The translations under genes and the position numbers were made by a program. The notes beneath the pieces were generated by a model. That model worked only from the letters and a program-made list of their open reading frames with translations, did no database searches and was not told where the DNA came from. From contig JAPOVL010000035.1 in assembly GCA_026708115.1 (NCBI GenBank), positions 146,494-210,493 of the forward strand: a stretch of 64,000 bases of DNA. Direction: 5' to 3'. Positions 1 to 64,000 of this stretch are shown here, one piece after another (position 1 is the first letter of the stretch; every line of letters begins with the position of its first letter). This stretch comes from Chloroflexota bacterium (GTDB lineage: Bacteria > Chloroflexota > Anaerolineae > Aggregatilineales > Phototrophicaceae).

Positions 1-254
1 AATTCAAGTGATGAACCACGGCCGCCTCTCACGCTGAATTTGACATGCTCGACAGTACGCGTTATGCTCTTGCTCAACAGTTGATGCGCTGCAACGACCC
101 GCGAAATTGCGGAACAATTAGCATCAAGAAAACGCTTAGAGATGAATTAATCACTTTGATGCGACTTGGTTTCATATATTGTTAACAACGTAATACAGCG
201 CGTCATTGAGATGATGTAACTTCTCTAACGAGTTTAGGGAAAAGGGAATCTCTA

Positions 255-1562
255 ATGACAACAGGCACGGCCTCCGATGACAGCAATTTGAATACGCTCA
301 TTCAGTCTAAACGCGAACATTACGTCGACGTTCTGCGAGCGCTTCTATCCAAATCGGCTCAGGGCGAAGAAGCCCTCCAGGATGAAATAGCCGGGCACTT
401 CACGCGCTTGGGCTGTCAGGTAGAGTCCATTTCCAGCAGGCCGAATCGATTTGCCTTGCCTTCGGATTTCGCGCCGCCTGGGGATGTGCCAGAGGACGAC
501 CGCGTGAGCGTGGTCGCTGTGCAGCCGGGCACCAGCGACGGGCGCAGTATCTTTGTTTTTGCGCATCCGGAAGGCGAGCCGGTCGCGGATACGCACACCT
601 GGCAGCACGATCCATTTGCCGGCACCGTCGAAAACGGCCGCATGTATGGCTGGGCAATCGCCGATGACCTGAGCGGCGTTGTCGCCATGATTTGCGCCCA
701 TGACGCGCTGCGTTCCGCCGGTCTGCAATTGTCCGGCCAGGTCACTTACGCCAGCACCGTGAGCAAACGTCGAGCGCAAGGCATCTATGCCGTCTTGGAG
801 AAGGGATATCATGCCGATGCGGCTCTGTATCTTCATCCGGCGGAATCGGGAGAAGGGCTCGGTGACATAAAGTCCCGCGCATCCGGCATCTTGCGCTTTC
901 GCATAACCGTACACGGCCAGTTGCCTGACACCGGTGAACCGACGCATACGCCATTTTCCCACCTCAGTATCAACCCGATCGACAAAGCTTGGCAGATTTA
1001 TCACGCCATTGCCGATCTCGACGAGGGGCGTGCGCGGCGCATTCACCATCCCGCCTACGACGAGATTGGACGATCCACCAATCTGCACATTACCCATATC
1101 GAAGCCGGCGACGCCAATCGCGCGGGTCGCGTCTCGCCAACTGCAGTCATGACCGGGGCGCTCGCTTTTCCACCGAACGAAGACCTCACCGAGGTTCAAC
1201 GCGAACTAGAGACAACGGTGCAGCAAGTCTGTGAAAGTGATCCCTGGCTCAGGCAGCATCCGGCCCAATTGGACTGGCTGCAAGGCATCAGCGGCGTAGA
1301 AATCTCGGAGCAGAGTCCCATATATCAAACTGTGGCTGCCGCAATCCATGACGTAACCGGCACTTCTCCGAAAACCCAATCCCTGCATGCCGCCAGCGAA
1401 ATTCGCACGCCAATATTGTTCAGCGGCATACCGACGCTTGGATTTGGTCCGCTTTCAGGAGGCAATACCCAAAGCGGCGGCACCGACGAATGGGTCAGCG
1501 TCGACGACTTTATCAACATGGTCGAAGTCGTCGCTAAAGTTATTGTCGATTGGTGTGGCTAG
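255..1562 (+). CDS. M20/M42-like zinc peptidase / deacylase
   Basis: 435-aa ORF with 'GWAIADDLSGVVAMICAHDALRSAG' and a C-terminal 'GIPTLGFGPLSGGNTQSGGTDEWVSVDDF' typical of M20-type metallohydrolases. Confidence 0.7.
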   Translation: MTTGTASDDSNLNTLIQSKREHYVDVLRALLSKSAQGEEALQDEIAGHFTRLGCQVESISSRPNRFALPSDFAPPGDVPEDDRVSVVAVQPGTSDGRSIFVFAHPEGEPVADTHTWQHDPFAGTVENGRMYGWAIADDLSGVVAMICAHDALRSAGLQLSGQVTYASTVSKRRAQGIYAVLEKGYHADAALYLHPAESGEGLGDIKSRASGILRFRITVHGQLPDTGEPTHTPFSHLSINPIDKAWQIYHAIADLDEGRARRIHHPAYDEIGRSTNLHITHIEAGDANRAGRVSPTAVMTGALAFPPNEDLTEVQRELETTVQQVCESDPWLRQHPAQLDWLQGISGVEISEQSPIYQTVAAAIHDVTGTSPKTQSLHAASEIRTPILFSGIPTLGFGPLSGGNTQSGGTDEWVSVDDFINMVEVVAKVIVDWCG

Positions 1563-1667
1563 CAATCCGTTTCTTCGTTCTAGTTCTTCGTTCTGCGAAA
1601 GGGGGTCTATGGAGTAAAGCAATTCCTGTATTTGCACGTAACCAATTGATGAAAGGACGAAACTGCT

Positions 1668-3245
1668 ATGTTGCTTAGAAGAAGGAAACAGTTTTTGCTG
1701 CTGAGTATGCTGCTTCTATTCGTCGCGTCTCTTGTCGGCGGCGGGCTTGCTGCTCAGGACATGAGCACGCTTGTGATTGCCCTGGCCGGATCGCCACCGA
1801 CCTTTGATCCCCTGGCGGCCTCCGACAGTCGCGTTGATACGCCGTCGATCAATCTCTACAACACCTTGCTTCAGTATCTGCCCGGCGTCACTGAATGGGA
1901 ACTGGAACTCGCCGAAAGCTATGAACAAGCTGAGGACGGCCTAAGTTACACCTTCACGCTGAAACCCGGTGTGATGTTCCATGACGGGACGGAAGTCATG
2001 GCGGAAGATGTCGCATACACGGTCGATCGCTTGGTAGCGGTGAATATCGGCGTCGCCCGCAGTCTGGTCATGGTAACCGGCGCGGATGTCATAGACGATT
2101 ACACTGTGCAGATTAATCTCGCTACGCCCTTCCCCGGTTTCCTGGGGGCGCTCTCGCGTCTGTACATCTTGAATTCCGAGCTTGTGCAAGCGAATACCGT
2201 TGATGACGATTGGGGCCAAACCTGGCTGCAGAACAATGATGCCGGCAGCGGACCCTATGTCTTGACCTCCTTCACGCCCGAACAAGAATTCACCATCCAG
2301 CGCTACGACGATTACTTCAAGGGCTGGGAAGGCAATCACGTTGACCGCGCCATCTTCGTCGTAATCAAAGAAGAGAGCACGCGCCGTCTCTCACTAGAAA
2401 ACGGAGACTCCCATTGGATCCAGGTCGGCAGCCCCGAGACGCTGGACGCGCTCAGCGACAACCCGGCTTACACTGTCAACACCGATCCAACGCTCAACCA
2501 GCTTTATTTCGCGATGAACAGCCGCCATCCGATCCTCTCGGATGCGCGCGTCCGCAAAGCGCTCTCCCTGGTCTACGACTTCGAAGGCCACGTGGAGTTG
2601 GCGCGCAACGGCTATGCGGCCATCGCCAAGGGCGTGCTGCCACCGGGCATTGTCTGCTTTGACGCATCAACGCCGGAATCCGCAATGGACGTCGAGGCTG
2701 CGCAGGCCTTGATGGCCGAAGCCGGTTACGCTGATGGCGGCTTCGAGCTGACCATGGCCTACCAAGGCACATCGCCCGAAGAAACCGCCGCCATGCAGAT
2801 CATGCAAGCCGGCGCGGCCCAACTGGGCATCACCATCCGCCCGATGGCCATCGAATGGCCCGCCAAAGTGCAGGCTTACTCCTCACAAGAGACAGCGCCC
2901 GATGTAGGAACGGTGTGGATGTTCCCCTCGCTGCCCGATCCAGATCAGTTCTTCGGCCGCCTGGGGCATTCCAGCCAGGGTGGCGGCGGCGGCATCAACT
3001 TCTCCTGGTATAGCAATGCCGATAACGATGCCCTGCTAGAAGCCGGCAAAGTCGAACTGGATCCCGAAGCGCGCTGCGAGATCTACAAGCAGGTGCAGGC
3101 AATATGGGATGCGGAAACGCCTTATGTCAATGTTGTCGTAGGCATGGCCCTTTCGGCATCACACGCCAACGTCAAGGGTTATCAATGGTCACCGCCGCAC
3201 AGCTACACGCAGAACGTGTACCAGATATACTTTGACGATATGTAA
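1668..3245 (+). CDS. ABC transporter substrate-binding protein, family 5 (peptide/nickel type)
   Basis: Signal peptide ending ..LAAQD; 'YTFTLKPGVMFHDGTEVMAEDVAYTVDRL' SBP_bac_5 signature. Confidence 0.92.
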   Translation: MLLRRRKQFLLLSMLLLFVASLVGGGLAAQDMSTLVIALAGSPPTFDPLAASDSRVDTPSINLYNTLLQYLPGVTEWELELAESYEQAEDGLSYTFTLKPGVMFHDGTEVMAEDVAYTVDRLVAVNIGVARSLVMVTGADVIDDYTVQINLATPFPGFLGALSRLYILNSELVQANTVDDDWGQTWLQNNDAGSGPYVLTSFTPEQEFTIQRYDDYFKGWEGNHVDRAIFVVIKEESTRRLSLENGDSHWIQVGSPETLDALSDNPAYTVNTDPTLNQLYFAMNSRHPILSDARVRKALSLVYDFEGHVELARNGYAAIAKGVLPPGIVCFDASTPESAMDVEAAQALMAEAGYADGGFELTMAYQGTSPEETAAMQIMQAGAAQLGITIRPMAIEWPAKVQAYSSQETAPDVGTVWMFPSLPDPDQFFGRLGHSSQGGGGGINFSWYSNADNDALLEAGKVELDPEARCEIYKQVQAIWDAETPYVNVVVGMALSASHANVKGYQWSPPHSYTQNVYQIYFDDM

Positions 3246-3316
3246 GCACGATATCGTTGCTAAGGGGGCGAGCGGGGTTTAGGCTTCCGCTCGTCCCACT
3301 AGTGAGGTGATTCGCC

Positions 3317-4324
3317 TTGGGTGAGTATGTATTCCGCCGGCTCTATCAGGCCTTCTGGGTCTTGATCGCAGTCACCTTTGTTACATTCTTCATTTCAAAC
3401 ATGTTGCCCGGCGATCCGGCTCTCTCAAGGGCCGGGCAATTTGCGACTATTGAGCAGGTGGAAAAGACACGGAAGCTGCTTGGCCTCGATCAACCCTTGC
3501 ATATCCAATACATAAAATACATGCAGCGACTGTTGTCAGGTGATCTGGGCTTGTCAATCGTCTCGCGCCAACCTGTCTTGAAGGAGCTCAGAGACTTCTT
3601 CCCGGCGACTCTAGAACTGACCATTGCCGCCTTGTGCTTTACCCTCACCGTAGGCGTCCCTCTGGGCATCCTCGCCGGTTCTACCAAATCACGTTGGCTC
3701 AAATCAACGATCATCACCGGCTCCCTGATTGGCGTGGGCATACCAGTGTTTTGGGCCGGCCTTGTTTTCCAGTTAGTCTTCGCTGGACGACTAGACTTGC
3801 TGCCTCTGTCCGGTCGGCTGACCTTGACCGTGCCGCCGCCGCCCAGCGTGACCAATATGTATCTGATCGACTCGGTCCTGGCGGGACAATGGGATACCTT
3901 CAAAGACGCGCTGATACATCTCATCCTGCCCGCCTTCACGCTAAGCCTGGGGCAGATCGGCGCCATGGCGCGCACAACCAACTCAGCGATGGCGAGCGTG
4001 ATTCACCGTGATTATGTACGCACTGCGCACGCCAAGGGCCTGGCGGAAAGGAAGGTCCTGTGGTCTCACGTCTTGCGCAATGCCCTGCTGCCAGTAGTCA
4101 CCGTTCTAGGTCTCTATGTAGCCTTTATGCTGAACGGAGCCTTGCTGGTCGAGATCATCTATTCCTGGGGCGGGCTTGGCACTTACGCCTGGATTGGCAT
4201 TTTCCGCAATGACATTACCGTCATTATGGGCGTGACGCTCACAGCCAGCCTGACCTTCATGTTTGTCAATCTTGTCATTGACCTGACCTATCCTTTCCTT
4301 GATCCTCGCATCCAGTACGGATGA
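3317..4324 (+). CDS. ABC transporter permease (DppB-like), TTG start
   Basis: 'MGEYVFRRLYQAFWVLIAVTFVTFFISNMLPGDPA', 'DYVRTAHAKGLAERKVLWSHVLRNALLPVVT' EAA-like loop. Confidence 0.92.
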   Translation: MGEYVFRRLYQAFWVLIAVTFVTFFISNMLPGDPALSRAGQFATIEQVEKTRKLLGLDQPLHIQYIKYMQRLLSGDLGLSIVSRQPVLKELRDFFPATLELTIAALCFTLTVGVPLGILAGSTKSRWLKSTIITGSLIGVGIPVFWAGLVFQLVFAGRLDLLPLSGRLTLTVPPPPSVTNMYLIDSVLAGQWDTFKDALIHLILPAFTLSLGQIGAMARTTNSAMASVIHRDYVRTAHAKGLAERKVLWSHVLRNALLPVVTVLGLYVAFMLNGALLVEIIYSWGGLGTYAWIGIFRNDITVIMGVTLTASLTFMFVNLVIDLTYPFLDPRIQYG

Positions 4325-4342
4325 TTACTTGCTGGCAAGCTT

Positions 4343-5260
4343 ATGAGTAGAGAACGCGAATCCGCCGCCACTTTGTCATACCCCGCGTTGGAGGACAACG
4401 CCGGGCTGTGGCGGAGGTTTAGCAAAAGTCGATTTGCCTTTGCCGTTCGACATAACCCTATGTCGATTCTCGGTTTGCTTATCCTGGCGCTCCTGATTCT
4501 CATGGTACTTTTGCCGGAACTGTTCACTTCCCAAAGCGCCACCCTCCTCAATCTGCGCAACAAATTCTTAACCCCATCCGCCGAACACCCCTTCGGTACC
4601 GACCATATGGGCGTGGATATATTCTCGCGGGTGGTGTATGCCGCCCGCACAACTATATGGGTGGTCTGTGTTGTATTGAGCATTGCCACTGGGCTGGGCT
4701 TCATTATTGGCTCCCTGGCGGCTTATATGGGTGGCCGTGTTGACAGTATCTTGATGCGCATGACGGATGTCTGGATGGCATTTCCCTCCCTCGTGCTCGC
4801 CATTGCCTTGAATGCCGCTTTGGGAAGGGGCCTGTTTCAAACGGTGATAGCGGTTGGCTTTTCCTGGTGGCCTTCCTATGCGCGCCTGGTTCGCGCGCAA
4901 GTCATGAGCGTCAAAAATGAAGAATATGTCCTGGCGGCTCAGGCCCTTGGGGCGAGCCATTTTCGCATCATCGTGCGGCATATCATCCGAAACGGATTCG
5001 ACCCTATCATTGTAAACATCACCATAGATGTCGGCTTCGTCGCGCTGGCGACCGCCGGACTAAGCTTTCTCGGCTTGGGTATCGAACCACCCACGCCGGA
5101 ATGGGGCCGTATGGTGGCCGAAGGACGTGACTACCTGCTCGTCCAGTGGTGGGCCTCCACCTTTCCCGGTCTGGCATTATTTATGTTCGTGGTCGGGTTT
5201 AACTTGCTCGGCGAGCTTGTAAGAGACTGGCTGGACCCGAGCAACGTCGGGCGGAGATGA
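4343..5260 (+). CDS. ABC transporter permease (DppC-like)
   Basis: 'HPFGTDHMGVDIFSRVVYAARTT', 'VLAAQALGASHFRIIVRHIIRN'. Confidence 0.92.
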   Translation: MSRERESAATLSYPALEDNAGLWRRFSKSRFAFAVRHNPMSILGLLILALLILMVLLPELFTSQSATLLNLRNKFLTPSAEHPFGTDHMGVDIFSRVVYAARTTIWVVCVVLSIATGLGFIIGSLAAYMGGRVDSILMRMTDVWMAFPSLVLAIALNAALGRGLFQTVIAVGFSWWPSYARLVRAQVMSVKNEEYVLAAQALGASHFRIIVRHIIRNGFDPIIVNITIDVGFVALATAGLSFLGLGIEPPTPEWGRMVAEGRDYLLVQWWASTFPGLALFMFVVGFNLLGELVRDWLDPSNVGRR

Positions 5261-5365
5261 TAAGGAGGGCTGGCCTATATCCGTTGCGTTGAAGACATCA
5301 ACTCGAGCCGATATCGCTCGAAAAGAGCAAGTCGCGCTCATTTTGCCAACTTAAGGAGGTATGTA

Positions 5366-6367
5366 ATGCGTTCACATGTTTTTTGGGATCAATTTGCCGA
5401 TATTACTGTCAATCGCCTGGTCAATCCTGGAAAAGGCGAACCGTTCCTGATTGTCGCCGACCCCAAGAATGATCTCAATTTGGCGGAGGCGCTGCTGTCC
5501 GCAGGTCTCCGCTCCGGCGCCAACACCACATTGATCATCAAAGACTGGTACGAAGAAGGCACCGTCAGCGACCCGGGTCCTATCGTCAACAATGCCGTCT
5601 TGAACAGCAAGTACGTGCTAACGCTCTGTGGCGGCATGGTGCGCGCCCCGGCCATGCAAGAAGCGCGCAGGAACGGCACGCGCCATCTATCCACCGTCGT
5701 TGAGGGCATCGAAGATTATTGCATTGCCGCCCTGCTCAACGTGGATCTGGACAAGATGTTCGAGAACGCTGATATCATCGCCAAACTCTGGGAAGAGACC
5801 GATGAATGTCGCGTCACATCGCCCTACGGAACCGATATCAGCTTCAAGATGGGCGGCCGCCCCAGCTTGGTCAGCGACGGCGCGCTCACCTATGACGGCG
5901 AGGTCGACTTCTACCCCGGCGCCCAGGTTTCCATCGCGCCGCTCGAAGAGAGCATCAACGGCACCATCGTGGTTGATGCCAGCGACAATGTCAGCGGCCT
6001 CGTTCACAACAATTATTCCCTCATCGTCGTCGACGGCGTGATTACCGAGGTTGTCGGCGATGGCGAAGGCGATGCTATGCGGACCTGGCTGGCGACGCGC
6101 AACGACGATGTCATTTACAAGATCTGCCATTTCAGCATCGGCCTGAACCCCCAAGCGGGCATCTCGGGCCACTTGATGGAAGATGAGCGCGTGCTGGCGT
6201 CGGTTGACTTCGGCTTCGGCTATCAAGATCCCAAGTTTGCCGGCACGGTGGGATATAGTCCCTACCACGCGGATATCATGATGGCCAACCCGGACATCTA
6301 CCTGGACGGCAAGCTCATGAGCACCGCCAACAGGCTGGAAGATGGCTACGGCTTCCATCACCTGTAG
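5366..6367 (+). CDS. M29 aminopeptidase-like / 2,5-dihydroxypyridine dioxygenase (NicX)-like protein
   Basis: Fold-level resemblance: 'GANTTLIIKDWYEEG...LTLCGG...', 'ISGHLMEDERVLASVDFGFG', 'YHADIMMANPDIYLDGKLM'. Confidence 0.6.
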   Translation: MRSHVFWDQFADITVNRLVNPGKGEPFLIVADPKNDLNLAEALLSAGLRSGANTTLIIKDWYEEGTVSDPGPIVNNAVLNSKYVLTLCGGMVRAPAMQEARRNGTRHLSTVVEGIEDYCIAALLNVDLDKMFENADIIAKLWEETDECRVTSPYGTDISFKMGGRPSLVSDGALTYDGEVDFYPGAQVSIAPLEESINGTIVVDASDNVSGLVHNNYSLIVVDGVITEVVGDGEGDAMRTWLATRNDDVIYKICHFSIGLNPQAGISGHLMEDERVLASVDFGFGYQDPKFAGTVGYSPYHADIMMANPDIYLDGKLMSTANRLEDGYGFHHL

Positions 6368-6420
6368 CGCTCGGCGCGCGGTCGCATACAAATTACGCTG
6401 TTAGACCGTCTACAGATACA

Positions 6421-6474
6421 GGCTCGGGCGTCGAACGTTGAGGGCGCTTCAACGGTCATCTGCCCGAGCCTTTT
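6421..6474 (+). terminator. Rho-independent terminator candidate after the M29-like gene
   Basis: GGCTCGGGC (6421-6429) / GCCCGAGCC (6462-6470) perfect 9-bp stem, nested CGTTGA/TCAACG stem, followed by TTTT. Confidence 0.7.
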
Positions 6475-6601
6475 GGCCTATCCACCGAACCGGCTTCTTC
6501 CGCGCCAAATTTGCTGCCGGTCCTTTGCATCGTTTGGAACCCGCCGCCAAGTAAAGGCGGCATCGCTGCTTTAACTCGAATTCCCGTCAGGAGATGCGGA
6601 T

Positions 6602-7603
6602 ATGGAGTATCGCTCATTAGGTCGTAGCGGCGTCAAAATCGCCCCGCTTGGGCTGGGCACGGGCAATTTTGCTGATCCGACCCCGGAAGATGAGGCCAGC
6701 CGCATCATCAATCGGGCCATAGACGCCGGGATCAATCTCATTGACACCGGCAATTCCTACTCGAATGGTGAAAGCGAAGCGATGATCGGCCGTGCTTTGG
6801 CCGCGGGCAATCGCCGTCACGAGGTCATTCTGGCGACAAAAGTATTCTACAAAGTGGGTCCAGGGCCGAATGATGAGAACCTGTCTCGTCTCCATATCAT
6901 TCGCGCCTGCGAAGATTCCCTGCGCAGACTGCAGACAGACTACATCGACCTTTATCAATTGCATCGGCCCTCCCCGACTATTCCCGTTGACGAAACCCTG
7001 GGCGCGCTGACGGATTTAGTGCGGCAGGGCAAGGTGCGCTACATCGGCAGTTCGGTGCACCCCGCCTGGAAAATCATGGAAGCTATCATGATGAGCGAGT
7101 TGAAAGGCTATGCGCGTCTGGTTTGCGAGCAGCCTCCTTACAATTTGCTGGACCGACGCATTGAGAACGAACTTGTCCCCATGTGCCAGGCCTATGGGCT
7201 GGGACTCATCACCTGGTCGCCCTTGGCGCAAGGTGTCCTGGCCGGGCGCTACGCCAGCGCCACTGAACTGCCGGCTGATTCGCGCGGCGCGCTGCGCGGC
7301 GGCATTTATTCCGAACGCATCACCCAGCCGGGCATCGAAGTCGGCAACAGCATGATCGCTCTGGCCAGGGATCATGGTCTATCCCCGGCCCAGCTAGCCA
7401 CACTCTGGGTGAAAGATCAGCGGGGCATCACCGCGCCCATCATCGGTCCGCGCACGCTCGAACAGCTTGAGCACTTGCTGCCCGTTCTGGATATGACGCT
7501 CACTGATGAACTGGTGGAAGCATGTGATCGCTTGGTTCCGCCGGGCAGCGCGGTCGCCAGCTTCTTCAACAGCGCCGTCTGGATGAAACATCGTCTGATC
7601 TAA
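6602..7603 (+). CDS. Aldo/keto reductase
   Basis: '[23 protein letters not shown]', '[19 protein letters not shown]', '[13 protein letters not shown]'. Confidence 0.93.
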
Positions 7604-8050
7604 ACGGTTGCTGCCATGCGCTTTTCTTGCTTCACATGCGTCGCCAGCACATCCGCGCCCAGTCATATGCCGGCGCGGGAAACTTCAAGTCGCGCAGTTC
7701 ATTCCGACAGCTATTGCATCACCGACCAGCTTGAAGTATCTGCGACGGCGTGGCTGGCGATCTACGTAAAACCAAGTTAATCATGTGAATGCTGCGGGAC
7801 ATTCCAACTTCAATGTTGAGTCACCCTTCCCTGATGATTCGGGGAAGGGCCGGGGATGGGGTAGAAAAGCGGCGTTTTCGCAGCTCTCATTACTTACTTG
7901 GAACTACTTATATGTATTAGGATGATAGCCTCGCCAGCGCCCGAGCATATTGTTGCCTTGCTCAATCATCTGTTTTTGGCTATCAAATATAGTTGCGCCC
8001 TCAGGCCTAAGTTCTGTTCCAGCACATCAGATTGAAGGAGTTGATCCCAT

Positions 8051-8485
8051 ATGTCCACGATGAAGATTGAGTTTTCCGGCGGTGGCGTCTTCTACGCGCG
8101 CTTGCTTGAATCCGAAGCGCCCAAGACTTGCGCAACGATTTTGTCACGGCTTCCCTTCGAATATCAGTTTTATCATAGTATTGTCTCGGGACAGGCGCTC
8201 GTCGCCCTGCCCCCAGACCTGACTGTCGAGCGCGAGAACCAGTACGTGGCCGGCATACCCCCCGGCGCCTTGTCCTTCCTCGTCGCCGACGAGCCGGTGC
8301 TGGTCCCGGATGAGATTTACATCGCCTATGGCATTTTCATCTCGCGCGGGCTAACCGTCGATATGAAGCAGCCGGTGAATGTCTTCGCCCAAATTGATGA
8401 AGACCTTGATGCCCTCGCTGTTTGCTGCCGGCGCGTGCTGATGGAAGGCGCAGAGATTATCTCCTTTAGCCTGGTGGACAAATAG
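8051..8485 (+). CDS. DUF3830-like (cyclophilin-like fold) protein
   Basis: Small protein 'IEFSGGGVFYARLLESEAPKTCATILSRLPFEYQFYHSIVSGQALVALP' resembling DUF3830. Confidence 0.6.
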   Translation: MSTMKIEFSGGGVFYARLLESEAPKTCATILSRLPFEYQFYHSIVSGQALVALPPDLTVERENQYVAGIPPGALSFLVADEPVLVPDEIYIAYGIFISRGLTVDMKQPVNVFAQIDEDLDALAVCCRRVLMEGAEIISFSLVDK

Positions 8486-8499
8486 CTCAAACCAGCATC

Positions 8500-9420
8500 A
8501 TGTCGAAGCAGGGGCAGATCCATACAGTTCTGGGCGCGATCGAGCCATCAGCTCTCGGCAGAACGCTCATGCACGAGCACGTTTTCTGCGACATCTACCG
8601 CGTAACCGGACGCTTGAACGAGTTGCTCAATGATGAGGCCCTGGCCATAGAAGAACTGTCGGCGCTACAGAAGGCCGGCGGGGCGGCCCTCGTCGAGGTG
8701 ACGACGCCGGATTTGGGGCGCGATCCCGAAGCGCTCTGCCGAGTCGCCGAAAAAACGGGTCTTCACATCATAATGGGAACCGGCTGGTATCGTCAGCCCT
8801 TTTACCCGCCCGAGATCGACAGATTCTTAACGAATGAATTGGCGGATAAGATCATCTCGGAACTCATCGACGGCGTCGCAGGTACAGGAATCCGCGCTGG
8901 CATCATTGGCGAGATTGGCGTCCATCTCGATTATGCAACGGCGCAAGAAGAGAGGGTCCTGCGGGCGGCTGCCCGGGCGCAAAAGGCCACCGGCGCGCCG
9001 CTCACGACGCATGCCTCCATGTACCCTGTCGGTCTGCTGCAGCTTGAAGTCCTAAAGGACGAGGGCCTGGACATGAGCCGCGTAATCATCGGTCACTGCG
9101 ATACCTATCTCGACCAATCCTATCACCTGGCAATTCTTGAATCGGGCGCCTATGTACAGTTTGACACCGTCGGTCGCAATCACATGAATCCAGATTCGCT
9201 CCGCGCCAGCGCCTTTGCACGGCTTGTGCGCCTGGGCTGGAAGCACAAATTGCTCCTGTCTAGCGATCGCTGTCATCGTAGCGATCTCCGCGCCTTTGGC
9301 GGGCTGGGTTACGGCTACGTGTTTACCGAATTTTTTGACCTCTTGCGCGCCGAGGGCATCGATGATGAAACCTTAAACGCGATCACAATAGACAACCCAC
9401 GGCGCGCATTGGCATGGTAG
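8500..9420 (+). CDS. Phosphotriesterase-family metal-dependent hydrolase
   Basis: 'LGRTLMHEHVFCDIYRV', 'GEIGVHLDYATAQEERVLRAAARAQKATGAPLTTHASMYPVG', 'LLLSSDRCHRSDLRAFGG'. Confidence 0.85.
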   Translation: MSKQGQIHTVLGAIEPSALGRTLMHEHVFCDIYRVTGRLNELLNDEALAIEELSALQKAGGAALVEVTTPDLGRDPEALCRVAEKTGLHIIMGTGWYRQPFYPPEIDRFLTNELADKIISELIDGVAGTGIRAGIIGEIGVHLDYATAQEERVLRAAARAQKATGAPLTTHASMYPVGLLQLEVLKDEGLDMSRVIIGHCDTYLDQSYHLAILESGAYVQFDTVGRNHMNPDSLRASAFARLVRLGWKHKLLLSSDRCHRSDLRAFGGLGYGYVFTEFFDLLRAEGIDDETLNAITIDNPRRALAW

Positions 9421-9531
9421 ATTCATTGTCGCCAGCCGGGTAAACTGCGTCACAAACTGCCTAACGCTGGCGGCGCGCTGGCCCCGCCCGAAATACCTTG
9501 ACCTCTCATATACATGCAATGGAGTTTCAAC

Positions 9532-11691
9532 ATGACACCTCCGTCCGATTACGTCGAAAGAGTTTATGCCGGGGTCCTCGGCAAGATAATTGCCGTCTAC
9601 CTGGGTCGCCCGATTGAAGGCTGGTCCTATGAAATGATAATGGAGCGCTTTGGCGAGATCAATTACTACGTGCACGAGGCGCTTGACCTACCGCTGATCG
9701 TGACCGATGACGATCTCTCTGGCACCTTTACCTTTGTGCGCGCCATGCCCGACTACGGCAATAACCCGGATCTGACCCCGGTACAGATCGGACAGACCTG
9801 GCTCAATTACATCGTCGAAGGCAAGACCATATTATGGTGGGGAGGCATCGGCGATGTTACCGAACATACCGCCTATCTCCGGCTGAAAAATGGCATCCAG
9901 CCGCCGCGCAGCGGCTCGATTGAACTCAACGGCCCGGTCATGGCCGAGCAGATTGGTTCGCAGATCTTCATCGACGGCTGGGGCATGATCGCGCCCGGCG
10001 ACCCCGGCCTCGCAGCGGATCTGGCGCGGCGGGCAGCCAGTGTCAGTCACGACGGCGAAGCGATCTATGGCGCGCAAGTGGTCGCCGCCTTGGCAGCTCA
10101 GGCCTTTGTCGAATCGGACATCAATAAGCTGATCGACACCGCCCTGTCCTTGATCCCCGCCGATTCCATCACCTGCCGGATGATTACGAAGCTCCGCGAC
10201 TGGCACGCCCGCCAGCCGGACTGGCGCCAGACGCTGGAGCAAATCGACCGCGAATATAGCCGCGATCGCTATCCCGGCAATTGCCATATCGTGCCCAACC
10301 ACGCGCGGATTATTCTAGCCTTGCTCTATGGCGACGACGATTTTCAAAAATCACTGATGGTGGTCAATACCTCCGGTTTTGACACCGACTGCAACTCCGG
10401 CAATGTTGGCTGCATCATGGGGATCAAAAACGGCTTGGGCGGCATCGACGCCGGACCAGACTGGCGCGGCCCGGTCTCCGATCGCCTGTATCTGCCAACG
10501 GCGGACGGCGGCAGCGCTATCAGCGATGCGGTCAGCGAAACTTACAAACTGGTCAATATCGGGCGGGGGATGCAGGGATTGCAGCCGCTTGCCCCGAAAA
10601 ACGGGGCGCGATTTCATTTCAGTCTGCCAGGGTCAGTGCAGGGTTTTGAGTCTGAAACCGGGCGCGAATCCAAAGCTGCCGTGACCATCGAAAATGTCTC
10701 GGGACACAGCAAGAACGGCGGCCGATCGCTGGCGCTTCGCTTTCACCGGCTGGCGAAAGGGCGCATTGCCAGAGCAGCCACGCTCACGTTTATCCCCTCG
10801 CAGGAAATTGCCGATTATTTTGACGAGCGCGGTTACCGCTTGCTGGCGTCGCCAACCTTGTATCCAGGACAAGTGGTCCGCGCAAGCCTCGTGGCGGGGG
10901 CAGCCAATGCCGATACCGTGACGCTGCGGCTCTATGCACGGCATTACAACGAAGATGATGCGCTACAGATCATCGGCAGCGAGTCAGTTCAGGTTGCGCC
11001 CGGCGCAGAAGTCAACCTGTCATGGCGCGTGCCAGAGACCGGCAACCAGCCCATTGCCTGCATCGGCATCGAGATTACGGGCCAGCATGGCGCCAGCGGC
11101 GTCATCTACCTGGATTGGCTCACCTGGGACGGCGCGCCCAACATGCGCCTGAACCGGCCCTACATCAGCGAAGCCGGGCAGGAGAAACGCAAGAGACCGA
11201 AGTTCTGGAAGAAGGCCTGGATCTACGCGCTGGATTCCAGCGAGCGTTTCGATTCCTGGGACTACTGGACACAAGCTTACCGGCTGATACAGAATGAGGG
11301 CCGCGGCCTGCTGATACAAGGGACGCGCGACTGGATCGACTATCAATTTGCTGCCACGGCTATGCCGCGTGTCTGTGAAGCCGGGGGGATCGCCGTGCGC
11401 GTGCAGGGCCTGCAGCGCTATTATGCGCTGCTGCTGGATCACGAAAAGGCTCGCATCGTTCGCGTCCTGGACGGTGAAACCGTCCTGGCCGAAACCGACA
11501 CGGGCTGGTCCGTCGAGCAAAATTACGATCTCAAATTGAAAGTCGAAGGGGACAAGCTGACCGCCTTCGTCGCTGGCGAGCAAGTGCTTGAAACACAAGA
11601 CCCGGACAACGCCCTGACAGGCGGCGGTATTGCCCTGATTGCGCAAGCAGGTTTTATCTACTTTGATAACCTTGCCGTCAGGCCCCTCTAA
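9532..11691 (+). CDS. ADP-ribosylglycohydrolase-family protein with C-terminal beta-sandwich domains
   Basis: 'DYVERVYAGVLGKIIAVYLGRPIEGWSYE' and 'DTDCNSGNVGCIMGIKNGLGG' ARH signatures; C-terminal 'GGGIALIAQAGFIYFDNLAVRPL' jelly-roll-like tail. Start moved from 9514 to 9532 because GGAG lies 7 nt upstream of that ATG. Confidence 0.8.
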   Translation: MTPPSDYVERVYAGVLGKIIAVYLGRPIEGWSYEMIMERFGEINYYVHEALDLPLIVTDDDLSGTFTFVRAMPDYGNNPDLTPVQIGQTWLNYIVEGKTILWWGGIGDVTEHTAYLRLKNGIQPPRSGSIELNGPVMAEQIGSQIFIDGWGMIAPGDPGLAADLARRAASVSHDGEAIYGAQVVAALAAQAFVESDINKLIDTALSLIPADSITCRMITKLRDWHARQPDWRQTLEQIDREYSRDRYPGNCHIVPNHARIILALLYGDDDFQKSLMVVNTSGFDTDCNSGNVGCIMGIKNGLGGIDAGPDWRGPVSDRLYLPTADGGSAISDAVSETYKLVNIGRGMQGLQPLAPKNGARFHFSLPGSVQGFESETGRESKAAVTIENVSGHSKNGGRSLALRFHRLAKGRIARAATLTFIPSQEIADYFDERGYRLLASPTLYPGQVVRASLVAGAANADTVTLRLYARHYNEDDALQIIGSESVQVAPGAEVNLSWRVPETGNQPIACIGIEITGQHGASGVIYLDWLTWDGAPNMRLNRPYISEAGQEKRKRPKFWKKAWIYALDSSERFDSWDYWTQAYRLIQNEGRGLLIQGTRDWIDYQFAATAMPRVCEAGGIAVRVQGLQRYYALLLDHEKARIVRVLDGETVLAETDTGWSVEQNYDLKLKVEGDKLTAFVAGEQVLETQDPDNALTGGGIALIAQAGFIYFDNLAVRPL

Positions 11692-11697
11692 AGGGCA

Positions 11698-13128
11698 TCA
11701 CTGCGGCCAAATCGCGCGCATTGGCCAAGCCGACAGTGTCTTGACCCGGCCCTTCCCAAACAATCGCAGGCCCTGGCTGTCGGCTCGCGACGGGTAGATG
11801 CGGCTGCATATGCTTGTCCGACCATTCGCGATGACCTCCAATACCGAGCCGTCAAGCAAGATCCGTAGCTGCAAACTTTCGCCTGGCGCGAGTTTGTGCC
11901 GCGCTTCGTTGGCGAAAGTTTCCTGGTCCTGGCCCTGGCTCGATCGCTCTCGGTTCACGCTCAGCAGCTTTCTGTCGGGATTGTAGCTGACGCGCGTTTC
12001 TTCGCTCCCATCAGAGGCGCAGGCAACAGCCAGACCCACTGCGCCTTCCGCATTCAATTCAACCTCTATATCCAGCGCGGCGCCCCTGATCTCAAGATTG
12101 TGCTCGTCGCCGGTCAACCGGATATCGCGAATGACAGTGCCGCTGCCGCGAAGCCGATTTAGCTCCGGCACGGGGGCCATGTGCAGCTGCCCATCGCGCA
12201 GGCTCAGTTCCCGCGGTATGGAGTGGCATCCGGCCCAGCCAGCCGCCACATGCGCCTCTTCGCTGCGGCCTTCGCGCAGCCACCCCCAGAGCAAGCGCCG
12301 GCCCCGCGCGTCCTCCATCGTGAATGGCGCGTAAAAATAAGCGTGATCCAGGATGCCGCTGGCCTCCGGCCTAAACTGCTGATCAACATAGTCGCCGATG
12401 AAATAGAAGACCGTGAAGGGAATTCTGCGGCCCTTGCCCGCCACGATCAGCACCCACTTGTCGCCCAACGGGAAAAAGCAGGGACATTCCCAGACGCAAC
12501 CGTCTTTGGCATAGCTGCCGGTCAATAGCGGATGCAGGAATTCCCACTGGATCAGGTCAGGCGAACGATATAGAAAAACGGAACCGCCCACCGGTTTGAT
12601 GCGCGAGGCAAGCAGCATATACCAGGTATCGCCTTCGCGCCATATCATCGGGTCACGCAAATCGTAGTGCTGATTGGCTATGGCCGGGATCTCGCTCAAA
12701 ATCGGGTTGCCATGGTGTTTCTCCCAACTTAGCAAACCATCCCGGCTCGTGGCTATGCACTGCGATTGCTGACCATAACCCTCCGGGCCAACACCTGTAT
12801 ACACGGCCGTCGCTACGCCATCGTTGTCTACCACACAGCCAGACCAGCAGCCGGTTGCATCCGGTCCCCCCGGCGTTGGAGACAGCGCAACCGGCAGATC
12901 CCGCCACAGGATCGCGTCCTCGCTCACGGCATGTCCCCAATGCGCGAGACCAAAGCGGGGACTCTCAGGGTGGTATTGGTAAAAGAGATGATACTTTCCG
13001 CCCCACTGGATCACGCCGTTGGGGTCGTTCATCCAACTCGCGGGCGCGACAAAATGATAGACGGGCCGGTGCGTATCCCGCGCCAGGTTGCGACGCTGCT
13101 CGGCGAAATCTTGATTTATTACAGTCAT
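11698..13128 (-). CDS. Glycoside hydrolase family 32 (beta-fructofuranosidase/fructanase-like)
   Basis: 'ASWMNDPNGVIQWGGKYHLFYQYHP', 'LRDPMIW', 'VWECPCFFPLG'. Confidence 0.93.
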   Translation of the reverse strand: MTVINQDFAEQRRNLARDTHRPVYHFVAPASWMNDPNGVIQWGGKYHLFYQYHPESPRFGLAHWGHAVSEDAILWRDLPVALSPTPGGPDATGCWSGCVVDNDGVATAVYTGVGPEGYGQQSQCIATSRDGLLSWEKHHGNPILSEIPAIANQHYDLRDPMIWREGDTWYMLLASRIKPVGGSVFLYRSPDLIQWEFLHPLLTGSYAKDGCVWECPCFFPLGDKWVLIVAGKGRRIPFTVFYFIGDYVDQQFRPEASGILDHAYFYAPFTMEDARGRRLLWGWLREGRSEEAHVAAGWAGCHSIPRELSLRDGQLHMAPVPELNRLRGSGTVIRDIRLTGDEHNLEIRGAALDIEVELNAEGAVGLAVACASDGSEETRVSYNPDRKLLSVNRERSSQGQDQETFANEARHKLAPGESLQLRILLDGSVLEVIANGRTSICSRIYPSRADSQGLRLFGKGRVKTLSAWPMRAIWPQ

Positions 13129-13388
13129 GCTGGAGCTTCCATGTCATTGTAAAGGGAATTATATGTTAATGTACCCTAACTATACCAAGAGCGGTACGTG
13201 CCAAAGTACTTGATGCAACTGAACAAAAAAGCCAGTGTCCGGTTGACATCGGCGCAACAATTTCGGCATACTTCCCTCAGCAACAACTGAGGAGAGTATG
13301 TGGCTACTGCCTTCTGGCATGCCTGAAATGCCAGATGACCACGAACAGTTGCCGTAAAGCGAACGTAACCGTTCATAGGCCTCCTCCT

Positions 13389-13430
13389 TTCAGAATAAAC
13401 AAGCGCCCGGCCCGGCGCTTGTTTGCATTC
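13389..13430 (-). terminator. Strong intergenic hairpin between sugar permease operon and GH32 (terminator or processing site)
   Basis: CAGAAT+AAACAAGCGCC (13389-13405) / GGCGCTTGTTT+GC+ATTCTG (13412-13430): 17 paired bases, 2-nt bulge, 6-nt loop. Confidence 0.55.
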
Positions 13431-13514
13431 TGGCGAAGGATTTCGCCACAACTAGCTTATCATAATCCCAAAAAACTGGCGATGTTGCCTACTAGGACAA
13501 TCACAGGCAATCAC

Positions 13515-14432
13515 TTAACCCTTCAGGCCCACAGAGGCGATGCCGCCGATGAGCTGCTCCTGGGCAAAGAAGAAGACCAGGATAGGCGGAATCATCATAA
13601 CCAGGTTGGCCGCCATCAGCAGATTGGTGTTGGGACTGTAACGAGTGGCAAAGTTCGCCAGGCCGATTGCGATCGTGAATTGATCCGTGTTGTTCAGATA
13701 AATGAGCGGTCCCAACAGATCGCCCCAGGAACCGAGAAACATGAATACCACCACCACCGCCAGCACCGGACGGCACAAAGGCAAAATGATGAAACGAAAG
13801 ATGCCAAAATAACTGCAGCCATCGATCTTCGCCGCTTCGTCCAAATCGCGCGGGAACGTGCGCATGTATTGCCGTATCAGAAAGATGAAGAAGGCGTTGC
13901 CCGCAAATGACGGCACGATCAAAGGCAGATAAGTCCCGTACCAGCCTAATTCAAGAAAAAGCAAAAACTGTGGAATCATCTGCGATTGCCAAGGAATAAG
14001 CATGGTGATGATCAAGACGTTGAACAGAAATCCGCTGCCGCGAAAGCGCAGCCGGGCGAAGGCGTAAGCCACCAGCGTACACGAGAATATCGTGCCAACG
14101 ACATTTCCTCCAAAAATAATCAATGTATTCAGCGTGAAGCGCAAGAAAGGCCGCACCGGGTCCAGCAACGCAGTTTCGAAGTTGCGCCATTCGAAGTGCT
14201 CGCTGGGGAACCAATCCGGCGGGATGCTATAGAAAGGAACGCTGTCCGGCTTGAGCGCCGCGGTCAACATCCAGGAAACCGGCAGCAGCACAAAGCCGCA
14301 CAGGGCCAGCAGAATCGCATAGAGGACCAGCAAACGCAAGAGTTTGCGCCCGCGCGGGATAATGTCATCGCGCAGCCGCCGCATAGTAGATCTGTGGGAC
14401 TGATTGGGAGATGGACTGCCGCGCATGATCAA
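13515..14432 (-). CDS. Carbohydrate ABC transporter permease (MalG-like)
   Basis: 'PRDLDEAAKIDGCSYFGIFRFIILPLCRPVLAVVVVFMFLGSWGDLLGPLIYL'. Confidence 0.92.
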   Translation of the reverse strand: MIMRGSPSPNQSHRSTMRRLRDDIIPRGRKLLRLLVLYAILLALCGFVLLPVSWMLTAALKPDSVPFYSIPPDWFPSEHFEWRNFETALLDPVRPFLRFTLNTLIIFGGNVVGTIFSCTLVAYAFARLRFRGSGFLFNVLIITMLIPWQSQMIPQFLLFLELGWYGTYLPLIVPSFAGNAFFIFLIRQYMRTFPRDLDEAAKIDGCSYFGIFRFIILPLCRPVLAVVVVFMFLGSWGDLLGPLIYLNNTDQFTIAIGLANFATRYSPNTNLLMAANLVMMIPPILVFFFAQEQLIGGIASVGLKG

Positions 14433-15385
14433 GCCCGATCCTCCTCGCTCTCATAATACACCCAGCGCTCGGAAGTGCGAAATGTGATCAAAATGACGAT
14501 CGTCGCAATGACTACCAATACCCAAGACAGCGCCGAGGCATAGCCAAAGCGCCCGTTCTGGAAGCCTTCTTCATAGACATTCAGCAGATAAAATTGCAGG
14601 GCGCTCGCGCGTGTGCCGCCTCGTCCAGCCAGAACATAAGCTACGTCAAAGACCTGGAAGGCCGCGACCAGACCCGTAATGAGCTGGAAAAAGATGCTCG
14701 GCGTCAGCATAGGCAGTGTCACGAAACGGAACTTCTGTCTGGGATTCGCGCCGTCGATGGTCGCGGCTTCATAGAGGTGGGGCGGGATATTCTGCAATCC
14801 GGCCAAATAAATGATGACCCCGCCGCCGACACCCCATAGGCCCATCAGAATGACGGCCGGAATAGCCCAGTCGCGGCTGGCGAGCCAGCGGGGTGGATGC
14901 GCGATGCCAATCGACTGCAAGACTTGATTGACCACGCCGACATCGGGATTCAACAGAATTGACCACAAGACGGCCACAGCGGTACCGGCAATAACGGAAG
15001 GCATGAACAGCACCGTGCGGAAGAAATACATGCCGCGTATGCGTTGATTCAGCAGCAGAGCAAGAGAGAGACCGACGACGGTATAGATGGGCAACGACAA
15101 GATGACGAACCGGAATGTCACCCGCAGCGAGTTATAGAAGTCGCGATCGGAAAACATCTTCTCGTAGTTTTTCAAGCCAACCCAGTTCGGTGGCGTGAGC
15201 AGGTTCCAGTCCGTCAAACTAATGAGCAAGGAAGCGATGACAGGACCGATGATGAAGACGACCAAGCCGATAAGCCAAGGCAACAGGAACAGGTACGCGA
15301 CGCGTTCTTCGCGCCGTTCCATCGTTCCCAGTGTCCGCTTGCCTCGGGTCCGGCCTCTAAAGCGAGACTGTTCAATTGCCTGCAT
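14429..15385 (-). CDS. Carbohydrate ABC transporter permease (MalF-like)
   Basis: 'LYEAATIDGANPRQKFRFVTLPMLTPSIFFQLITGLVAAFQVFDVAYVLAGRGG'; ATGA overlap with 13515-14432. Confidence 0.92.
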   Translation of the reverse strand: MQAIEQSRFRGRTRGKRTLGTMERREERVAYLFLLPWLIGLVVFIIGPVIASLLISLTDWNLLTPPNWVGLKNYEKMFSDRDFYNSLRVTFRFVILSLPIYTVVGLSLALLLNQRIRGMYFFRTVLFMPSVIAGTAVAVLWSILLNPDVGVVNQVLQSIGIAHPPRWLASRDWAIPAVILMGLWGVGGGVIIYLAGLQNIPPHLYEAATIDGANPRQKFRFVTLPMLTPSIFFQLITGLVAAFQVFDVAYVLAGRGGTRASALQFYLLNVYEEGFQNGRFGYASALSWVLVVIATIVILITFRTSERWVYYESEEDRA

Positions 15386-15454
15386 AAGCTAGAAATTCGC
15401 AACATGGCGCCGCGGGACGCGTGACTGCCCCACAGCGCCATGCCTTAAGCGCAA

Positions 15455-16732
15455 CTATTCGGTTTCGAATGTATCCCAGGTTTCCCAGAGCTGATCCAGG
15501 TCATCCTGAATGATGGGCGCGATCTCATCCAGCGCCTCTTGCGCCGGGATGCCATCTTCGATCATCAAGCTGTTGATCGCCTCGGCGATCTCCCCATAAG
15601 CGCCCCAGACAGTCGGGACGAAAACGGTCGAGCGGCCCAAATTGATGGCTTCCAGCAATTCCTGGCGGCCCTCGCTGCCTTCCGCCCAGTTCATCTCTTC
15701 CGCCATGCGCATATTCATCGGCAGCCCGCCAGCCTCGGCGCGCATACGGTTGCCTTCCGTCGCCCAGAACAGAATGAATTGCAGCGCCTCTTGCAGATTG
15801 TCGCTGCCACTCAGCGCCATCAACTCATCCGAGCCCGTATACACCCAGGCCGGATCGCCCTCAGCTTCCACCGGCGGCGGCGCGGCGCCCCAATTCACGC
15901 CGGCAGCTTCCAGCAGCGGCTGGGCTATCGGGCTGTCTGCCATCGCCATCGCCAACTGCCCTGCTGCCAACATATCATTGGCAGAGTTGCCCACCAGGCT
16001 CAGGTCAGCCGAACTCAGGATGCCATCCGTGCCCGCCATATCCGCCACGACCTGATAGAAGTGCGCCGTCGCTTCGTCATTGACATAGCCCATGACGCTG
16101 CGGCCATCTTCGCTGAAGTAATTGGCGGCATCCGTCCACCAAGGCATAGGCAGCGTCCCGCCCCACACTCGCTCCGACATATCATCGCTGTACGCCGAAA
16201 GCTGGGCGACGAGACCGGCATATTCGTCAATCGTTATCGGCTCAGTCGACGAGAGATGCGGCGCGCCAGCGGCATCAAAGACATCCTTGTTGTAGAATAT
16301 ATTGTATCCCGCCGTGAACGTGCCCAGGCAGAATACCTGCCCGTCCAGCGCGCAATTTCTCGATACCGCGCCGGCATTGTAGTCTTCGATATTCACTCCC
16401 GCAGACTCCAATACATCGTCGATTGGCGCCACCAAACCAGCTCTGATCCAGCGGATAACGTAGGGGAAAGCGATATCAGGCGGCTGCCCTGCCAGGAAGG
16501 CCGTGTCTACTTTCGTGACATATTCACCTTCCGGCACATCGGTAATCCGGACCTTGATGTTAGGATGCGCGGCTTCAAAGGCCTCGACCACTGACGGCAA
16601 GAAGCCAGTGCCGTCCAGAAACATCCACAGATCAAGCGTAACTTCTTCGTCCTGCGCCGCGGCCGTTCCAAAAAAGGAACTCAACAGTATTGCCGTGGCT
16701 GCCAACAGGAAGATTCTGGTCAAGCGGTTCAT
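15455..16732 (-). CDS. Carbohydrate ABC transporter substrate-binding protein (family 1)
   Basis: Signal peptide '..GTAAAQDEEVTLDLWMFLDGTG', SBP_bac_1-type sequence. Confidence 0.92.
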   Translation of the reverse strand: MNRLTRIFLLAATAILLSSFFGTAAAQDEEVTLDLWMFLDGTGFLPSVVEAFEAAHPNIKVRITDVPEGEYVTKVDTAFLAGQPPDIAFPYVIRWIRAGLVAPIDDVLESAGVNIEDYNAGAVSRNCALDGQVFCLGTFTAGYNIFYNKDVFDAAGAPHLSSTEPITIDEYAGLVAQLSAYSDDMSERVWGGTLPMPWWTDAANYFSEDGRSVMGYVNDEATAHFYQVVADMAGTDGILSSADLSLVGNSANDMLAAGQLAMAMADSPIAQPLLEAAGVNWGAAPPPVEAEGDPAWVYTGSDELMALSGSDNLQEALQFILFWATEGNRMRAEAGGLPMNMRMAEEMNWAEGSEGRQELLEAINLGRSTVFVPTVWGAYGEIAEAINSLMIEDGIPAQEALDEIAPIIQDDLDQLWETWDTFETE

Positions 16733-16965
16733 TTCCTTTGTCCTTTCTTCTCAACTGGATATGTGCTTAGTCAGATAAGCTCTCTCTAACGATCGGGCAT
16801 GGTTCGTTCCTCCAATCTCCTGCATGTAAGTCAATGCGTCTATCTTGAATTCCGTCTGTCTTTCGGCGCAGCGTCCTCCGATCCCATCTGTATGGTGTTG
16901 CTGTGCCGAGACAAGAGCCACAGCTTCTTTATTGGCATTGCTGTCCGTACTATTTAGTAGCTAAA

Positions 16966-17071
16966 CCGCTCGGCGCCTAACCGGCGAACGAGTCCCAGGA
17001 ATGCCGCGCTCACACAAAACAAGCAGTGTTCTCGTCGCGTGAGCGACGCGGTTTATCAAAAAAAGAGTACC
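16966..17071 (+). repeat. Dispersed intergenic repeat, copy A
   Basis: CCGCTCGGCG..CCAGGAATGCCGCGCTCACACAAAACAAGC..CTCGTCGCGTGAGCGACGCGGTTTATCAAAAAAAGAGTACC; aligns to copies at 45445, 45592, 49117. Confidence 0.8.
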
Positions 17072-17316
17072 AAGTTTAGCCACGATTTTCCATTGTATCG
17101 CAAATGCCCCGCGCAAAGGCTGGATAGGTCGGATTACTTGTGTCAGGGATGACGATCGGAATGTTTTGCTCCGGTACTGACGATTTCTGCCGTCTCGTCG
17201 ATCCCAGCCTCATGCGCAGCCCATGGATCAGCCGGCGGCGACGAGTCGCACATGTCCGCTCGAATGACCACAAAATGCCGGTATTTCGGCACAGTGTATA
17301 GATACAGTATATATAC

Positions 17317-17335
17317 GGGGGGGGGGGGGGGGGGG
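17317..17335 (+). repeat. Homopolymer G(19) tract
   Basis: Direct count: 19 consecutive G after 'gatacagtatatatac'. Confidence 0.95.
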
Positions 17336-17622
17336 CAATTTGGCAGGCGGCGCAGCGAATATGAATGCGCGCCGCTCCGGGCTCGAACTGAGAGAAAGAA
17401 TAATCGCGGTCATATAGCCAAGCGTAACATCGTTTAGAGCGGAAAGTGCGACTAGATGTTCGCGCAGGTCGCGTAGACACCCTGGAACCGGTCGAGGATG
17501 GGGGTGTATTTCAACAGACTCGGATGGATCGCCACTAGCAAATCGTTCGTATTTTGGCTTAAGGATCTCATGTCGAGAGCTGTAAAAAGTATTTCAAGCG
17601 AAAAGGATACACTACCTTGTTT

Positions 17623-17652
17623 TTGACAATCCGCTGACAGCAGCAGTAAAAT
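17623..17652 (+). promoter_or_regulatory. Sigma-70-like promoter upstream of SBP gene
   Basis: TTGACA (17623-17628) - 18 nt - TAAAAT (17647-17652), about 45 nt before ATG 17698. Confidence 0.5.
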
Positions 17653-17697
17653 ACCGTTGACGCAAATAAATCGATTTAACAGTATTGGAGAATTCTC

Positions 17698-19638
17698 ATG
17701 AAGAACTTGATTACGCTTTCACTCTTCGGTCTTTTACTGATCCTCGCGTTTGGAACGGTGGGGGCACAAGACATGATGTACGGTGAAGCGCCGATGCTGG
17801 CCGCTCTGGTCGAGGCTGGCGAATTGCCACGGGTGGAAGAACGCCTGCCTGCAGATCCTCTCGTGATTACGCCCTACGAACGCATCGGTGATTATGGTGG
17901 TGAATGGCGTTCGGCTATGGTCGGCGGCTTGGATCATATTTGGATGATCCGATTGATGGCCTACGAAAACCTGATTCGCTTCACACCGGATTGGACGGGC
18001 TTGATGCCAGGTGTGGCAAAATCATTCTCGGGGAATGACGAAGCGACCGAGTTCACATTTGAACTGCGCGAAGGTCTGCGCTGGTCGGATGGCGCGCCCT
18101 TCACGGCCGACGATATCACCTTCTGGTACGATGATGTCTTGACAAACGAAGATTTGACGCCGACGATAGCGACCTGGCTGATCTCAGGCGGCGAGCCCCT
18201 GAGCGTCGAGAAGATCGACGACTTCACGGTCAAGTTTCACTTCAGCACACCAAACGGTCTCTTCCTGCAGAACCTAGCATCGATCCTCGGCTGTGGACCG
18301 ACCAGTTATCCGCGCCATTACCTCGAGCCCTATCACATCAACTACGCGGAAGACATTGATGCAAAGATTGCCGAAGCCGGCGTCAGCGACTGGGTGGAGC
18401 TCTTCCAGTCCAAGGGTGGCGTCGAGCCCTGCTTCTGGACCAATACCAGCTTCTGGCAGTCGGACACAGTCCCGACACTGCATGCCTGGAGGCTGACGAC
18501 GACCTATGGCGGCGGGACGGGCCGCGTTGTTGCCGAGCGCAATCCCTATTACTTCAAGACCGACCCCGAGGGCAATCAGTTGCCGTATATCGATACCATG
18601 ATCTTCGACCAGCTTGAGGACAAGGAAACCCTGCTGCTGCAAGTCCTCAACGGCGATATCGACATGATGGCGCGCCACTTTAACTCGGCGGCCAACCGGC
18701 CGATTGTCTACGACAACCGTGAAGCCGGCGGTTATTACGCGTACGGCGTGGTCGGTGAAGACGCCAATATGACCGCGCTTGCGATCAACCTCACCCACCT
18801 GGATCCGGTCAAACGCGAGATCTTCCAGAACAAAGACTTCCGCATTGGCCTCTCACATGCGATCAATCGGCAAGAAATCGTCGACATCGTTTACCTCGGT
18901 CGAGGCGAGCCAAGGCAGATAGCGCCGCAGGCGGATTCCCCCTTCTACGACGAAGAATTCGCTCATCAGTACACTGAGTATAATGTCGACCTGGCAAACG
19001 AGCATCTGGACAAGGCTGGCTACACCGACCGCGATGCTGAGGGATTTCGCTTCGGTCCGGACGGGGAGCGCATCAGCATCATCGTCGAAGCGGGTGATCT
19101 GTTCGGCCGCGGCTGGCCCGATGTTCTAGAGTTGATCCAAGGCTATTGGGCAGCAGTGGGTATCCACATGGAACCCCGCATCATCGACCGCTCGCTCCTG
19201 GTCTCGCGCAAGATCAACAGCGAACATGACGCCACGATTTGGGGCGCAAGCGGGGGGCTGGATGTATACCTCACACCGATCTGGTATTTCCCCTCTGACC
19301 CGGTCGAGAGCGCCTACGCCCCGCTGTGGACAAAATGGTATTTCGACCCCGAAACCGGTGAAGAGCCGCCCGAAGCCGCCAAGAAGCAGATGGAGCTCTT
19401 TGACCAGATTAAAGCCACTGGGGATCTCGACCTGCAAGCCGAGTTGATGGCGGAACTGCTAGCGATCGCGAAGGAAGAGTTCTATGTAATGGGCATCAAC
19501 TCGAATCCGGGAGGCTATGGCATCGCCAAGAACTACTTCCGCAATGTGCCGGCAACATCGACCGGATCCTGGAAGTTCCCCTGGCCGGCGCCGATCAATA
19601 CGACGCTCTTCTTCATCGAAGAGGGCGCGCAGCAGTAA
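17698..19638 (+). CDS. ABC transporter substrate-binding protein, family 5
   Basis: Signal peptide ..GTVGAQD; 'FTFELREGLRWSDGAPFTADDITFWYDDV'. Confidence 0.92.
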   Translation: MKNLITLSLFGLLLILAFGTVGAQDMMYGEAPMLAALVEAGELPRVEERLPADPLVITPYERIGDYGGEWRSAMVGGLDHIWMIRLMAYENLIRFTPDWTGLMPGVAKSFSGNDEATEFTFELREGLRWSDGAPFTADDITFWYDDVLTNEDLTPTIATWLISGGEPLSVEKIDDFTVKFHFSTPNGLFLQNLASILGCGPTSYPRHYLEPYHINYAEDIDAKIAEAGVSDWVELFQSKGGVEPCFWTNTSFWQSDTVPTLHAWRLTTTYGGGTGRVVAERNPYYFKTDPEGNQLPYIDTMIFDQLEDKETLLLQVLNGDIDMMARHFNSAANRPIVYDNREAGGYYAYGVVGEDANMTALAINLTHLDPVKREIFQNKDFRIGLSHAINRQEIVDIVYLGRGEPRQIAPQADSPFYDEEFAHQYTEYNVDLANEHLDKAGYTDRDAEGFRFGPDGERISIIVEAGDLFGRGWPDVLELIQGYWAAVGIHMEPRIIDRSLLVSRKINSEHDATIWGASGGLDVYLTPIWYFPSDPVESAYAPLWTKWYFDPETGEEPPEAAKKQMELFDQIKATGDLDLQAELMAELLAIAKEEFYVMGINSNPGGYGIAKNYFRNVPATSTGSWKFPWPAPINTTLFFIEEGAQQ

Positions 19639-19681
19639 AGCGATCGCTGGACGGGACCGCGCTTGCAAAGCATAAATGTAG

Positions 19682-19707
19682 GGGCGTCACGGCGTGACGC
19701 CCATTTT
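19682..19707 (+). terminator. Hairpin after SBP gene, terminator-like
   Basis: GGGCGTCAC (19682-19690) GGC GTGACGCCC (19694-19702) then ATTTT. Confidence 0.55.
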
Positions 19708-19776
19708 GTAACCATCCGGGCGTTTCAGCGCCGCGCATAGACACAGCGGGTCAAACGCCCCATAGCTTTCATAAGA

Positions 19777-21201
19777 ATGGGCAAGAGATTGGCAGATAAC
19801 GCGCGCCCCAACATTCTATTCTTGATGAGCGACCAGCATCGCGCCGACATCGCCGGCTACGCGGGTGATGAGGTTGTGAGGACACCGGTACTCGATGAGT
19901 TGGCGCGGACCGGGGTGGTCTTCAATAATGCCTACACGCCGGCACCAATTTGCATCCCCGCTAGACAAAGCATGGCGGCAGGTCAATTGCCGCGAACTTG
20001 CGGCTGCGAGGTCTTTGGGGAAGACCTGACGCCGGGTCACATGACCTTCGCGCGGCGACTGTCTCAGTATGGCTACGCGACTGTCGCCGCTGGCAAACTG
20101 CATCATAACGGTACCGATCAGATGCAAGGTTGGACGCGGCGCATCGGCGACGGGATGAGCGTGCGGCATGACTTCATCGAGGGGCGTGATTTGGAAGCCA
20201 TGCGCGACCTGCCGCTGCCCACCGAGCACAAATGGACGCAAGCCAAAGAGGTCAAGCGCGCCGGCATCGGGCAGGGTCCAATCAACGGGCATGACGCTTA
20301 CACGCTGGACGGCGCCCTGCGCTTTGTGGAGAACTTCTTCACCGATCCCTACTACGACCGCGCCATACCAGCGCGCCCGCTGATGCTGAAGGTGAGCTTT
20401 GTTCGGCCGCATGTCCCCTTCCTTACCACACACGGGAAGTTCACCTATTACCTGAACCGCGTTAGGCCCTATGTGAACGAGACAGCCTTTGACCATCCCT
20501 TTCTCAGCAGCCGCTCGGTCAAGCCCGGGGTCGATGTCAGCGAGCGCGAAATCCGCCGGGCGACGGCGGCCTATTACGGCATGGTTGAGGGAATCGATGA
20601 AGATTACGGCCGAGTGCTCGCCGCGCTTGAACATGTCGGCCAAGACCTTGATGACTGGATCATCATCTACACCAGCGATCATGGCGAGATGCTGGGGGAG
20701 CACACGCTTTGGGAGAAGACAAAGTTCTTCGAGGGCAGCGTCAAGGTTCCTTTGATCATCCGCACCCCCGGCGGCGCAAACGCGGGGCGGGTTGTCGAAG
20801 AGAATGTCAATCTGTGCGATCTATTCGCGACGATTTGTGAATTGACCGGTGTGCCGGTGGTTGACGGCTTGGACAGCCGCAGCTTGCTTCCCTTGCTGAA
20901 CAGCGATAGCGCGAACTGGGACAACGAGACCGTCTCGGCATACGGCGGCACGCATCTGGGGCATGAAGAAAACTTTGATCGTTATGAGAATCTGATGATC
21001 AAACGCGATCATCTCAAGTATCAATATTATGGGCGCGAGATGCCCGAAGTCTTGTTTGACTTGTCGCGAAATCCGGAAGAAACAATCGACTTTGTAGGTG
21101 ATCCTCGTTACCGGGATGTCCTTGCCAATTTCCGCGCGCGGCGTGGCGAATTGGGTTACGGACCCAACGCGGTCGCCGATTATCAAAACGCAGGTTATTA
21201 G
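19777..21201 (+). CDS. Type I sulfatase
   Basis: 'RPNILFLMSDQHRADIAGYAG', FGly-type motif C-I-P-A-R in 'PICIPARQSMAAGQLPRTCG', 'IIYTSDHGEMLGEHTLWEKTKFFEGSVKVPLIIR'. Confidence 0.93.
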   Translation: MGKRLADNARPNILFLMSDQHRADIAGYAGDEVVRTPVLDELARTGVVFNNAYTPAPICIPARQSMAAGQLPRTCGCEVFGEDLTPGHMTFARRLSQYGYATVAAGKLHHNGTDQMQGWTRRIGDGMSVRHDFIEGRDLEAMRDLPLPTEHKWTQAKEVKRAGIGQGPINGHDAYTLDGALRFVENFFTDPYYDRAIPARPLMLKVSFVRPHVPFLTTHGKFTYYLNRVRPYVNETAFDHPFLSSRSVKPGVDVSEREIRRATAAYYGMVEGIDEDYGRVLAALEHVGQDLDDWIIIYTSDHGEMLGEHTLWEKTKFFEGSVKVPLIIRTPGGANAGRVVEENVNLCDLFATICELTGVPVVDGLDSRSLLPLLNSDSANWDNETVSAYGGTHLGHEENFDRYENLMIKRDHLKYQYYGREMPEVLFDLSRNPEETIDFVGDPRYRDVLANFRARRGELGYGPNAVADYQNAGY

Positions 21202-21232
21202 ACTTGTGCTGTCGTCGAGAAAAGCTTGATCT

Positions 21233-22210
21233 ATGCTCTGGTACATCGCGCGGCGAATCATCTATCTGATCCCGACGCTGCTGGTCGTCTCGATTATTGC
21301 GTTTGTGGTGATTCAGTTGCCGCCCGGCGACTTCCTCGCCTCCCTGATCAGCAAAGCTGAAGAGACGGTTGATCAAGCCCAGGTTGATGCTTTGCGCGAA
21401 CGCTACGGTTTGGATGAACCGATTTATGTTCAGTATTGGAAGTGGATCAGCGGCATTATCACCAAAGGCGACTTCGGCAGATCATTCGAATGGGATAAGG
21501 ATGTCAGCGACTTGATCTGGGAGCGACTAGGCCTCACCGTGGTCATTTCGCTTTTAACGCTGGCCTTCATCTGGATTGTAGCCATACCCATTGGCATTTA
21601 TTCGGCCGTCAAGAAATACACCATTGGCGATTATGTTGTCACGGTTATCGGCTTCATCGGTCTGGCGATTCCCAATTTCCTGCTTGCGCTGGTGCTGATG
21701 TATATTGCCTTTAGGTATTTTGGGCAGAGCGTTGGCGGATTGTTTTCCCCGGAATATATAGTCGCGGATTGGTCGCTTGACCGTGTGCTCGACCTGCTCA
21801 GTCATTTGTGGCTGCCTGTCATCATACTGGGAACGGCGGGCACGGCAGCGCTGATTCGCGTGATGCGCGCGAACCTGCTCGATGAATTGTCCAAGCTCTA
21901 TGTTGACGCTGCTCGGGCGCGCGGTCTATCCGAGTTGAAACTGCTGTTCAAATATCCGGTTAGAGTGGCGCTGAATCCCTTGGTGAGCGCTGTAGCATGG
22001 GTCTTCCCGGCTTTGGTTTCCGGGTCGGCAATTACATCGATCGTCTTGAATCTGCAGACCACCGGTCCCCTGCTCTACCGTTCGCTTCAGGCGCAAGACA
22101 TGTATCTCGCCGGCAGCCTTATCCTGCTGGTCAGTGTTCTCACCATCATTGGTACGCTGGTGTCCGATATTCTGCTGGCATGGATTGATCCCAGGATACA
22201 ACTCCAATGA
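21233..22210 (+). CDS. ABC transporter permease (DppB-like)
   Basis: 'MLWYIARRIIYLIPTLLVVSIIAFVVIQLPPGDF'; binding-protein-dependent permease loop 'YVDAARARGLSELKLLFKYPVRVALNP'. Confidence 0.92.
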   Translation: MLWYIARRIIYLIPTLLVVSIIAFVVIQLPPGDFLASLISKAEETVDQAQVDALRERYGLDEPIYVQYWKWISGIITKGDFGRSFEWDKDVSDLIWERLGLTVVISLLTLAFIWIVAIPIGIYSAVKKYTIGDYVVTVIGFIGLAIPNFLLALVLMYIAFRYFGQSVGGLFSPEYIVADWSLDRVLDLLSHLWLPVIILGTAGTAALIRVMRANLLDELSKLYVDAARARGLSELKLLFKYPVRVALNPLVSAVAWVFPALVSGSAITSIVLNLQTTGPLLYRSLQAQDMYLAGSLILLVSVLTIIGTLVSDILLAWIDPRIQLQ

Positions 22211-23364
22211 CCGCCGATGCGTATCCGGCAACGGGCGACGGCGCCAGTGCCTCCGCCGAGGTCCAGGCCGAAACGCGTATTGTCGTCGCCAACCAATGGC
22301 AGTTGATCTGGTGGAAGTTCCGCAAACACCGACTGGCGATGCTTGCCGGCCTGGTCACGATACTGCTATATGTGGTGGCGCTATTTGCCGAGTTCGTCGC
22401 CCCGTATTCAGCCGGGACATATAGCGCGCAACACACCTTTCTGCCGCCGCAGAGCATAAAACTCTTCCAATGGACGGACGCCGGCTGGCGTTTTTATCCC
22501 CATGTCTATGGCCATAAGGTGCAAGTAGATCCCGAATCATTCAAGCGCACCTACATCGTGGACGAGACGATTACCTATCCGGTAGGTCTATTTGTTCGCG
22601 GCGAGGAATACAAGCTGTGGGGCCTGTTCACGCTTGATTTTCATCTGATCGGCGCGACGCAATTTGGCGACCCCGTACACCTCATCGGCACGGACAGGCT
22701 GGGGCGCGATGTGCTGAGCCGCACTATATATGGCACGAGGGTGTCGATGTCGGTCGGCCTGGTCGGCGTCGGACTAAGCTTGCTGCTGGGCGTCATTCTG
22801 GGCGGCATCTCCGGCTATTATGGCGGTTTGGTCGATAATTTGATCCAGCGCACAATCGAGATTCTGCGCTCATTGCCGACGATTCCGCTTTGGATGGGGC
22901 TGTCAGCCGCCATTCCACTGACCTGGCCACCAGTGCGCGTTTATTTTGCGATCACTGTGCTCTTGTCTTTGATCGGCTGGACAACACTCGCGCGCGAGGT
23001 GCGCGGTCGTTTCCTGTCGCTCAAGACCGAAGACTTCGTTATCGCGGCGCGCTTGGATGGCGTGCGCGAAATGCAAATCATCCTCCGCCACATGGTGCCC
23101 TCAATGACAAGTCATATCATCGCTTCTGTCACCTTGGCCATTCCAGGCATGATCCTGGCCGAGACCGCCCTGAGTTTCCTGGGCATCGGACTGCGCCCTC
23201 CCGTCGTTAGTTGGGGTGTGCTGCTGCAAGAGGCGCAAAATGTCCGCTCCATCGCGACGGCGCCCTGGCTGCTCTTCCCGGGTTTGGCGGTTGTCGTTGC
23301 CGTGTTGGCGATGAATTTCTTGGGAGACGGATTGAGAGATGCAGCCGACCCATACCAGACTTGA
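22207..23364 (+). CDS. ABC transporter permease (DppC-like)
   Basis: 'HLIGTDRLGRDVLSRTIYGTRVS', 'FVIAARLDGVREMQIILRHMVPSM'; ATGA overlap with upstream gene. Confidence 0.92.
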   Translation: MTADAYPATGDGASASAEVQAETRIVVANQWQLIWWKFRKHRLAMLAGLVTILLYVVALFAEFVAPYSAGTYSAQHTFLPPQSIKLFQWTDAGWRFYPHVYGHKVQVDPESFKRTYIVDETITYPVGLFVRGEEYKLWGLFTLDFHLIGATQFGDPVHLIGTDRLGRDVLSRTIYGTRVSMSVGLVGVGLSLLLGVILGGISGYYGGLVDNLIQRTIEILRSLPTIPLWMGLSAAIPLTWPPVRVYFAITVLLSLIGWTTLAREVRGRFLSLKTEDFVIAARLDGVREMQIILRHMVPSMTSHIIASVTLAIPGMILAETALSFLGIGLRPPVVSWGVLLQEAQNVRSIATAPWLLFPGLAVVVAVLAMNFLGDGLRDAADPYQT

Positions 23365-24412
23365 TGACTCGGCCAAAACCGATGATCAGACCTTGCTAGA
23401 CGTCAAGGACCTAAAGACGCACTTCTTCACCGATGAAGGCGTGGTGAAAGCCGTTGATGGGGTCAACCTGTCCCTAAAGCGTGGCGAGACCCTGTGTGTG
23501 GTCGGTGAATCGGGCTGCGGGAAATCGGTTACCGCGCGCTCAATTCTCCGGATCGTGCCCAGTCCAGGCAAAATTGTCTCAGGAGAGATCAACTTCCAGC
23601 AGCGAGACGGCGAAGCAATCGACCTGGCGGGGATGAACCCAAAAGGGCGCGAGATTCGCAAGATTCGCGGCGGCGAGATTAGCATGATCTTCCAAGAGCC
23701 CATGTCTTCCCTGAGCCCGGTGCATACCATCGGCAGTCAAATCATGGAAGCGATTCTGCTTCACCTGCCGGTCAGCAGACAGGAAGCCCGCAAGCGAGCG
23801 GTGTCTATGCTTGATCTGGTTGGCATCCCGCGGCCAAGCGAACAACTTGACGCCTACTCCTTTGAACTCTCGGGCGGCATGCGGCAACGCGCCATGATCG
23901 CCATTGCGCTGGCCTGCGAGCCGCAACTGCTGATTGCCGACGAACCGACAACCGCTTTGGACGTCACGACCCAGGCGAATATACTCGATCTTATTCGTGA
24001 TCTGCAGCAGGAAAGCGGCATGTCCGTGCTTTTCATCACACATGACCTTGGGGTAGTGGCCGAAATCGCCGACGAAGTTGTGGTCATGTATCTCGGGCGG
24101 GATGTTGAAAGCGGCGATGTCGATTCCATCTTCCATAATGCCAAGCATCCTTATACACGCGCGCTTCTGCAGTCAATTCCCCGCTACGACAGTCGGGAGA
24201 ATAGAAGGCTGTACTCCATTAAGGGAACGGTTCCGCATCCATTTGCCCGTCCGAATGGTTGTCCCTTTCATCCGCGCTGTGACGATTTCATCGCTAAACG
24301 CTGCGACAGCATAGACCCGCCTCGCCATAAACTTAGCCAGAGCCATAGCATCCGCTGCCTGCTTTATTCCGCCGCGGATGAAGCTCTACCCAACGAGGAT
24401 ATGCTCACTTGA
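23339..24412 (+). CDS. ABC transporter ATP-binding protein (DppD-like)
   Basis: Walker A 'GESGCGKS', signature 'LSGGMRQR', Walker B '[14 protein letters not shown]', C-terminal oligopeptide-ABC cysteine motif. Confidence 0.95.
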
Positions 24413-25479
24413 AGGACAAATCTGAAATCATGCTGGCGGACAGCATTGAACCCTTGTTGGAGGTTCGCAATCTCCATATGCAATTTCCGATTCGGCGAGG
24501 AGCCTTTCGTCGGACGGTCGGTTTCGTCAAAGCAGTCAATAATGTCAGCTTTCACATCCGCCAGGGGGAAACCCTGAGCCTCGTAGGAGAATCCGGCTGC
24601 GGCAAGACGACAACGGGCCGCTGTATTGTACGCGTTTACGAACCGACATCAGGTCAGATTCTCTACAAGGCCGAAGAGCAAGAGCCGATTGATCTAGCCA
24701 AATTGGACAACCGCAATCTAAGACCTTTCCGCCGCCAGATTCGCATGATCTTCCAGGACCCGTTTTCGTCCTTGAATCCGCGCCTGTCAATACTGCAAAT
24801 CGTTGGCGAGTCGCTCAAAGTGAACCGTGTCGCCAGCGGATCAGACCTGGAAGACCGAGTAGCGTCGCTATTGAAGCGGGTCGGTTTAAGACCCGAATAC
24901 ATCCGACGTTATCCACACGCTTTCAGCGGTGGAGAACGCCAGCGAATCGGCATTGCGCGCGCGCTGGCTTTGAATCCGCGGCTCATTGTCGCTGACGAGG
25001 CTGTCTCCGCCCTGGATGTATCGGTACAAGCGCAGATATTGAATCTCTTGCAAGATCTACAGGAAGAGCTAAATCTGACCTATCTGTTCATCGCTCATGA
25101 CCTTAGCGTCGTGGAGCATATCAGCCATCGCGTCGCCGTTATGTATGTAGGCAAGATCGTTGAGCTGGCTACTACAGAGGACCTTTTCACAAATCCTCTG
25201 CACCCCTACACCGAAGCGCTGCTGTCGGCGGTCCCAAAGCCAGATCCGCGTCTGCGGAATAAGGGCGTTCGCATACGCCTGGAGGGTGAAGTCGCCGACC
25301 CGAGCAATCCTCCCAGCGGATGCTATTTTCAGCCTCGCTGTCCTTATGCCGAGGACCGTTGTCGACATGAAGAACCGGCCGTCCGCGAAATCGAGCCTGA
25401 TCGCTGGGTGGCTTGCCATTTTGCCGAGGAACTTAACTTGCGCGGTTTCGAAGCGATCGGGCAGTCGATGAAGAGATAA
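24409..25479 (+). CDS. ABC transporter ATP-binding protein (DppF/OppF-like)
   Basis: '[12 protein letters not shown]', '[15 protein letters not shown]', '[18 protein letters not shown]'. Confidence 0.95.
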
Positions 25480-25512
25480 CCCTGCCCGCTTTACGCGAAA
25501 GGCACGCAAATC

Positions 25513-27591
25513 ATGTTAGAACCTGCCCATATTTTCCCGCCAGTCAGCGACGCCGCGCCGCTCGTTTACGACCCGGCTGTTCATCTCGTCGCCAATACCA
25601 TCGATAACGGCGTCTTTCACAGTGCCTGGATGTCTGCCGAGTATGCCGTCGCCTTGGTGGAGCGCGCTTCGCCAGCCGAGATTGAACGCGCTGAAGCGGT
25701 CATCAATGCCGTCCTGGATTGTCAGGATACCGATACGCGCTCGCCCCACTACGGCAACTTCAAGTGGGAGCATGAAGACGAAGCCGTTGAAGACTTGAAT
25801 GCCGTGCAATTTGTACTTGTCCGGCTGATACCGCTGCTGTTGAATCATGCCGAGCGCCTTTCCACCGAACTTGTCGAGCGCGTCAAAGCCCGCATCCAGC
25901 TGGGCTTGGACGAAATTCGCCGGATTGATGTCTCACCCAAATATTCCAATATCGTGGCGCAAGACATCGCCAATTCACTCTTGGGCGGTCAACTCTTGAA
26001 TCTGCCGGAATACGCGCAGCGCGGTGCGAAAAAACTCCGTGATTGGCTGAGCATGATCGATGAGAGCGGCATACCGCATGAGTACAACAGCCCGACATAC
26101 TCATTCGTATGTATCGAAGCGTTGCACAAGATAGTCGCGTTTTCGGAACAGTCCCAAGCCAGATTGCTGGCGCAGCTGATCATATCGCGCATCGGATTGA
26201 GCGTCGCCCTGCGTCTGCATCCCGAAACGGGCCGCCTGGCGCCGCCGCACTGCCGCGCATATTATCCGGCCTTGGTCTGCAGGACGGCTGCCGAGGTCAC
26301 CGCCTTCGCCCGGATGATCGAAGAAGGCAAACTCCCCGCCTGGCTCGAGGCAGTGCGGCAGCGCCGCCCCATCCCGCTGGAAGTGAGCGAAACCTCCGAT
26401 GCCGGCGCCAGCGTCGTTATCAGCAGCTACCTGCATTCTGAATTCAGCCTCGGCTTGGCGACGCAAGAACTGGCCACGCAATCGAACCGCTTCATCAGCA
26501 ACCAATCAAACGTCTTCTCCATCCAGTACACCAGGCAGAAGCCCAGTCCGGGCGTGGTTTTCTCCCGCTATTTGATTAATGACAAGTGGCTGGGCGACTA
26601 CCGAACCACGCCTTCGCGATCTAATGACCAGGTCTTCCGCGATGAGGGCAGTTTTCGCGGCGTGCTCGCGGGTCCGCGCGCTTTCGGCTTGTACACTTCT
26701 CGAGAATTGGATGCCTGGTCCCGCTGTTCCAGCGCCAAAGCCGTCCTGATCTGGAGCAGCGCGGAAGACGTCGATGAGATCTGGATCGATGGTACCAGCC
26801 TGGGCGACCTGCCGGCAAATGTTCCCGAGGGCGCTGCTATTGTGGTGGGATGCGGTGACGTCTATATCCTGATTCGTCCCCTCGCGCGCGCCAAGCTCGG
26901 TGTTGAGGCGCCTATTATCATTGCGGAACGACGCGGCTGTCTGGCGCTTGAGATGTACAACTATCGCGGACCTGACAAGACCTTTTGGGAATTGGCTAAT
27001 CCCGGCGCGTTTTTCCAGGGCTACGTCCATAACGGCTTCTTCGTTGAAGTCGCGGCAAAAGATCAATGCGGCAGCGCCAAAGACCTGTACGAAACCTTCG
27101 CCGCCGGGCAACTCAGCGAAGAACTGGAGGACGCGCGCACCTTTGATGGCGTCAGCCCGCGGCAATGGAGCCTGGCTTATAGCCGGGACGATCTCGCGCT
27201 TGGCATTGATGTCGATCTGATGCGCTGGCGCATCCAGCGCCGTTGGGCAGGGGGGGCGAAGCTTGGCTGCCCCATGCTGGACTCCCCAGTCGCCCGGGAG
27301 AGCCGCTCGGGACTGATTGAGCTCGGGAACGCGCGCCTGGCTTGCGGCAGGGATGCCGCCTGGCTAGTTGCCATCCCCGAAGCTGACCTATGGGTTGGCG
27401 CCTTTCATGGTCCCGAGGCCGCGGCCTTGACGCTGGACATTGCCGAAAACCAGGTCCACCTTGAAACTTTGCAAGCTGGCATGGTGCTCTGGGATAAAGG
27501 CCACGTCACCATCGACGCGCTGGGGCTGCAAGCCGAGCCGCATGTAGTCGGCGCGAAAGCCCTGCATGTCATACGCCGCGACGAGGGCTGA
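25513..27591 (+). CDS. Unassigned 692-aa protein, helical N-terminal half plus beta-rich C-terminal half (candidate polysaccharide-active enzyme)
   Basis: Long ORF in the transporter operon direction, 33 nt after the ATPase gene; aromatic/His-rich blocks 'SPHYGNFKWEHEDEAVEDLNAVQF', 'GIPHEYNSPTYSFVCIEALHKIV'; no family firmly recognised. Confidence 0.75.
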   Translation: MLEPAHIFPPVSDAAPLVYDPAVHLVANTIDNGVFHSAWMSAEYAVALVERASPAEIERAEAVINAVLDCQDTDTRSPHYGNFKWEHEDEAVEDLNAVQFVLVRLIPLLLNHAERLSTELVERVKARIQLGLDEIRRIDVSPKYSNIVAQDIANSLLGGQLLNLPEYAQRGAKKLRDWLSMIDESGIPHEYNSPTYSFVCIEALHKIVAFSEQSQARLLAQLIISRIGLSVALRLHPETGRLAPPHCRAYYPALVCRTAAEVTAFARMIEEGKLPAWLEAVRQRRPIPLEVSETSDAGASVVISSYLHSEFSLGLATQELATQSNRFISNQSNVFSIQYTRQKPSPGVVFSRYLINDKWLGDYRTTPSRSNDQVFRDEGSFRGVLAGPRAFGLYTSRELDAWSRCSSAKAVLIWSSAEDVDEIWIDGTSLGDLPANVPEGAAIVVGCGDVYILIRPLARAKLGVEAPIIIAERRGCLALEMYNYRGPDKTFWELANPGAFFQGYVHNGFFVEVAAKDQCGSAKDLYETFAAGQLSEELEDARTFDGVSPRQWSLAYSRDDLALGIDVDLMRWRIQRRWAGGAKLGCPMLDSPVARESRSGLIELGNARLACGRDAAWLVAIPEADLWVGAFHGPEAAALTLDIAENQVHLETLQAGMVLWDKGHVTIDALGLQAEPHVVGAKALHVIRRDEG

Positions 27592-27600
27592 GGCAAGGCT

Positions 27601-28749
27601 CTAGCAGGCTGGCCGCGCCGAGACCGCTGGCTTCTTGTCGCTCAGGCTATGCAGCGCGTCAAGCAGCGCTTCCAGGAAGAAATACTCGCCCCACATGACG
27701 CTCTCATTGACGCCCAAGCCTTTGTCCTGGTGATAAACCCCGCCCTGCAAGATGCCTTCCCAATTCGGCGTGTCGATTGCCAGGAAGGTTGGCTGCAAGA
27801 GCGTATCCAGAATCCTAAGCGCATGACCCCGATACATGCGCCCGCGAATAGCGTCGGTGGTCAGGTCGGCTAACTGCAAGAAAGCGCTGGCGGCAATCGC
27901 GGCCGCTGAACTTTCGTACGGGTAAGCTGGGTCCGGCTCCGACCAATCATTCGGTGGCACGCCGTGCCCGGGACTGCGTTCGATGTAAAATGCGGCGCAA
28001 TCTTCGGCCGTCTTCAGGAAGCAGCTGTCGCCAGTAAAGCGATAGACGGTGCCGAAACCGTAGATTGCCCAGGTTAAGCCCCGCGCCCAGGACGAATCGT
28101 CCCGCCAACCTTGGTGGGTCGCCTGGCGCAAAAACTCGCCTGTTTCTGTATTGAAGAGCCCTTCGTGCGCGCTGCTGCCATCGCCGCGGACCAGATAGCG
28201 GCGCGTCGTATGACAATGCCTCGCCGCGTTTTCCCATAAAGTCGCATCGCCGCTCTGCCGGGCAGCGTAGAAAATGATGCCCACATTCATCATGATATCG
28301 ATGAAGAGACTCGCGCCAGATACAAAGGAGGGCAGATATTCCCCTCTTTCACGAAAACGCGAACCGGCAGTGCGCCCAGCCTCAACGATCACATCGTTGA
28401 TGAATGCCTCCGGCGCATGATCGTGCCAACGCTTCCAGGTCGACCAAAACAGAAATCCCAGATCATGGACCGCCCTGTCCGTCTTGCGATGTTCAATCAG
28501 GCGCGAATAATGTATGGCTTGATCCCGCCACCATGATTCCTTTGTGTAGGTGTACATCAGCCACAATTGCCCGCCCAGAAAGCCTTCACACCAGTTGGTC
28601 CAGGCTTCGCCGCCATGCTTCCATTTGCCATTCTGCGTATACATGGGGAAGTAATCGGGATGGGCGGACAGCAAGCGTCGCAGTTGCTTCCCCGCAAATG
28701 CAAAGGCGCTGTGGATGCGCTCGCCCAGACGCCCTTCGTTTTGAATCAC
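27601..28749 (-). CDS. Glycoside hydrolase family 88-like (unsaturated glucuronyl hydrolase)
   Basis: 'FPMYTQNGKWKHGGEAWTNWCEGFLGGQLWLMY', 'VHDLGFLFWSTWKRWH', 'QGWRDDSSWARGLTWAIYGFGTVYRFTGD'. GTG start at 28749 chosen because AGGAGGT directly precedes it. Confidence 0.88.
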   Translation of the reverse strand: MIQNEGRLGERIHSAFAFAGKQLRRLLSAHPDYFPMYTQNGKWKHGGEAWTNWCEGFLGGQLWLMYTYTKESWWRDQAIHYSRLIEHRKTDRAVHDLGFLFWSTWKRWHDHAPEAFINDVIVEAGRTAGSRFRERGEYLPSFVSGASLFIDIMMNVGIIFYAARQSGDATLWENAARHCHTTRRYLVRGDGSSAHEGLFNTETGEFLRQATHQGWRDDSSWARGLTWAIYGFGTVYRFTGDSCFLKTAEDCAAFYIERSPGHGVPPNDWSEPDPAYPYESSAAAIAASAFLQLADLTTDAIRGRMYRGHALRILDTLLQPTFLAIDTPNWEGILQGGVYHQDKGLGVNESVMWGEYFFLEALLDALHSLSDKKPAVSARPAC

Positions 28750-29047
28750 ATTACCTCCTGCTAATATCTTTTTGGACTCCGGCCTGCCAGGATCGAATTT
28801 CACAACCAAAGATATCGAGCCGAGCCGCCTCTTCAATTGGCATGAGTTGATTATAGTGTAAAATACTTGGTGCGGACGCCTCCAGCCGCTGCAGAGCCTC
28901 TCAGTTGCTGCTGCTGATTGTCCTTGACAGCTACGGCGCCGCTGCGACCAACTCATCCCTTCATCCTTTTGACAGCCGCCATGCATTCACCTATTATATT
29001 TGGGGTAAATCGGGCTGATTCGACGACCTCGGAGTTTTACTTAACTA

Positions 29048-30646
29048 ATGCCAAAGAATAAACTCGCCTCGCTAGCGGCTGCCGTTGAAATGATCCCGGA
29101 TCATGCCATCGTGTCAGTCAGTTCATCAAGTGGCTTGGGCTGCCCGGATGCAACCCTGAAGGCAATAGGCCAGCGCTTCGATAAAACAGGCGCGCCGCGT
29201 AACATCACCACCATCCATCCAATCGCAGCCGGAGACATGTACGGCATCGATGGCATCGATCACATCGCCAAGAAGGGCCTGCTCAAGCGCGTCATAGCCG
29301 GTTCATATCCCAGCGGACCGTCTTCCCGAGAGTCGCCGCGAATCTGGCAAATGATTCACAACAATGAGGTCGAAGCCTATAACTTGCCCAGCGGCATTAT
29401 TTTCCATATGCACCGAGAAGCCGCCGCAAAACGCCCCGGTGTCCTGACGAAGATTGGTTGGGATACAGTCGTTGATCCCGCGCATCGTGGCGGGAAAATG
29501 AATAGTATCACCGGGGAAGATATCGTTACACGGGTCGAGTTTGCCGGCGACGAATGGCTATTCTACAAGTCGATTCCGGTAGACGTCGCCATCGTTCGGG
29601 GTACAACTGCCGATGAAGCCGGCAATCTGTCGATGGAGCATGAAGGCGCCTATCTGGGTGTCTTGGACCAGGCCCTGGCCGCGCGCAACAACGGCGGTAT
29701 CGTCATAGCGCAGGTCAAGCGCATTGCTCCCAGTGGCAGTTTGCCGCCCCAGTCCATTCGCGTGCCAAGTACGCTGATCGATTGCATCGTTCTCGATCCC
29801 GAACAATTGCAGACCACGCAAACGCAGTATGAACCCGCGATCAGCGGCGAGTTGCCGCGTCCTATGACCAGCTTCCCTCATGTGGAATGGGGCATCTCCA
29901 AAGTCATCGCCAGGCGCGCCGCCATGACACTCAAGGAGGGTGAATCAGTTAACCTCGGCTTTGGTATTTCCGCCCTTGTTCCTTATATCTTGCTAGAAGA
30001 AGGGCTGCACGGTTCAGTCACATGGGTGATAGAACAGGGCGCGGTCGGGGGCCTGCCCCTACAAGATTTTCAGTTTGGCTGCGCCTCCAACCTCGAAGCC
30101 ATTATCCCCTCGCCAGATCAATTCACCTACTTGCAAGGCGCTGGTTTCGATCGCACATTGCTGTCATTTATGGAAGTGGACGCGGCGGGCAGTGTTAATG
30201 TGTCCCGGCTGGCGTCCAAACCCCACGTTACCGCGGGTATCGGCGGCTTTATCGATATAACATCGGGGGCAAAACATATTGTGTTCAGTGGCGCTTTCAC
30301 CGCTGGTGGTCTCAAACTCGCAGTCGACGACGGGCAGCTTCGGATTCTGCAAGAAGGACGCTTCAAGAAATTTGTTCCCCATATAGAAGAAGTCACCTTC
30401 AGCGGTCTGCGCGCGCGTCAAACCGGCCAGAAGGTAACTTACATCACCGAGCGCTGCGTCATCAGTTTGGAGTCGCAAGGTCTTACTGTGACAGAGATTG
30501 CGCCGGGCATGCGCCTGGAAGAGGATGTGCTTTGTCAAGCAAGTATAGATTTGCATGTCAGCCCAAATCTTACTGTGATGGACGCGGAACTGTTTTCACC
30601 GGCGCCGATGCAACTGAAGCTTCGGAAGAAACCGAGCATGCCATGA
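29048..30646 (+). CDS. Family I CoA-transferase (acyl-CoA:acetate/propionate CoA-transferase-like)
   Basis: 'WVIEQGAVGGLPLQDFQFGCASNLEAIIPSPDQFTYLQGAGFDRTLLSFMEVDAAGSVNVS' with catalytic-Glu context EQG. Confidence 0.88.
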   Translation: MPKNKLASLAAAVEMIPDHAIVSVSSSSGLGCPDATLKAIGQRFDKTGAPRNITTIHPIAAGDMYGIDGIDHIAKKGLLKRVIAGSYPSGPSSRESPRIWQMIHNNEVEAYNLPSGIIFHMHREAAAKRPGVLTKIGWDTVVDPAHRGGKMNSITGEDIVTRVEFAGDEWLFYKSIPVDVAIVRGTTADEAGNLSMEHEGAYLGVLDQALAARNNGGIVIAQVKRIAPSGSLPPQSIRVPSTLIDCIVLDPEQLQTTQTQYEPAISGELPRPMTSFPHVEWGISKVIARRAAMTLKEGESVNLGFGISALVPYILLEEGLHGSVTWVIEQGAVGGLPLQDFQFGCASNLEAIIPSPDQFTYLQGAGFDRTLLSFMEVDAAGSVNVSRLASKPHVTAGIGGFIDITSGAKHIVFSGAFTAGGLKLAVDDGQLRILQEGRFKKFVPHIEEVTFSGLRARQTGQKVTYITERCVISLESQGLTVTEIAPGMRLEEDVLCQASIDLHVSPNLTVMDAELFSPAPMQLKLRKKPSMP

Positions 30647-31416
30647 GCAAGATCGATTTCTCTGTCCAAGGGCATATCGCTCATATTCAGTTGAACCGTC
30701 CTGAAAAACTGAATGCGATTGATCGCGATATGCTCGTCGAGTTAAGTGAGATTGTCGAGCAAGTTGACCGCAATGTTGAGGCGCGCGTGGTTGTCCTCCG
30801 CGCCGGCGGAAAACGCGCCTTCTGCGTCGGCGCCGATATCCATACCTGGACATCGCTTGCCCCCCTGGATATGTGGCGACGCTGGATCCGCGATGGCCAC
30901 CGCTTGTTTGATCGTATTGCGGCGCTCCGCCAACCGGTGATCGCTGTTCTCAACGGCTTCACCTTGGGCGGCGGTTTAGAACTGGCTTTAGCCGCGGATA
31001 TTCGTCTGGCAGCCGCAGATATCGAACTTGGTTTTCCCGAAGTATCGATTGCGACGGTACCTGGTTGGGGAGGTACACATCGCTTGCCCGCCTTGATCGG
31101 CGCCGGACGCGCCAAACAGATGATTTTCTCGGCACAGCGTATTTCGGCAGCGACAGCGGAACATTGGGGGCTTGTCAACGAAGTCTTGCCGCCCGATCAA
31201 TTGGACAGTCGCGCGGATGAACTGGCGCGGCAGATCGCGGCCAATGCGCCCCTGGCTGTGCAATTTGCCAAGCAAGCCATCAATGGCGCGCATCAGGGTG
31301 CGGCGGGTTCTACACTGGAAGGGCTTGCCGGCGCGCTTGCCGCTCACACACAAGATGCGCAAGAAGGCATGGCGTCATTTAACGAAAGACGCCACCCGAA
31401 CTATTCAGGCAAGTAA
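30643..31416 (+). CDS. Enoyl-CoA hydratase/isomerase family protein
   Basis: 'HIAHIQLNRPEKLNAIDRDML', 'FCVGADIHTW', 'GFTLGGGLELALAADIRLAA'; start at 30643 gives ATGA overlap with CoA-transferase stop. Confidence 0.92.
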   Translation: MSKIDFSVQGHIAHIQLNRPEKLNAIDRDMLVELSEIVEQVDRNVEARVVVLRAGGKRAFCVGADIHTWTSLAPLDMWRRWIRDGHRLFDRIAALRQPVIAVLNGFTLGGGLELALAADIRLAAADIELGFPEVSIATVPGWGGTHRLPALIGAGRAKQMIFSAQRISAATAEHWGLVNEVLPPDQLDSRADELARQIAANAPLAVQFAKQAINGAHQGAAGSTLEGLAGALAAHTQDAQEGMASFNERRHPNYSGK

Positions 31417-31423
31417 GACATCG

Positions 31424-31441
31424 GCCGAGTGATCGGCTTTT
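31424..31441 (+). terminator. Short hairpin plus T-run after enoyl-CoA hydratase
   Basis: GCCGA-GTGA-TCGGC followed by TTTT (31424-31441). Confidence 0.45.
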
Positions 31442-31501
31442 GTTGTCTCCCTCTGCGCTTGAAATGCATCTTAGGTAGCGCCATTCTCATCCAGAACTGT
31501 T

Positions 31502-31696
31502 GTGGGAACCGCGCGCAATATATCGTCAAGGCGCATGAATCCTCGCTTCGGGATTAGCGACCGGATCGTCATTCTAAACCGCGGTCGGATTGTTGAACAA
31601 GGCACAGCGGAAGAGGTCATCAGGAATCCGCAACATCCTTATTCCCAGTCCCTGATTCAAGCCATTCCTCCGCCGAATCCCGACATCCAATGGTGA
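31502..31696 (+). pseudogene. C-terminal remnant of oligopeptide ABC ATPase
   Basis: 'SDRIVILNRGRIVEQGTAEEVIRNPQHPYSQSLIQAIPPPNPDIQW' matches ATPase tail after Walker B; no Walker A or signature in this region. Confidence 0.75.
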
Positions 31697-31959
31697 TGGC
31701 CCTTTTGCCTGACCGCCCATTGCTTCTTCCACGAATCATGAACGCTAACGGAAAGAGCTGACGTGAAATCGGTATCGGGTTCGAGCAACAAGCAAGCGCC
31801 GTTTTACCCCAGTGGCAGCGCGGATATTGACATTGTATGACGCGATATCACGGCCGCGCACAGTACCGGGCGTATTTGCCGATATAGGCATACCTCTCGG
31901 GTTATGACCTTAACCATTTAGCTTGGCGAGTCAATTATGAGGTGGGGTTCGCAAGATAT

Positions 31960-32777
31960 TCAGTCTTGCGGTGTCTTACCTTCCAAAGACCTGCTGACAA
32001 AGCGCTCACGGTTGGTCAGCTGAATCGTCATGCCGCCGTCGGTGAAGATGTTGGCGCCGGTCACATACGAGGATTGCTCCCCCGCCAGGAAGAGCACCAC
32101 GTTGCCCACCTCGCGCGGGGATTGCACACGACCAAGCGGGATGTTGTCCATCCAGTGCTGCCGCGCCAGCTCGGCGTCTTCCGCGGCGTCCTGGATATCG
32201 TTCCAGATCTGGGTGTCCGTCAGACCCGGACTGATAGCATTGACGCGAATGCCGTAGGGGGCGAATTCGATCGCCATGGAACGAGTCATCATATCGACGC
32301 CGCCCTTGGAGGCGGCATAGGGGGCGGTAGCCGGCAAGGTAGCGACGGTGTGCACGCTAGCGATATTGATGATATTGCCGCTGCGCCGCGCGACCATCGC
32401 CTCCAGCGCGTAACGACTGCAGAGAAGACTGCCCTTCAGATCCACGTCGACGACACGGTCCCAGTCGGCTTCGTCCATTTCCAGCGTTGGCTTCACGAAG
32501 TTCACGCCGGCATTGTTAACCAGCGTGTCAATCTTACCGTAGGCTGAGAGGGTTTGGTCAATGAGTCTCTTGCAGTCATCCGCCTTGGAGACGTCGGTCT
32601 TGACGAACAGACCCTTGCGTAGCACTGCTGTAAGTCGGCTGTGACCTGCGCGCCCAGCCGCTAATTGATGTCCGCGACGACAACTTCCGCGTCCGCTTCG
32701 GCGAAACACTCCGCAATGCCGGCACCTATGCCGCTGGCCGCACCGGTAACAACAGCAATATGCCCGTTCCAAGTCAT
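31960..32777 (-). pseudogene. SDR oxidoreductase pseudogene (paralog of 62835-63653)
   Basis: From ATG 32777: MTWNGHIAVVTGAASGIGAGIAECFAEADAEVVVADIN*RLGAQVTADLQQCYA then frameshift into ORF 31960-32772. TAG at 32663-32661; 1-nt deletion near 32613-32619 relative to paralog. Confidence 0.85.
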
Positions 32778-32894
32778 TGCAGCAGCTTTCTTATTAATAA
32801 GTACTTTTTGCGGAATATTTTACTCAACCCGGTATCTTAATGGTCAAGTCCAGGAATTGTATCGCGGCGGCTGATAGAATGCAAAACAACGGTC

Positions 32895-33752
32895 TCAAGC
32901 ATCCAGGTGGTAGAAGGCCGCGGCGTTGTCGTGGAAAAGTTTCTTCAACTCTTCTTCAGAACAACCCTCAACCGCCCAGGCAAGCGTTTCTACCCAACGT
33001 GGATACTCTGTCGCCTGATAGGCGACAGGCCAATCGCCGCCATACATCACGCGATCAAAACCAAAACATTCGATGACATGATCAATATAAGGTTTGAGCT
33101 GTTCCTTGGTCCAATGGCGATGATCCGCCTCCGTGACCAGACCCGAGATTTTGCACCAGACGTTGGGAAACTCGGAAAGGGTCTTGATTTCGGCGCGCCA
33201 GGGATCCATCAGGTTATGCTTAATATCCGGCTTGCCAATATGATCCAGGATGAACTGAACATCGGGGCATTGTGCCACCATTTTAATGGTGTTGGCCATT
33301 TGCGGGTGAAAGATGCAAATGTCGAAGCTCAGGCCAAACTCTGGCAGCAGCCGCAGCCCCGCAATAAAATCCGGCCGCAGGCAAAACTCGATATCCGGCT
33401 CAAACTGTATGATGCGGCGGACGCCCTTGATTCGCGGGTTCGCGGACAGTTTTTCCAGTGCGGGACCAGCGGCGTCGCCGAGTTCCAGCGGCGCCCACGG
33501 CACGACTCCTTGAAGCCGTCCGTCTTGGCTGGCAAGGCTTTCTACCCAGTCCGCTTCCTGCTGGAACTGGGCGAAATCCACCTCCGCCTGCAAGAACACC
33601 ATTTTCTCAACAGAGACCGGTCCACAAGCTCGATCGTAGTCCTCGAGCAAATAGGGTTTGTTCAGCAAAGGGATGTCATCCAGCCAGGGATAGCGCAAAA
33701 GCTGAGGATCCCAGACATGGAGATGCGTATCAATAATCGGAAAAGCCGGCAT
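32895..33752 (-). CDS. Amidohydrolase-family lactonase (L-fuconolactonase-like)
   Basis: 'MPAFPIIDTHLHVWDPQLLRYPWL', 'FILDHIGKPDIK', 'RVMYGGDWPVAYQATEY'; start moved to ATG 33752. Confidence 0.85.
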   Translation of the reverse strand: MPAFPIIDTHLHVWDPQLLRYPWLDDIPLLNKPYLLEDYDRACGPVSVEKMVFLQAEVDFAQFQQEADWVESLASQDGRLQGVVPWAPLELGDAAGPALEKLSANPRIKGVRRIIQFEPDIEFCLRPDFIAGLRLLPEFGLSFDICIFHPQMANTIKMVAQCPDVQFILDHIGKPDIKHNLMDPWRAEIKTLSEFPNVWCKISGLVTEADHRHWTKEQLKPYIDHVIECFGFDRVMYGGDWPVAYQATEYPRWVETLAWAVEGCSEEELKKLFHDNAAAFYHLDA

Positions 33753-34023
33753 TGCTTCCCTCCCGGTCAATTGCCCGCGTACAATCCTGTCGCGTCTAAT
33801 CCACATTCCAAGACTTTGGATAGCAAATCCAGTCTATATACAGTTGCATACATTGTCAAACTATCGCTACGACTACTCGCGCTATGCGCATGGCAAGCGC
33901 AAGTCTTAACTTTCAGCTGACGCTGTATTGTATTACGTATCGGATCTCGGCAAATGGGTTACGGGCCAAGTGGCGGAAATCAACGGGAGCGGCTGGTTCG
34001 TATAAGCGCGCCGGAAAGATTGG

Positions 34024-34185
34024 CTACATGCGGGAATATCTCTTAATAAAGCGCCATTCGCTGAAGTCGGCGCGCGGCGGCACGATGTCATTGAAGATCG
34101 AGCAGTGGCCGACGAGTCCGGAGCCTTCCAGCGCGAAGTAACCGGATTCAATAGCCTTGTCGGTATGGGACAGCTGAAGCTGCAT
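34024..34185 (-). pseudogene. Short 53-aa ORF, probable C-terminal remnant of a jelly-roll/LamG-like protein
   Basis: MQLQLSHTDKAIESGYFALEGSGLVGHCSIFNDIVPPRADFSEWRFIKRYSRM*, similar in style to beta-sandwich tail of 9532-11691. Confidence 0.35.
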
Positions 34186-34186
34186 T

Positions 34187-34978
34187 TCAGTCGAGATCCA
34201 TGGTTGCCATTACACCGATGTGATCAGAGAGCAGCAGACTGCCCTCATTAATCGCCTCTGTATTGACCAGCGAGACGCTGACCATCCGGTCAAGGCTGTC
34301 GCGCTGAGTGAAAAAGCCGTCGATGCGTTGGGAGAGCGGCTCCTTAAGGTCTAAGGGCGAAGTGTATCCGGTCTCGCTTCCGTTTTTCGCGGTCCACAGG
34401 TCGGCATACTGATGTTCTGCGAGCGGCGCCAAGTATTCCGGCTGCGTATCGAGATTGATGTTGAAGTCACCAGCCAGAATATGCTGGCAGCCGGCAAACT
34501 GCGCGCGCCGCATGACGTCCAGGCAAGACTTGATCCCGATTTCTTTCTGTCCGTCGCTTAAAAACAGGTGAGTATTGAACACAGCCAGGGAATAACCAGA
34601 GGGCGTTTCCACGGTCATATACTGTACTATGCGCATCCAGGGATTGCGCATTTCGCGCTCCCGCTCAATATCGACCTTGCCCCGGTCCAGCGCGGGCAGG
34701 CGGGAGAATATCGCCAGTCCCAGCGGGTAAGGCGTTAGGGAACCGTCATCGCTCGGCGCATAATTGGCATGCGGATAGCGCCTAAAGCTGTGCGACTTGA
34801 GATACTCGAAGTGGTCGGGCGTCGATTCCTGGATACAGACAATATCGACTTCCAGATCGACCATATTGTGCCCGATCGCATTGGCGCGCTCCTGCCAATG
34901 GTCGTTCACATTCCAGATGTTCTGTGTGACGATTCGTAACGAAGGCATTGAATTCCTCGAATTGACTGTCTTGTTCAC
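34187..34978 (-). CDS. Endonuclease/exonuclease/phosphatase family protein
   Basis: 'LRIVTQNIWNVNDHWQERANAI', 'DIVCIQEST', 'HILAGDFNINLDTQPEY', 'LLSDHIGVMATMDL'. Confidence 0.9.
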   Translation of the reverse strand: MNKTVNSRNSMPSLRIVTQNIWNVNDHWQERANAIGHNMVDLEVDIVCIQESTPDHFEYLKSHSFRRYPHANYAPSDDGSLTPYPLGLAIFSRLPALDRGKVDIEREREMRNPWMRIVQYMTVETPSGYSLAVFNTHLFLSDGQKEIGIKSCLDVMRRAQFAGCQHILAGDFNINLDTQPEYLAPLAEHQYADLWTAKNGSETGYTSPLDLKEPLSQRIDGFFTQRDSLDRMVSVSLVNTEAINEGSLLLSDHIGVMATMDLD

Positions 34979-35037
34979 AACTTTAATCGGACGCGTAATC
35001 CGCGAGAAACCAAACTGTACGGGCGCTGCCGGTCGCC

Positions 35038-35919
35038 CTATTTGCTGCGCGTGAGCGCGAAGCCCTGCAGGAATTGCTTCTGCATCAGAACGAAGATGAA
35101 GATTGGCGGGATGCTCGCGATGACCGCGCCCAGCATGATCGGCCCCCAGGTACGTCCTATTTCAACGCCATCGTCCAGCGTGCTTAGCCCCACTTGAATC
35201 ACCTGCAAATCCGGGTTGGTGACGATCAGCAGGGGCCACAAATAGCTGTTCCAGCCGCCGATGAACATGATGACGACCAGCGCAGTTATCGTGTTTCGGC
35301 TGAGCGGCACCAGGACGCGCAGCAAGAATTGCAACGGCCCCGCGCCATCCAGCTGCGCCGCTTCGGACAGTTCCGGTGTAATGCTGGCGAAATGCTGGCG
35401 AAACAGAAATACGCCGGTAGGGCTTGCCACAGCCGGCACTACCAGGGCAGTCCAGGTGTTGCCCCAGCCTAATTCCAGAGCGACCAGGCGGAACAGAGCG
35501 ATGATCGTCACCTCGCCCGGCACCATGAGCGCGGCAAGGATAAAACCAAATACGAGCGACTTGGCGGGGAAGCGGAAATAGACCAACGCCATGCCACTGA
35601 AGATCGACAAGACAACTTTGCCAAGGGTGACCATGGTCGCCACTGCAAAGGTATTGAACATCAGACGGGCGATGTTGCGATCGAGCACCGTCTGCAAATT
35701 GAAGCTGAAAGAGTCGCCTGGAATCATCTGCAACCGGAACATCTGGGCATTGTTTTGCGTGCTGACCAGTGCCGCGTAAAACAAGGGAAATCCCATAAAT
35801 ATCACAGCGATCCACAAGAGGATGTGGATATACCAGCGCCTGAACGAGATCTGCTCGCGGAGAAGGCGAAACAGTGGCGGCGGTTGATCATCCCTGCGTC
35901 GGCGAGTTCGGGCAGTCAT
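35038..35919 (-). CDS. Carbohydrate ABC transporter permease (MalG-like)
   Basis: 'ELSEAAQLDGAGPLQFLLRVLVPLSRNTITALVVIMFIGGWNSYLWPLLIV'. Confidence 0.92.
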   Translation of the reverse strand: MTARTRRRRDDQPPPLFRLLREQISFRRWYIHILLWIAVIFMGFPLFYAALVSTQNNAQMFRLQMIPGDSFSFNLQTVLDRNIARLMFNTFAVATMVTLGKVVLSIFSGMALVYFRFPAKSLVFGFILAALMVPGEVTIIALFRLVALELGWGNTWTALVVPAVASPTGVFLFRQHFASITPELSEAAQLDGAGPLQFLLRVLVPLSRNTITALVVIMFIGGWNSYLWPLLIVTNPDLQVIQVGLSTLDDGVEIGRTWGPIMLGAVIASIPPIFIFVLMQKQFLQGFALTRSK

Positions 35920-35920
35920 A

Positions 35921-37255
35921 TCAGTCAGCTCCGTAGGTGACGCGCCGGCCCATGACGCGGAACTGCACGTAGGTGAGGCCGATCACCACCATGAACAAGA
36001 CGATAGATTGTGCCGCGGCTTTCCCTATATCGCGGCTTTCAACGCCGACGCGAATGATATCCACGACCAGGTTTGTCGTCGCGTTTACTGGTCCGCCCTC
36101 GGTGAGGTTTTCAATAACGGCAAAAAGATCGAAAAAGCTGTAATTCAGATTGAGAAACACGACGAAAAAGATGTAGGGAGAAATCATCGGTATGGTCACA
36201 TTAAGGAAGCGCTTCCAGGCATTGGCGCCATCGATCGCGGCGGCCTCCATCAATTCCATTGGTACAGCTTGCAGAGCCGCGATATAAATCAGGACGTTGA
36301 ATCCCAGTTTGTTCCAGGCGGCGGCTGCCACTACCGAGGCGCGCGCCCACCAGGGGTCGGACAGAAACGGAACGGGCTCTGCGCCGAAGAGACGCAAAAC
36401 TTGATTCATGAATCCCGATCCGCCACCGCCCAGCAAGATCGCGAAAACGATGCCGACCACGACGCCGGAAATGGCATAAGGCCAGATCATCAGGGTGCGA
36501 TAAACCGAGGCGCCCCGTATCTTCTGTGACGCCAGCAGGGCGATAGACAGTCCCAACACATTCGCGACAATTACAATAAACACGGAGAAGAATAAGCTAT
36601 TGCCGAAGACAGCCAAATAGCGAGCGTTTTCGGCATGCCAGATAAAGCCATCGCTCAAGATGTAATAGTGGGCGTCCTGCAAGCGGCTGGCAATCAGACT
36701 GGCGAAGTTATCAAGACAAATGAAGGCGGTATTCGCCACCCCGCGCCGCGCTAACTGTGTACCCAGGAAGAAGTTTTGCGCCGCCGGATAATAGGTGAAG
36801 ACAGCGAGCCCGACGAGGGTCGGCGCCAGGAATATCCAGGGCGAGAAATCGTAGCCGACGAAGGTGCCTGGCGCCGTGTCCGCCTTCCAAACCGTAGCGC
36901 TGCGCGTCCGCCAATGATGACGCAGTCTATCAATCGCCAGAGCGAAGGCCCATACGACAACGATGACTAGGAGAATTCCAAGGAGCGCCACAGCGTTGAC
37001 CGTGAGCGTCCTTCCCAGAACGCTGATCTTGAAGAATATATGGTGCTCGGGATCTAGGACACAGTACTGCAGGGGGATCATGGTCGCCAGGCTGCCCAGG
37101 AGCCCGGCGACAGCGCCCAGCGCCAGGCCGCCCCTCAGTGCTCTGCCGCGGCGCTTTAAGATCGCGCCGACAACGAGCGCGCCCAGAGCGGACGCGAGAA
37201 TTGTGAACAGGAATGCGGACACCGTCTTGGCGCCTCCCTGGAGTGGCTCAGCCAA
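35921..37255 (-). CDS. Carbohydrate ABC transporter permease (MalF-like) with N-terminal extension
   Basis: 'LMEAAAIDGANAWKRFLNVTIPMISPYIFFVVFLNLNYSFFDLFAVI'; extra N-terminal TM region. Confidence 0.9.
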   Translation of the reverse strand: MAEPLQGGAKTVSAFLFTILASALGALVVGAILKRRGRALRGGLALGAVAGLLGSLATMIPLQYCVLDPEHHIFFKISVLGRTLTVNAVALLGILLVIVVVWAFALAIDRLRHHWRTRSATVWKADTAPGTFVGYDFSPWIFLAPTLVGLAVFTYYPAAQNFFLGTQLARRGVANTAFICLDNFASLIASRLQDAHYYILSDGFIWHAENARYLAVFGNSLFFSVFIVIVANVLGLSIALLASQKIRGASVYRTLMIWPYAISGVVVGIVFAILLGGGGSGFMNQVLRLFGAEPVPFLSDPWWARASVVAAAAWNKLGFNVLIYIAALQAVPMELMEAAAIDGANAWKRFLNVTIPMISPYIFFVVFLNLNYSFFDLFAVIENLTEGGPVNATTNLVVDIIRVGVESRDIGKAAAQSIVLFMVVIGLTYVQFRVMGRRVTYGAD

Positions 37256-37389
37256 TTCGCTCGACTAGGTCAACGCCGCGGGTGGCGTTCACACAGATTA
37301 TCGCATGACCAACGCCATGCGCGAACGCTGTCGAAGAAGATGAGGTGGGGGATGGGGCAATCGCCCCATCCGCTTATGTGTTGCCTTGT

Positions 37390-38754
37390 CTACATTTCCT
37401 CGCAAGGCACCAGCAAGTTGTATTCTTCGATGAGCAGGTCGGCCTCCGCCTTCAGGCGATCCAGCGACTCCTGGATATCGGCATCGTTACGGAGGATGTT
37501 TTGGAAGACTTCCCGATACATCTGGTAGACCTGCGCGAAGCTGCCGAAGATCGCGCCGGCGGTTTGCGGGACCCGGGCCGACGCAGCCAATTGGTGGTTT
37601 GCAACGGCGAATGTCGGATTTTCTTCGAACCAGCCTTCCGCTTCCAGGTAGTCATAGCCGGACTGCGTCACCGGAATGTAGCCAGTTGACTTGTGCCAAT
37701 TGGCGATGTTCTCCGGTTCCAGCATATACATGAGGAAGGTCAAGGCGCCTTCTTCCACTTCTGGCGCGAGGCCATTGGTCAAGAGGATCATCCCGCCGCC
37801 GACGGTGTTGCCGACGTAATCCACATCCTGATTGTAAAACATGCGATCGGCGCCCACGGTGAAACCGTTGCCTTCAGCGATTTCCACGCGACTGCGGGCG
37901 GCGGCGCTGGAGTTCAAATGCAATGCCAATTTGCTGTCAGCCCATTTGATGTCGTACTCGGCCCGGCCATAATCGACCCAATAGCCGGCGTCCTCGAGGC
38001 TCTTGTGCCAGGCCAGGTAATCTACTGCCTCCTGACTGTTAAACAGCACCTCGGTGACACAGCCGCCGCCGCGACCGTTCTCGTTGTTGGACATAAAGGC
38101 GCCCTGCATCGCCAGCGCGTTTTCAAAGTACCAGCCGCCGGCGCCGAAATTGATGCAGTCCACATCAGGAAACTTGTCAACGATGATGGCGCAGACTTCG
38201 TGGACTTCCGCCCAGGTCGAGGGGATGGCGGCGAAATCGTTGACATCTTCGGCCACGCCGGCTTCCACGAGCAGATCCATGTTGCCAAAGACGATCGGCG
38301 TCGAGGCGTTCCAGGGCAATTCGTAGTACTCGCCATCCAACTGAAAGAACATCGCGGCGGGACCGACAATCTCGTCGAGGCGCACGGGAATTCCATTGAT
38401 TTCGGTACGGCCGGCAATGGCTTCGTGTAGAGGCTTGAAGAACCCGGTATCACGGGGCGCCTGCGTATTGCTCGTGGTCCCTTGCAGCAGCTCGGGCGGA
38501 TCGCCCTGTTCCTGCGCCAGCGTGTAGAGATCATAGGCGTTGCGGTAGCCGTCCAAAACACGCAGTTCCAGATCGTACTGCGGGAAGGCGGCTTCAAAGG
38601 CCGGTTCCACCACATCGGGCAACCAAGTGACGTTGCCCCAAACGTGCCAGAAGCGGATAGTCACGCGGTCGTCATCCTGTGCCAGGGTCAGGGATGGCGC
38701 CAGCACCAGCACCAGCATCAAGACGATCAAAAGAAGAGGCAGTTTCTTGTTCAT
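37390..38754 (-). CDS. Sugar (glycerol-3-phosphate-like) ABC substrate-binding protein
   Basis: Signal peptide 'MNKKLPLLLIVLMLVLVLAPSLTLAQDDDRVTIRFWHVWGN'; start set to ATG 38754. Confidence 0.9.
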   Translation of the reverse strand: MNKKLPLLLIVLMLVLVLAPSLTLAQDDDRVTIRFWHVWGNVTWLPDVVEPAFEAAFPQYDLELRVLDGYRNAYDLYTLAQEQGDPPELLQGTTSNTQAPRDTGFFKPLHEAIAGRTEINGIPVRLDEIVGPAAMFFQLDGEYYELPWNASTPIVFGNMDLLVEAGVAEDVNDFAAIPSTWAEVHEVCAIIVDKFPDVDCINFGAGGWYFENALAMQGAFMSNNENGRGGGCVTEVLFNSQEAVDYLAWHKSLEDAGYWVDYGRAEYDIKWADSKLALHLNSSAAARSRVEIAEGNGFTVGADRMFYNQDVDYVGNTVGGGMILLTNGLAPEVEEGALTFLMYMLEPENIANWHKSTGYIPVTQSGYDYLEAEGWFEENPTFAVANHQLAASARVPQTAGAIFGSFAQVYQMYREVFQNILRNDADIQESLDRLKAEADLLIEEYNLLVPCEEM

Positions 38755-38767
38755 GAGCTTATCCTTT

Positions 38768-39190
38768 TCATAAACTATCATATGGTATCCGAAAAAATTG
38801 CCGGACAATTCCTGATTCTAGCCAATCATCACAGGCGACGCAAACACAGGCTGAGGTCGGCACAAGAAAAACCTGCATGCTTAGAAGCTCAGGCCACAGG
38901 CCAGCCATAAATCGTCTGGAGCTGAAGCCGAAGATGATGACGAGCGGCAGCGACGCGAGGACATAGCCGGCGATATGGTAACGGCGATACTCCGGATTCT
39001 GCGCGAAACACCCGTTGCGCTGCAGGGTATAGACCAGATCGGAGGCAGTGCTCTTGTGCAGGTTTAGCGCCTTGGCGATATCCGCGATGCCCAATTCCGG
39101 ACGTTGCGAACCGAACAACAACAGCATATCCAGGGCGCGCTGCAGCGAAGATATGATCCGCGGATCTTTTTCTTTCTCGCCCGTCACCAT
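38768..39190 (-). pseudogene. Truncated IclR-family regulator (HTH only)
   Basis: 'RIISSLQRALDMLLLFGSQRPELGIADIAKALNLHKSTASDLVYTLQRNGCFAQNPEYRRYHIAGYVL' is IclR HTH; the effector domain is absent. Confidence 0.65.
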
Positions 39191-39380
39191 ACACTCCGTC
39201 CTGCTCTGATTCTCTTTTCTACAACAAAGCAGAGCAAAAGGTTCTGGGAGTATCGTCCAAGACAGCCTGAAGCCAGCGTCCGCGGATTGCCAGTTTCGCG
39301 AGATAATACAGGCCCGAAACGACCCATGTGCCTCTGCGGCGGAGTATTGCTACTATAAGGCAAGTTAGATTGGGCCAGTC

Positions 39381-40256
39381 ATGAATATCCGCACTATCCA
39401 ATCCAAAAGCATCCTCACGCCACAGAAGCGCGGCTTCCTCACGGCCGGCGAGCGTCCCTATACCCACAGCTTGTCCTGGGCCATCGGCTGTGGCTTCGGC
39501 TCCATCTACTGCGGCGCCTACTGCTATGCCCAGAAGCTGCCCAACTGGCTCTATTCGCGGCGCGCGGACGAAGGCTGGGGCCAGGCGCTGATCATCAAAG
39601 AGAACGCGGCCGAATTGCTGGCGGCGCAACTGGCCCGGGCGCGGAACCGGCGCCAGATGCGCATTTTCATGAGCCCGGTCACCGATCCTTACCAGCCGCT
39701 GGAGCGCAAGCTGCGCTTGACGCGGCGCTGCCTGGATGTCTTCGCCCGCTATGGCGATCTCGATCTGCTGCTGATTCAGACGCGCGGTCCGACGGTCGTC
39801 GACGATCTGGATCGCATCGCACGCATCCCCTACGCCTGGCTGGGCATGTCCATCGAGACCGACCGGGGTGATCTGCCTTATGGTCCGGCCAAGGCGCATG
39901 TGGACAAGCGTTTTGATGCGGTAAAGCGCGCGGTCCTGGCTGGATTGCGCGTCCAGATCGCGGTCTCGCCGGTATTGCCCTATTCGCCAGCATTCGCCGA
40001 GCGCTTGCTGGAGACCGGGGCGCAGCGCATCGTCATCGATACCTTCGCCCTGGGCGATGGCAGCCGCGGGGCGCGCACGGCGGGCAGTCCCTTCGCGGCG
40101 GTGGCGGATTATGACTGGCGGGACGATGGCATGGCCGAGAGTTTGTACCATCAGTTGACGGCGTATCACGATGATGTGTCCTGGAGCGGAGAGGGATTTG
40201 CGGGGATTGTGGGGCAGAATGAACCTTTCGCCCCCCAAACTGGCTCTTTAGGTTGA
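39381..40256 (+). CDS. Radical SAM protein (SPL/Rv2578c-like)
   Basis: 'WAIGCGFGSIYCGAYCYAQKLPNW', 'MSPVTDPYQPLERKLRLTRRCLDVF', 'LGMSIETD'. Confidence 0.75.
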   Translation: MNIRTIQSKSILTPQKRGFLTAGERPYTHSLSWAIGCGFGSIYCGAYCYAQKLPNWLYSRRADEGWGQALIIKENAAELLAAQLARARNRRQMRIFMSPVTDPYQPLERKLRLTRRCLDVFARYGDLDLLLIQTRGPTVVDDLDRIARIPYAWLGMSIETDRGDLPYGPAKAHVDKRFDAVKRAVLAGLRVQIAVSPVLPYSPAFAERLLETGAQRIVIDTFALGDGSRGARTAGSPFAAVADYDWRDDGMAESLYHQLTAYHDDVSWSGEGFAGIVGQNEPFAPQTGSLG

Positions 40257-40278
40257 AGGCATAACCGAAGGAGCGCCT

Positions 40279-41937
40279 ATGGAAAAACTGACCGGACTGA
40301 TCATCGCCTCCCGCGGGGGAGATTGCGATGCCTACGAAGAAGTGGTGCGCCGCTTCCAGGATATGGCGGTGGCTTATGCCTATGCCCAGTTGGGCAACTG
40401 GCAAGAGGCGGAAGACGCCGCGCAGGAAGCTTTCATCGCCGCTTGGTACGGCTTGCTCGGCTTGCGCGACGCGGCGGCATTCCCGGGCTGGTTCCGGCGC
40501 ATCGTGCATTCCCGCGCCAACCGCCGCCTGCGCCTGCCGCAGCCGCTGCTAGTCTCGCTGGAGCAAGCCGGGGAGATCGCCGCCGAGCCGCCGCCCGATG
40601 GCGGGGGACTGCCCGACGACATCGCCGCCACGATAGAGGCCTTGCCCGAGGCGCAGCGCAGCGTACTGCTACTGCATTACATGAACGACTTCGCGCAAGC
40701 CGAGATCGCGGCCTTCCTGGAGATACCGCTGGGCACGGTCAAATCCCGGCTCTATCACGCGCGTAAACAGATCAAACAAAGGATGACAGCATTGGATAAC
40801 TTATCCGCACAACGTCCCTCGCGGGACAGTCAATTCACCGAAAAGGTCATGCGCCTCTTTGATGCCGCCAAATCAGGCGATATCGACAAGGTGCGGGCCT
40901 TGCTGGCCGAAGACGGCCGCCTGGCCAATGCCGAGGGCTTTGTCAGAACGTCGCTATGGGGATCGGACGCCAAAGCGCTGCACGTGGCTGTGATGCACGG
41001 GCGCAAGGACATTGTCGATCTGCTGCTGGCGCATGGCGCCGATATCAACGCGCGCGATGACAAGTACCGCTTCAACGCGCTGATCCACGCCATCGACCTG
41101 GCCGATTTCATGCCGGAATACGCCGAACTGGGCATGGTTGATTTTCTGCTGGCGCGCGGCGCGGAAATGGACGTCTGGGCTTGTGCCTGGCTGGGCGATA
41201 TGGAGGGCGTCAAGCAACGGCTGGACGAAAATCCGGCCCTGGTCAACGCCATCGGTCCAGGGCCCAGCACCTTGATGTCCTTTTGCCGCGATGTGAAAAC
41301 GATCGAGTTCTATTTAGGTTACGGCGCCGACCCGCTGGTGCGGTACCAACGTCACGGCAAAACGCGCGAGAGCTCGCCCCTGCGCGATCAAGCTTATCGC
41401 CGCAATTACGCCGGCGTGCGCCGCCTGCTGCGGCACCTGGGCTGGGCGGTTGATGTTTTCTGGGCGAGCATCATGGGCGATATCGACGCTCTGCGCGCGA
41501 TTCTTGCGATCGAAGGCGGCCTGGTTGACGCCAGCACGTCCGAGGACCATGTGCTGGGCGCGGGTTTGAGCCCGCTGCACCTGGCAGCCCAAGGCGGCCA
41601 TCTCGACGCGATGGAATTGCTGCTGGAAGCTGGCGCTGATATCAACGCGGTCGACGCCCGCGGATATACGCCGCTGCACTTTGTCATCTGTTATGGACCG
41701 AAGCAGTTTTTCGATCCGCTGCCCGATCTCAACGAGACGACGCAGGATATCGGCGTTTATCAGCTTTTGACGGAAGTGCCGCGTTTTCTGATCGACCGGG
41801 GCGCTGATGTTTCCACGCGCGAGCGCGAATCCGGCAAGACGCCGCTGGAGTTGGCTGGGTCATCATTTGAAGACGAAACCGACCGCAGCGACGTAATTGC
41901 GCTGCTGGAAGCGGCTGGCAACGCGCTTGTCGGATAG
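40279..41937 (+). CDS. ECF-type RNA polymerase sigma factor fused to ankyrin-repeat domain
   Basis: Sigma region 2 'AYEEVVRRFQDMAVAYAYAQLGNWQEAEDAAQEAFIAAWYGL..FPGWFRRIVHSRANRRLR', region 4 'LPEAQRSVLLLHYMNDFAQAEIAAFLEIPLGTVKSRLYHARKQIK', then ankyrin repeats 'DIVDLLLAHGADINARDD', 'GLSPLHLAAQGGHLDAMELLLEAGADINAVDARGYTPLHFV'. Confidence 0.92.
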   Translation: MEKLTGLIIASRGGDCDAYEEVVRRFQDMAVAYAYAQLGNWQEAEDAAQEAFIAAWYGLLGLRDAAAFPGWFRRIVHSRANRRLRLPQPLLVSLEQAGEIAAEPPPDGGGLPDDIAATIEALPEAQRSVLLLHYMNDFAQAEIAAFLEIPLGTVKSRLYHARKQIKQRMTALDNLSAQRPSRDSQFTEKVMRLFDAAKSGDIDKVRALLAEDGRLANAEGFVRTSLWGSDAKALHVAVMHGRKDIVDLLLAHGADINARDDKYRFNALIHAIDLADFMPEYAELGMVDFLLARGAEMDVWACAWLGDMEGVKQRLDENPALVNAIGPGPSTLMSFCRDVKTIEFYLGYGADPLVRYQRHGKTRESSPLRDQAYRRNYAGVRRLLRHLGWAVDVFWASIMGDIDALRAILAIEGGLVDASTSEDHVLGAGLSPLHLAAQGGHLDAMELLLEAGADINAVDARGYTPLHFVICYGPKQFFDPLPDLNETTQDIGVYQLLTEVPRFLIDRGADVSTRERESGKTPLELAGSSFEDETDRSDVIALLEAAGNALVG

Positions 41938-42046
41938 AGAACCTCGCCGGACCGCGTTGACCGGCTCGGATAGCGGGCGGTTCGGCGAGACCGACGACAG
42001 TGATCGTTGGTCACTCCAAGAAAGCGTTTATCTTTTCGTGCTGGCT

Positions 42047-43330
42047 TTAGAGCGCTGGCTTGAGCTTGCGCTTTGGTTCTGTTACGAAGACGAAGAGCCA
42101 GAAGAGCATGGTGCCGATGAAGGCGATCAAAGCCCCGAGCAGGAATAGATCGCGGAAGGTGAAGGCGGTCAGGAGCAAGCCCCCACCCAGCGCCATCATG
42201 GCGAAGCTCAAACCGGCCGCGGCTTCGCCAGAGCCGGCCATCAACGCTTGATGCTTCCGGGGCACCAGGTCGAGGATATAGACGATGAAAGCGGTGTAGC
42301 GGACGGACATCATACTGATCGCGCCGATATAACCAAAAGAGGCGGCCAGCCAATGCTCCACCAGCGCCATCGGAATCAAGCAGAGCGTCGCTACGAATGA
42401 CGCCCCGATGACGACCCGGACGTTGCCCCAGCGCTGCACTAGAGAGGGCGTCAGCAGAGCGGTCGGCACGCCGGTCAAGCGACCGATGGCGGCCATGGCG
42501 CCGATCAGCGCCGTTGATACCGCCAGGCGCTGGTCCATGTAGACATTGAAGTAGACCATCGCGGTCGCCGAGCCGGCGACCTGGAACAGGCGAATCACGG
42601 TCATTATGGCGATCAGCATCAATACAGAAGCCGCCCAGCCATTGCGGCCGCCGCCCCGATCCGCAGCGGTTTCCTGGCGCGCCGGCGCGGCTTTTGGCGG
42701 CAGCGGTCGAATGCGCAGGGACAGGGCAACAGTAAGCGCCAGAACGACGTTGGCCAGGACGAAAGTAATGCGATAGGGATCGGGGTCATCGAGCGTCCAG
42801 CCATTTATGCCTGCGATAGCGCCGGGCAGAATGCCGCCGACGAGGCTGCCGGCGAAACCGGCCAAAGACCAATGCGCCGCTTTGAGGGCGAAGGCCTGGT
42901 GCTTGAAAGCCCCATCCACTACGTTGATCAGGTAAGGCGCGCCATTGACGAAGTAGAAGGCGAATCCGCCAAACATCAGAGCCGGCGGGATGACCAACCC
43001 GGCTTCGCGCCAGCCCGGCGGCAGCCACTCGGCCATGGGCAGCAGCAGCCCGCCTGTCAGGCACGTGAAGGCGCCGAACTTCATCAGAGCGGTGGTGGAC
43101 ATGCGCGAACCGAGGATGCCGGCCGGCAAACTGGCCAAGCCGAAGGTCAGCAGCCCGACCGCATTAACCAACCCAATGAACTCGGTGCCATAACCCAGCC
43201 GCAGCAAGTAGAGATTGAGCAGCACCGAATAGAGGCCGTCGGCGACAAAGGTCAAGCCGACGATGACGGCGAAAAAAAGGCGGGCCTGCGGGTTGAAGGC
43301 GCGGATGGGGCTGAGAATACGACCGAGCAT
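42047..43330 (-). CDS. MFS transporter
   Basis: 12-TM-like ORF; 'GLVNAVGLLTFGLASLPAGILGSRMSTTALMKFG'. Confidence 0.85.
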   Translation of the reverse strand: MLGRILSPIRAFNPQARLFFAVIVGLTFVADGLYSVLLNLYLLRLGYGTEFIGLVNAVGLLTFGLASLPAGILGSRMSTTALMKFGAFTCLTGGLLLPMAEWLPPGWREAGLVIPPALMFGGFAFYFVNGAPYLINVVDGAFKHQAFALKAAHWSLAGFAGSLVGGILPGAIAGINGWTLDDPDPYRITFVLANVVLALTVALSLRIRPLPPKAAPARQETAADRGGGRNGWAASVLMLIAIMTVIRLFQVAGSATAMVYFNVYMDQRLAVSTALIGAMAAIGRLTGVPTALLTPSLVQRWGNVRVVIGASFVATLCLIPMALVEHWLAASFGYIGAISMMSVRYTAFIVYILDLVPRKHQALMAGSGEAAAGLSFAMMALGGGLLLTAFTFRDLFLLGALIAFIGTMLFWLFVFVTEPKRKLKPAL

Positions 43331-43457
43331 GGCTGCTAAATACCCCTCACCCCCTGGCCCCGTCTCCCGCTAGGGGAGAGGCGCGATTGATGACCATGCC
43401 TGCGGCATGATGCATCGGCGATACATCAAGCGCGCGTCGGCAAGGCCGGGAAATAAC

Positions 43458-43895
43458 TTAGTCGACGACCTCGAAAATCGCTTCGATCTCTACAGCGAAT
43501 CCGTTGGGTAGAGAGGAAAAGCCAAGCGCGCTGCGGGCGTGTTTTTCGCCATCGTAGAGTTCCCAAAACAGTTCCGACGCGCCGTTGATCACCAAATGTT
43601 GATCGGTGAAATCCGGGGCGGAGTTAACCGCGCCCAGCAATTTGCGCAGCCGCAGGTTGTTGACTGTGCCGGTCAGCGTATAAGCCGCTTTGAGCAGGTC
43701 TTCGGCGCAGACGCGCGCGGCTTGCTTGCCGGTTTCGACATCGACCCCAGCGCCCAGTTTGCCCAGGTAGCCCGTCGATACGTGGCCCGAGCAGTAAATG
43801 GTATCGCCGATGCGCGTGGCCGGCGCCAGTGTGGGCGAGGGCGTGAAGTCTTCAATATCGATGCCCATCGCTTTGACTTTTTGGTCAAGAGTCAT
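43458..43895 (-). CDS. RidA (YjgF/YER057c/UK114) family protein
   Basis: 'GDTIYCSGHVSTGYLGKLGAGVDVETGKQAARVCAEDLL', 'VEIEAIFEV'. Confidence 0.85.
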   Translation of the reverse strand: MTLDQKVKAMGIDIEDFTPSPTLAPATRIGDTIYCSGHVSTGYLGKLGAGVDVETGKQAARVCAEDLLKAAYTLTGTVNNLRLRKLLGAVNSAPDFTDQHLVINGASELFWELYDGEKHARSALGFSSLPNGFAVEIEAIFEVVD

Positions 43896-44033
43896 TGCGT
43901 CCTCCCGGGTTGCTAATTTCCTTCGCGTAACAATGCGAGGATTATAGGCGCTCGAATAGAGGTGACCATACCCAAACGCGAGTTGATTTGAACGGCTTAG
44001 TGAGTTTCAAGCGCGGGCGAAAAAGGCGACTTA

Positions 44034-44225
44034 ATGTTCATGCTCGGTGGGCTGCGGAGCGGACGCCTTTTCATCGTGCGAGAAACTGCCACAAAACCTG
44101 AAATTATTTCGGTGCATCTGCTGATGGCGGCATCCATGGTCATGACCCTGCCCAGCATATTGGTCTTCATGCTCTTGCAGCGCTATTATATTCAGGGCGT
44201 GGTAATCTCTTCGGGCAGCAAATAA
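44034..44225 (+). pseudogene. C-terminal remnant of a carbohydrate ABC permease (MalG-like)
   Basis: 'VHLLMAASMVMTLPSILVFMLLQRYYIQGVVISSGSK' is the canonical MalG C-terminus; upstream domain missing. Confidence 0.75.
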
Positions 44226-44283
44226 GCGCGCGATTTACTTTAACCGTTATACCGGTCCAATCTGCAGAGGAACTCCTACGCAA

Positions 44284-45306
44284 ATGGAAAATCTAAGCGT
44301 TCTCTTCACCGGAGCCGATCGCATCGACGTGCAGCAGATAGACGACGACATCGGCCAGCTTCGCGCGCATGACGTGCTCGTCCGCACGGATTATTCACTG
44401 ATCAGCGCAGCTACGGAGCTCGCCTGTTTATCGGGAACGCAAGCCTGGTTTCCTTTTCCGGCGACGCCCGGTTATGCCGCTGTCGGCGAAGTCGTCGATG
44501 TGGGTGACGAGGTAAGCGCTGTCGCGCCGGGAGACAAAGTGCACTACTGGGGCGGGCACAAGCAGTATCATGTGATCGATACGACCCGACCACAGCAGAT
44601 CTGCCTCAAGCTGCCGGAGGGCTTGCCGCTGCGCTTGGCGCCCTTCACGCGCATGGCCATTATCGCTATGACGGCGCTGCGCATCTCGGACATTGAGCTG
44701 GGCGATTACGTTGGCGTTGTCGGGCTGGGCACGGTGGGCAATTTGGCAGCGCAGTTGGCCGGTTTGCAAGGCGGCCGCGTTATCGGGCTGGATCTGAACA
44801 GCGGACGGTTGGAACTGGCGCGCGACTGTGGCATTCCCCACGCGCTGGCGATCAATCCGGAGACGGTCAAGGACGATGTCGGCGAGATTACCAAGGGAGA
44901 AGGCGTGGCGACGCTGATTGAGGCGACGGGTGTACCGGCAGCGCTGCCCGATGCGCTGCCGATTGTGGGGCGCTACGGCGAAGTTATCTTGCTTGGGACG
45001 CCGCGCGGCGTCTTCCAAACCGACCTGACCGGCGTACTGGACTACATTCATCTTCATGGGCACGGCAATGTGACCTTCAAGGGCGCCCATGAGTGGCGCT
45101 ACCCCGTGGCGCGGGATCCTTTCGTCAAGCATTCAATGGAACGCAATTCCGAGATCGCGATGGATCTGATAAGCGCCGGCCGGCTCCAGGTGACGCCCCT
45201 GCACACGCACACGCTGTCGCCTCACGAGGCGGAAAGAGCCTACCGCGGCTTACAGCACGAGAAAGAGAGCTACGTTGGCGTCGTATTTGATTGGACCCTG
45301 CAATAG
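44284..45306 (+). CDS. Medium-chain dehydrogenase/reductase (zinc-type ADH-like)
   Basis: 'PGYAAVGEVVDVGDEVSAVAPGDKVHYWGGHKQY', Rossmann 'GVVGLGTVGNLAAQLAGLQGGRVIGLDLN'. Confidence 0.88.
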   Translation: MENLSVLFTGADRIDVQQIDDDIGQLRAHDVLVRTDYSLISAATELACLSGTQAWFPFPATPGYAAVGEVVDVGDEVSAVAPGDKVHYWGGHKQYHVIDTTRPQQICLKLPEGLPLRLAPFTRMAIIAMTALRISDIELGDYVGVVGLGTVGNLAAQLAGLQGGRVIGLDLNSGRLELARDCGIPHALAINPETVKDDVGEITKGEGVATLIEATGVPAALPDALPIVGRYGEVILLGTPRGVFQTDLTGVLDYIHLHGHGNVTFKGAHEWRYPVARDPFVKHSMERNSEIAMDLISAGRLQVTPLHTHTLSPHEAERAYRGLQHEKESYVGVVFDWTLQ

Positions 45307-45444
45307 AGAGCCCGCCGGAGACCCGGCCGGGACGATGCGCGGCCTCGAACTATTCCCGTCCCTTGACCGCTAATAGGCATTCGCCATTCCCGCTTGCCCC
45401 AAGGGCTTTTGACATGCGGGAACGGGATTCTCATCCGACGGCAG

Positions 45445-45544
45445 CCGCTCGGCGGCAGCGAATCGTCCACAGGAATGTCGCGCTCACACAAAATAACAAG
45501 CCTTCTCGTTGCATGTGCAACGCGGTTTATTAGAAAAGAGTGCC
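45445..45544 (+). repeat. Dispersed intergenic repeat, copy B
   Basis: CCGCTCGGCGGCAGCGAATCGTCCACAGGAATGTCGCGCTCACACAAAATAACAAGCCTTCTCGTTGCATGTGCAACGCGGTTTATTAGAAAAGAGTGCC. Confidence 0.85.
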
Positions 45545-45591
45545 ATCGCTGTCGCAGATTCAGGCGAGCGCGCTGAAAATCAGCAACAAGG

Positions 45592-45685
45592 CCGCTCGGC
45601 GGCGGCGAATATGGGCTACCGTGCTCACACAAATTAATAGACTTGCTCGGCTAGCGCAAATCGCGGTTCATTGAAAAAGGGGATC
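45592..45685 (+). repeat. Dispersed intergenic repeat, copy C (divergent, tandem to copy B)
   Basis: CCGCTCGGCGGCGGCGAATATGGGCTACCGTGCTCACACAAATTAATAGACTTGCTCGGCTAGCGCAAATCGCGGTTCATTGAAAAAGGGGATCA. Confidence 0.75.
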
Positions 45686-45694
45686 ATCAGAATA

Positions 45695-46729
45695 ATGAAA
45701 AACACGAGCATTGTTTTCACCGGATGCGATCAAGTCGAAGTGCAGGAGTTGGAGGAAAACCTGGAAGGGCTTCAAGCGCGTGAGGTACTTGTCAAAACCA
45801 GCTTTTCACTCGTCAGCGCGGGAACAGAGCTGACCTGTTTAGCCGGGATTGAGTCCTGGTTTAGCTTCCCGTCAACGCCGGGCTACACGTCGGTCGGCGA
45901 AGTGGTGAAAGTTGGCGATCAGGTTATCGAGGTTGCGCCGGGGGATGAGGTGTATAGCTGGGGCGGGCACAAGCAGTACAACCGCGTCAACCTGGCAAGG
46001 CCGGGATCGATGTGCATACCTGTGCCCGCTGGGATTACGCTGCCGCTGGTTCCCTTCGCGCGCATGATAACTATTGCGCTGACGGCGCTTCGCGTATCGG
46101 ACATTGAACTGGGTGATGATGTGGCGGTGATTGGCTTGGGGCTGGTCGGCAATTTTGCCGCTCAGTTGGCGCGTTTGCAGGGCGGCAATGTGATCGGGCT
46201 GGATCATAACCCGGGACGCGTCGCGCTTGCCGCGGATTGCGGCGTCAGGAACGCGATTGTGATGGAAAATCCGTCTGCTGCTGGAAAAGTGGCTGAGATA
46301 ACGAATCAGCGGGGTGTAGGGACTCTGATTGAGGCTAGCGGCAGACCCGGGGCGCTTCTCGATGGCCTGCCGCTCGTCGGGCGCTACGGCGAAGTGATCT
46401 TGGTAGGGATTGTGCGTGGGGAATACCAAGCAAATCTCAGCGCTGTGCTCGATTATGTCCATCTGGACACGCGAGGCAATGTGACCTTCAAGGGCGCGCA
46501 TGAGTGGCGCATTCCGGTTGCGAGGGATGCATTTGTGAAGCATTCGATCCAGCGCAACTCAGAAATCGCGCTGGATTTGATCCGCTGCGGCGACTTGGAG
46601 GTTGCGCCTCTGCTTTCACATAGCCTTTCCCCGTATGAAGCTCCAGAAGCCTATCATGGCTTGAAAAACAGAAAAAACGAGTTCATCGGCGTTGTTTTTG
46701 ACTGGACGGCTGTGCCGACGACGGTTTAG
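45695..46729 (+). CDS. Medium-chain dehydrogenase/reductase, tandem paralog of 44284-45306
   Basis: Closely similar along full length ('GNVTFKGAHEWRIPVARDAFVKHSIQRNSEIALDLI'); start moved to ATG 45695. Confidence 0.88.
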   Translation: MKNTSIVFTGCDQVEVQELEENLEGLQAREVLVKTSFSLVSAGTELTCLAGIESWFSFPSTPGYTSVGEVVKVGDQVIEVAPGDEVYSWGGHKQYNRVNLARPGSMCIPVPAGITLPLVPFARMITIALTALRVSDIELGDDVAVIGLGLVGNFAAQLARLQGGNVIGLDHNPGRVALAADCGVRNAIVMENPSAAGKVAEITNQRGVGTLIEASGRPGALLDGLPLVGRYGEVILVGIVRGEYQANLSAVLDYVHLDTRGNVTFKGAHEWRIPVARDAFVKHSIQRNSEIALDLIRCGDLEVAPLLSHSLSPYEAPEAYHGLKNRKNEFIGVVFDWTAVPTTV

Positions 46730-46796
46730 CGAGGGCGAAGGCTTGGTACGCCGCCTCAACCGTCGCGGGTGGCGTCTAGCAAGTTTTCGAGGTCGT

Positions 46797-47123
46797 CTAG
46801 CAGGGCCGCAACAGCCAGTTTAAGCGCTGGGCTTCCTTGACGATGGTATCTCGCAATTCCGGTCTAAGCGCCAGGCGATCAACCACTTCTATTCGGCGGC
46901 CCAACAATTGCTGCAAGCCCTGCGTTAGGCGGATGTGGTCACGTAAACTGTAGTCCGACTCGAAGTCAACGAGGAAATCAATATCGCTGTTCTCGCTCAA
47001 GCGACCGCGGAGAAGCGACCCGAACACGGCGATTTGGCACACGCGATATTGGCGAGCGAGCGCTACGATTTGTTCACGTTGCTGCTGCAGGTCGTCAAGG
47101 GTAAGGATTGCTTCAATTGCCAT
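46797..47123 (-). CDS. MNT-type nucleotidyltransferase
   Basis: 'CQIAVFGSLLRGRLSENSDIDFLVDFE' = GSx(n)DxD minimal nucleotidyltransferase motif; start at internal Met (MAIEAIL). Confidence 0.85.
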   Translation of the reverse strand: MAIEAILTLDDLQQQREQIVALARQYRVCQIAVFGSLLRGRLSENSDIDFLVDFESDYSLRDHIRLTQGLQQLLGRRIEVVDRLALRPELRDTIVKEAQRLNWLLRPC

Positions 47124-47210
47124 ATTGTCCGCACCTGGCACGATGATTTGTCGCGACTTGGGATTTATCCATTGTAATCGACAATCCGGCTGCGGAGACG
47201 CGAAAGCGCC

Positions 47211-48098
47211 TTATTCCCCGCGCAGGCGCGGGTCGAGGATATCACGCAAGCCGTCGCCGATGAAGTTGAAGGCCATGACCAGGCTGGCGATGGCTAGACC
47301 CGGGAAGAGCCACATCCACCATTGGTCGAAGAAGTCGATGCCGATGCTGACCATGCGCCCCCATTCCGGCGACGAGGGTTCTGGCCCCAAGCCGATGAAG
47401 CTCAAGGCGGCGAAGCTGATGATGGCGGTGCCGATATCGAGGGTGGCGAGGATGACGGCGGGCGCGATGCAATTGGGCAAGATGGTGCGGAAGAGCACGT
47501 AAAGCCCACTAGCGCCCGCGCTATGCGCCGCTTCGACATATTCCTGCGATTTAACCTCGAGCACCAGCCCGCGCAGGATCCTGGCATAGCGGGGCCACCA
47601 GACCGCGCTCAGCGCCAGGACTGCGTTGCGGATATCGGGACCCAGCGCGGCCGTGACGGCCATAGCCAGGATGATGAAGGGAAAGGCCATAAAGAGCTCG
47701 GTCAGGCGCATGAGCAATTCGTCGATCAAGCCACCCGCGTAACCGGCGACGGCGCCGATGATGACGCCGAGCGAACTGCCGATGATGATTACCGCCAAGC
47801 CGGCGGGAATCGTAATGCGCGAGCCCCAGAGAACACGGCTGAAGATGTCCCGGCCCAACTCGTCCGAGCCCATGAAAAACAGCGCGTTCGGCGCTTGCAA
47901 GCGGTTGACGAGGTCCTGCTTGAGGGGCTCGACCGGGGCGGTAGACGGCGCTAGGAAGGCGATAACGATCCACAAAGTGGCGATGATCAGCCCGATCAAG
48001 ACCAAAGGGTTGCGGCGCAAGTGATAAAGCGCCTGTTGGCCTCGGCTAGGCGACTCGAATTCGTGGATCGAGGAAGAAATAGAGGATATCGACGACAA
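47211..48098 (-). CDS. ABC transporter permease (DppC-like)
   Basis: 'LFFMGSDELGRDIFSRVLWGSRITI', 'YVEAAHSAGASGLYVLFRTILPN'. Confidence 0.9.
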   Translation of the reverse strand: MSSISSISSSIHEFESPSRGQQALYHLRRNPLVLIGLIIATLWIVIAFLAPSTAPVEPLKQDLVNRLQAPNALFFMGSDELGRDIFSRVLWGSRITIPAGLAVIIIGSSLGVIIGAVAGYAGGLIDELLMRLTELFMAFPFIILAMAVTAALGPDIRNAVLALSAVWWPRYARILRGLVLEVKSQEYVEAAHSAGASGLYVLFRTILPNCIAPAVILATLDIGTAIISFAALSFIGLGPEPSSPEWGRMVSIGIDFFDQWWMWLFPGLAIASLVMAFNFIGDGLRDILDPRLRGE

Positions 48099-49065
48099 AA
48101 TTCACTCCGACATAAATGAAAGCGAAGAGCAAACTGACACCCATAATGGCCGGGAAGTCTTGCGAGGTGCTGGCGCGGAACATATAGAAGCCGATGCCGG
48201 GATAGGCAAAGATCGACTCGATCAGGATCGACCCGACCAGCAGGTTGCCATAAGACAAGCCGATCACCGTCACCACCGGGATCAGCGAGTTGCGCATGCC
48301 ATGAAAGCCGATGACGTAACGTTCGCGCAAGCCTTTGGCGCGGGCGGTGCGCATGTAGTCCTGGTTCAACACTTCGAGCAGGGAAGAACGGGTGATGCGC
48401 GAGATGATGCCGCTGATATACAGCGCCAGGGTCAGCGCCGGCAGGATGAGGTGGGAGAGCGCGTTGCCAAATGTCTTCCAATCGCCATTCAACAGCGCGT
48501 CGATCGTGTACATGCCGGTGACGGTCGGCGGCGCGCGCATGAGAATGTGCAGACGGCCCGGCCCGGCGGCGATACCCAGTTGGGCATAAAAGACCGTGAG
48601 GAATACCAATGCGATGAGAAAGACCGGAAAGCTAACCCCGATCAGCGCGATGACGCGCGCGATATAGTCCGCCCAACTGTTCTTCCATATAGCGGAGACC
48701 AACCCAAGCCCCACACCCAGGACGACGCCATACATGATGCCCAGCGTCGCCAATTCAATGGTGGCGGGCAAGCGCTTGGCGATGTCCTCGGCTACGGGCG
48801 TTCGCCACTTGATCGAGGTGCCCATATCGCCGCGCAGCAGGTTGCCGAGATAGGTCAGGTATTGTTCGTGCAGCGGCTTATCCAAGCCCCATTTCTTGCG
48901 GAAGGCGGCGATGGTTTCTTCGTCGTTGAGCGCATTGGGCGGCAAGTTGGCGTTGATGGGGTCGGCGGGAATGGCATTAGCGATGATGAAAGCCACTACC
49001 GTAATCCCCAGCAGGAGTGGGATGATAAAAACCAGGCGACGGACAAAGTAGCGAAAGAAATTCAT
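48046..49065 (-). CDS. ABC transporter permease (DppB-like)
   Basis: 'MNFFRYFVRRLVFIIPLLLGITVVAFIIANAIPADP', 'YMRTARAKGLRERYVIGFHGMRNSLIPVVTVIGL'. Confidence 0.92.
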   Translation of the reverse strand: MNFFRYFVRRLVFIIPLLLGITVVAFIIANAIPADPINANLPPNALNDEETIAAFRKKWGLDKPLHEQYLTYLGNLLRGDMGTSIKWRTPVAEDIAKRLPATIELATLGIMYGVVLGVGLGLVSAIWKNSWADYIARVIALIGVSFPVFLIALVFLTVFYAQLGIAAGPGRLHILMRAPPTVTGMYTIDALLNGDWKTFGNALSHLILPALTLALYISGIISRITRSSLLEVLNQDYMRTARAKGLRERYVIGFHGMRNSLIPVVTVIGLSYGNLLVGSILIESIFAYPGIGFYMFRASTSQDFPAIMGVSLLFAFIYVGVNFVVDILYFFLDPRIRVA

Positions 49066-49116
49066 GGGCGGCAGAAGCGACCAACTGACGAAAAGATGAC
49101 GCTTAGTTTACCACAG

Positions 49117-49210
49117 CCGCTCGGCGGCAGCGAAAAAGGCCGCCGCGCCCACAGAAAATGACAAGCCCCCTCCTTGCGCCAGCTAGGGGATTATCAAAAA
49201 AGACGGCGAC
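49117..49210 (+). repeat. Dispersed intergenic repeat, copy D (divergent)
   Basis: CCGCTCGGCGGCAGCGAAAAAGGCCGCCGCGCCCACAGAAAATGACAAGCCCCCTCCTTGCGCCAGCTAGGGGATTATCAAAAAAGACGGCGAC. Confidence 0.7.
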
Positions 49211-49216
49211 ATGTCA

Positions 49217-50710
49217 TTATCGTCGTAGCATCGGCAATTCCCCGTCATCCCAACGGCGGTAGAACTTTCGCAGATATGCGTCAAGTCCAGAGGCCGGGTC
49301 GCGCGCTGCAAATTCCAGCCGCTCCCAGATCTCACGCTCGACATCCCGCGCATCGACATTCACATGCTCCCCGTCGCGCAGGACCCACTGGCCGCCGACC
49401 ATCACATGCCGCACATGTTCGCGCTGGCATCGGCGCAACAGGAATGCCGGCAGCAGCTCCCGCGGCGGATAATGCGCCGGCGCCCATCGACCCGCAATCG
49501 CCGTTAAATCCAGCAAAATCAGGTCGGCCTGTCCGCCAACTTCAAGCTCGCCTAGCGGCGCCCCTGCGCCGAAGGTGATATCGGCAGCGAGGCCCGTGCC
49601 CATCCGCCATACGGTCTCGGCGTCGAGATCTGCTGCCGCCATCCCGCTCTGATTGCCGATGGACCAGGCCAGCCGCATTTCGCGCAAGAAGTCCTGGTCA
49701 TCGTCCAGTGTCTGCCCGTCCAGGCCGATGCCGACCGGCAGGCCTGCCGCCGCCATCAGCGCGACCGGCGCGATGCCGCTGCGCAGGCGCAAGTTGCTGC
49801 TGATATTGTGGGCAACGCCAACGCCCCGTTTCGCCAGCAGTTCGATGTCTTCATCTTCGACCCAGACCATGTGCGCCAGCGTCAGCCAGTCCCCCAACGC
49901 GCCGATGTCCTCAAGATGCCGGATGAAGCTTTTGCCCCAGGTCTTGTGGGCGTATATCCGCTGATAGCGCGTTTCCAGCATGTGCATCTGCACGCGCGTG
50001 CGACGCGCTCGCGCCCACTCGCAAGCGCGGATGATCAACTCGTCGCTGCACCATTGGCCGCCAGCCGGGCTGGCCTGGATATGCGCGCGGTGCCGCTCGC
50101 TATCGTGGAAACTGTTGTATAAGTCCTCCAGCAGGGCGAAATAATTATCAGCGCTAAAGTCGATAGAGTTCGCGTCGCCGGCCCTTCGGCGCAATTCGGG
50201 CGGCAGCATGCCGAGGAAATGCTCGCGCTCGGCATATACCAGTTGATTCTGGTCGACTATCGGCGGATGCATGGCGACGCGAATGCTGGCGTCAGCATAT
50301 CCGCGCAGGGCCTCCGGTATCTCGGCTGGAAGCTCGGACCAGGACCTGGGATTATGACTGTGGGCGACCGCCGTCACGCCGGAGCCGAGCAATTGCAGCC
50401 CCGAATACAGCGCCGCCAGATAAGGCGGCATGCTGGGCAGATGCGCCAAATGACCGAGCCATAATTCCAGGAAATTGTCGGGGAGGCCCAGCGCCAGCGT
50501 CCCCACCGCGCGCCCGTGGTCATGCGCATTGGTGAAGCCTGGCGCGAGAATAAAGTCATCGCCGCCGACGCGCTCGGCGTCAGGATAGCGCGCGGCCAGC
50601 TCAGCGGGAGTTCCGGCGTCAACAATGCTGTCGCCGGCGACGGTGACTGCCAAATCGTCAGCCGGGACGCCGCCGCGCAAGGTATATCGCGCATGAATGA
50701 TGGTTGGCAT
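49217..50710 (-). CDS. Amidohydrolase (cytosine deaminase/TRZ-ATZ-like)
   Basis: 'DFILAPGFTNAHDHGRAVGTLALG', 'ADLILLDLTAIAGRW', 'VMVGGQWVLRDGEHV'. Confidence 0.88.
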   Translation of the reverse strand: MPTIIHARYTLRGGVPADDLAVTVAGDSIVDAGTPAELAARYPDAERVGGDDFILAPGFTNAHDHGRAVGTLALGLPDNFLELWLGHLAHLPSMPPYLAALYSGLQLLGSGVTAVAHSHNPRSWSELPAEIPEALRGYADASIRVAMHPPIVDQNQLVYAEREHFLGMLPPELRRRAGDANSIDFSADNYFALLEDLYNSFHDSERHRAHIQASPAGGQWCSDELIIRACEWARARRTRVQMHMLETRYQRIYAHKTWGKSFIRHLEDIGALGDWLTLAHMVWVEDEDIELLAKRGVGVAHNISSNLRLRSGIAPVALMAAAGLPVGIGLDGQTLDDDQDFLREMRLAWSIGNQSGMAAADLDAETVWRMGTGLAADITFGAGAPLGELEVGGQADLILLDLTAIAGRWAPAHYPPRELLPAFLLRRCQREHVRHVMVGGQWVLRDGEHVNVDARDVEREIWERLEFAARDPASGLDAYLRKFYRRWDDGELPMLRR

Positions 50711-51465
50711 CAGGCGTAGAGACCGGCTTGTTGGCCGCCGTCGAGTACGAAGACCTGGCCCGTGATCATCTTGGCGGCGTCGGAAGCGAGATACAGCGCC
50801 ATCTCCGCCACGTCCTCCGCGGCAATCATGCCCGGCAGCGGCTGATACTGATCTAGAAAAGCGTCTCGTTCGGAGGGCGGGAAGCCTTCATTCAAGGGCG
50901 TATCGACATAGCCCGGGCAGATCGCGTTGCAGCGAATATTGTCGCGCGCGTAATCGAGGGCGATAGAACGCGTGAGATTGATGACGCCGGCCTTGGCAGC
51001 CGAGTAGGCCGCTTTGTTCCTGGCGGCGCGGATGCCGAAAGTGCCGGCGGTATTGAGGATGACGCCGCCGCCCGCTTCAATCATCAGCGGCAGCGCCGCT
51101 TTAGCGGCCAGGAAGACAGATTTGAGATCGATATCGAGGCAGGCGTCCCAGTCGGCTTCGCTGATATCGGTGACGCGACCGGCCGGGCTGATGCCGGCGT
51201 TGTTGAATACGATATCCGGGGAGCCCAATTCAGAAGCAGTCCGATCGACCATACGCTGCACATCAGCGCTGAGGGCGACATCCGCGCCAATTGCAATCGC
51301 TCGGCCGCCTTCCGACACAATGGCGCGCGCCACAGCCTCGGCTTTGGACGCTGTCCGGTTCACCACGGCTACTCCGGCGCCTTCCCTGGCAAAGGCATAG
51401 CAACTGGCCGCGCCGATGCCGGATCCGCCGCCGGTCACAATTGCCACCTTGCCAGGCAACTTCAC
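50710..51465 (-). CDS. SDR family oxidoreductase
   Basis: 'GKVAIVTGGGSGIGAASCYAFAREGA', 'AAYSAAKAGVINLTRSIALDYA'. Confidence 0.92.
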   Translation of the reverse strand: MKLPGKVAIVTGGGSGIGAASCYAFAREGAGVAVVNRTASKAEAVARAIVSEGGRAIAIGADVALSADVQRMVDRTASELGSPDIVFNNAGISPAGRVTDISEADWDACLDIDLKSVFLAAKAALPLMIEAGGGVILNTAGTFGIRAARNKAAYSAAKAGVINLTRSIALDYARDNIRCNAICPGYVDTPLNEGFPPSERDAFLDQYQPLPGMIAAEDVAEMALYLASDAAKMITGQVFVLDGGQQAGLYA

Positions 51466-51495
51466 GCCGCGCTCCTCACAGGGGCTGCGCCCCGG

Positions 51496-52248
51496 TCAAT
51501 TGAGCATCCAGCCGCCGTCGACAAAGATCATTTCTCCCGTGATATAGCGCGATTCGTCCGAGGCCAGAAAGAGCGCGACATCGGCGACATCGCGCGGCTG
51601 GCCCAGGCGGCGCAGCGGTATCGTTGTGTTCGCCCAGCGTTCGTTGTCTTCCTGGCTGGGCAACATCGGCGTATCAATGATGCCGGGCGCCATGGAATTG
51701 GCTCGGATGCCGCGCGGCCCATATTCCAGCGCGATGCAGCGCGTCATGGTCGCGACGGCGCCTTTGGTGGTGCAGTAGGCGGCGGAATCGACAAAGGCGA
51801 CCGCCGCGCCGATCGAGGCCAGATTGACAATCGTGCCTTTGACCTGGTGACGCAGCCAATGCCGTATCACGATCTGCGACACCAAAAACACGCCCTTTAC
51901 ATTGATCGCCATGATACGGTCGTATTGCTCGTCGGTGGTTTGCTCGAAGGGCGCGTTGAAAAAGACGCCGGCGTTATTGACCACGGTGTGGATCATGCCC
52001 AGCTCGGCAATGCCCTCATCTACCACTTGTTGGACCTGCTCCCTCACTGCCACATCCGTCTTACGGACGAAGGTCTTCACCCCGTTGGATTCGGCCTCGG
52101 CGGCGACTTGGCGCAGGCTTTCCAGGTTCAGGTCGCAGAGCAGCAGATCGGCGCCCTCTGCGGCGAAGCGCAGGGCGATGGCGCGCCCGATGCCGCGGGC
52201 GGCCCCGGTGATCAGCGCGGTCTTCCCGGACAGACGTCCCATAATCAT
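51496..52248 (-). CDS. SDR family oxidoreductase
   Basis: 'GKTALITGAARGIGRAIALRFAAEGA', 'AAYCTTKGAVATMTRCIALEYGPRGIRAN'. Confidence 0.92.
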   Translation of the reverse strand: MIMGRLSGKTALITGAARGIGRAIALRFAAEGADLLLCDLNLESLRQVAAEAESNGVKTFVRKTDVAVREQVQQVVDEGIAELGMIHTVVNNAGVFFNAPFEQTTDEQYDRIMAINVKGVFLVSQIVIRHWLRHQVKGTIVNLASIGAAVAFVDSAAYCTTKGAVATMTRCIALEYGPRGIRANSMAPGIIDTPMLPSQEDNERWANTTIPLRRLGQPRDVADVALFLASDESRYITGEMIFVDGGWMLN

Positions 52249-52258
52249 ACCGGCACAA

Positions 52259-52501
52259 TCAGGCCGTCTCTATGTAGCCGATGACCTCGCCTACCGGCAC
52301 TTCGTCATCTACTTCGCAACTCAATTCCACCACGACTCCGCCAGCTGGCGCTTCCACTTCCGTGCTGACCTTTTCCGTCTCAATGAGGACGATGCCTTCA
52401 CCTTCGGCCACGGCATCCCCTTCCGCCACCAGCCACTCGACGATCAAACCCGCTTCCATCGTCATTCCGAATTTGGGCATATAGATTGGAATCAATGACA
52501 C
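52259..52501 (-). CDS. Stand-alone lipoyl-domain protein
   Basis: 'MPKFGMTMEAGLIVEWLVAEGDAVAEGEGIVLIETEKVSTEVEAPAGGVV' with lipoyl-Lys context ETEKVST; GTG start 52501 preceded by AAGGAG. Confidence 0.88.
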   Translation of the reverse strand: MSLIPIYMPKFGMTMEAGLIVEWLVAEGDAVAEGEGIVLIETEKVSTEVEAPAGGVVVELSCEVDDEVPVGEVIGYIETA

Positions 52502-52542
52502 ATCAATCTCCTTAGCGGGTCCACTCCGTGTCCTGGATCGAT

Positions 52543-53511
52543 TCAAGTCAAGGTTTTGCGTACGGCGGCGACGACATCCGCCGCGGAAGGGAGAACCGCC
52601 CTCTCCAAGACCGGACTAAAGGGCATCGGCACATTCTGGTTGGTCACGCGCTGAACCGGCGCCTTGAGATCAGCAAAGGCTTCTTCCGCCACCGTCGCGG
52701 CCCATTCGCTGGCGGCGCTGCAGGTGGGGAAGCTCTCGTCCACAGCCACGAAGCGTCCGGTCTTGGCGACGCTTTCCAGGACCGTTCCCTTGTCCCAGGG
52801 CGACAGACTGCGCAAGTCGATCACTTCGGCCTCAAGGCCTTCAGCCGCCAGCTTCTGGGCGGCCGCCAGCGCGGCATAGACCGTCGGCCCCACCGCGCAG
52901 ATGGTGACATCGCTTCCGCTACGCTTGACATCGGCAACGCCGATGGGGACGAGATACTCGTCCGATGGCACTTCGCCCCGCTTCCCGCCCAAGGACAGCG
53001 AATGCAGGAATAGCACCGGATTGTCATCGCGTATCGCCGACTTGAGCAAGCCCTTGCCATCGTAAGGCGTGCTCGGCAATATGACTTTGATCTGGGGCAT
53101 ATTCATGAAAAACTGGTGCACGGCTTGGCTATGGTGATGCCCGGCGCTGCTGCCGGCGCCGTTCTGCACCATGAAGACCAGCGGCACCTTCGTCTGCCCG
53201 CCATACATGTACCGCATCGCGCCCGCCTGATTGGCGATCTGATCGAAGGCGAGATAAAGAAAGGTGCCAAACATCAGATCCACGATCGGTCGCAGTCCGG
53301 TCACGGCAGCGCCAATCCCGGCGCCGGCAACCGCCAGTTCAGAAATCGGCGTGTCAATGACGCGCTTGTCGCCGAATTCGGCATGGAGTCCGCGCGTACT
53401 GGGGAAGACGCCAATGCGCACATCTTCGCCGATGAGGAAGACGCGGTCATCCCGCCGCATCTCTTCGGCTAGCGCTTCCTGAATCGCCGCCACATAGGTT
53501 TTGCGAGGCAC
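52543..53511 (-). CDS. 2-oxoacid/acetoin dehydrogenase E1 beta subunit
   Basis: 'YVAAIQEALAEEMRRDDRVFLIGEDVRIGVFPSTRGLHAEFGDKRVIDTPISELAVAGAGIGAAVTGLRPIVDLMFGTF'. Confidence 0.92.
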   Translation of the reverse strand: MPRKTYVAAIQEALAEEMRRDDRVFLIGEDVRIGVFPSTRGLHAEFGDKRVIDTPISELAVAGAGIGAAVTGLRPIVDLMFGTFLYLAFDQIANQAGAMRYMYGGQTKVPLVFMVQNGAGSSAGHHHSQAVHQFFMNMPQIKVILPSTPYDGKGLLKSAIRDDNPVLFLHSLSLGGKRGEVPSDEYLVPIGVADVKRSGSDVTICAVGPTVYAALAAAQKLAAEGLEAEVIDLRSLSPWDKGTVLESVAKTGRFVAVDESFPTCSAASEWAATVAEEAFADLKAPVQRVTNQNVPMPFSPVLERAVLPSAADVVAAVRKTLT

Positions 53512-53540
53512 TCAAATGCTCCGGACTATTGCAGGTCCAT

Positions 53541-54524
53541 TTATACCCACAGGTCTTCAAACAAGGAGTCGATCCCAGGCGCGGGGCTGTCCCGCGCGGC
53601 GTCGACCGCCTCAGCCACGGATTGGCTGATTTCGGCGTCGAGCGTTTCCAGCTGCGCCGCCGGCAAAATATCATTTTCGCTGACATAGGTATGCAGCAGG
53701 AGCAGCGGGTCCTTGGCTTGGGCAGCCGCCAATTCTGCATCGCTGCGATACGTTTGACCGCCGAGGAAGGCTTCTTCGCCTTCCGCATGGCTGCCCCGGC
53801 GGTGGGTCTTCGCCTCGATCAGCGTCGGTCCAGCGCCGCTACGGGCGCGCTCCACCGCGGCCTTGGCGACGCGGTACATCTCGAGCGCGTCTGTGCCATC
53901 GGCGACCTGGCCGGGGATGCCATATCCGGCCGCGCGATCGGCGATATCGGCGATGTTCATCGCGTTAAGCGCCGGCGTGAACTCGCCATACTGATTGTTC
54001 TCGCAGACAAAAATCACCGGCAGCGTCAGCGTTGACGCCAGATTAAGCGACTCGTGAAAACTGCCTTCGTTTGCGGCGCCGTCGCCGAAAAAGCAGACGG
54101 ATACGCGGTCGCTGTCCGAATACCAGGCGCTCAAGCCGGCGCCGACAGCGATTGGCATGCCGCCGCCAACAATGCCAATGGCGCCCAACATGCCGATCTC
54201 AAAATCAGCGATATGCATCGAACCGCCCTTGCCTTTGCAATAGCCGGTGGCCTTGCCGAACAGCTCCGCCATCATGCGTTCAAGATCGCCGCCTTTGGCA
54301 ATGACATGACCATGCCCGCGGTGCGTGCTGATGATGGTGTCGTCGTCGGTCAGGGCGGCGCAGACACCGGCGGCCACAGCTTCTTCGCCGATATAGAGGT
54401 GCACGAAGCCGGGCAGTTGCCCTTGCCGGAAAAGCCGGCCCACCTCTTCCTCGAAGCGGCGGATGCGCAAGACGCGCGTGTAAATGTCCTGCACAACTTC
54501 AAGCGGTATGTCCTGATGATACAT
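53541..54524 (-). CDS. 2-oxoacid/acetoin dehydrogenase E1 alpha subunit
   Basis: TPP motif 'FFGDGAANEGSFHESLNLASTLTLPVIFVCENNQYG'. Confidence 0.92.
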   Translation of the reverse strand: MYHQDIPLEVVQDIYTRVLRIRRFEEEVGRLFRQGQLPGFVHLYIGEEAVAAGVCAALTDDDTIISTHRGHGHVIAKGGDLERMMAELFGKATGYCKGKGGSMHIADFEIGMLGAIGIVGGGMPIAVGAGLSAWYSDSDRVSVCFFGDGAANEGSFHESLNLASTLTLPVIFVCENNQYGEFTPALNAMNIADIADRAAGYGIPGQVADGTDALEMYRVAKAAVERARSGAGPTLIEAKTHRRGSHAEGEEAFLGGQTYRSDAELAAAQAKDPLLLLHTYVSENDILPAAQLETLDAEISQSVAEAVDAARDSPAPGIDSLFEDLWV

Positions 54525-54533
54525 GTCGTCGCC

Positions 54534-55748
54534 TCAGGTCAGCAGGGCATCGGCGGCCAGCGCCAGTGTTTTCGTCGCGGTGATGACCTGGTCCATACTA
54601 ACGCATTCGTCAACCATAGGCCAAACGGGGATGAACCCGGGCCCGTATTCTACGCAGGTGATGCCGACGCCCTTGAAGTGGCAGGTATCGGCAGTCGCGC
54701 CGATGCGATGGCCGGCGCCGACTCGCGGCTTGGCGCCGGTGACTTGCGCATGCGCCGCGACCAAGTGCCTGACGACCGGCGCGTCAGGGGATGTGGCCTG
54801 GCGCGCCGGCATATTCGGTTGCTGATCGCTCTGCGGGATCAAGAGCTCATACTTAAACTCATCGTCGTCCCTGCGGATTTGCTCCAGACGCGCCTGCATA
54901 TCCTCGCGCGCGCTCGCTTCCGTCATACCCGGGATGATGCGCAGGTCAAAGGCGACGGTCGTCACATCCTGATAGTGCTCGATGTTGCGGATGGCCATGG
55001 AAGGATAACCCGGAAGCAGCGTATGCGGCTGATAGCGCAGCCAGCCGCCATCTTCTACCGGCGGGATCTGCAGGTAGGAGGGGCTGAAGGCGGCGATGAC
55101 CCGCGCCGCTTTCTCTATCGGATTCACGTAAGGCACGCGGTGTTTGAATTCGCCGAGTACCCGAATCAGCCCTTGCACATAACCGACGGAAATCAGGCCG
55201 ACATCCAGGTTTCCCGCTTCGGTGACGATGCAGAAATCGGGACGGCAGCCGCTCTCGATCAAATGCAGGGCGCCCACGCCGCCGCCGGTCTCGGCGACGA
55301 CACAAGCCAGGATCAGGTCGCCCTTTAGCGGCTTCCCGCTGCGGCGAAGCGCCTCGCCCGCCATCAACATTGAAGCCAGACCGGCTTTCATATTCAGCGC
55401 GCCCAAGCCATAGATCTTGCCATCGGCAATCTCGGCGCCGAAGGGATCGTAAGCCCACTGGTCGCGCCGGAAGACATCGCCATTCCAATCGCTGGTATCG
55501 GTGTGGCCGCAGAGCATCAAAGAGGGGCCGCTACCATCACCGCGCAGCAGGCCTATCGCCTGGTGGGTGAGTTTCCCGTCATTCAAGGGCACGGCCTGAA
55601 GATCCACCTCGTAGCCGCGCTGCCGCATCCAGTTGGCGAGCCAGGTCCCGATCTGGGATTCCCGCCACAAAAAAGACGGGATGCGGATCAACTGGCGCGT
55701 CAATTCGATGGCTTCATGATCTTGAATACGCTCGAGGATCGTGGACAT
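54534..55748 (-). CDS. M20-family peptidase (ArgE/DapE-like)
   Basis: 'LMLCGHTDTSDWNGDVFRRDQWAYDPFGAEIADGKIYGLGALNMKAGLASML'; start set to ATG 55748. Confidence 0.9.
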   Translation of the reverse strand: MSTILERIQDHEAIELTRQLIRIPSFLWRESQIGTWLANWMRQRGYEVDLQAVPLNDGKLTHQAIGLLRGDGSGPSLMLCGHTDTSDWNGDVFRRDQWAYDPFGAEIADGKIYGLGALNMKAGLASMLMAGEALRRSGKPLKGDLILACVVAETGGGVGALHLIESGCRPDFCIVTEAGNLDVGLISVGYVQGLIRVLGEFKHRVPYVNPIEKAARVIAAFSPSYLQIPPVEDGGWLRYQPHTLLPGYPSMAIRNIEHYQDVTTVAFDLRIIPGMTEASAREDMQARLEQIRRDDDEFKYELLIPQSDQQPNMPARQATSPDAPVVRHLVAAHAQVTGAKPRVGAGHRIGATADTCHFKGVGITCVEYGPGFIPVWPMVDECVSMDQVITATKTLALAADALLT

Positions 55749-56146
55749 CAGTTTCGATTGGCGGCGACGACGGCCCAAACATCAAACCCGACTTGAGCGC
55801 CGCCCCACAGTTCCCGGACGCCGATGGTGTTGCGGGTGGGATAGGGCTCGCTGAAGTATTCGCAGTAGATGGCATCCATTTCGGCAAAGCGATTGATGTC
55901 GGTCAGCGAGACATTGACCCGGATGACATCCGTCATGGCGCAACCGGCCGCTTCCAGTACGGCGCGGATATTGTCCAGCGCTTGCCGCGCTTCCGCCCCG
56001 AAACCGCCGCCGACCAGCCCGGAGCCGTCTGGGGCTGTGCCGAGATAACCCGATGTCACCAGCAGGTTGCCGTGCCGCAGGGCTTGGCTATAGCCGCTGG
56101 TCGGGACCGGCGCTTGTTCTGTCAGGATCACATCGAGGGGCGCCAT
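55748..56146 (-). CDS. RidA family protein
   Basis: 'SGYSQALRHGNLLVTSGYLGTAPDGSGLVGGGFGAEARQALDNIRAVLEAAG'; stop overlaps start of the M20 gene. Confidence 0.85.
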   Translation of the reverse strand: MAPLDVILTEQAPVPTSGYSQALRHGNLLVTSGYLGTAPDGSGLVGGGFGAEARQALDNIRAVLEAAGCAMTDVIRVNVSLTDINRFAEMDAIYCEYFSEPYPTRNTIGVRELWGGAQVGFDVWAVVAANRN

Positions 56147-56149
56147 CGC

Positions 56150-56833
56150 TCAGGCTCCGTTTTGGGCGTCGGCTTCGGTCTTCTCCCGCGCCTGCGTCAG
56201 GTAATTGTAAATGGAGGAGCGACTCAATCCCAGTTCCTCCGCGATCAGCGGCACCGCACGTTTGACCTGAAAAGCCCCCTTTTCGTCAAGCCGCGCGACC
56301 AGATCAATTTTGTCCTCTTTGGACATGATAGGCAGTTCGGCGCCGATTTCGTTGACTGCTTCGCGCAAGATGGTGTGGATGGTCCGCTGAATATCATCGG
56401 AAAGCGTCTCGTTAACTTCGGATCCGGCCTCCAGCGCCAGGAACTCGCCCAGGAAGCGGTGGAAACCGGCGAAGATGCCTATGTCCAGATTAATGCAGAA
56501 GGCGCCGTAGGCCAGGCCCTGTCCATCGCGGAGGAACATCGTGCAGGACTTCATATTTCTGCCGTTGGGCAAGAAGGTCTGATAGTTATAGAAGTCGCGC
56601 ACAGTATTGCCGTTGCGCGCTTGCGTCAGCAAGAGGTCGGTGGCGCCGCCGCCCACCTTTCGCCCGCTGATATTGCCTTCGATGTGAATGATCGAGCGTT
56701 CGAGATCGCTGAAATCGTGTATCACCACTTCGCAATGCGGCGCGAAGAGCTTGGCGATGCCCACTGACAATTGCCGGAGCAGGGCGAAAGTCGCCTCTCT
56801 GTCCGTCGTATCAATGGAATCAAAGGTAGTCAT
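56150..56833 (-). CDS. YheO/DauR-like transcriptional regulator (PAS-like plus HTH)
   Basis: 'FAPHCEVVIHDFSDLERSIIHIEGNISGRKVGGGATDLLL', C-terminal 'AVPLIAEELGLSRSSIYNYLTQAR'. Confidence 0.85.
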   Translation of the reverse strand: MTTFDSIDTTDREATFALLRQLSVGIAKLFAPHCEVVIHDFSDLERSIIHIEGNISGRKVGGGATDLLLTQARNGNTVRDFYNYQTFLPNGRNMKSCTMFLRDGQGLAYGAFCINLDIGIFAGFHRFLGEFLALEAGSEVNETLSDDIQRTIHTILREAVNEIGAELPIMSKEDKIDLVARLDEKGAFQVKRAVPLIAEELGLSRSSIYNYLTQAREKTEADAQNGA

Positions 56834-56962
56834 AGGGAGATCGATTTCTCAAGTTGCAAAAAAATCTGGACCCCCGCGGCAACCAGCAGATTTGCAATTG
56901 CGGACGTCATGATAAACAATATATCCAAGAATTATACAAACTGTAAAGAGGCGGCGCAACAT

Positions 56963-57832
56963 ATGTCCGTTGAGAGAGATATGAAAGATGATGTGCTCTA
57001 TTCGCAGAAGGGCCCGCCGACGCTCGACGAAATGACCGGACCGGAAGTCGAGGCGGCGCTGGAACAGACGGATGTGCTGCTGCTGCCGGTTGGCGCGACC
57101 GAAGCGCACGGCGCGCACCTGCCCTTGGGCACCGATTCCTTTGAAGCGCGGGAGAATTGCCGTCGGGCCGCTATCCGCCTCGAGGCGCTGGGCTGCCCGG
57201 TCGTGATCGGACCGGTGATTCCCTTCGGCACGTCCAGCTTTCATCTGGGTTTCGCCGGCACGATCAGCCTCAGTTCCCACACCATGATCAAGCTGCTGGC
57301 GGAGGTCTGTCTGAGCCTGTACGAGACCGGCTTCCGCAAATTCGCGCTTGTGCACGGCCACGATGGCAATCTGCCGGTCATGATGGTGGCGGCGCAAGAT
57401 GTCGTCGACAATAGCGCCGATGCAAAGGCGATGGTGCTCAATTGGCTGACGCCACTGAGCAAGGTCTATCATAGGATTCAGACATCGAAGAAGCAGGAGG
57501 GGCACGGCGGCGAAGGAGAGACGGCACGCATCCTGGTGACCCATCCGGAACTGGTGCATCTGGACCGGGCGATCAAGCATCACGTCCCGCCCGAAGACAT
57601 GCGCAAGATTCAGGGTCCCGAGCATATCAAGACGGGCGGCGGCATCTTCTATGCCACGCGCCGCTACAAGGACCACACTCCCTTCGGTCATATCGGCGAC
57701 CCGGCGCTGGCCAGCGCGGAGACGGGAGACAAGGGCTACGATGTCATCGCCGAATGGCTGGCGCGCGTCATCGCGCGCGATTATTTCGATCGGGACATCG
57801 ATCCCAATGAAATCCTTCAAGGCGGTAAATGA
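56963..57832 (+). CDS. Creatininase family amidohydrolase
   Basis: 'TDVLLLPVGATEAHGAHLPLGTDSFEA', 'GHGGEGETARILVTHPELV'; start set to ATG 56963. Confidence 0.88.
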   Translation: MSVERDMKDDVLYSQKGPPTLDEMTGPEVEAALEQTDVLLLPVGATEAHGAHLPLGTDSFEARENCRRAAIRLEALGCPVVIGPVIPFGTSSFHLGFAGTISLSSHTMIKLLAEVCLSLYETGFRKFALVHGHDGNLPVMMVAAQDVVDNSADAKAMVLNWLTPLSKVYHRIQTSKKQEGHGGEGETARILVTHPELVHLDRAIKHHVPPEDMRKIQGPEHIKTGGGIFYATRRYKDHTPFGHIGDPALASAETGDKGYDVIAEWLARVIARDYFDRDIDPNEILQGGK

Positions 57833-57912
57833 GCGCCATTGACGGCGCCGCAAACGCGCCCGGTTGACAGGTATCGCGCTCGTCTACTCGACATCACAGT
57901 TTCCTCCGCTTT

Positions 57913-57986
57913 TTGACTTGCGGCTCATACGCGTTATAATCATGCTACTGGTGGACAGTTTGTTGACTATCTGTACACAATGTACA
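57913..57986 (+). promoter_or_regulatory. Sigma-70-like promoter with downstream inverted-repeat operator candidate
   Basis: TTGACT (57913-57918) -16 nt- TATAAT (57935-57940); TGTAC ACAAT GTACA inverted repeat 57972-57986. Confidence 0.55.
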
Positions 57987-58066
57987 AGTGTAGGAACAGA
58001 CTATAACCACAGGCTACAGTTCCTAATCGCATAAATGCGGCGATGAATAGAGAAAGGTTTTGACTC

Positions 58067-59635
58067 ATGTTTAGAGTACGTACCCTCGGCACAATGCTGC
58101 TTGTCATATTGCTACTGCTCTCTCTGGGGACGGCGACTGCACAGGATCCGCAGTACGGCGGCACGCTGGTGTTTGGCGCCGAGTCCATGGGGGACTCATT
58201 CGACATTGGTTTTTGGCACGGCTTTGGCGGCGTTCACGTGATTGACACCATCGGTGAAGGCCTGGTGCGGGCCGACTTTGAAAACGGTGGCGCGCTGCCC
58301 GGTCTGGCTGAGTCGTGGGAGATATCGGATGACGGCCTGGTTTACACCTTCCATATCCGCGAGGGCATGACCTTCCACGATGGCGAAGCGGTGACGGCGG
58401 CCGCCATTGTCCGCAGCATGAAGCGTCCCATTAACCCGGAAGACCCGAGCTACATCGATGGCATGTACATGTACGGCAATCAGGGCACAGGCAATTGGGA
58501 ATCGCTCGAAGCGGTAGATGACCATACGGTGGTCTTGAAGCTGATGCAACCCAACGCGACGCAGCTCCTGGTCTTCTCACGTCCCGATGGCATTATCATC
58601 AGCCCCAAAGCCCTGGACGAATATGGCACGGAAGTCGGATTGAATATGTCGGCTGCGGGTCCCTTCAAGATCGAGCGCTTTGTGCCCGGGCAAGAGGCAG
58701 TATTGGTCGCGAATGAGGATTATTGGGCGGGACGGCCTTACGTCGATCAAATCGTCATCCGCGCCTTCCCCGATGAAGCCGCTATCCTGGCGGCGCTGGA
58801 GGCGGGGGAAATTGATATGACCCTCTACGCGCCGTTCACATCAGTGCCGCGCCTGCAAAACTCGGATAACATTCGGGTCGAAGTCGGCGCCCCGCTGGTG
58901 GATCTCTTCGTCGGCGCCAACGTGGCCAAGGAACCCTTCGACAATTTGCTGTTGCGCCAGGCAGTCAACTACGCGCTGGACCGGGAAACCTTGATTGAAG
59001 CTGGCTTGAACGGTTTCGCCGAAATGCCGGCCAGCTTGTTGGGTCCGCTTGACCTGGGCTTTGACGAAAGCGGGCGCGACATCAGCATGTACGATCCGGA
59101 GCGCGCCAAAGCCTTGCTGGAGGAAACGGGCCTGGACATGCCGCTGGCGATCGAAGTCGCCTATGAAAACAATCGTTTCTGGCCGCAACTGGCGGAACTG
59201 ATTGCGGGGGACCTGGAAGCGGTCGGCTTCGATGTGACGCTGGATCGCCTTGACGCTGGTTCTTTTTGGGGCAAGGTCGGCGACGGGCAGACACAGCTAA
59301 GCATCAACCAGCGCTCGACCTTCGTGCCCGACCCCCATGACAAGGCGATTCTGATGGCGCGGGCCGGCGCCGAAGGCAGCCAAACCCAACATCAGGCGCT
59401 GGAAGCCGCGGACGAGATTGATGCCTTGGTGACCGCGGGAATCTCAACCGTGGACACGATGGAACGCGAGGCGATCTACCAGGAATTCCAAGCCCTGATG
59501 CTGGAACACCTGCCCTATATTTACATCGGTTATCTGACGCCGCCTATCTTCGTGAATAAGCGCGTACAGAATGTGGAGACCTTCGGCACCGCCGGCGGGC
59601 GCATCAACCTGCGCGAAGTCTGGCTGTCGGAGTAG
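58067..59635 (+). CDS. ABC transporter substrate-binding protein, family 5
   Basis: Signal peptide ..GTATAQD; 'YTFHIREGMTFHDGEAVTAAAIVRSMKR'. Confidence 0.92.
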   Translation: MFRVRTLGTMLLVILLLLSLGTATAQDPQYGGTLVFGAESMGDSFDIGFWHGFGGVHVIDTIGEGLVRADFENGGALPGLAESWEISDDGLVYTFHIREGMTFHDGEAVTAAAIVRSMKRPINPEDPSYIDGMYMYGNQGTGNWESLEAVDDHTVVLKLMQPNATQLLVFSRPDGIIISPKALDEYGTEVGLNMSAAGPFKIERFVPGQEAVLVANEDYWAGRPYVDQIVIRAFPDEAAILAALEAGEIDMTLYAPFTSVPRLQNSDNIRVEVGAPLVDLFVGANVAKEPFDNLLLRQAVNYALDRETLIEAGLNGFAEMPASLLGPLDLGFDESGRDISMYDPERAKALLEETGLDMPLAIEVAYENNRFWPQLAELIAGDLEAVGFDVTLDRLDAGSFWGKVGDGQTQLSINQRSTFVPDPHDKAILMARAGAEGSQTQHQALEAADEIDALVTAGISTVDTMEREAIYQEFQALMLEHLPYIYIGYLTPPIFVNKRVQNVETFGTAGGRINLREVWLSE

Positions 59636-59655
59636 CCTCCCAACAGCACCTGCGC

Positions 59656-59688
59656 ATATGGCTTCGTCCGGCGAGGGCGAAGCCATAT
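59656..59688 (+). terminator. Hairpin between SBP and permease genes (attenuator/processing-type)
   Basis: ATATGGCTTCG (59656-59666) / CGAAGCCATAT (59678-59688), perfect 11-bp stem. Confidence 0.6.
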
Positions 59689-59744
59689 TTGCCTTTTGCA
59701 GCCACATAACACTAAACTAAATCAACTCCGAGATCTCACCGCGA

Positions 59745-60623
59745 GTGCAGGTTTGGTCGCTCATGCAGGCTGGGAAAACGACATCAGCGCGGATCGGCGT
59801 CTTCTGGCGCCGCTACGATATCGCCCTCGTGGGCAGCGCCATCTTCATCGCCATCCTGCTGATCACAATCCTCGCTTCCGCTGTCGCGCCCTACGATCCG
59901 ATGGCGCGGGACATCAAGAACCGCTTTGCCAGGCCTTCGGCGGAGAACGCCTTCGGGACGGATCAATTGGGACGCGATGTCTTGTCCCGCGTCATATACG
60001 GCGGGCGCCCGATTCTCGGCGCGAGTTTCAGTGCCGTCTTATCTGCGTTGGCGGCGGGCACGGTCATCGGCGTTGCCGGCGGTTATCTCGGCGGCTGGCT
60101 CGATACCGCCCTGATGCGGCTGATGGATGTGATGCTGAGCTTTCCTTCTATCCTGCTGGCGATCCTTATCGTGGCGACTTTGGGCGTGGGCTTGCTGAAT
60201 GTAACTGTCGCCATCGGTTTTTCCATGGTGCCGGTATTTGCGCGGCTGGCGCGCTCGATCGTGATCACGCTGGTATATGAAGAATATGTTATTGCGGCGC
60301 GTTCCCTGGGCGCGTCGGACCCGCATATCATCTGGAAACATATACTGCCCAACATGATGCCGCCGATCATCGTACAGGCGTCGGCGATGCTGGCTGTGGC
60401 AATTGGCACCGCTTCGGCCCTGAATTTCATCGGGCTGGGCGTGGAACCGGGTACGCCCGACTGGGGCATGATGGTTGCCGAGGGGCAGCGGCTGATCTTT
60501 GACGCGCCGCATGTGCCGCTATTTCCCGGGCTGGTCATCACCATCACCGTGCTCAGCGTGAATTACATGGGCGACGGGCTGCGCGATCACCTCGACCCGA
60601 AACTGCGACGCCAGGATATCTGA
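59745..60623 (+). CDS. ABC transporter permease (DppC-like)
   Basis: 'NAFGTDQLGRDVLSRVIYGGRPILGAS', 'YVIAARSLGASDPHIIWKHILPNMMP'. Confidence 0.9.
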   Translation: MQVWSLMQAGKTTSARIGVFWRRYDIALVGSAIFIAILLITILASAVAPYDPMARDIKNRFARPSAENAFGTDQLGRDVLSRVIYGGRPILGASFSAVLSALAAGTVIGVAGGYLGGWLDTALMRLMDVMLSFPSILLAILIVATLGVGLLNVTVAIGFSMVPVFARLARSIVITLVYEEYVIAARSLGASDPHIIWKHILPNMMPPIIVQASAMLAVAIGTASALNFIGLGVEPGTPDWGMMVAEGQRLIFDAPHVPLFPGLVITITVLSVNYMGDGLRDHLDPKLRRQDI

Positions 60624-60634
60624 CGGGCAGCGAC

Positions 60635-61645
60635 ATGATCGGCTACACGTTCAAACGACTGCTGTGGCTGCCTATCGTCTTGTGGGCGGTCAGCAGCCTG
60701 ACCTTCCTCGCCTTGCGCATCGTGCCGGGGAATCCAATTCAGACGGTGCAGAACCAGGTGATGGACAAGAGCCAGCTGGCGCAGGTCGAAGCGGTTTGGG
60801 GCCTGGACCGACCGATTAGCGAGCAGTACCTGAACTTCTTGTCAAAGCTGATTCGGGGCGATCTTGGTTTGACGATGAGCAGCGGCGTACCCATCCGGCG
60901 CATGATCTTCGAACGCATGCCGCCGACGATAGAGTTGGCCATCGTCTCGCTCATTGTCAGCACGGGCCTCGGTGTTTTGTCGGGGGTCGCTTCGGTGACA
61001 ATCCGCAATCGCGCTGTCGATTACTGCGTCCGGACGGCTTCCATACTTGGCCTGTCGCTGCCGCTCTTCTGGGTCGGCATCATGTTGATCATTCTTTTCT
61101 CCGTCAACTTGCGCTGGACGCCAACCAGCGGACGTATCGGCGCCGGCGTCGACTACGATGTCATCACTAATTTCATGTTCTACGATCTTATTGCGACCGG
61201 CAATTGGGCAGCTTTCGGCAGCTTCTTGCGCCATCTGGTCTTGCCCGGGGTGACGATTGGCTTGACGTCAGCCGGCTTTGTCGCTCGGCTGACGCGCTCC
61301 GCCATGCTGGAAGTCATGGGCTCGGATTACGTCCGCACGGCGCGGGCCAAAGGTTTGTACGAGCGCAATGTCATTTGGAAGCACGCCATGCGCAACGCGC
61401 TGCTGCCGATTATTACGTTGCAGGGCTTGCAATTTGGCGCGATCCTCGGCGGCGCCGTCATCACAGAACGCGTATTTTCTTATCCGGGCATGGGGACCTG
61501 GCTGCTGGACGGCATCCTGGAGCGGGATTATTCTGTGGTGCAGGGCGGCATCATCTTCGTGGCCCTGGCTTATGTGCTGATGAATCTACTAGTGGACATC
61601 CTCTACCACATCATTGATCCGAGACTGCGCCACGCCAGTCAGTGA
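60635..61645 (+). CDS. ABC transporter permease (DppB-like)
   Basis: 'MIGYTFKRLLWLPIVLWAVSSLTFLALRIVPGNP', 'YVRTARAKGLYERNVIWKHAMRNALLPII'. Confidence 0.92.
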   Translation: MIGYTFKRLLWLPIVLWAVSSLTFLALRIVPGNPIQTVQNQVMDKSQLAQVEAVWGLDRPISEQYLNFLSKLIRGDLGLTMSSGVPIRRMIFERMPPTIELAIVSLIVSTGLGVLSGVASVTIRNRAVDYCVRTASILGLSLPLFWVGIMLIILFSVNLRWTPTSGRIGAGVDYDVITNFMFYDLIATGNWAAFGSFLRHLVLPGVTIGLTSAGFVARLTRSAMLEVMGSDYVRTARAKGLYERNVIWKHAMRNALLPIITLQGLQFGAILGGAVITERVFSYPGMGTWLLDGILERDYSVVQGGIIFVALAYVLMNLLVDILYHIIDPRLRHASQ

Positions 61646-61852
61646 GCGCCATCGTGACGGCACAGAATCAGGTCCAAACCCGTTGCGAATCTGTGTATGC
61701 GCGGCACTGCTGCCGAGCGATTACATGCAACCTGTTGATTTCCGCCCAATAAATCTGGAGCTGCTTTCCAGTCTTTGTGCTGGAAATGCCGCCATCTCCA
61801 GAGCATGCGCCACTTCCCGGACATCCATCTCGCCATTAATATTTGACAGCAT

Positions 61853-61904
61853 ATCCAATCTTCGGTATATTGGATACGAAGTTCAAACAATCTCATATTG
61901 GATG
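61853..61904 (+). promoter_or_regulatory. Candidate GntR-type operator
   Basis: TATCCAAT (61853-61860) / ATTGGATA (61870-61877) perfect inverted repeat plus third half-site ATTGGAT (61898-61904). Confidence 0.5.
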
Positions 61905-62091
61905 CAAGCGTATTTGCATTGTTTGGTTGCTGTCGGGCGACGGCATATGCGCGATGCGCGGGCAAGTTGCAGTGAGCGCTGCCGGCCTGACCCGAATACG
62001 ACCTAAAGGTGCAGTTGCCCTGCAGCGCAGCCGCGTTCTGCAATTTGGCGTTCTGCTTGCGCGAACGCGGAGAATTATAGGGACTTGACTT

Positions 62092-62766
62092 GTGTTCGAG
62101 TTGGAACCAATTAAGCAATCCGACAGCCTGAGCGACGAAGTCGCGCGGCGTCTGCGCCGCGCCATCAAACGTGGCGATTTGCCTCGCGGAACACACTTGG
62201 TCGAGCAAGAGATTGCCGAGCAGTTCCTTGTCAGCCGAATGCCCGTGAGGATCGGTATTCAAAAGCTGATTGACGAAGGCCTGGTCTTTAAGGAGCCAAG
62301 GCGCGGCGCATTCGTTCACACCTTTTCATCCAAGGAACTGGATGAAGTCTATTCGATACGGGTGGCCTTGGAGAAACTGGTCGTGCAATTTGCAGTGCCC
62401 AATTGGTCCATCGAGATTGAAGCTGAACTAGAAGGCATTGTAGGCCAAATGAGGCAGGCGGCTGAAGCGGGCGACCGGCAACAAGGCTTTGAGCTGGACT
62501 CCAAATTTCATTCGATTCTGTGGGAACTTTCCCAACACTCGATTCTGATCGAGGTCGTCTCCAGCCTGCGCTCGCGCATCAGCCGCTTCCTCGCGGAAGC
62601 CAACGAAGTGCTCTCGCCAGCTGAACTGAACCACCATGTTACGGCGCATCAAGCTCTGGTCGACGTATTAAAGCAGCGCGACATTGAACGCGCGAAAGAT
62701 GCCATCGCCGATCACATCCTGGATGCGCACGAGCGGATAAGAAACTACTATTCCTATCTCGACTAG
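62092..62766 (+). CDS. GntR family regulator (FCD subfamily)
   Basis: 'SDEVARRLRRAIKRGDLPRGTHLVEQEIAEQFLVSRMPVRIGIQKLIDEGLVFKEPRRGAFV' winged HTH; C-terminal FCD-like helices. Confidence 0.9.
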   Translation: MFELEPIKQSDSLSDEVARRLRRAIKRGDLPRGTHLVEQEIAEQFLVSRMPVRIGIQKLIDEGLVFKEPRRGAFVHTFSSKELDEVYSIRVALEKLVVQFAVPNWSIEIEAELEGIVGQMRQAAEAGDRQQGFELDSKFHSILWELSQHSILIEVVSSLRSRISRFLAEANEVLSPAELNHHVTAHQALVDVLKQRDIERAKDAIADHILDAHERIRNYYSYLD

Positions 62767-62834
62767 CGGAAACCAACGCGAGCGATAAACGGTTTAAGCA
62801 ATCTGCCGGAAAGATCACGAAGAAGGGTCAGCCG

Positions 62835-63653
62835 ATGGACTGGAACGGGCATATCGCTGTTGTTACGGGAGCGGCAAGCGGGATCGGCACGGGAATCGCC
62901 GAGTGCTTTGCCGAAGCGGGGGCGGAAGTTGTCGTCGCCGATGTCAATGAGCGCCTGGGCGCAAGTGTCATCGCCGACCTGCAATCGCGCTATGGCAAAG
63001 GTCTCTTCGTCAAGACAGACGTCTCCAAAGCCACTGATTGCAAAAGACTCATCGACGGAACCCTGTCCGCCTACGGCCAGATCGACACGCTGGTTAACAA
63101 TGCCGGCGTCAACTTTGTCAAGCCGACGCTCGAGATGGACGAAGCCGACTGGGACCGCGTCGTTGATGTCGATCTCAAGGGCACGTTTCTCTGCAGCCGC
63201 TATGCGCTGGAGGCGATGGTCGCGCGACGCAGCGGAAACATCATCAATATTGCCAGCGTACATACGGTGGCGACCTTGCCGGCCGCCGCTCCCTATGCGG
63301 CGTCCAAAGGCGGCGTCGGCATGATGACGGCTTCGATGGCGATCGAATTCGCGCCCTACGGCATTCGCGTTAACGCCGTCAGCCCGGGCTTGACCGACAC
63401 CAAGATCTGGAACGATATTCAAGACGCCGCCGAAGACGCCGAAATGGCGCGCCAGCACTGGATGGACAATATCCCGCTCGCTCGCGTGCAATCCCCGCGC
63501 GAAGTTGGCAATGTGGTGCTCTTCCTGGCGAGCGAGCAATCCTCGTATGTGACCGGCGCCAATATCTTCACCGACGGCGGCATGACGATTCAACTGACCA
63601 ACCGCGAGCGTTTCGCCAGCAAGTCTTTGGAGGGCGTGGCGCCGCAAAACTGA
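62835..63653 (+). CDS. SDR family oxidoreductase (intact paralog of 31960-32777)
   Basis: 'HIAVVTGAASGIGTGIAECFAEAGAEVVVADVNERLG', 'PYAASKGGVGMMTASMAIEFAPYGIRVNAVSPG'. Confidence 0.93.
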   Translation: MDWNGHIAVVTGAASGIGTGIAECFAEAGAEVVVADVNERLGASVIADLQSRYGKGLFVKTDVSKATDCKRLIDGTLSAYGQIDTLVNNAGVNFVKPTLEMDEADWDRVVDVDLKGTFLCSRYALEAMVARRSGNIINIASVHTVATLPAAAPYAASKGGVGMMTASMAIEFAPYGIRVNAVSPGLTDTKIWNDIQDAAEDAEMARQHWMDNIPLARVQSPREVGNVVLFLASEQSSYVTGANIFTDGGMTIQLTNRERFASKSLEGVAPQN

Positions 63654-63795
63654 AAACCTTACCGAACCAGCCTGACAATGCGGACAAGATTCCTGTCCGC
63701 GGCTTATGAGTTGAAAAACAATCCAGGAGGTGCGCCTATACACGAAATGCGTTATCTTTTGTCCGTATCTACTGTACACAATTATGAAAGGCAAT

Positions 63796-64000
63796 ATGAT
63801 GTCTAAGAAACTGTCACTACTTCTCATCGCCGCGCTTCTCTTCGGCGTCTTCGGCATGGCGCTGGCGCAGGATAGCGATATATCTGGTGAAATCGTTGTC
63901 CACCTTCAAGTATACTACCGGCCCGAGCAGCATCCGGCGCATTCCGCAATCGCTGAGCAAGTCGCGCAGGAATACATGGACATGCATCCCAACGCGACCA
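63796..64000 (+). CDS. ABC substrate-binding protein, N-terminus only (runs off window)
   Basis: MMSKKLSLLLIAALLFGVFGMALAQDSDISGEIVVHLQVYYRPEQHPAHSAIAEQVAQEYMDMHPNAT..: signal peptide plus SBP-like start; AAAGG precedes start. Confidence 0.7.
   Translation, partial: MMSKKLSLLLIAALLFGVFGMALAQDSDISGEIVVHLQVYYRPEQHPAHSAIAEQVAQEYMDMHPNAT

Follow-up and report, generated by a model that had tools for sequence, protein, structure and literature searches.

Palindrome-associated transposable elements (PATEs), described in Haloquadratum walsbyi, have neither terminal inverted repeats (TIRs) nor target duplications and carry palindromes near their termini (PMC3119063). They are too short to hold a transposase and reach high copy numbers at strain-specific insertions. 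They use a target site of 4–5 nt, and their palindromes are related to resident IS605-type transposons (PMC3119063). The small mobile repeats (SMRs) of Haloquadratum measure approximately 100 bp, leave no target duplication and prefer insertion into other repeats; they possess TIRs, and their mobilizing enzyme is not known (PMC3119063). REP/BIME/REPIN sequences, which are associated with a RAYT (REP-associated tyrosine transposase), consist of palindromes of 20–40 nt. These form bulged hairpins, are intergenic, occur in hundreds of copies and have CT (AG on the other strand) at the presumed cuts (PMC8266576). In Escherichia coli, TnpA_REP cleaves at CT beside the REP hairpins and in one group requires a bulge in the stem (PMC8266576). 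The BOX, RUP and SPRITE repeats of Streptococcus pneumoniae are small, structured and interspersed, with variable inner modules and positions near genes, and are limited to one species or few relatives; in BOX and RUP, TIRs and target duplications tie the repeats to IS elements of the host (PMC3049150).

The repeat described here was noticed in the 64,000-nucleotide stretch of Chloroflexota DNA that was analyzed (the window). It belongs to a new family, whose members are small, mobile and non-autonomous and have a PATE-like anatomy. The inserted unit is a gene-free sequence of approximately 88–99 bp, CCGCTCGG...AAAAAAG. As in PATEs, it is too short for a transposase, lacks TIRs, carries hairpins near both termini (the 3′ one covarying), and is present in high copy number at insertions that differ between relatives. 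Target duplications are likewise not evident; one of 2 bp (AG) is possible at any single site, although the fixed right end of the unit argues against it. Its target differs from that of PATEs, being a bare AG with the first hairpin abutting the end. The family is not filed as a PATE because, unlike the known PATEs, it shows no link with a resident transposon of the IS605 type: no proper Y1 TnpA was found in six genomes, although metagenome-assembled genomes (MAGs) may miss one. The element shares with SMRs its size, the lack of an evident target duplication, its preference for other repeats and the absence of a recognized enzyme, but not their TIRs. It resembles REPs in its intergenic location, copy number, bulged hairpin and AG borders, and RAYTs exist in its genus. 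However, it is a unit of approximately 90 bp with two unlike hairpins and without the GTAG tag, and the RAYT genes of the genus carry a different, GTAG-tagged REP. With BOX, RUP and SPRITE it shares structure, variable modules, proximity to genes and a narrow host range, but it has neither the TIRs nor the target duplications of BOX and RUP.

It is close to certain that the family to which the window copies belong is mobile. The original prediction of a “MITE/REP-like mobile repeat” is supported as regards REP-like mobility, in view of the empty sites, genus restriction, copy-number differences and identical copies. It does not hold for a MITE in the strict sense, as neither a TIR nor an evident target-site duplication is present. 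The family is neither a REP of the resident RAYTs, nor a MITE, nor a known RNA.

Copies in the window and across the genus

Re-reading and alignment of the window sequence placed all four related elements where they had been predicted. Empty sites refined their boundaries to 16966–17065 (copy A), 45445–45538 (copy B), 45592–45679 (copy C) and 49117–49202 (copy D), all on the + strand; this uniform orientation applies inside the window and not beyond it. The four copies have three blocks in common: CCGCTCGGCG..GCGAA on the 5′ side, CGCGCTCACACAAAA in the middle, and on the 3′ side a hairpin block terminating in an A-tract and G. Copy A is the long-5′-module variant (GCTCGGCGCCTAACCGGCG), with a diverged left flank (AAA in place of CAG) and an A-tract that is 1 nt longer. 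Copy B is the canonical element, inserted after GGCAG, with its left-flank target dinucleotide AG at 45443–45444 (+). Copy C follows AAGG and belongs to a subfamily with the 3′ hairpin GGCTACCGC...GCGGTT. Copy D is the oldest, its left junction (TTTACCACAG|CCGC) being common to five of the five relatives compared. Its orthologue has decayed in G022 and G008, leaving hairpin 1 alone, and is broken by another insertion in G017. This insert of approximately 230 bp (L161, G017:C43, ~5441–5670) starts with GGTAGTGT, ends with ACTACC and has CCAGGAATG repeated at both sides; from its sequence it looks like a classical MITE with a target duplication of 8–9 bp.

The genes around copies B, C and D are common to the relatives, as determined by ortholog comparison. 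Copies B and C lie between two zinc-binding dehydrogenase genes, an upstream member (ADH_zinc_N; 44284–45306, +) and its downstream paralogue (frame 45671–46729, +). The true start of the latter is likely the ATG at ~45695, just 3′ of copy C, which ends approximately 16 bp upstream of the ATG. The adjacent paralogues (44284–45306 and 45695–46729) have ~67% DNA identity. The site orthologous to that of copy B is empty in G022, G017, G021 and G009, while copy C is absent in G022, G021 and G009 and present in G017 as a longer variant. The two copies had been described as a tandem pair. They are indeed adjacent, but constitute two separate insertions rather than one, because the sister species G017 carries C without B.

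The source genome, that of an uncultured member of the Anaerolineae, comprises 4.83 Mb in 56 contigs, and the window is C36:146494–210493. A BLAST search of it with copy B as the only query gave a list of 46 matches, of which 41 had E ≤ 7e-18. A genome-wide search with a covariance model, as had been proposed with the original prediction, returned at least 150 matches, all with E < 1e-8; the model (R1) was built from 45 copies, window copies A–D included. A complete search of 479 kb gave 39 matches, and the genome-wide total is approximately 400 copies by extrapolation. Within those 479 kb, the E-values were 7e-17 (A), 3e-27 (B), 8.8e-14 (C) and 3.7e-15 (D), these four being among the training sequences. 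Chance resemblance is untenable given the independent BLAST matches and the number of genome matches, and the alternative outcome, of only four copies with no further covariation, is clearly not what was found.

The element is present in 24 of 34 same-genus genomes. It was found in none of the 27 genomes from other genera near the source genome (61 genomes in all), and in none of 248 further genomes sampled from the class, where strict filters left few candidates scored. All genomes compared are draft assemblies, probably all MAGs. Copies per same-genus genome range from zero (G003, G007 and G019 among others) to at least 67 (each of G000, G008, G009, G017, G021 and G022). In G009, six copies with one score and one sequence occupy unrelated sites. 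Matches to a 36-base exact pattern in a public collection were confined to Anaerolineae/Chloroflexi MAGs. The exact core was not found in the viral contigs searched with a phage reservoir in mind, and among the papers searched none describes a repeat of like kind in sponge-associated or other Anaerolineae.

Folded structure and covariation

The 5′ hairpin of the element has the form GCCGC-TCG-GCGGC. In copy B it occupies 45445–45457 (+) as (G)CCGC-TCG-GCGG(C), and abuts the left insertion point. There is also a variant in which an inserted CGTAA breaks the lowest pairs. In the 3′ structure, up to 9 bp (TAATAAGCC/GGTTTATTA) form the outer helix, which is followed by a TTCT bulge opposite one C and by an inner 6-bp helix with a 4-nt loop. 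In copy B it lies at 45491–45532 (+), with the outer helix AATAACAAGCC/GGTTTATT, the TTCT bulge and the inner CGTTGC-ATGT-GCAACG. The 6-bp hairpin of the original prediction is therefore a real stem that was drawn too small: beyond a 4/1 internal loop it continues into an outer helix of 9 bp, and a separate 5′ hairpin accompanies it.

Covariation was assessed in a MAFFT alignment of 118 distinct copies, in which 85% of cells pair. Cells changed on both sides number 137, compared with 53 (sd 5) after shuffling and at most 54 with the partner slid. The covariation score is 0.217, against 0.127 shuffled and at most 0.072 slid. The exchange between T-A and C-G that had been reported from two copies recurs throughout the family, with pair 74–83 being C-G in 64 and T-A in 31 of the 118 copies. 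Compensatory changes are of the types C-G/T-A, G-C/C-G, A-T/C-G and A-T/G-C, a variety which makes several independent events likely; the cell counts overstate the number of events because the copies are related. By inspection, the outer helix TATCAAA/TTTGATA of the L083 subfamily looks like a further compensatory replacement, although the minimum-energy fold of L083 differs from this structure.

Two known structures were considered and rejected. Integron attC sites were dismissed by inspection, as there are no RYYYAAC/GTTRRRY boxes. Domain V of group II introns, suggested by AGCC/GGTT, was set aside since the bulge is on the wrong side and there is no GNRA loop.

Insertion sites and boundaries

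At the site of copy B, four relatives read ...GGCGGC-AAATTGCC... (GGCGGT-AAATTGCC in G017) where the window has GACGGCAG[94 bp]AGTGCC. At that of copy C, three relatives read AAGGAATC or a close variant, compared with ACAAGG[element]GGGATC in the window. Two probe searches supplied four further empty sites, all of them clean. At L166, which is a G009 copy, CTGCTTACTGCAG[CCGC..AAAAAAG]AGAGCATAG corresponds to CTGCTTGCGGCAG|AGAGCATAG in five genomes. The remaining pairs are ATGAG[..AAACAG]AGCC with ATGAG|AGCC in 3 genomes (L010), and GACTTGGACAG[..AAAGAG]TGGACAG with GACTTGGGCAG|TGGACAG in five (L022), while L011 is empty in four genomes.

At every further empty site the unit starts with CCGC after AG and, a fixed distance on, usually ends with AG. 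The dinucleotide precedes the unit in 109 of 118 different copies (92%); at the fixed right end it is found in 88 of the 118, with GG in 8 more. The left flank follows the pattern NNAG, most commonly ACAG, with GTAG in 5 of 130; beyond (C)AG the sites have little in common. No TIRs were seen in the 118-copy alignment or at the empty-site boundaries. Target-site duplications, a check suggested with the original prediction, are not evident at the empty sites, where nothing longer than AG is duplicated. As AG is present at both ends, a 2-bp AG duplication or core is inseparable at a single site from an element that itself ends in AG; the fixed distance to the right end favors the latter.

Many copies sit within another repeat, (T)CACCACAG|AGGCRCAGAGRGCACAGAG, or immediately follow the AG with which a neighboring copy ends. 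At L036 and L018 a second copy begins right after the terminal AAG of the first, which fits targeting of AG. The element frequently lands in the dispersed repeat (T)CACCACAGAGGCRCAGAGRGCACAGAGA (flanks of L165–L174 and several G000:C56 sites), of which uninterrupted copies also exist. A 31-bp sequence with ATTTCAATATTTTGGCAG, seen in the left flanks of L171 and L165, forms dozens of repeats in G008, G022 and other congeners. Copies of the element are mainly intergenic, presumably because other insertions were lost by selection. The distance to a gene is often just tens of bases, and the flanking genes vary. On one 395-kb contig (C56), examined for the lagging-strand bias that a PATE would be expected to have, orientation had no clear relation to GC skew, which is weak there, and no consistent pattern relative to genes.

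Mobilization of the family and its alternatives

The lack of a gene, of TIRs and of an evident duplication, together with the AG borders, points to a transposase-less element that is moved in trans. The ends, the AG bordering and the absent duplication fit single-strand HUH transposition. The family probably consists of non-autonomous, AG-targeted units of ~88–99 bp that are mobilized in trans, and the likeliest agent is a single-strand system of the HUH/Y1 type; the single-strand mechanism taken by itself is held with moderate confidence. In this model, a trans-acting transposase would recognize the folded ends and join them at AG, or CT as read on the opposite strand, in the manner of the IS200/IS605-derived PATEs and the REP/RAYT systems. 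Insertion would occur directly 3′ of AG, often (A)CAG, and with the unit itself normally AG-terminated, AG would border both junctions. Counting against the model, hairpin 1 abuts the insertion point and leaves no room for a guide of the IS608 type.

No IS200/IS605 TnpA or IS110 enzyme tracks copy number across the genus. The search with Y1_Tnp found no proper Y1 TnpA in G000, G009, G017, G021, G022 or G008. Strong IS200-type matches were confined to G033, a genome without the element, and the remaining matches were weak, being RAYT fragments or a domain in a frame of ~650 aa. A protein of ~640 aa (a 642-aa frame in the high-copy genomes) has a C-terminal Y1-transposase-like domain that lacks the HUH motif as read in G000 (L045:1444–3288; G000:C43:158820–159107). 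Similar frames occur in G008, G021, G022, G017, G010 and G032, and from its sequence the domain is apparently domesticated behind a receiver-like N-terminus. The IS91 search (Y2_Tnp, PF04986) gave no match anywhere, controls included, and therefore carries no information. The full-length parent with a transposase that the original prediction had proposed to look for, with a gene between separated left and right ends, was not found in 1.3 Mb of DNA; lone left ends considered in this role turned out to be copies in decay or members of subfamilies whose 3′ hairpins differ. These missing enzymes are weak evidence because draft genomes and MAGs often lack mobile genes.

RAYTs are natural candidates since TnpA_REP cuts at CT and in one group needs a stem bulge (PMC8266576), and the element might be a REP-type sequence that the RAYT of the genus moves, cutting at CT. 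Judged by sequence, the element boundaries would be compatible with such a cut beside the hairpin. RAYTs (NF047646) were detected in 27 of the 34 same-genus genomes, the source genome included; all matches score below the curated cut-off, and the motifs are intact where read (PNHLHG, WQRNYY). A RAYT gene in G021 has an element ~120 bp upstream, but just one of 30 RAYT loci has a convincing element close by. RAYT genes in G000, G021, G022 and G008 are instead flanked by GTAGGGGCGA... REPs in inverted orientation, which are likely the substrate of the resident RAYTs; in G000 (L292) they lie at 5586(+) and 6295(-) around a RAYT gene at 5650–6205. The RAYT is demoted from obvious partner to rival because these GTAG-tagged REPs surround its genes. 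Moreover, no RAYT was detected in G009, whose copies, six of them identical, are the most clearly recent, whereas the element is missing from G019 despite six RAYT matches there. The tetranucleotide ahead of hairpin 1, at its 5′ foot, is rarely GTAG. Movement by RAYT is, on balance, rather unlikely. As an observation in its own right, inverted GTAGGGGCGAC...GTCGCCC palindromes bracket RAYT genes at L292:5586–6295 (G000:C38:159585–160294), L295, L297 and L299, an apparent Anaerolineae REPtron whose own GTAG-tagged REP is scattered over the genome.

It is also unlikely, though conceivable, that the family is moved by an undescribed system. Here a trans-acting enzyme other than IS200/IS605 TnpA, RAYT, IS91 or IS110 would recognize the hairpin directly at one end and the bulged hairpin near the other, and insert the strand after a bare AG.

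It is improbable that the family belongs, as a non-autonomous element, to a dinucleotide-core recombinase, IS110-like (bridge-RNA) or other, for which AG/CT would be the core that is exchanged. AG stands at both junctions and nothing else is duplicated, as a 2-bp core predicts, and the structured ends are strongly conserved. However, IS110 transposases were not found in G000, G009, G021, G022 or G008, five of the six highest-copy genomes compared; they occur in seven genomes, G017 and six of lower copy number. The targets have little in common past (C)AG, and the 1.3 Mb yielded no longer, gene-bearing relative.

A structured regulatory or non-coding RNA, as raised in the original prediction and here taken to be transcribed and duplicated with incidental mobility, is very improbable. 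The covarying structure and the proximity to genes, with copy C just ahead of a start codon, would suit an RNA, as would a G-U/A-U pair kept in 115 of 118 copies (columns 64:90). That one pair aside, G-U cells in the 3′ hairpin (85) are no commoner than A-C cells (130), and there is no sign that one strand was selected as RNA. No Rfam match was obtained at the gathering score or at E ≤ 1, the 395-kb contig has no gene-orientation pattern, and flanking genes vary. Exact insertions at unrelated sites, and copy numbers that differ between species from 0 to at least 67, mark it as a mobile element.

That a DDE transposase moves the family as a classical MITE, duplicating a 2-bp AG target, is very improbable: the element is short, gene-less, high-copy and has AG on both sides, but it has no TIRs, its AG specificity (92%) is unusually strong for a DDE target duplication, and where the left dinucleotide is TG or AA the right one mostly fails to change with it.

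Small mobile repeats are little known in uncultured Anaerolineae, and the family adds one whose ends are exactly mapped and for which empty sites and a covariance model are at hand. If unrecognized, the element would mislead the annotation of intergenic and regulatory sequences in these genomes. With hundreds of copies, AG-specific and duplication-free insertion, and no visible transposase, it allows a clean test of how orphan repeats, PATEs, SMRs and REPs among them, are mobilized.
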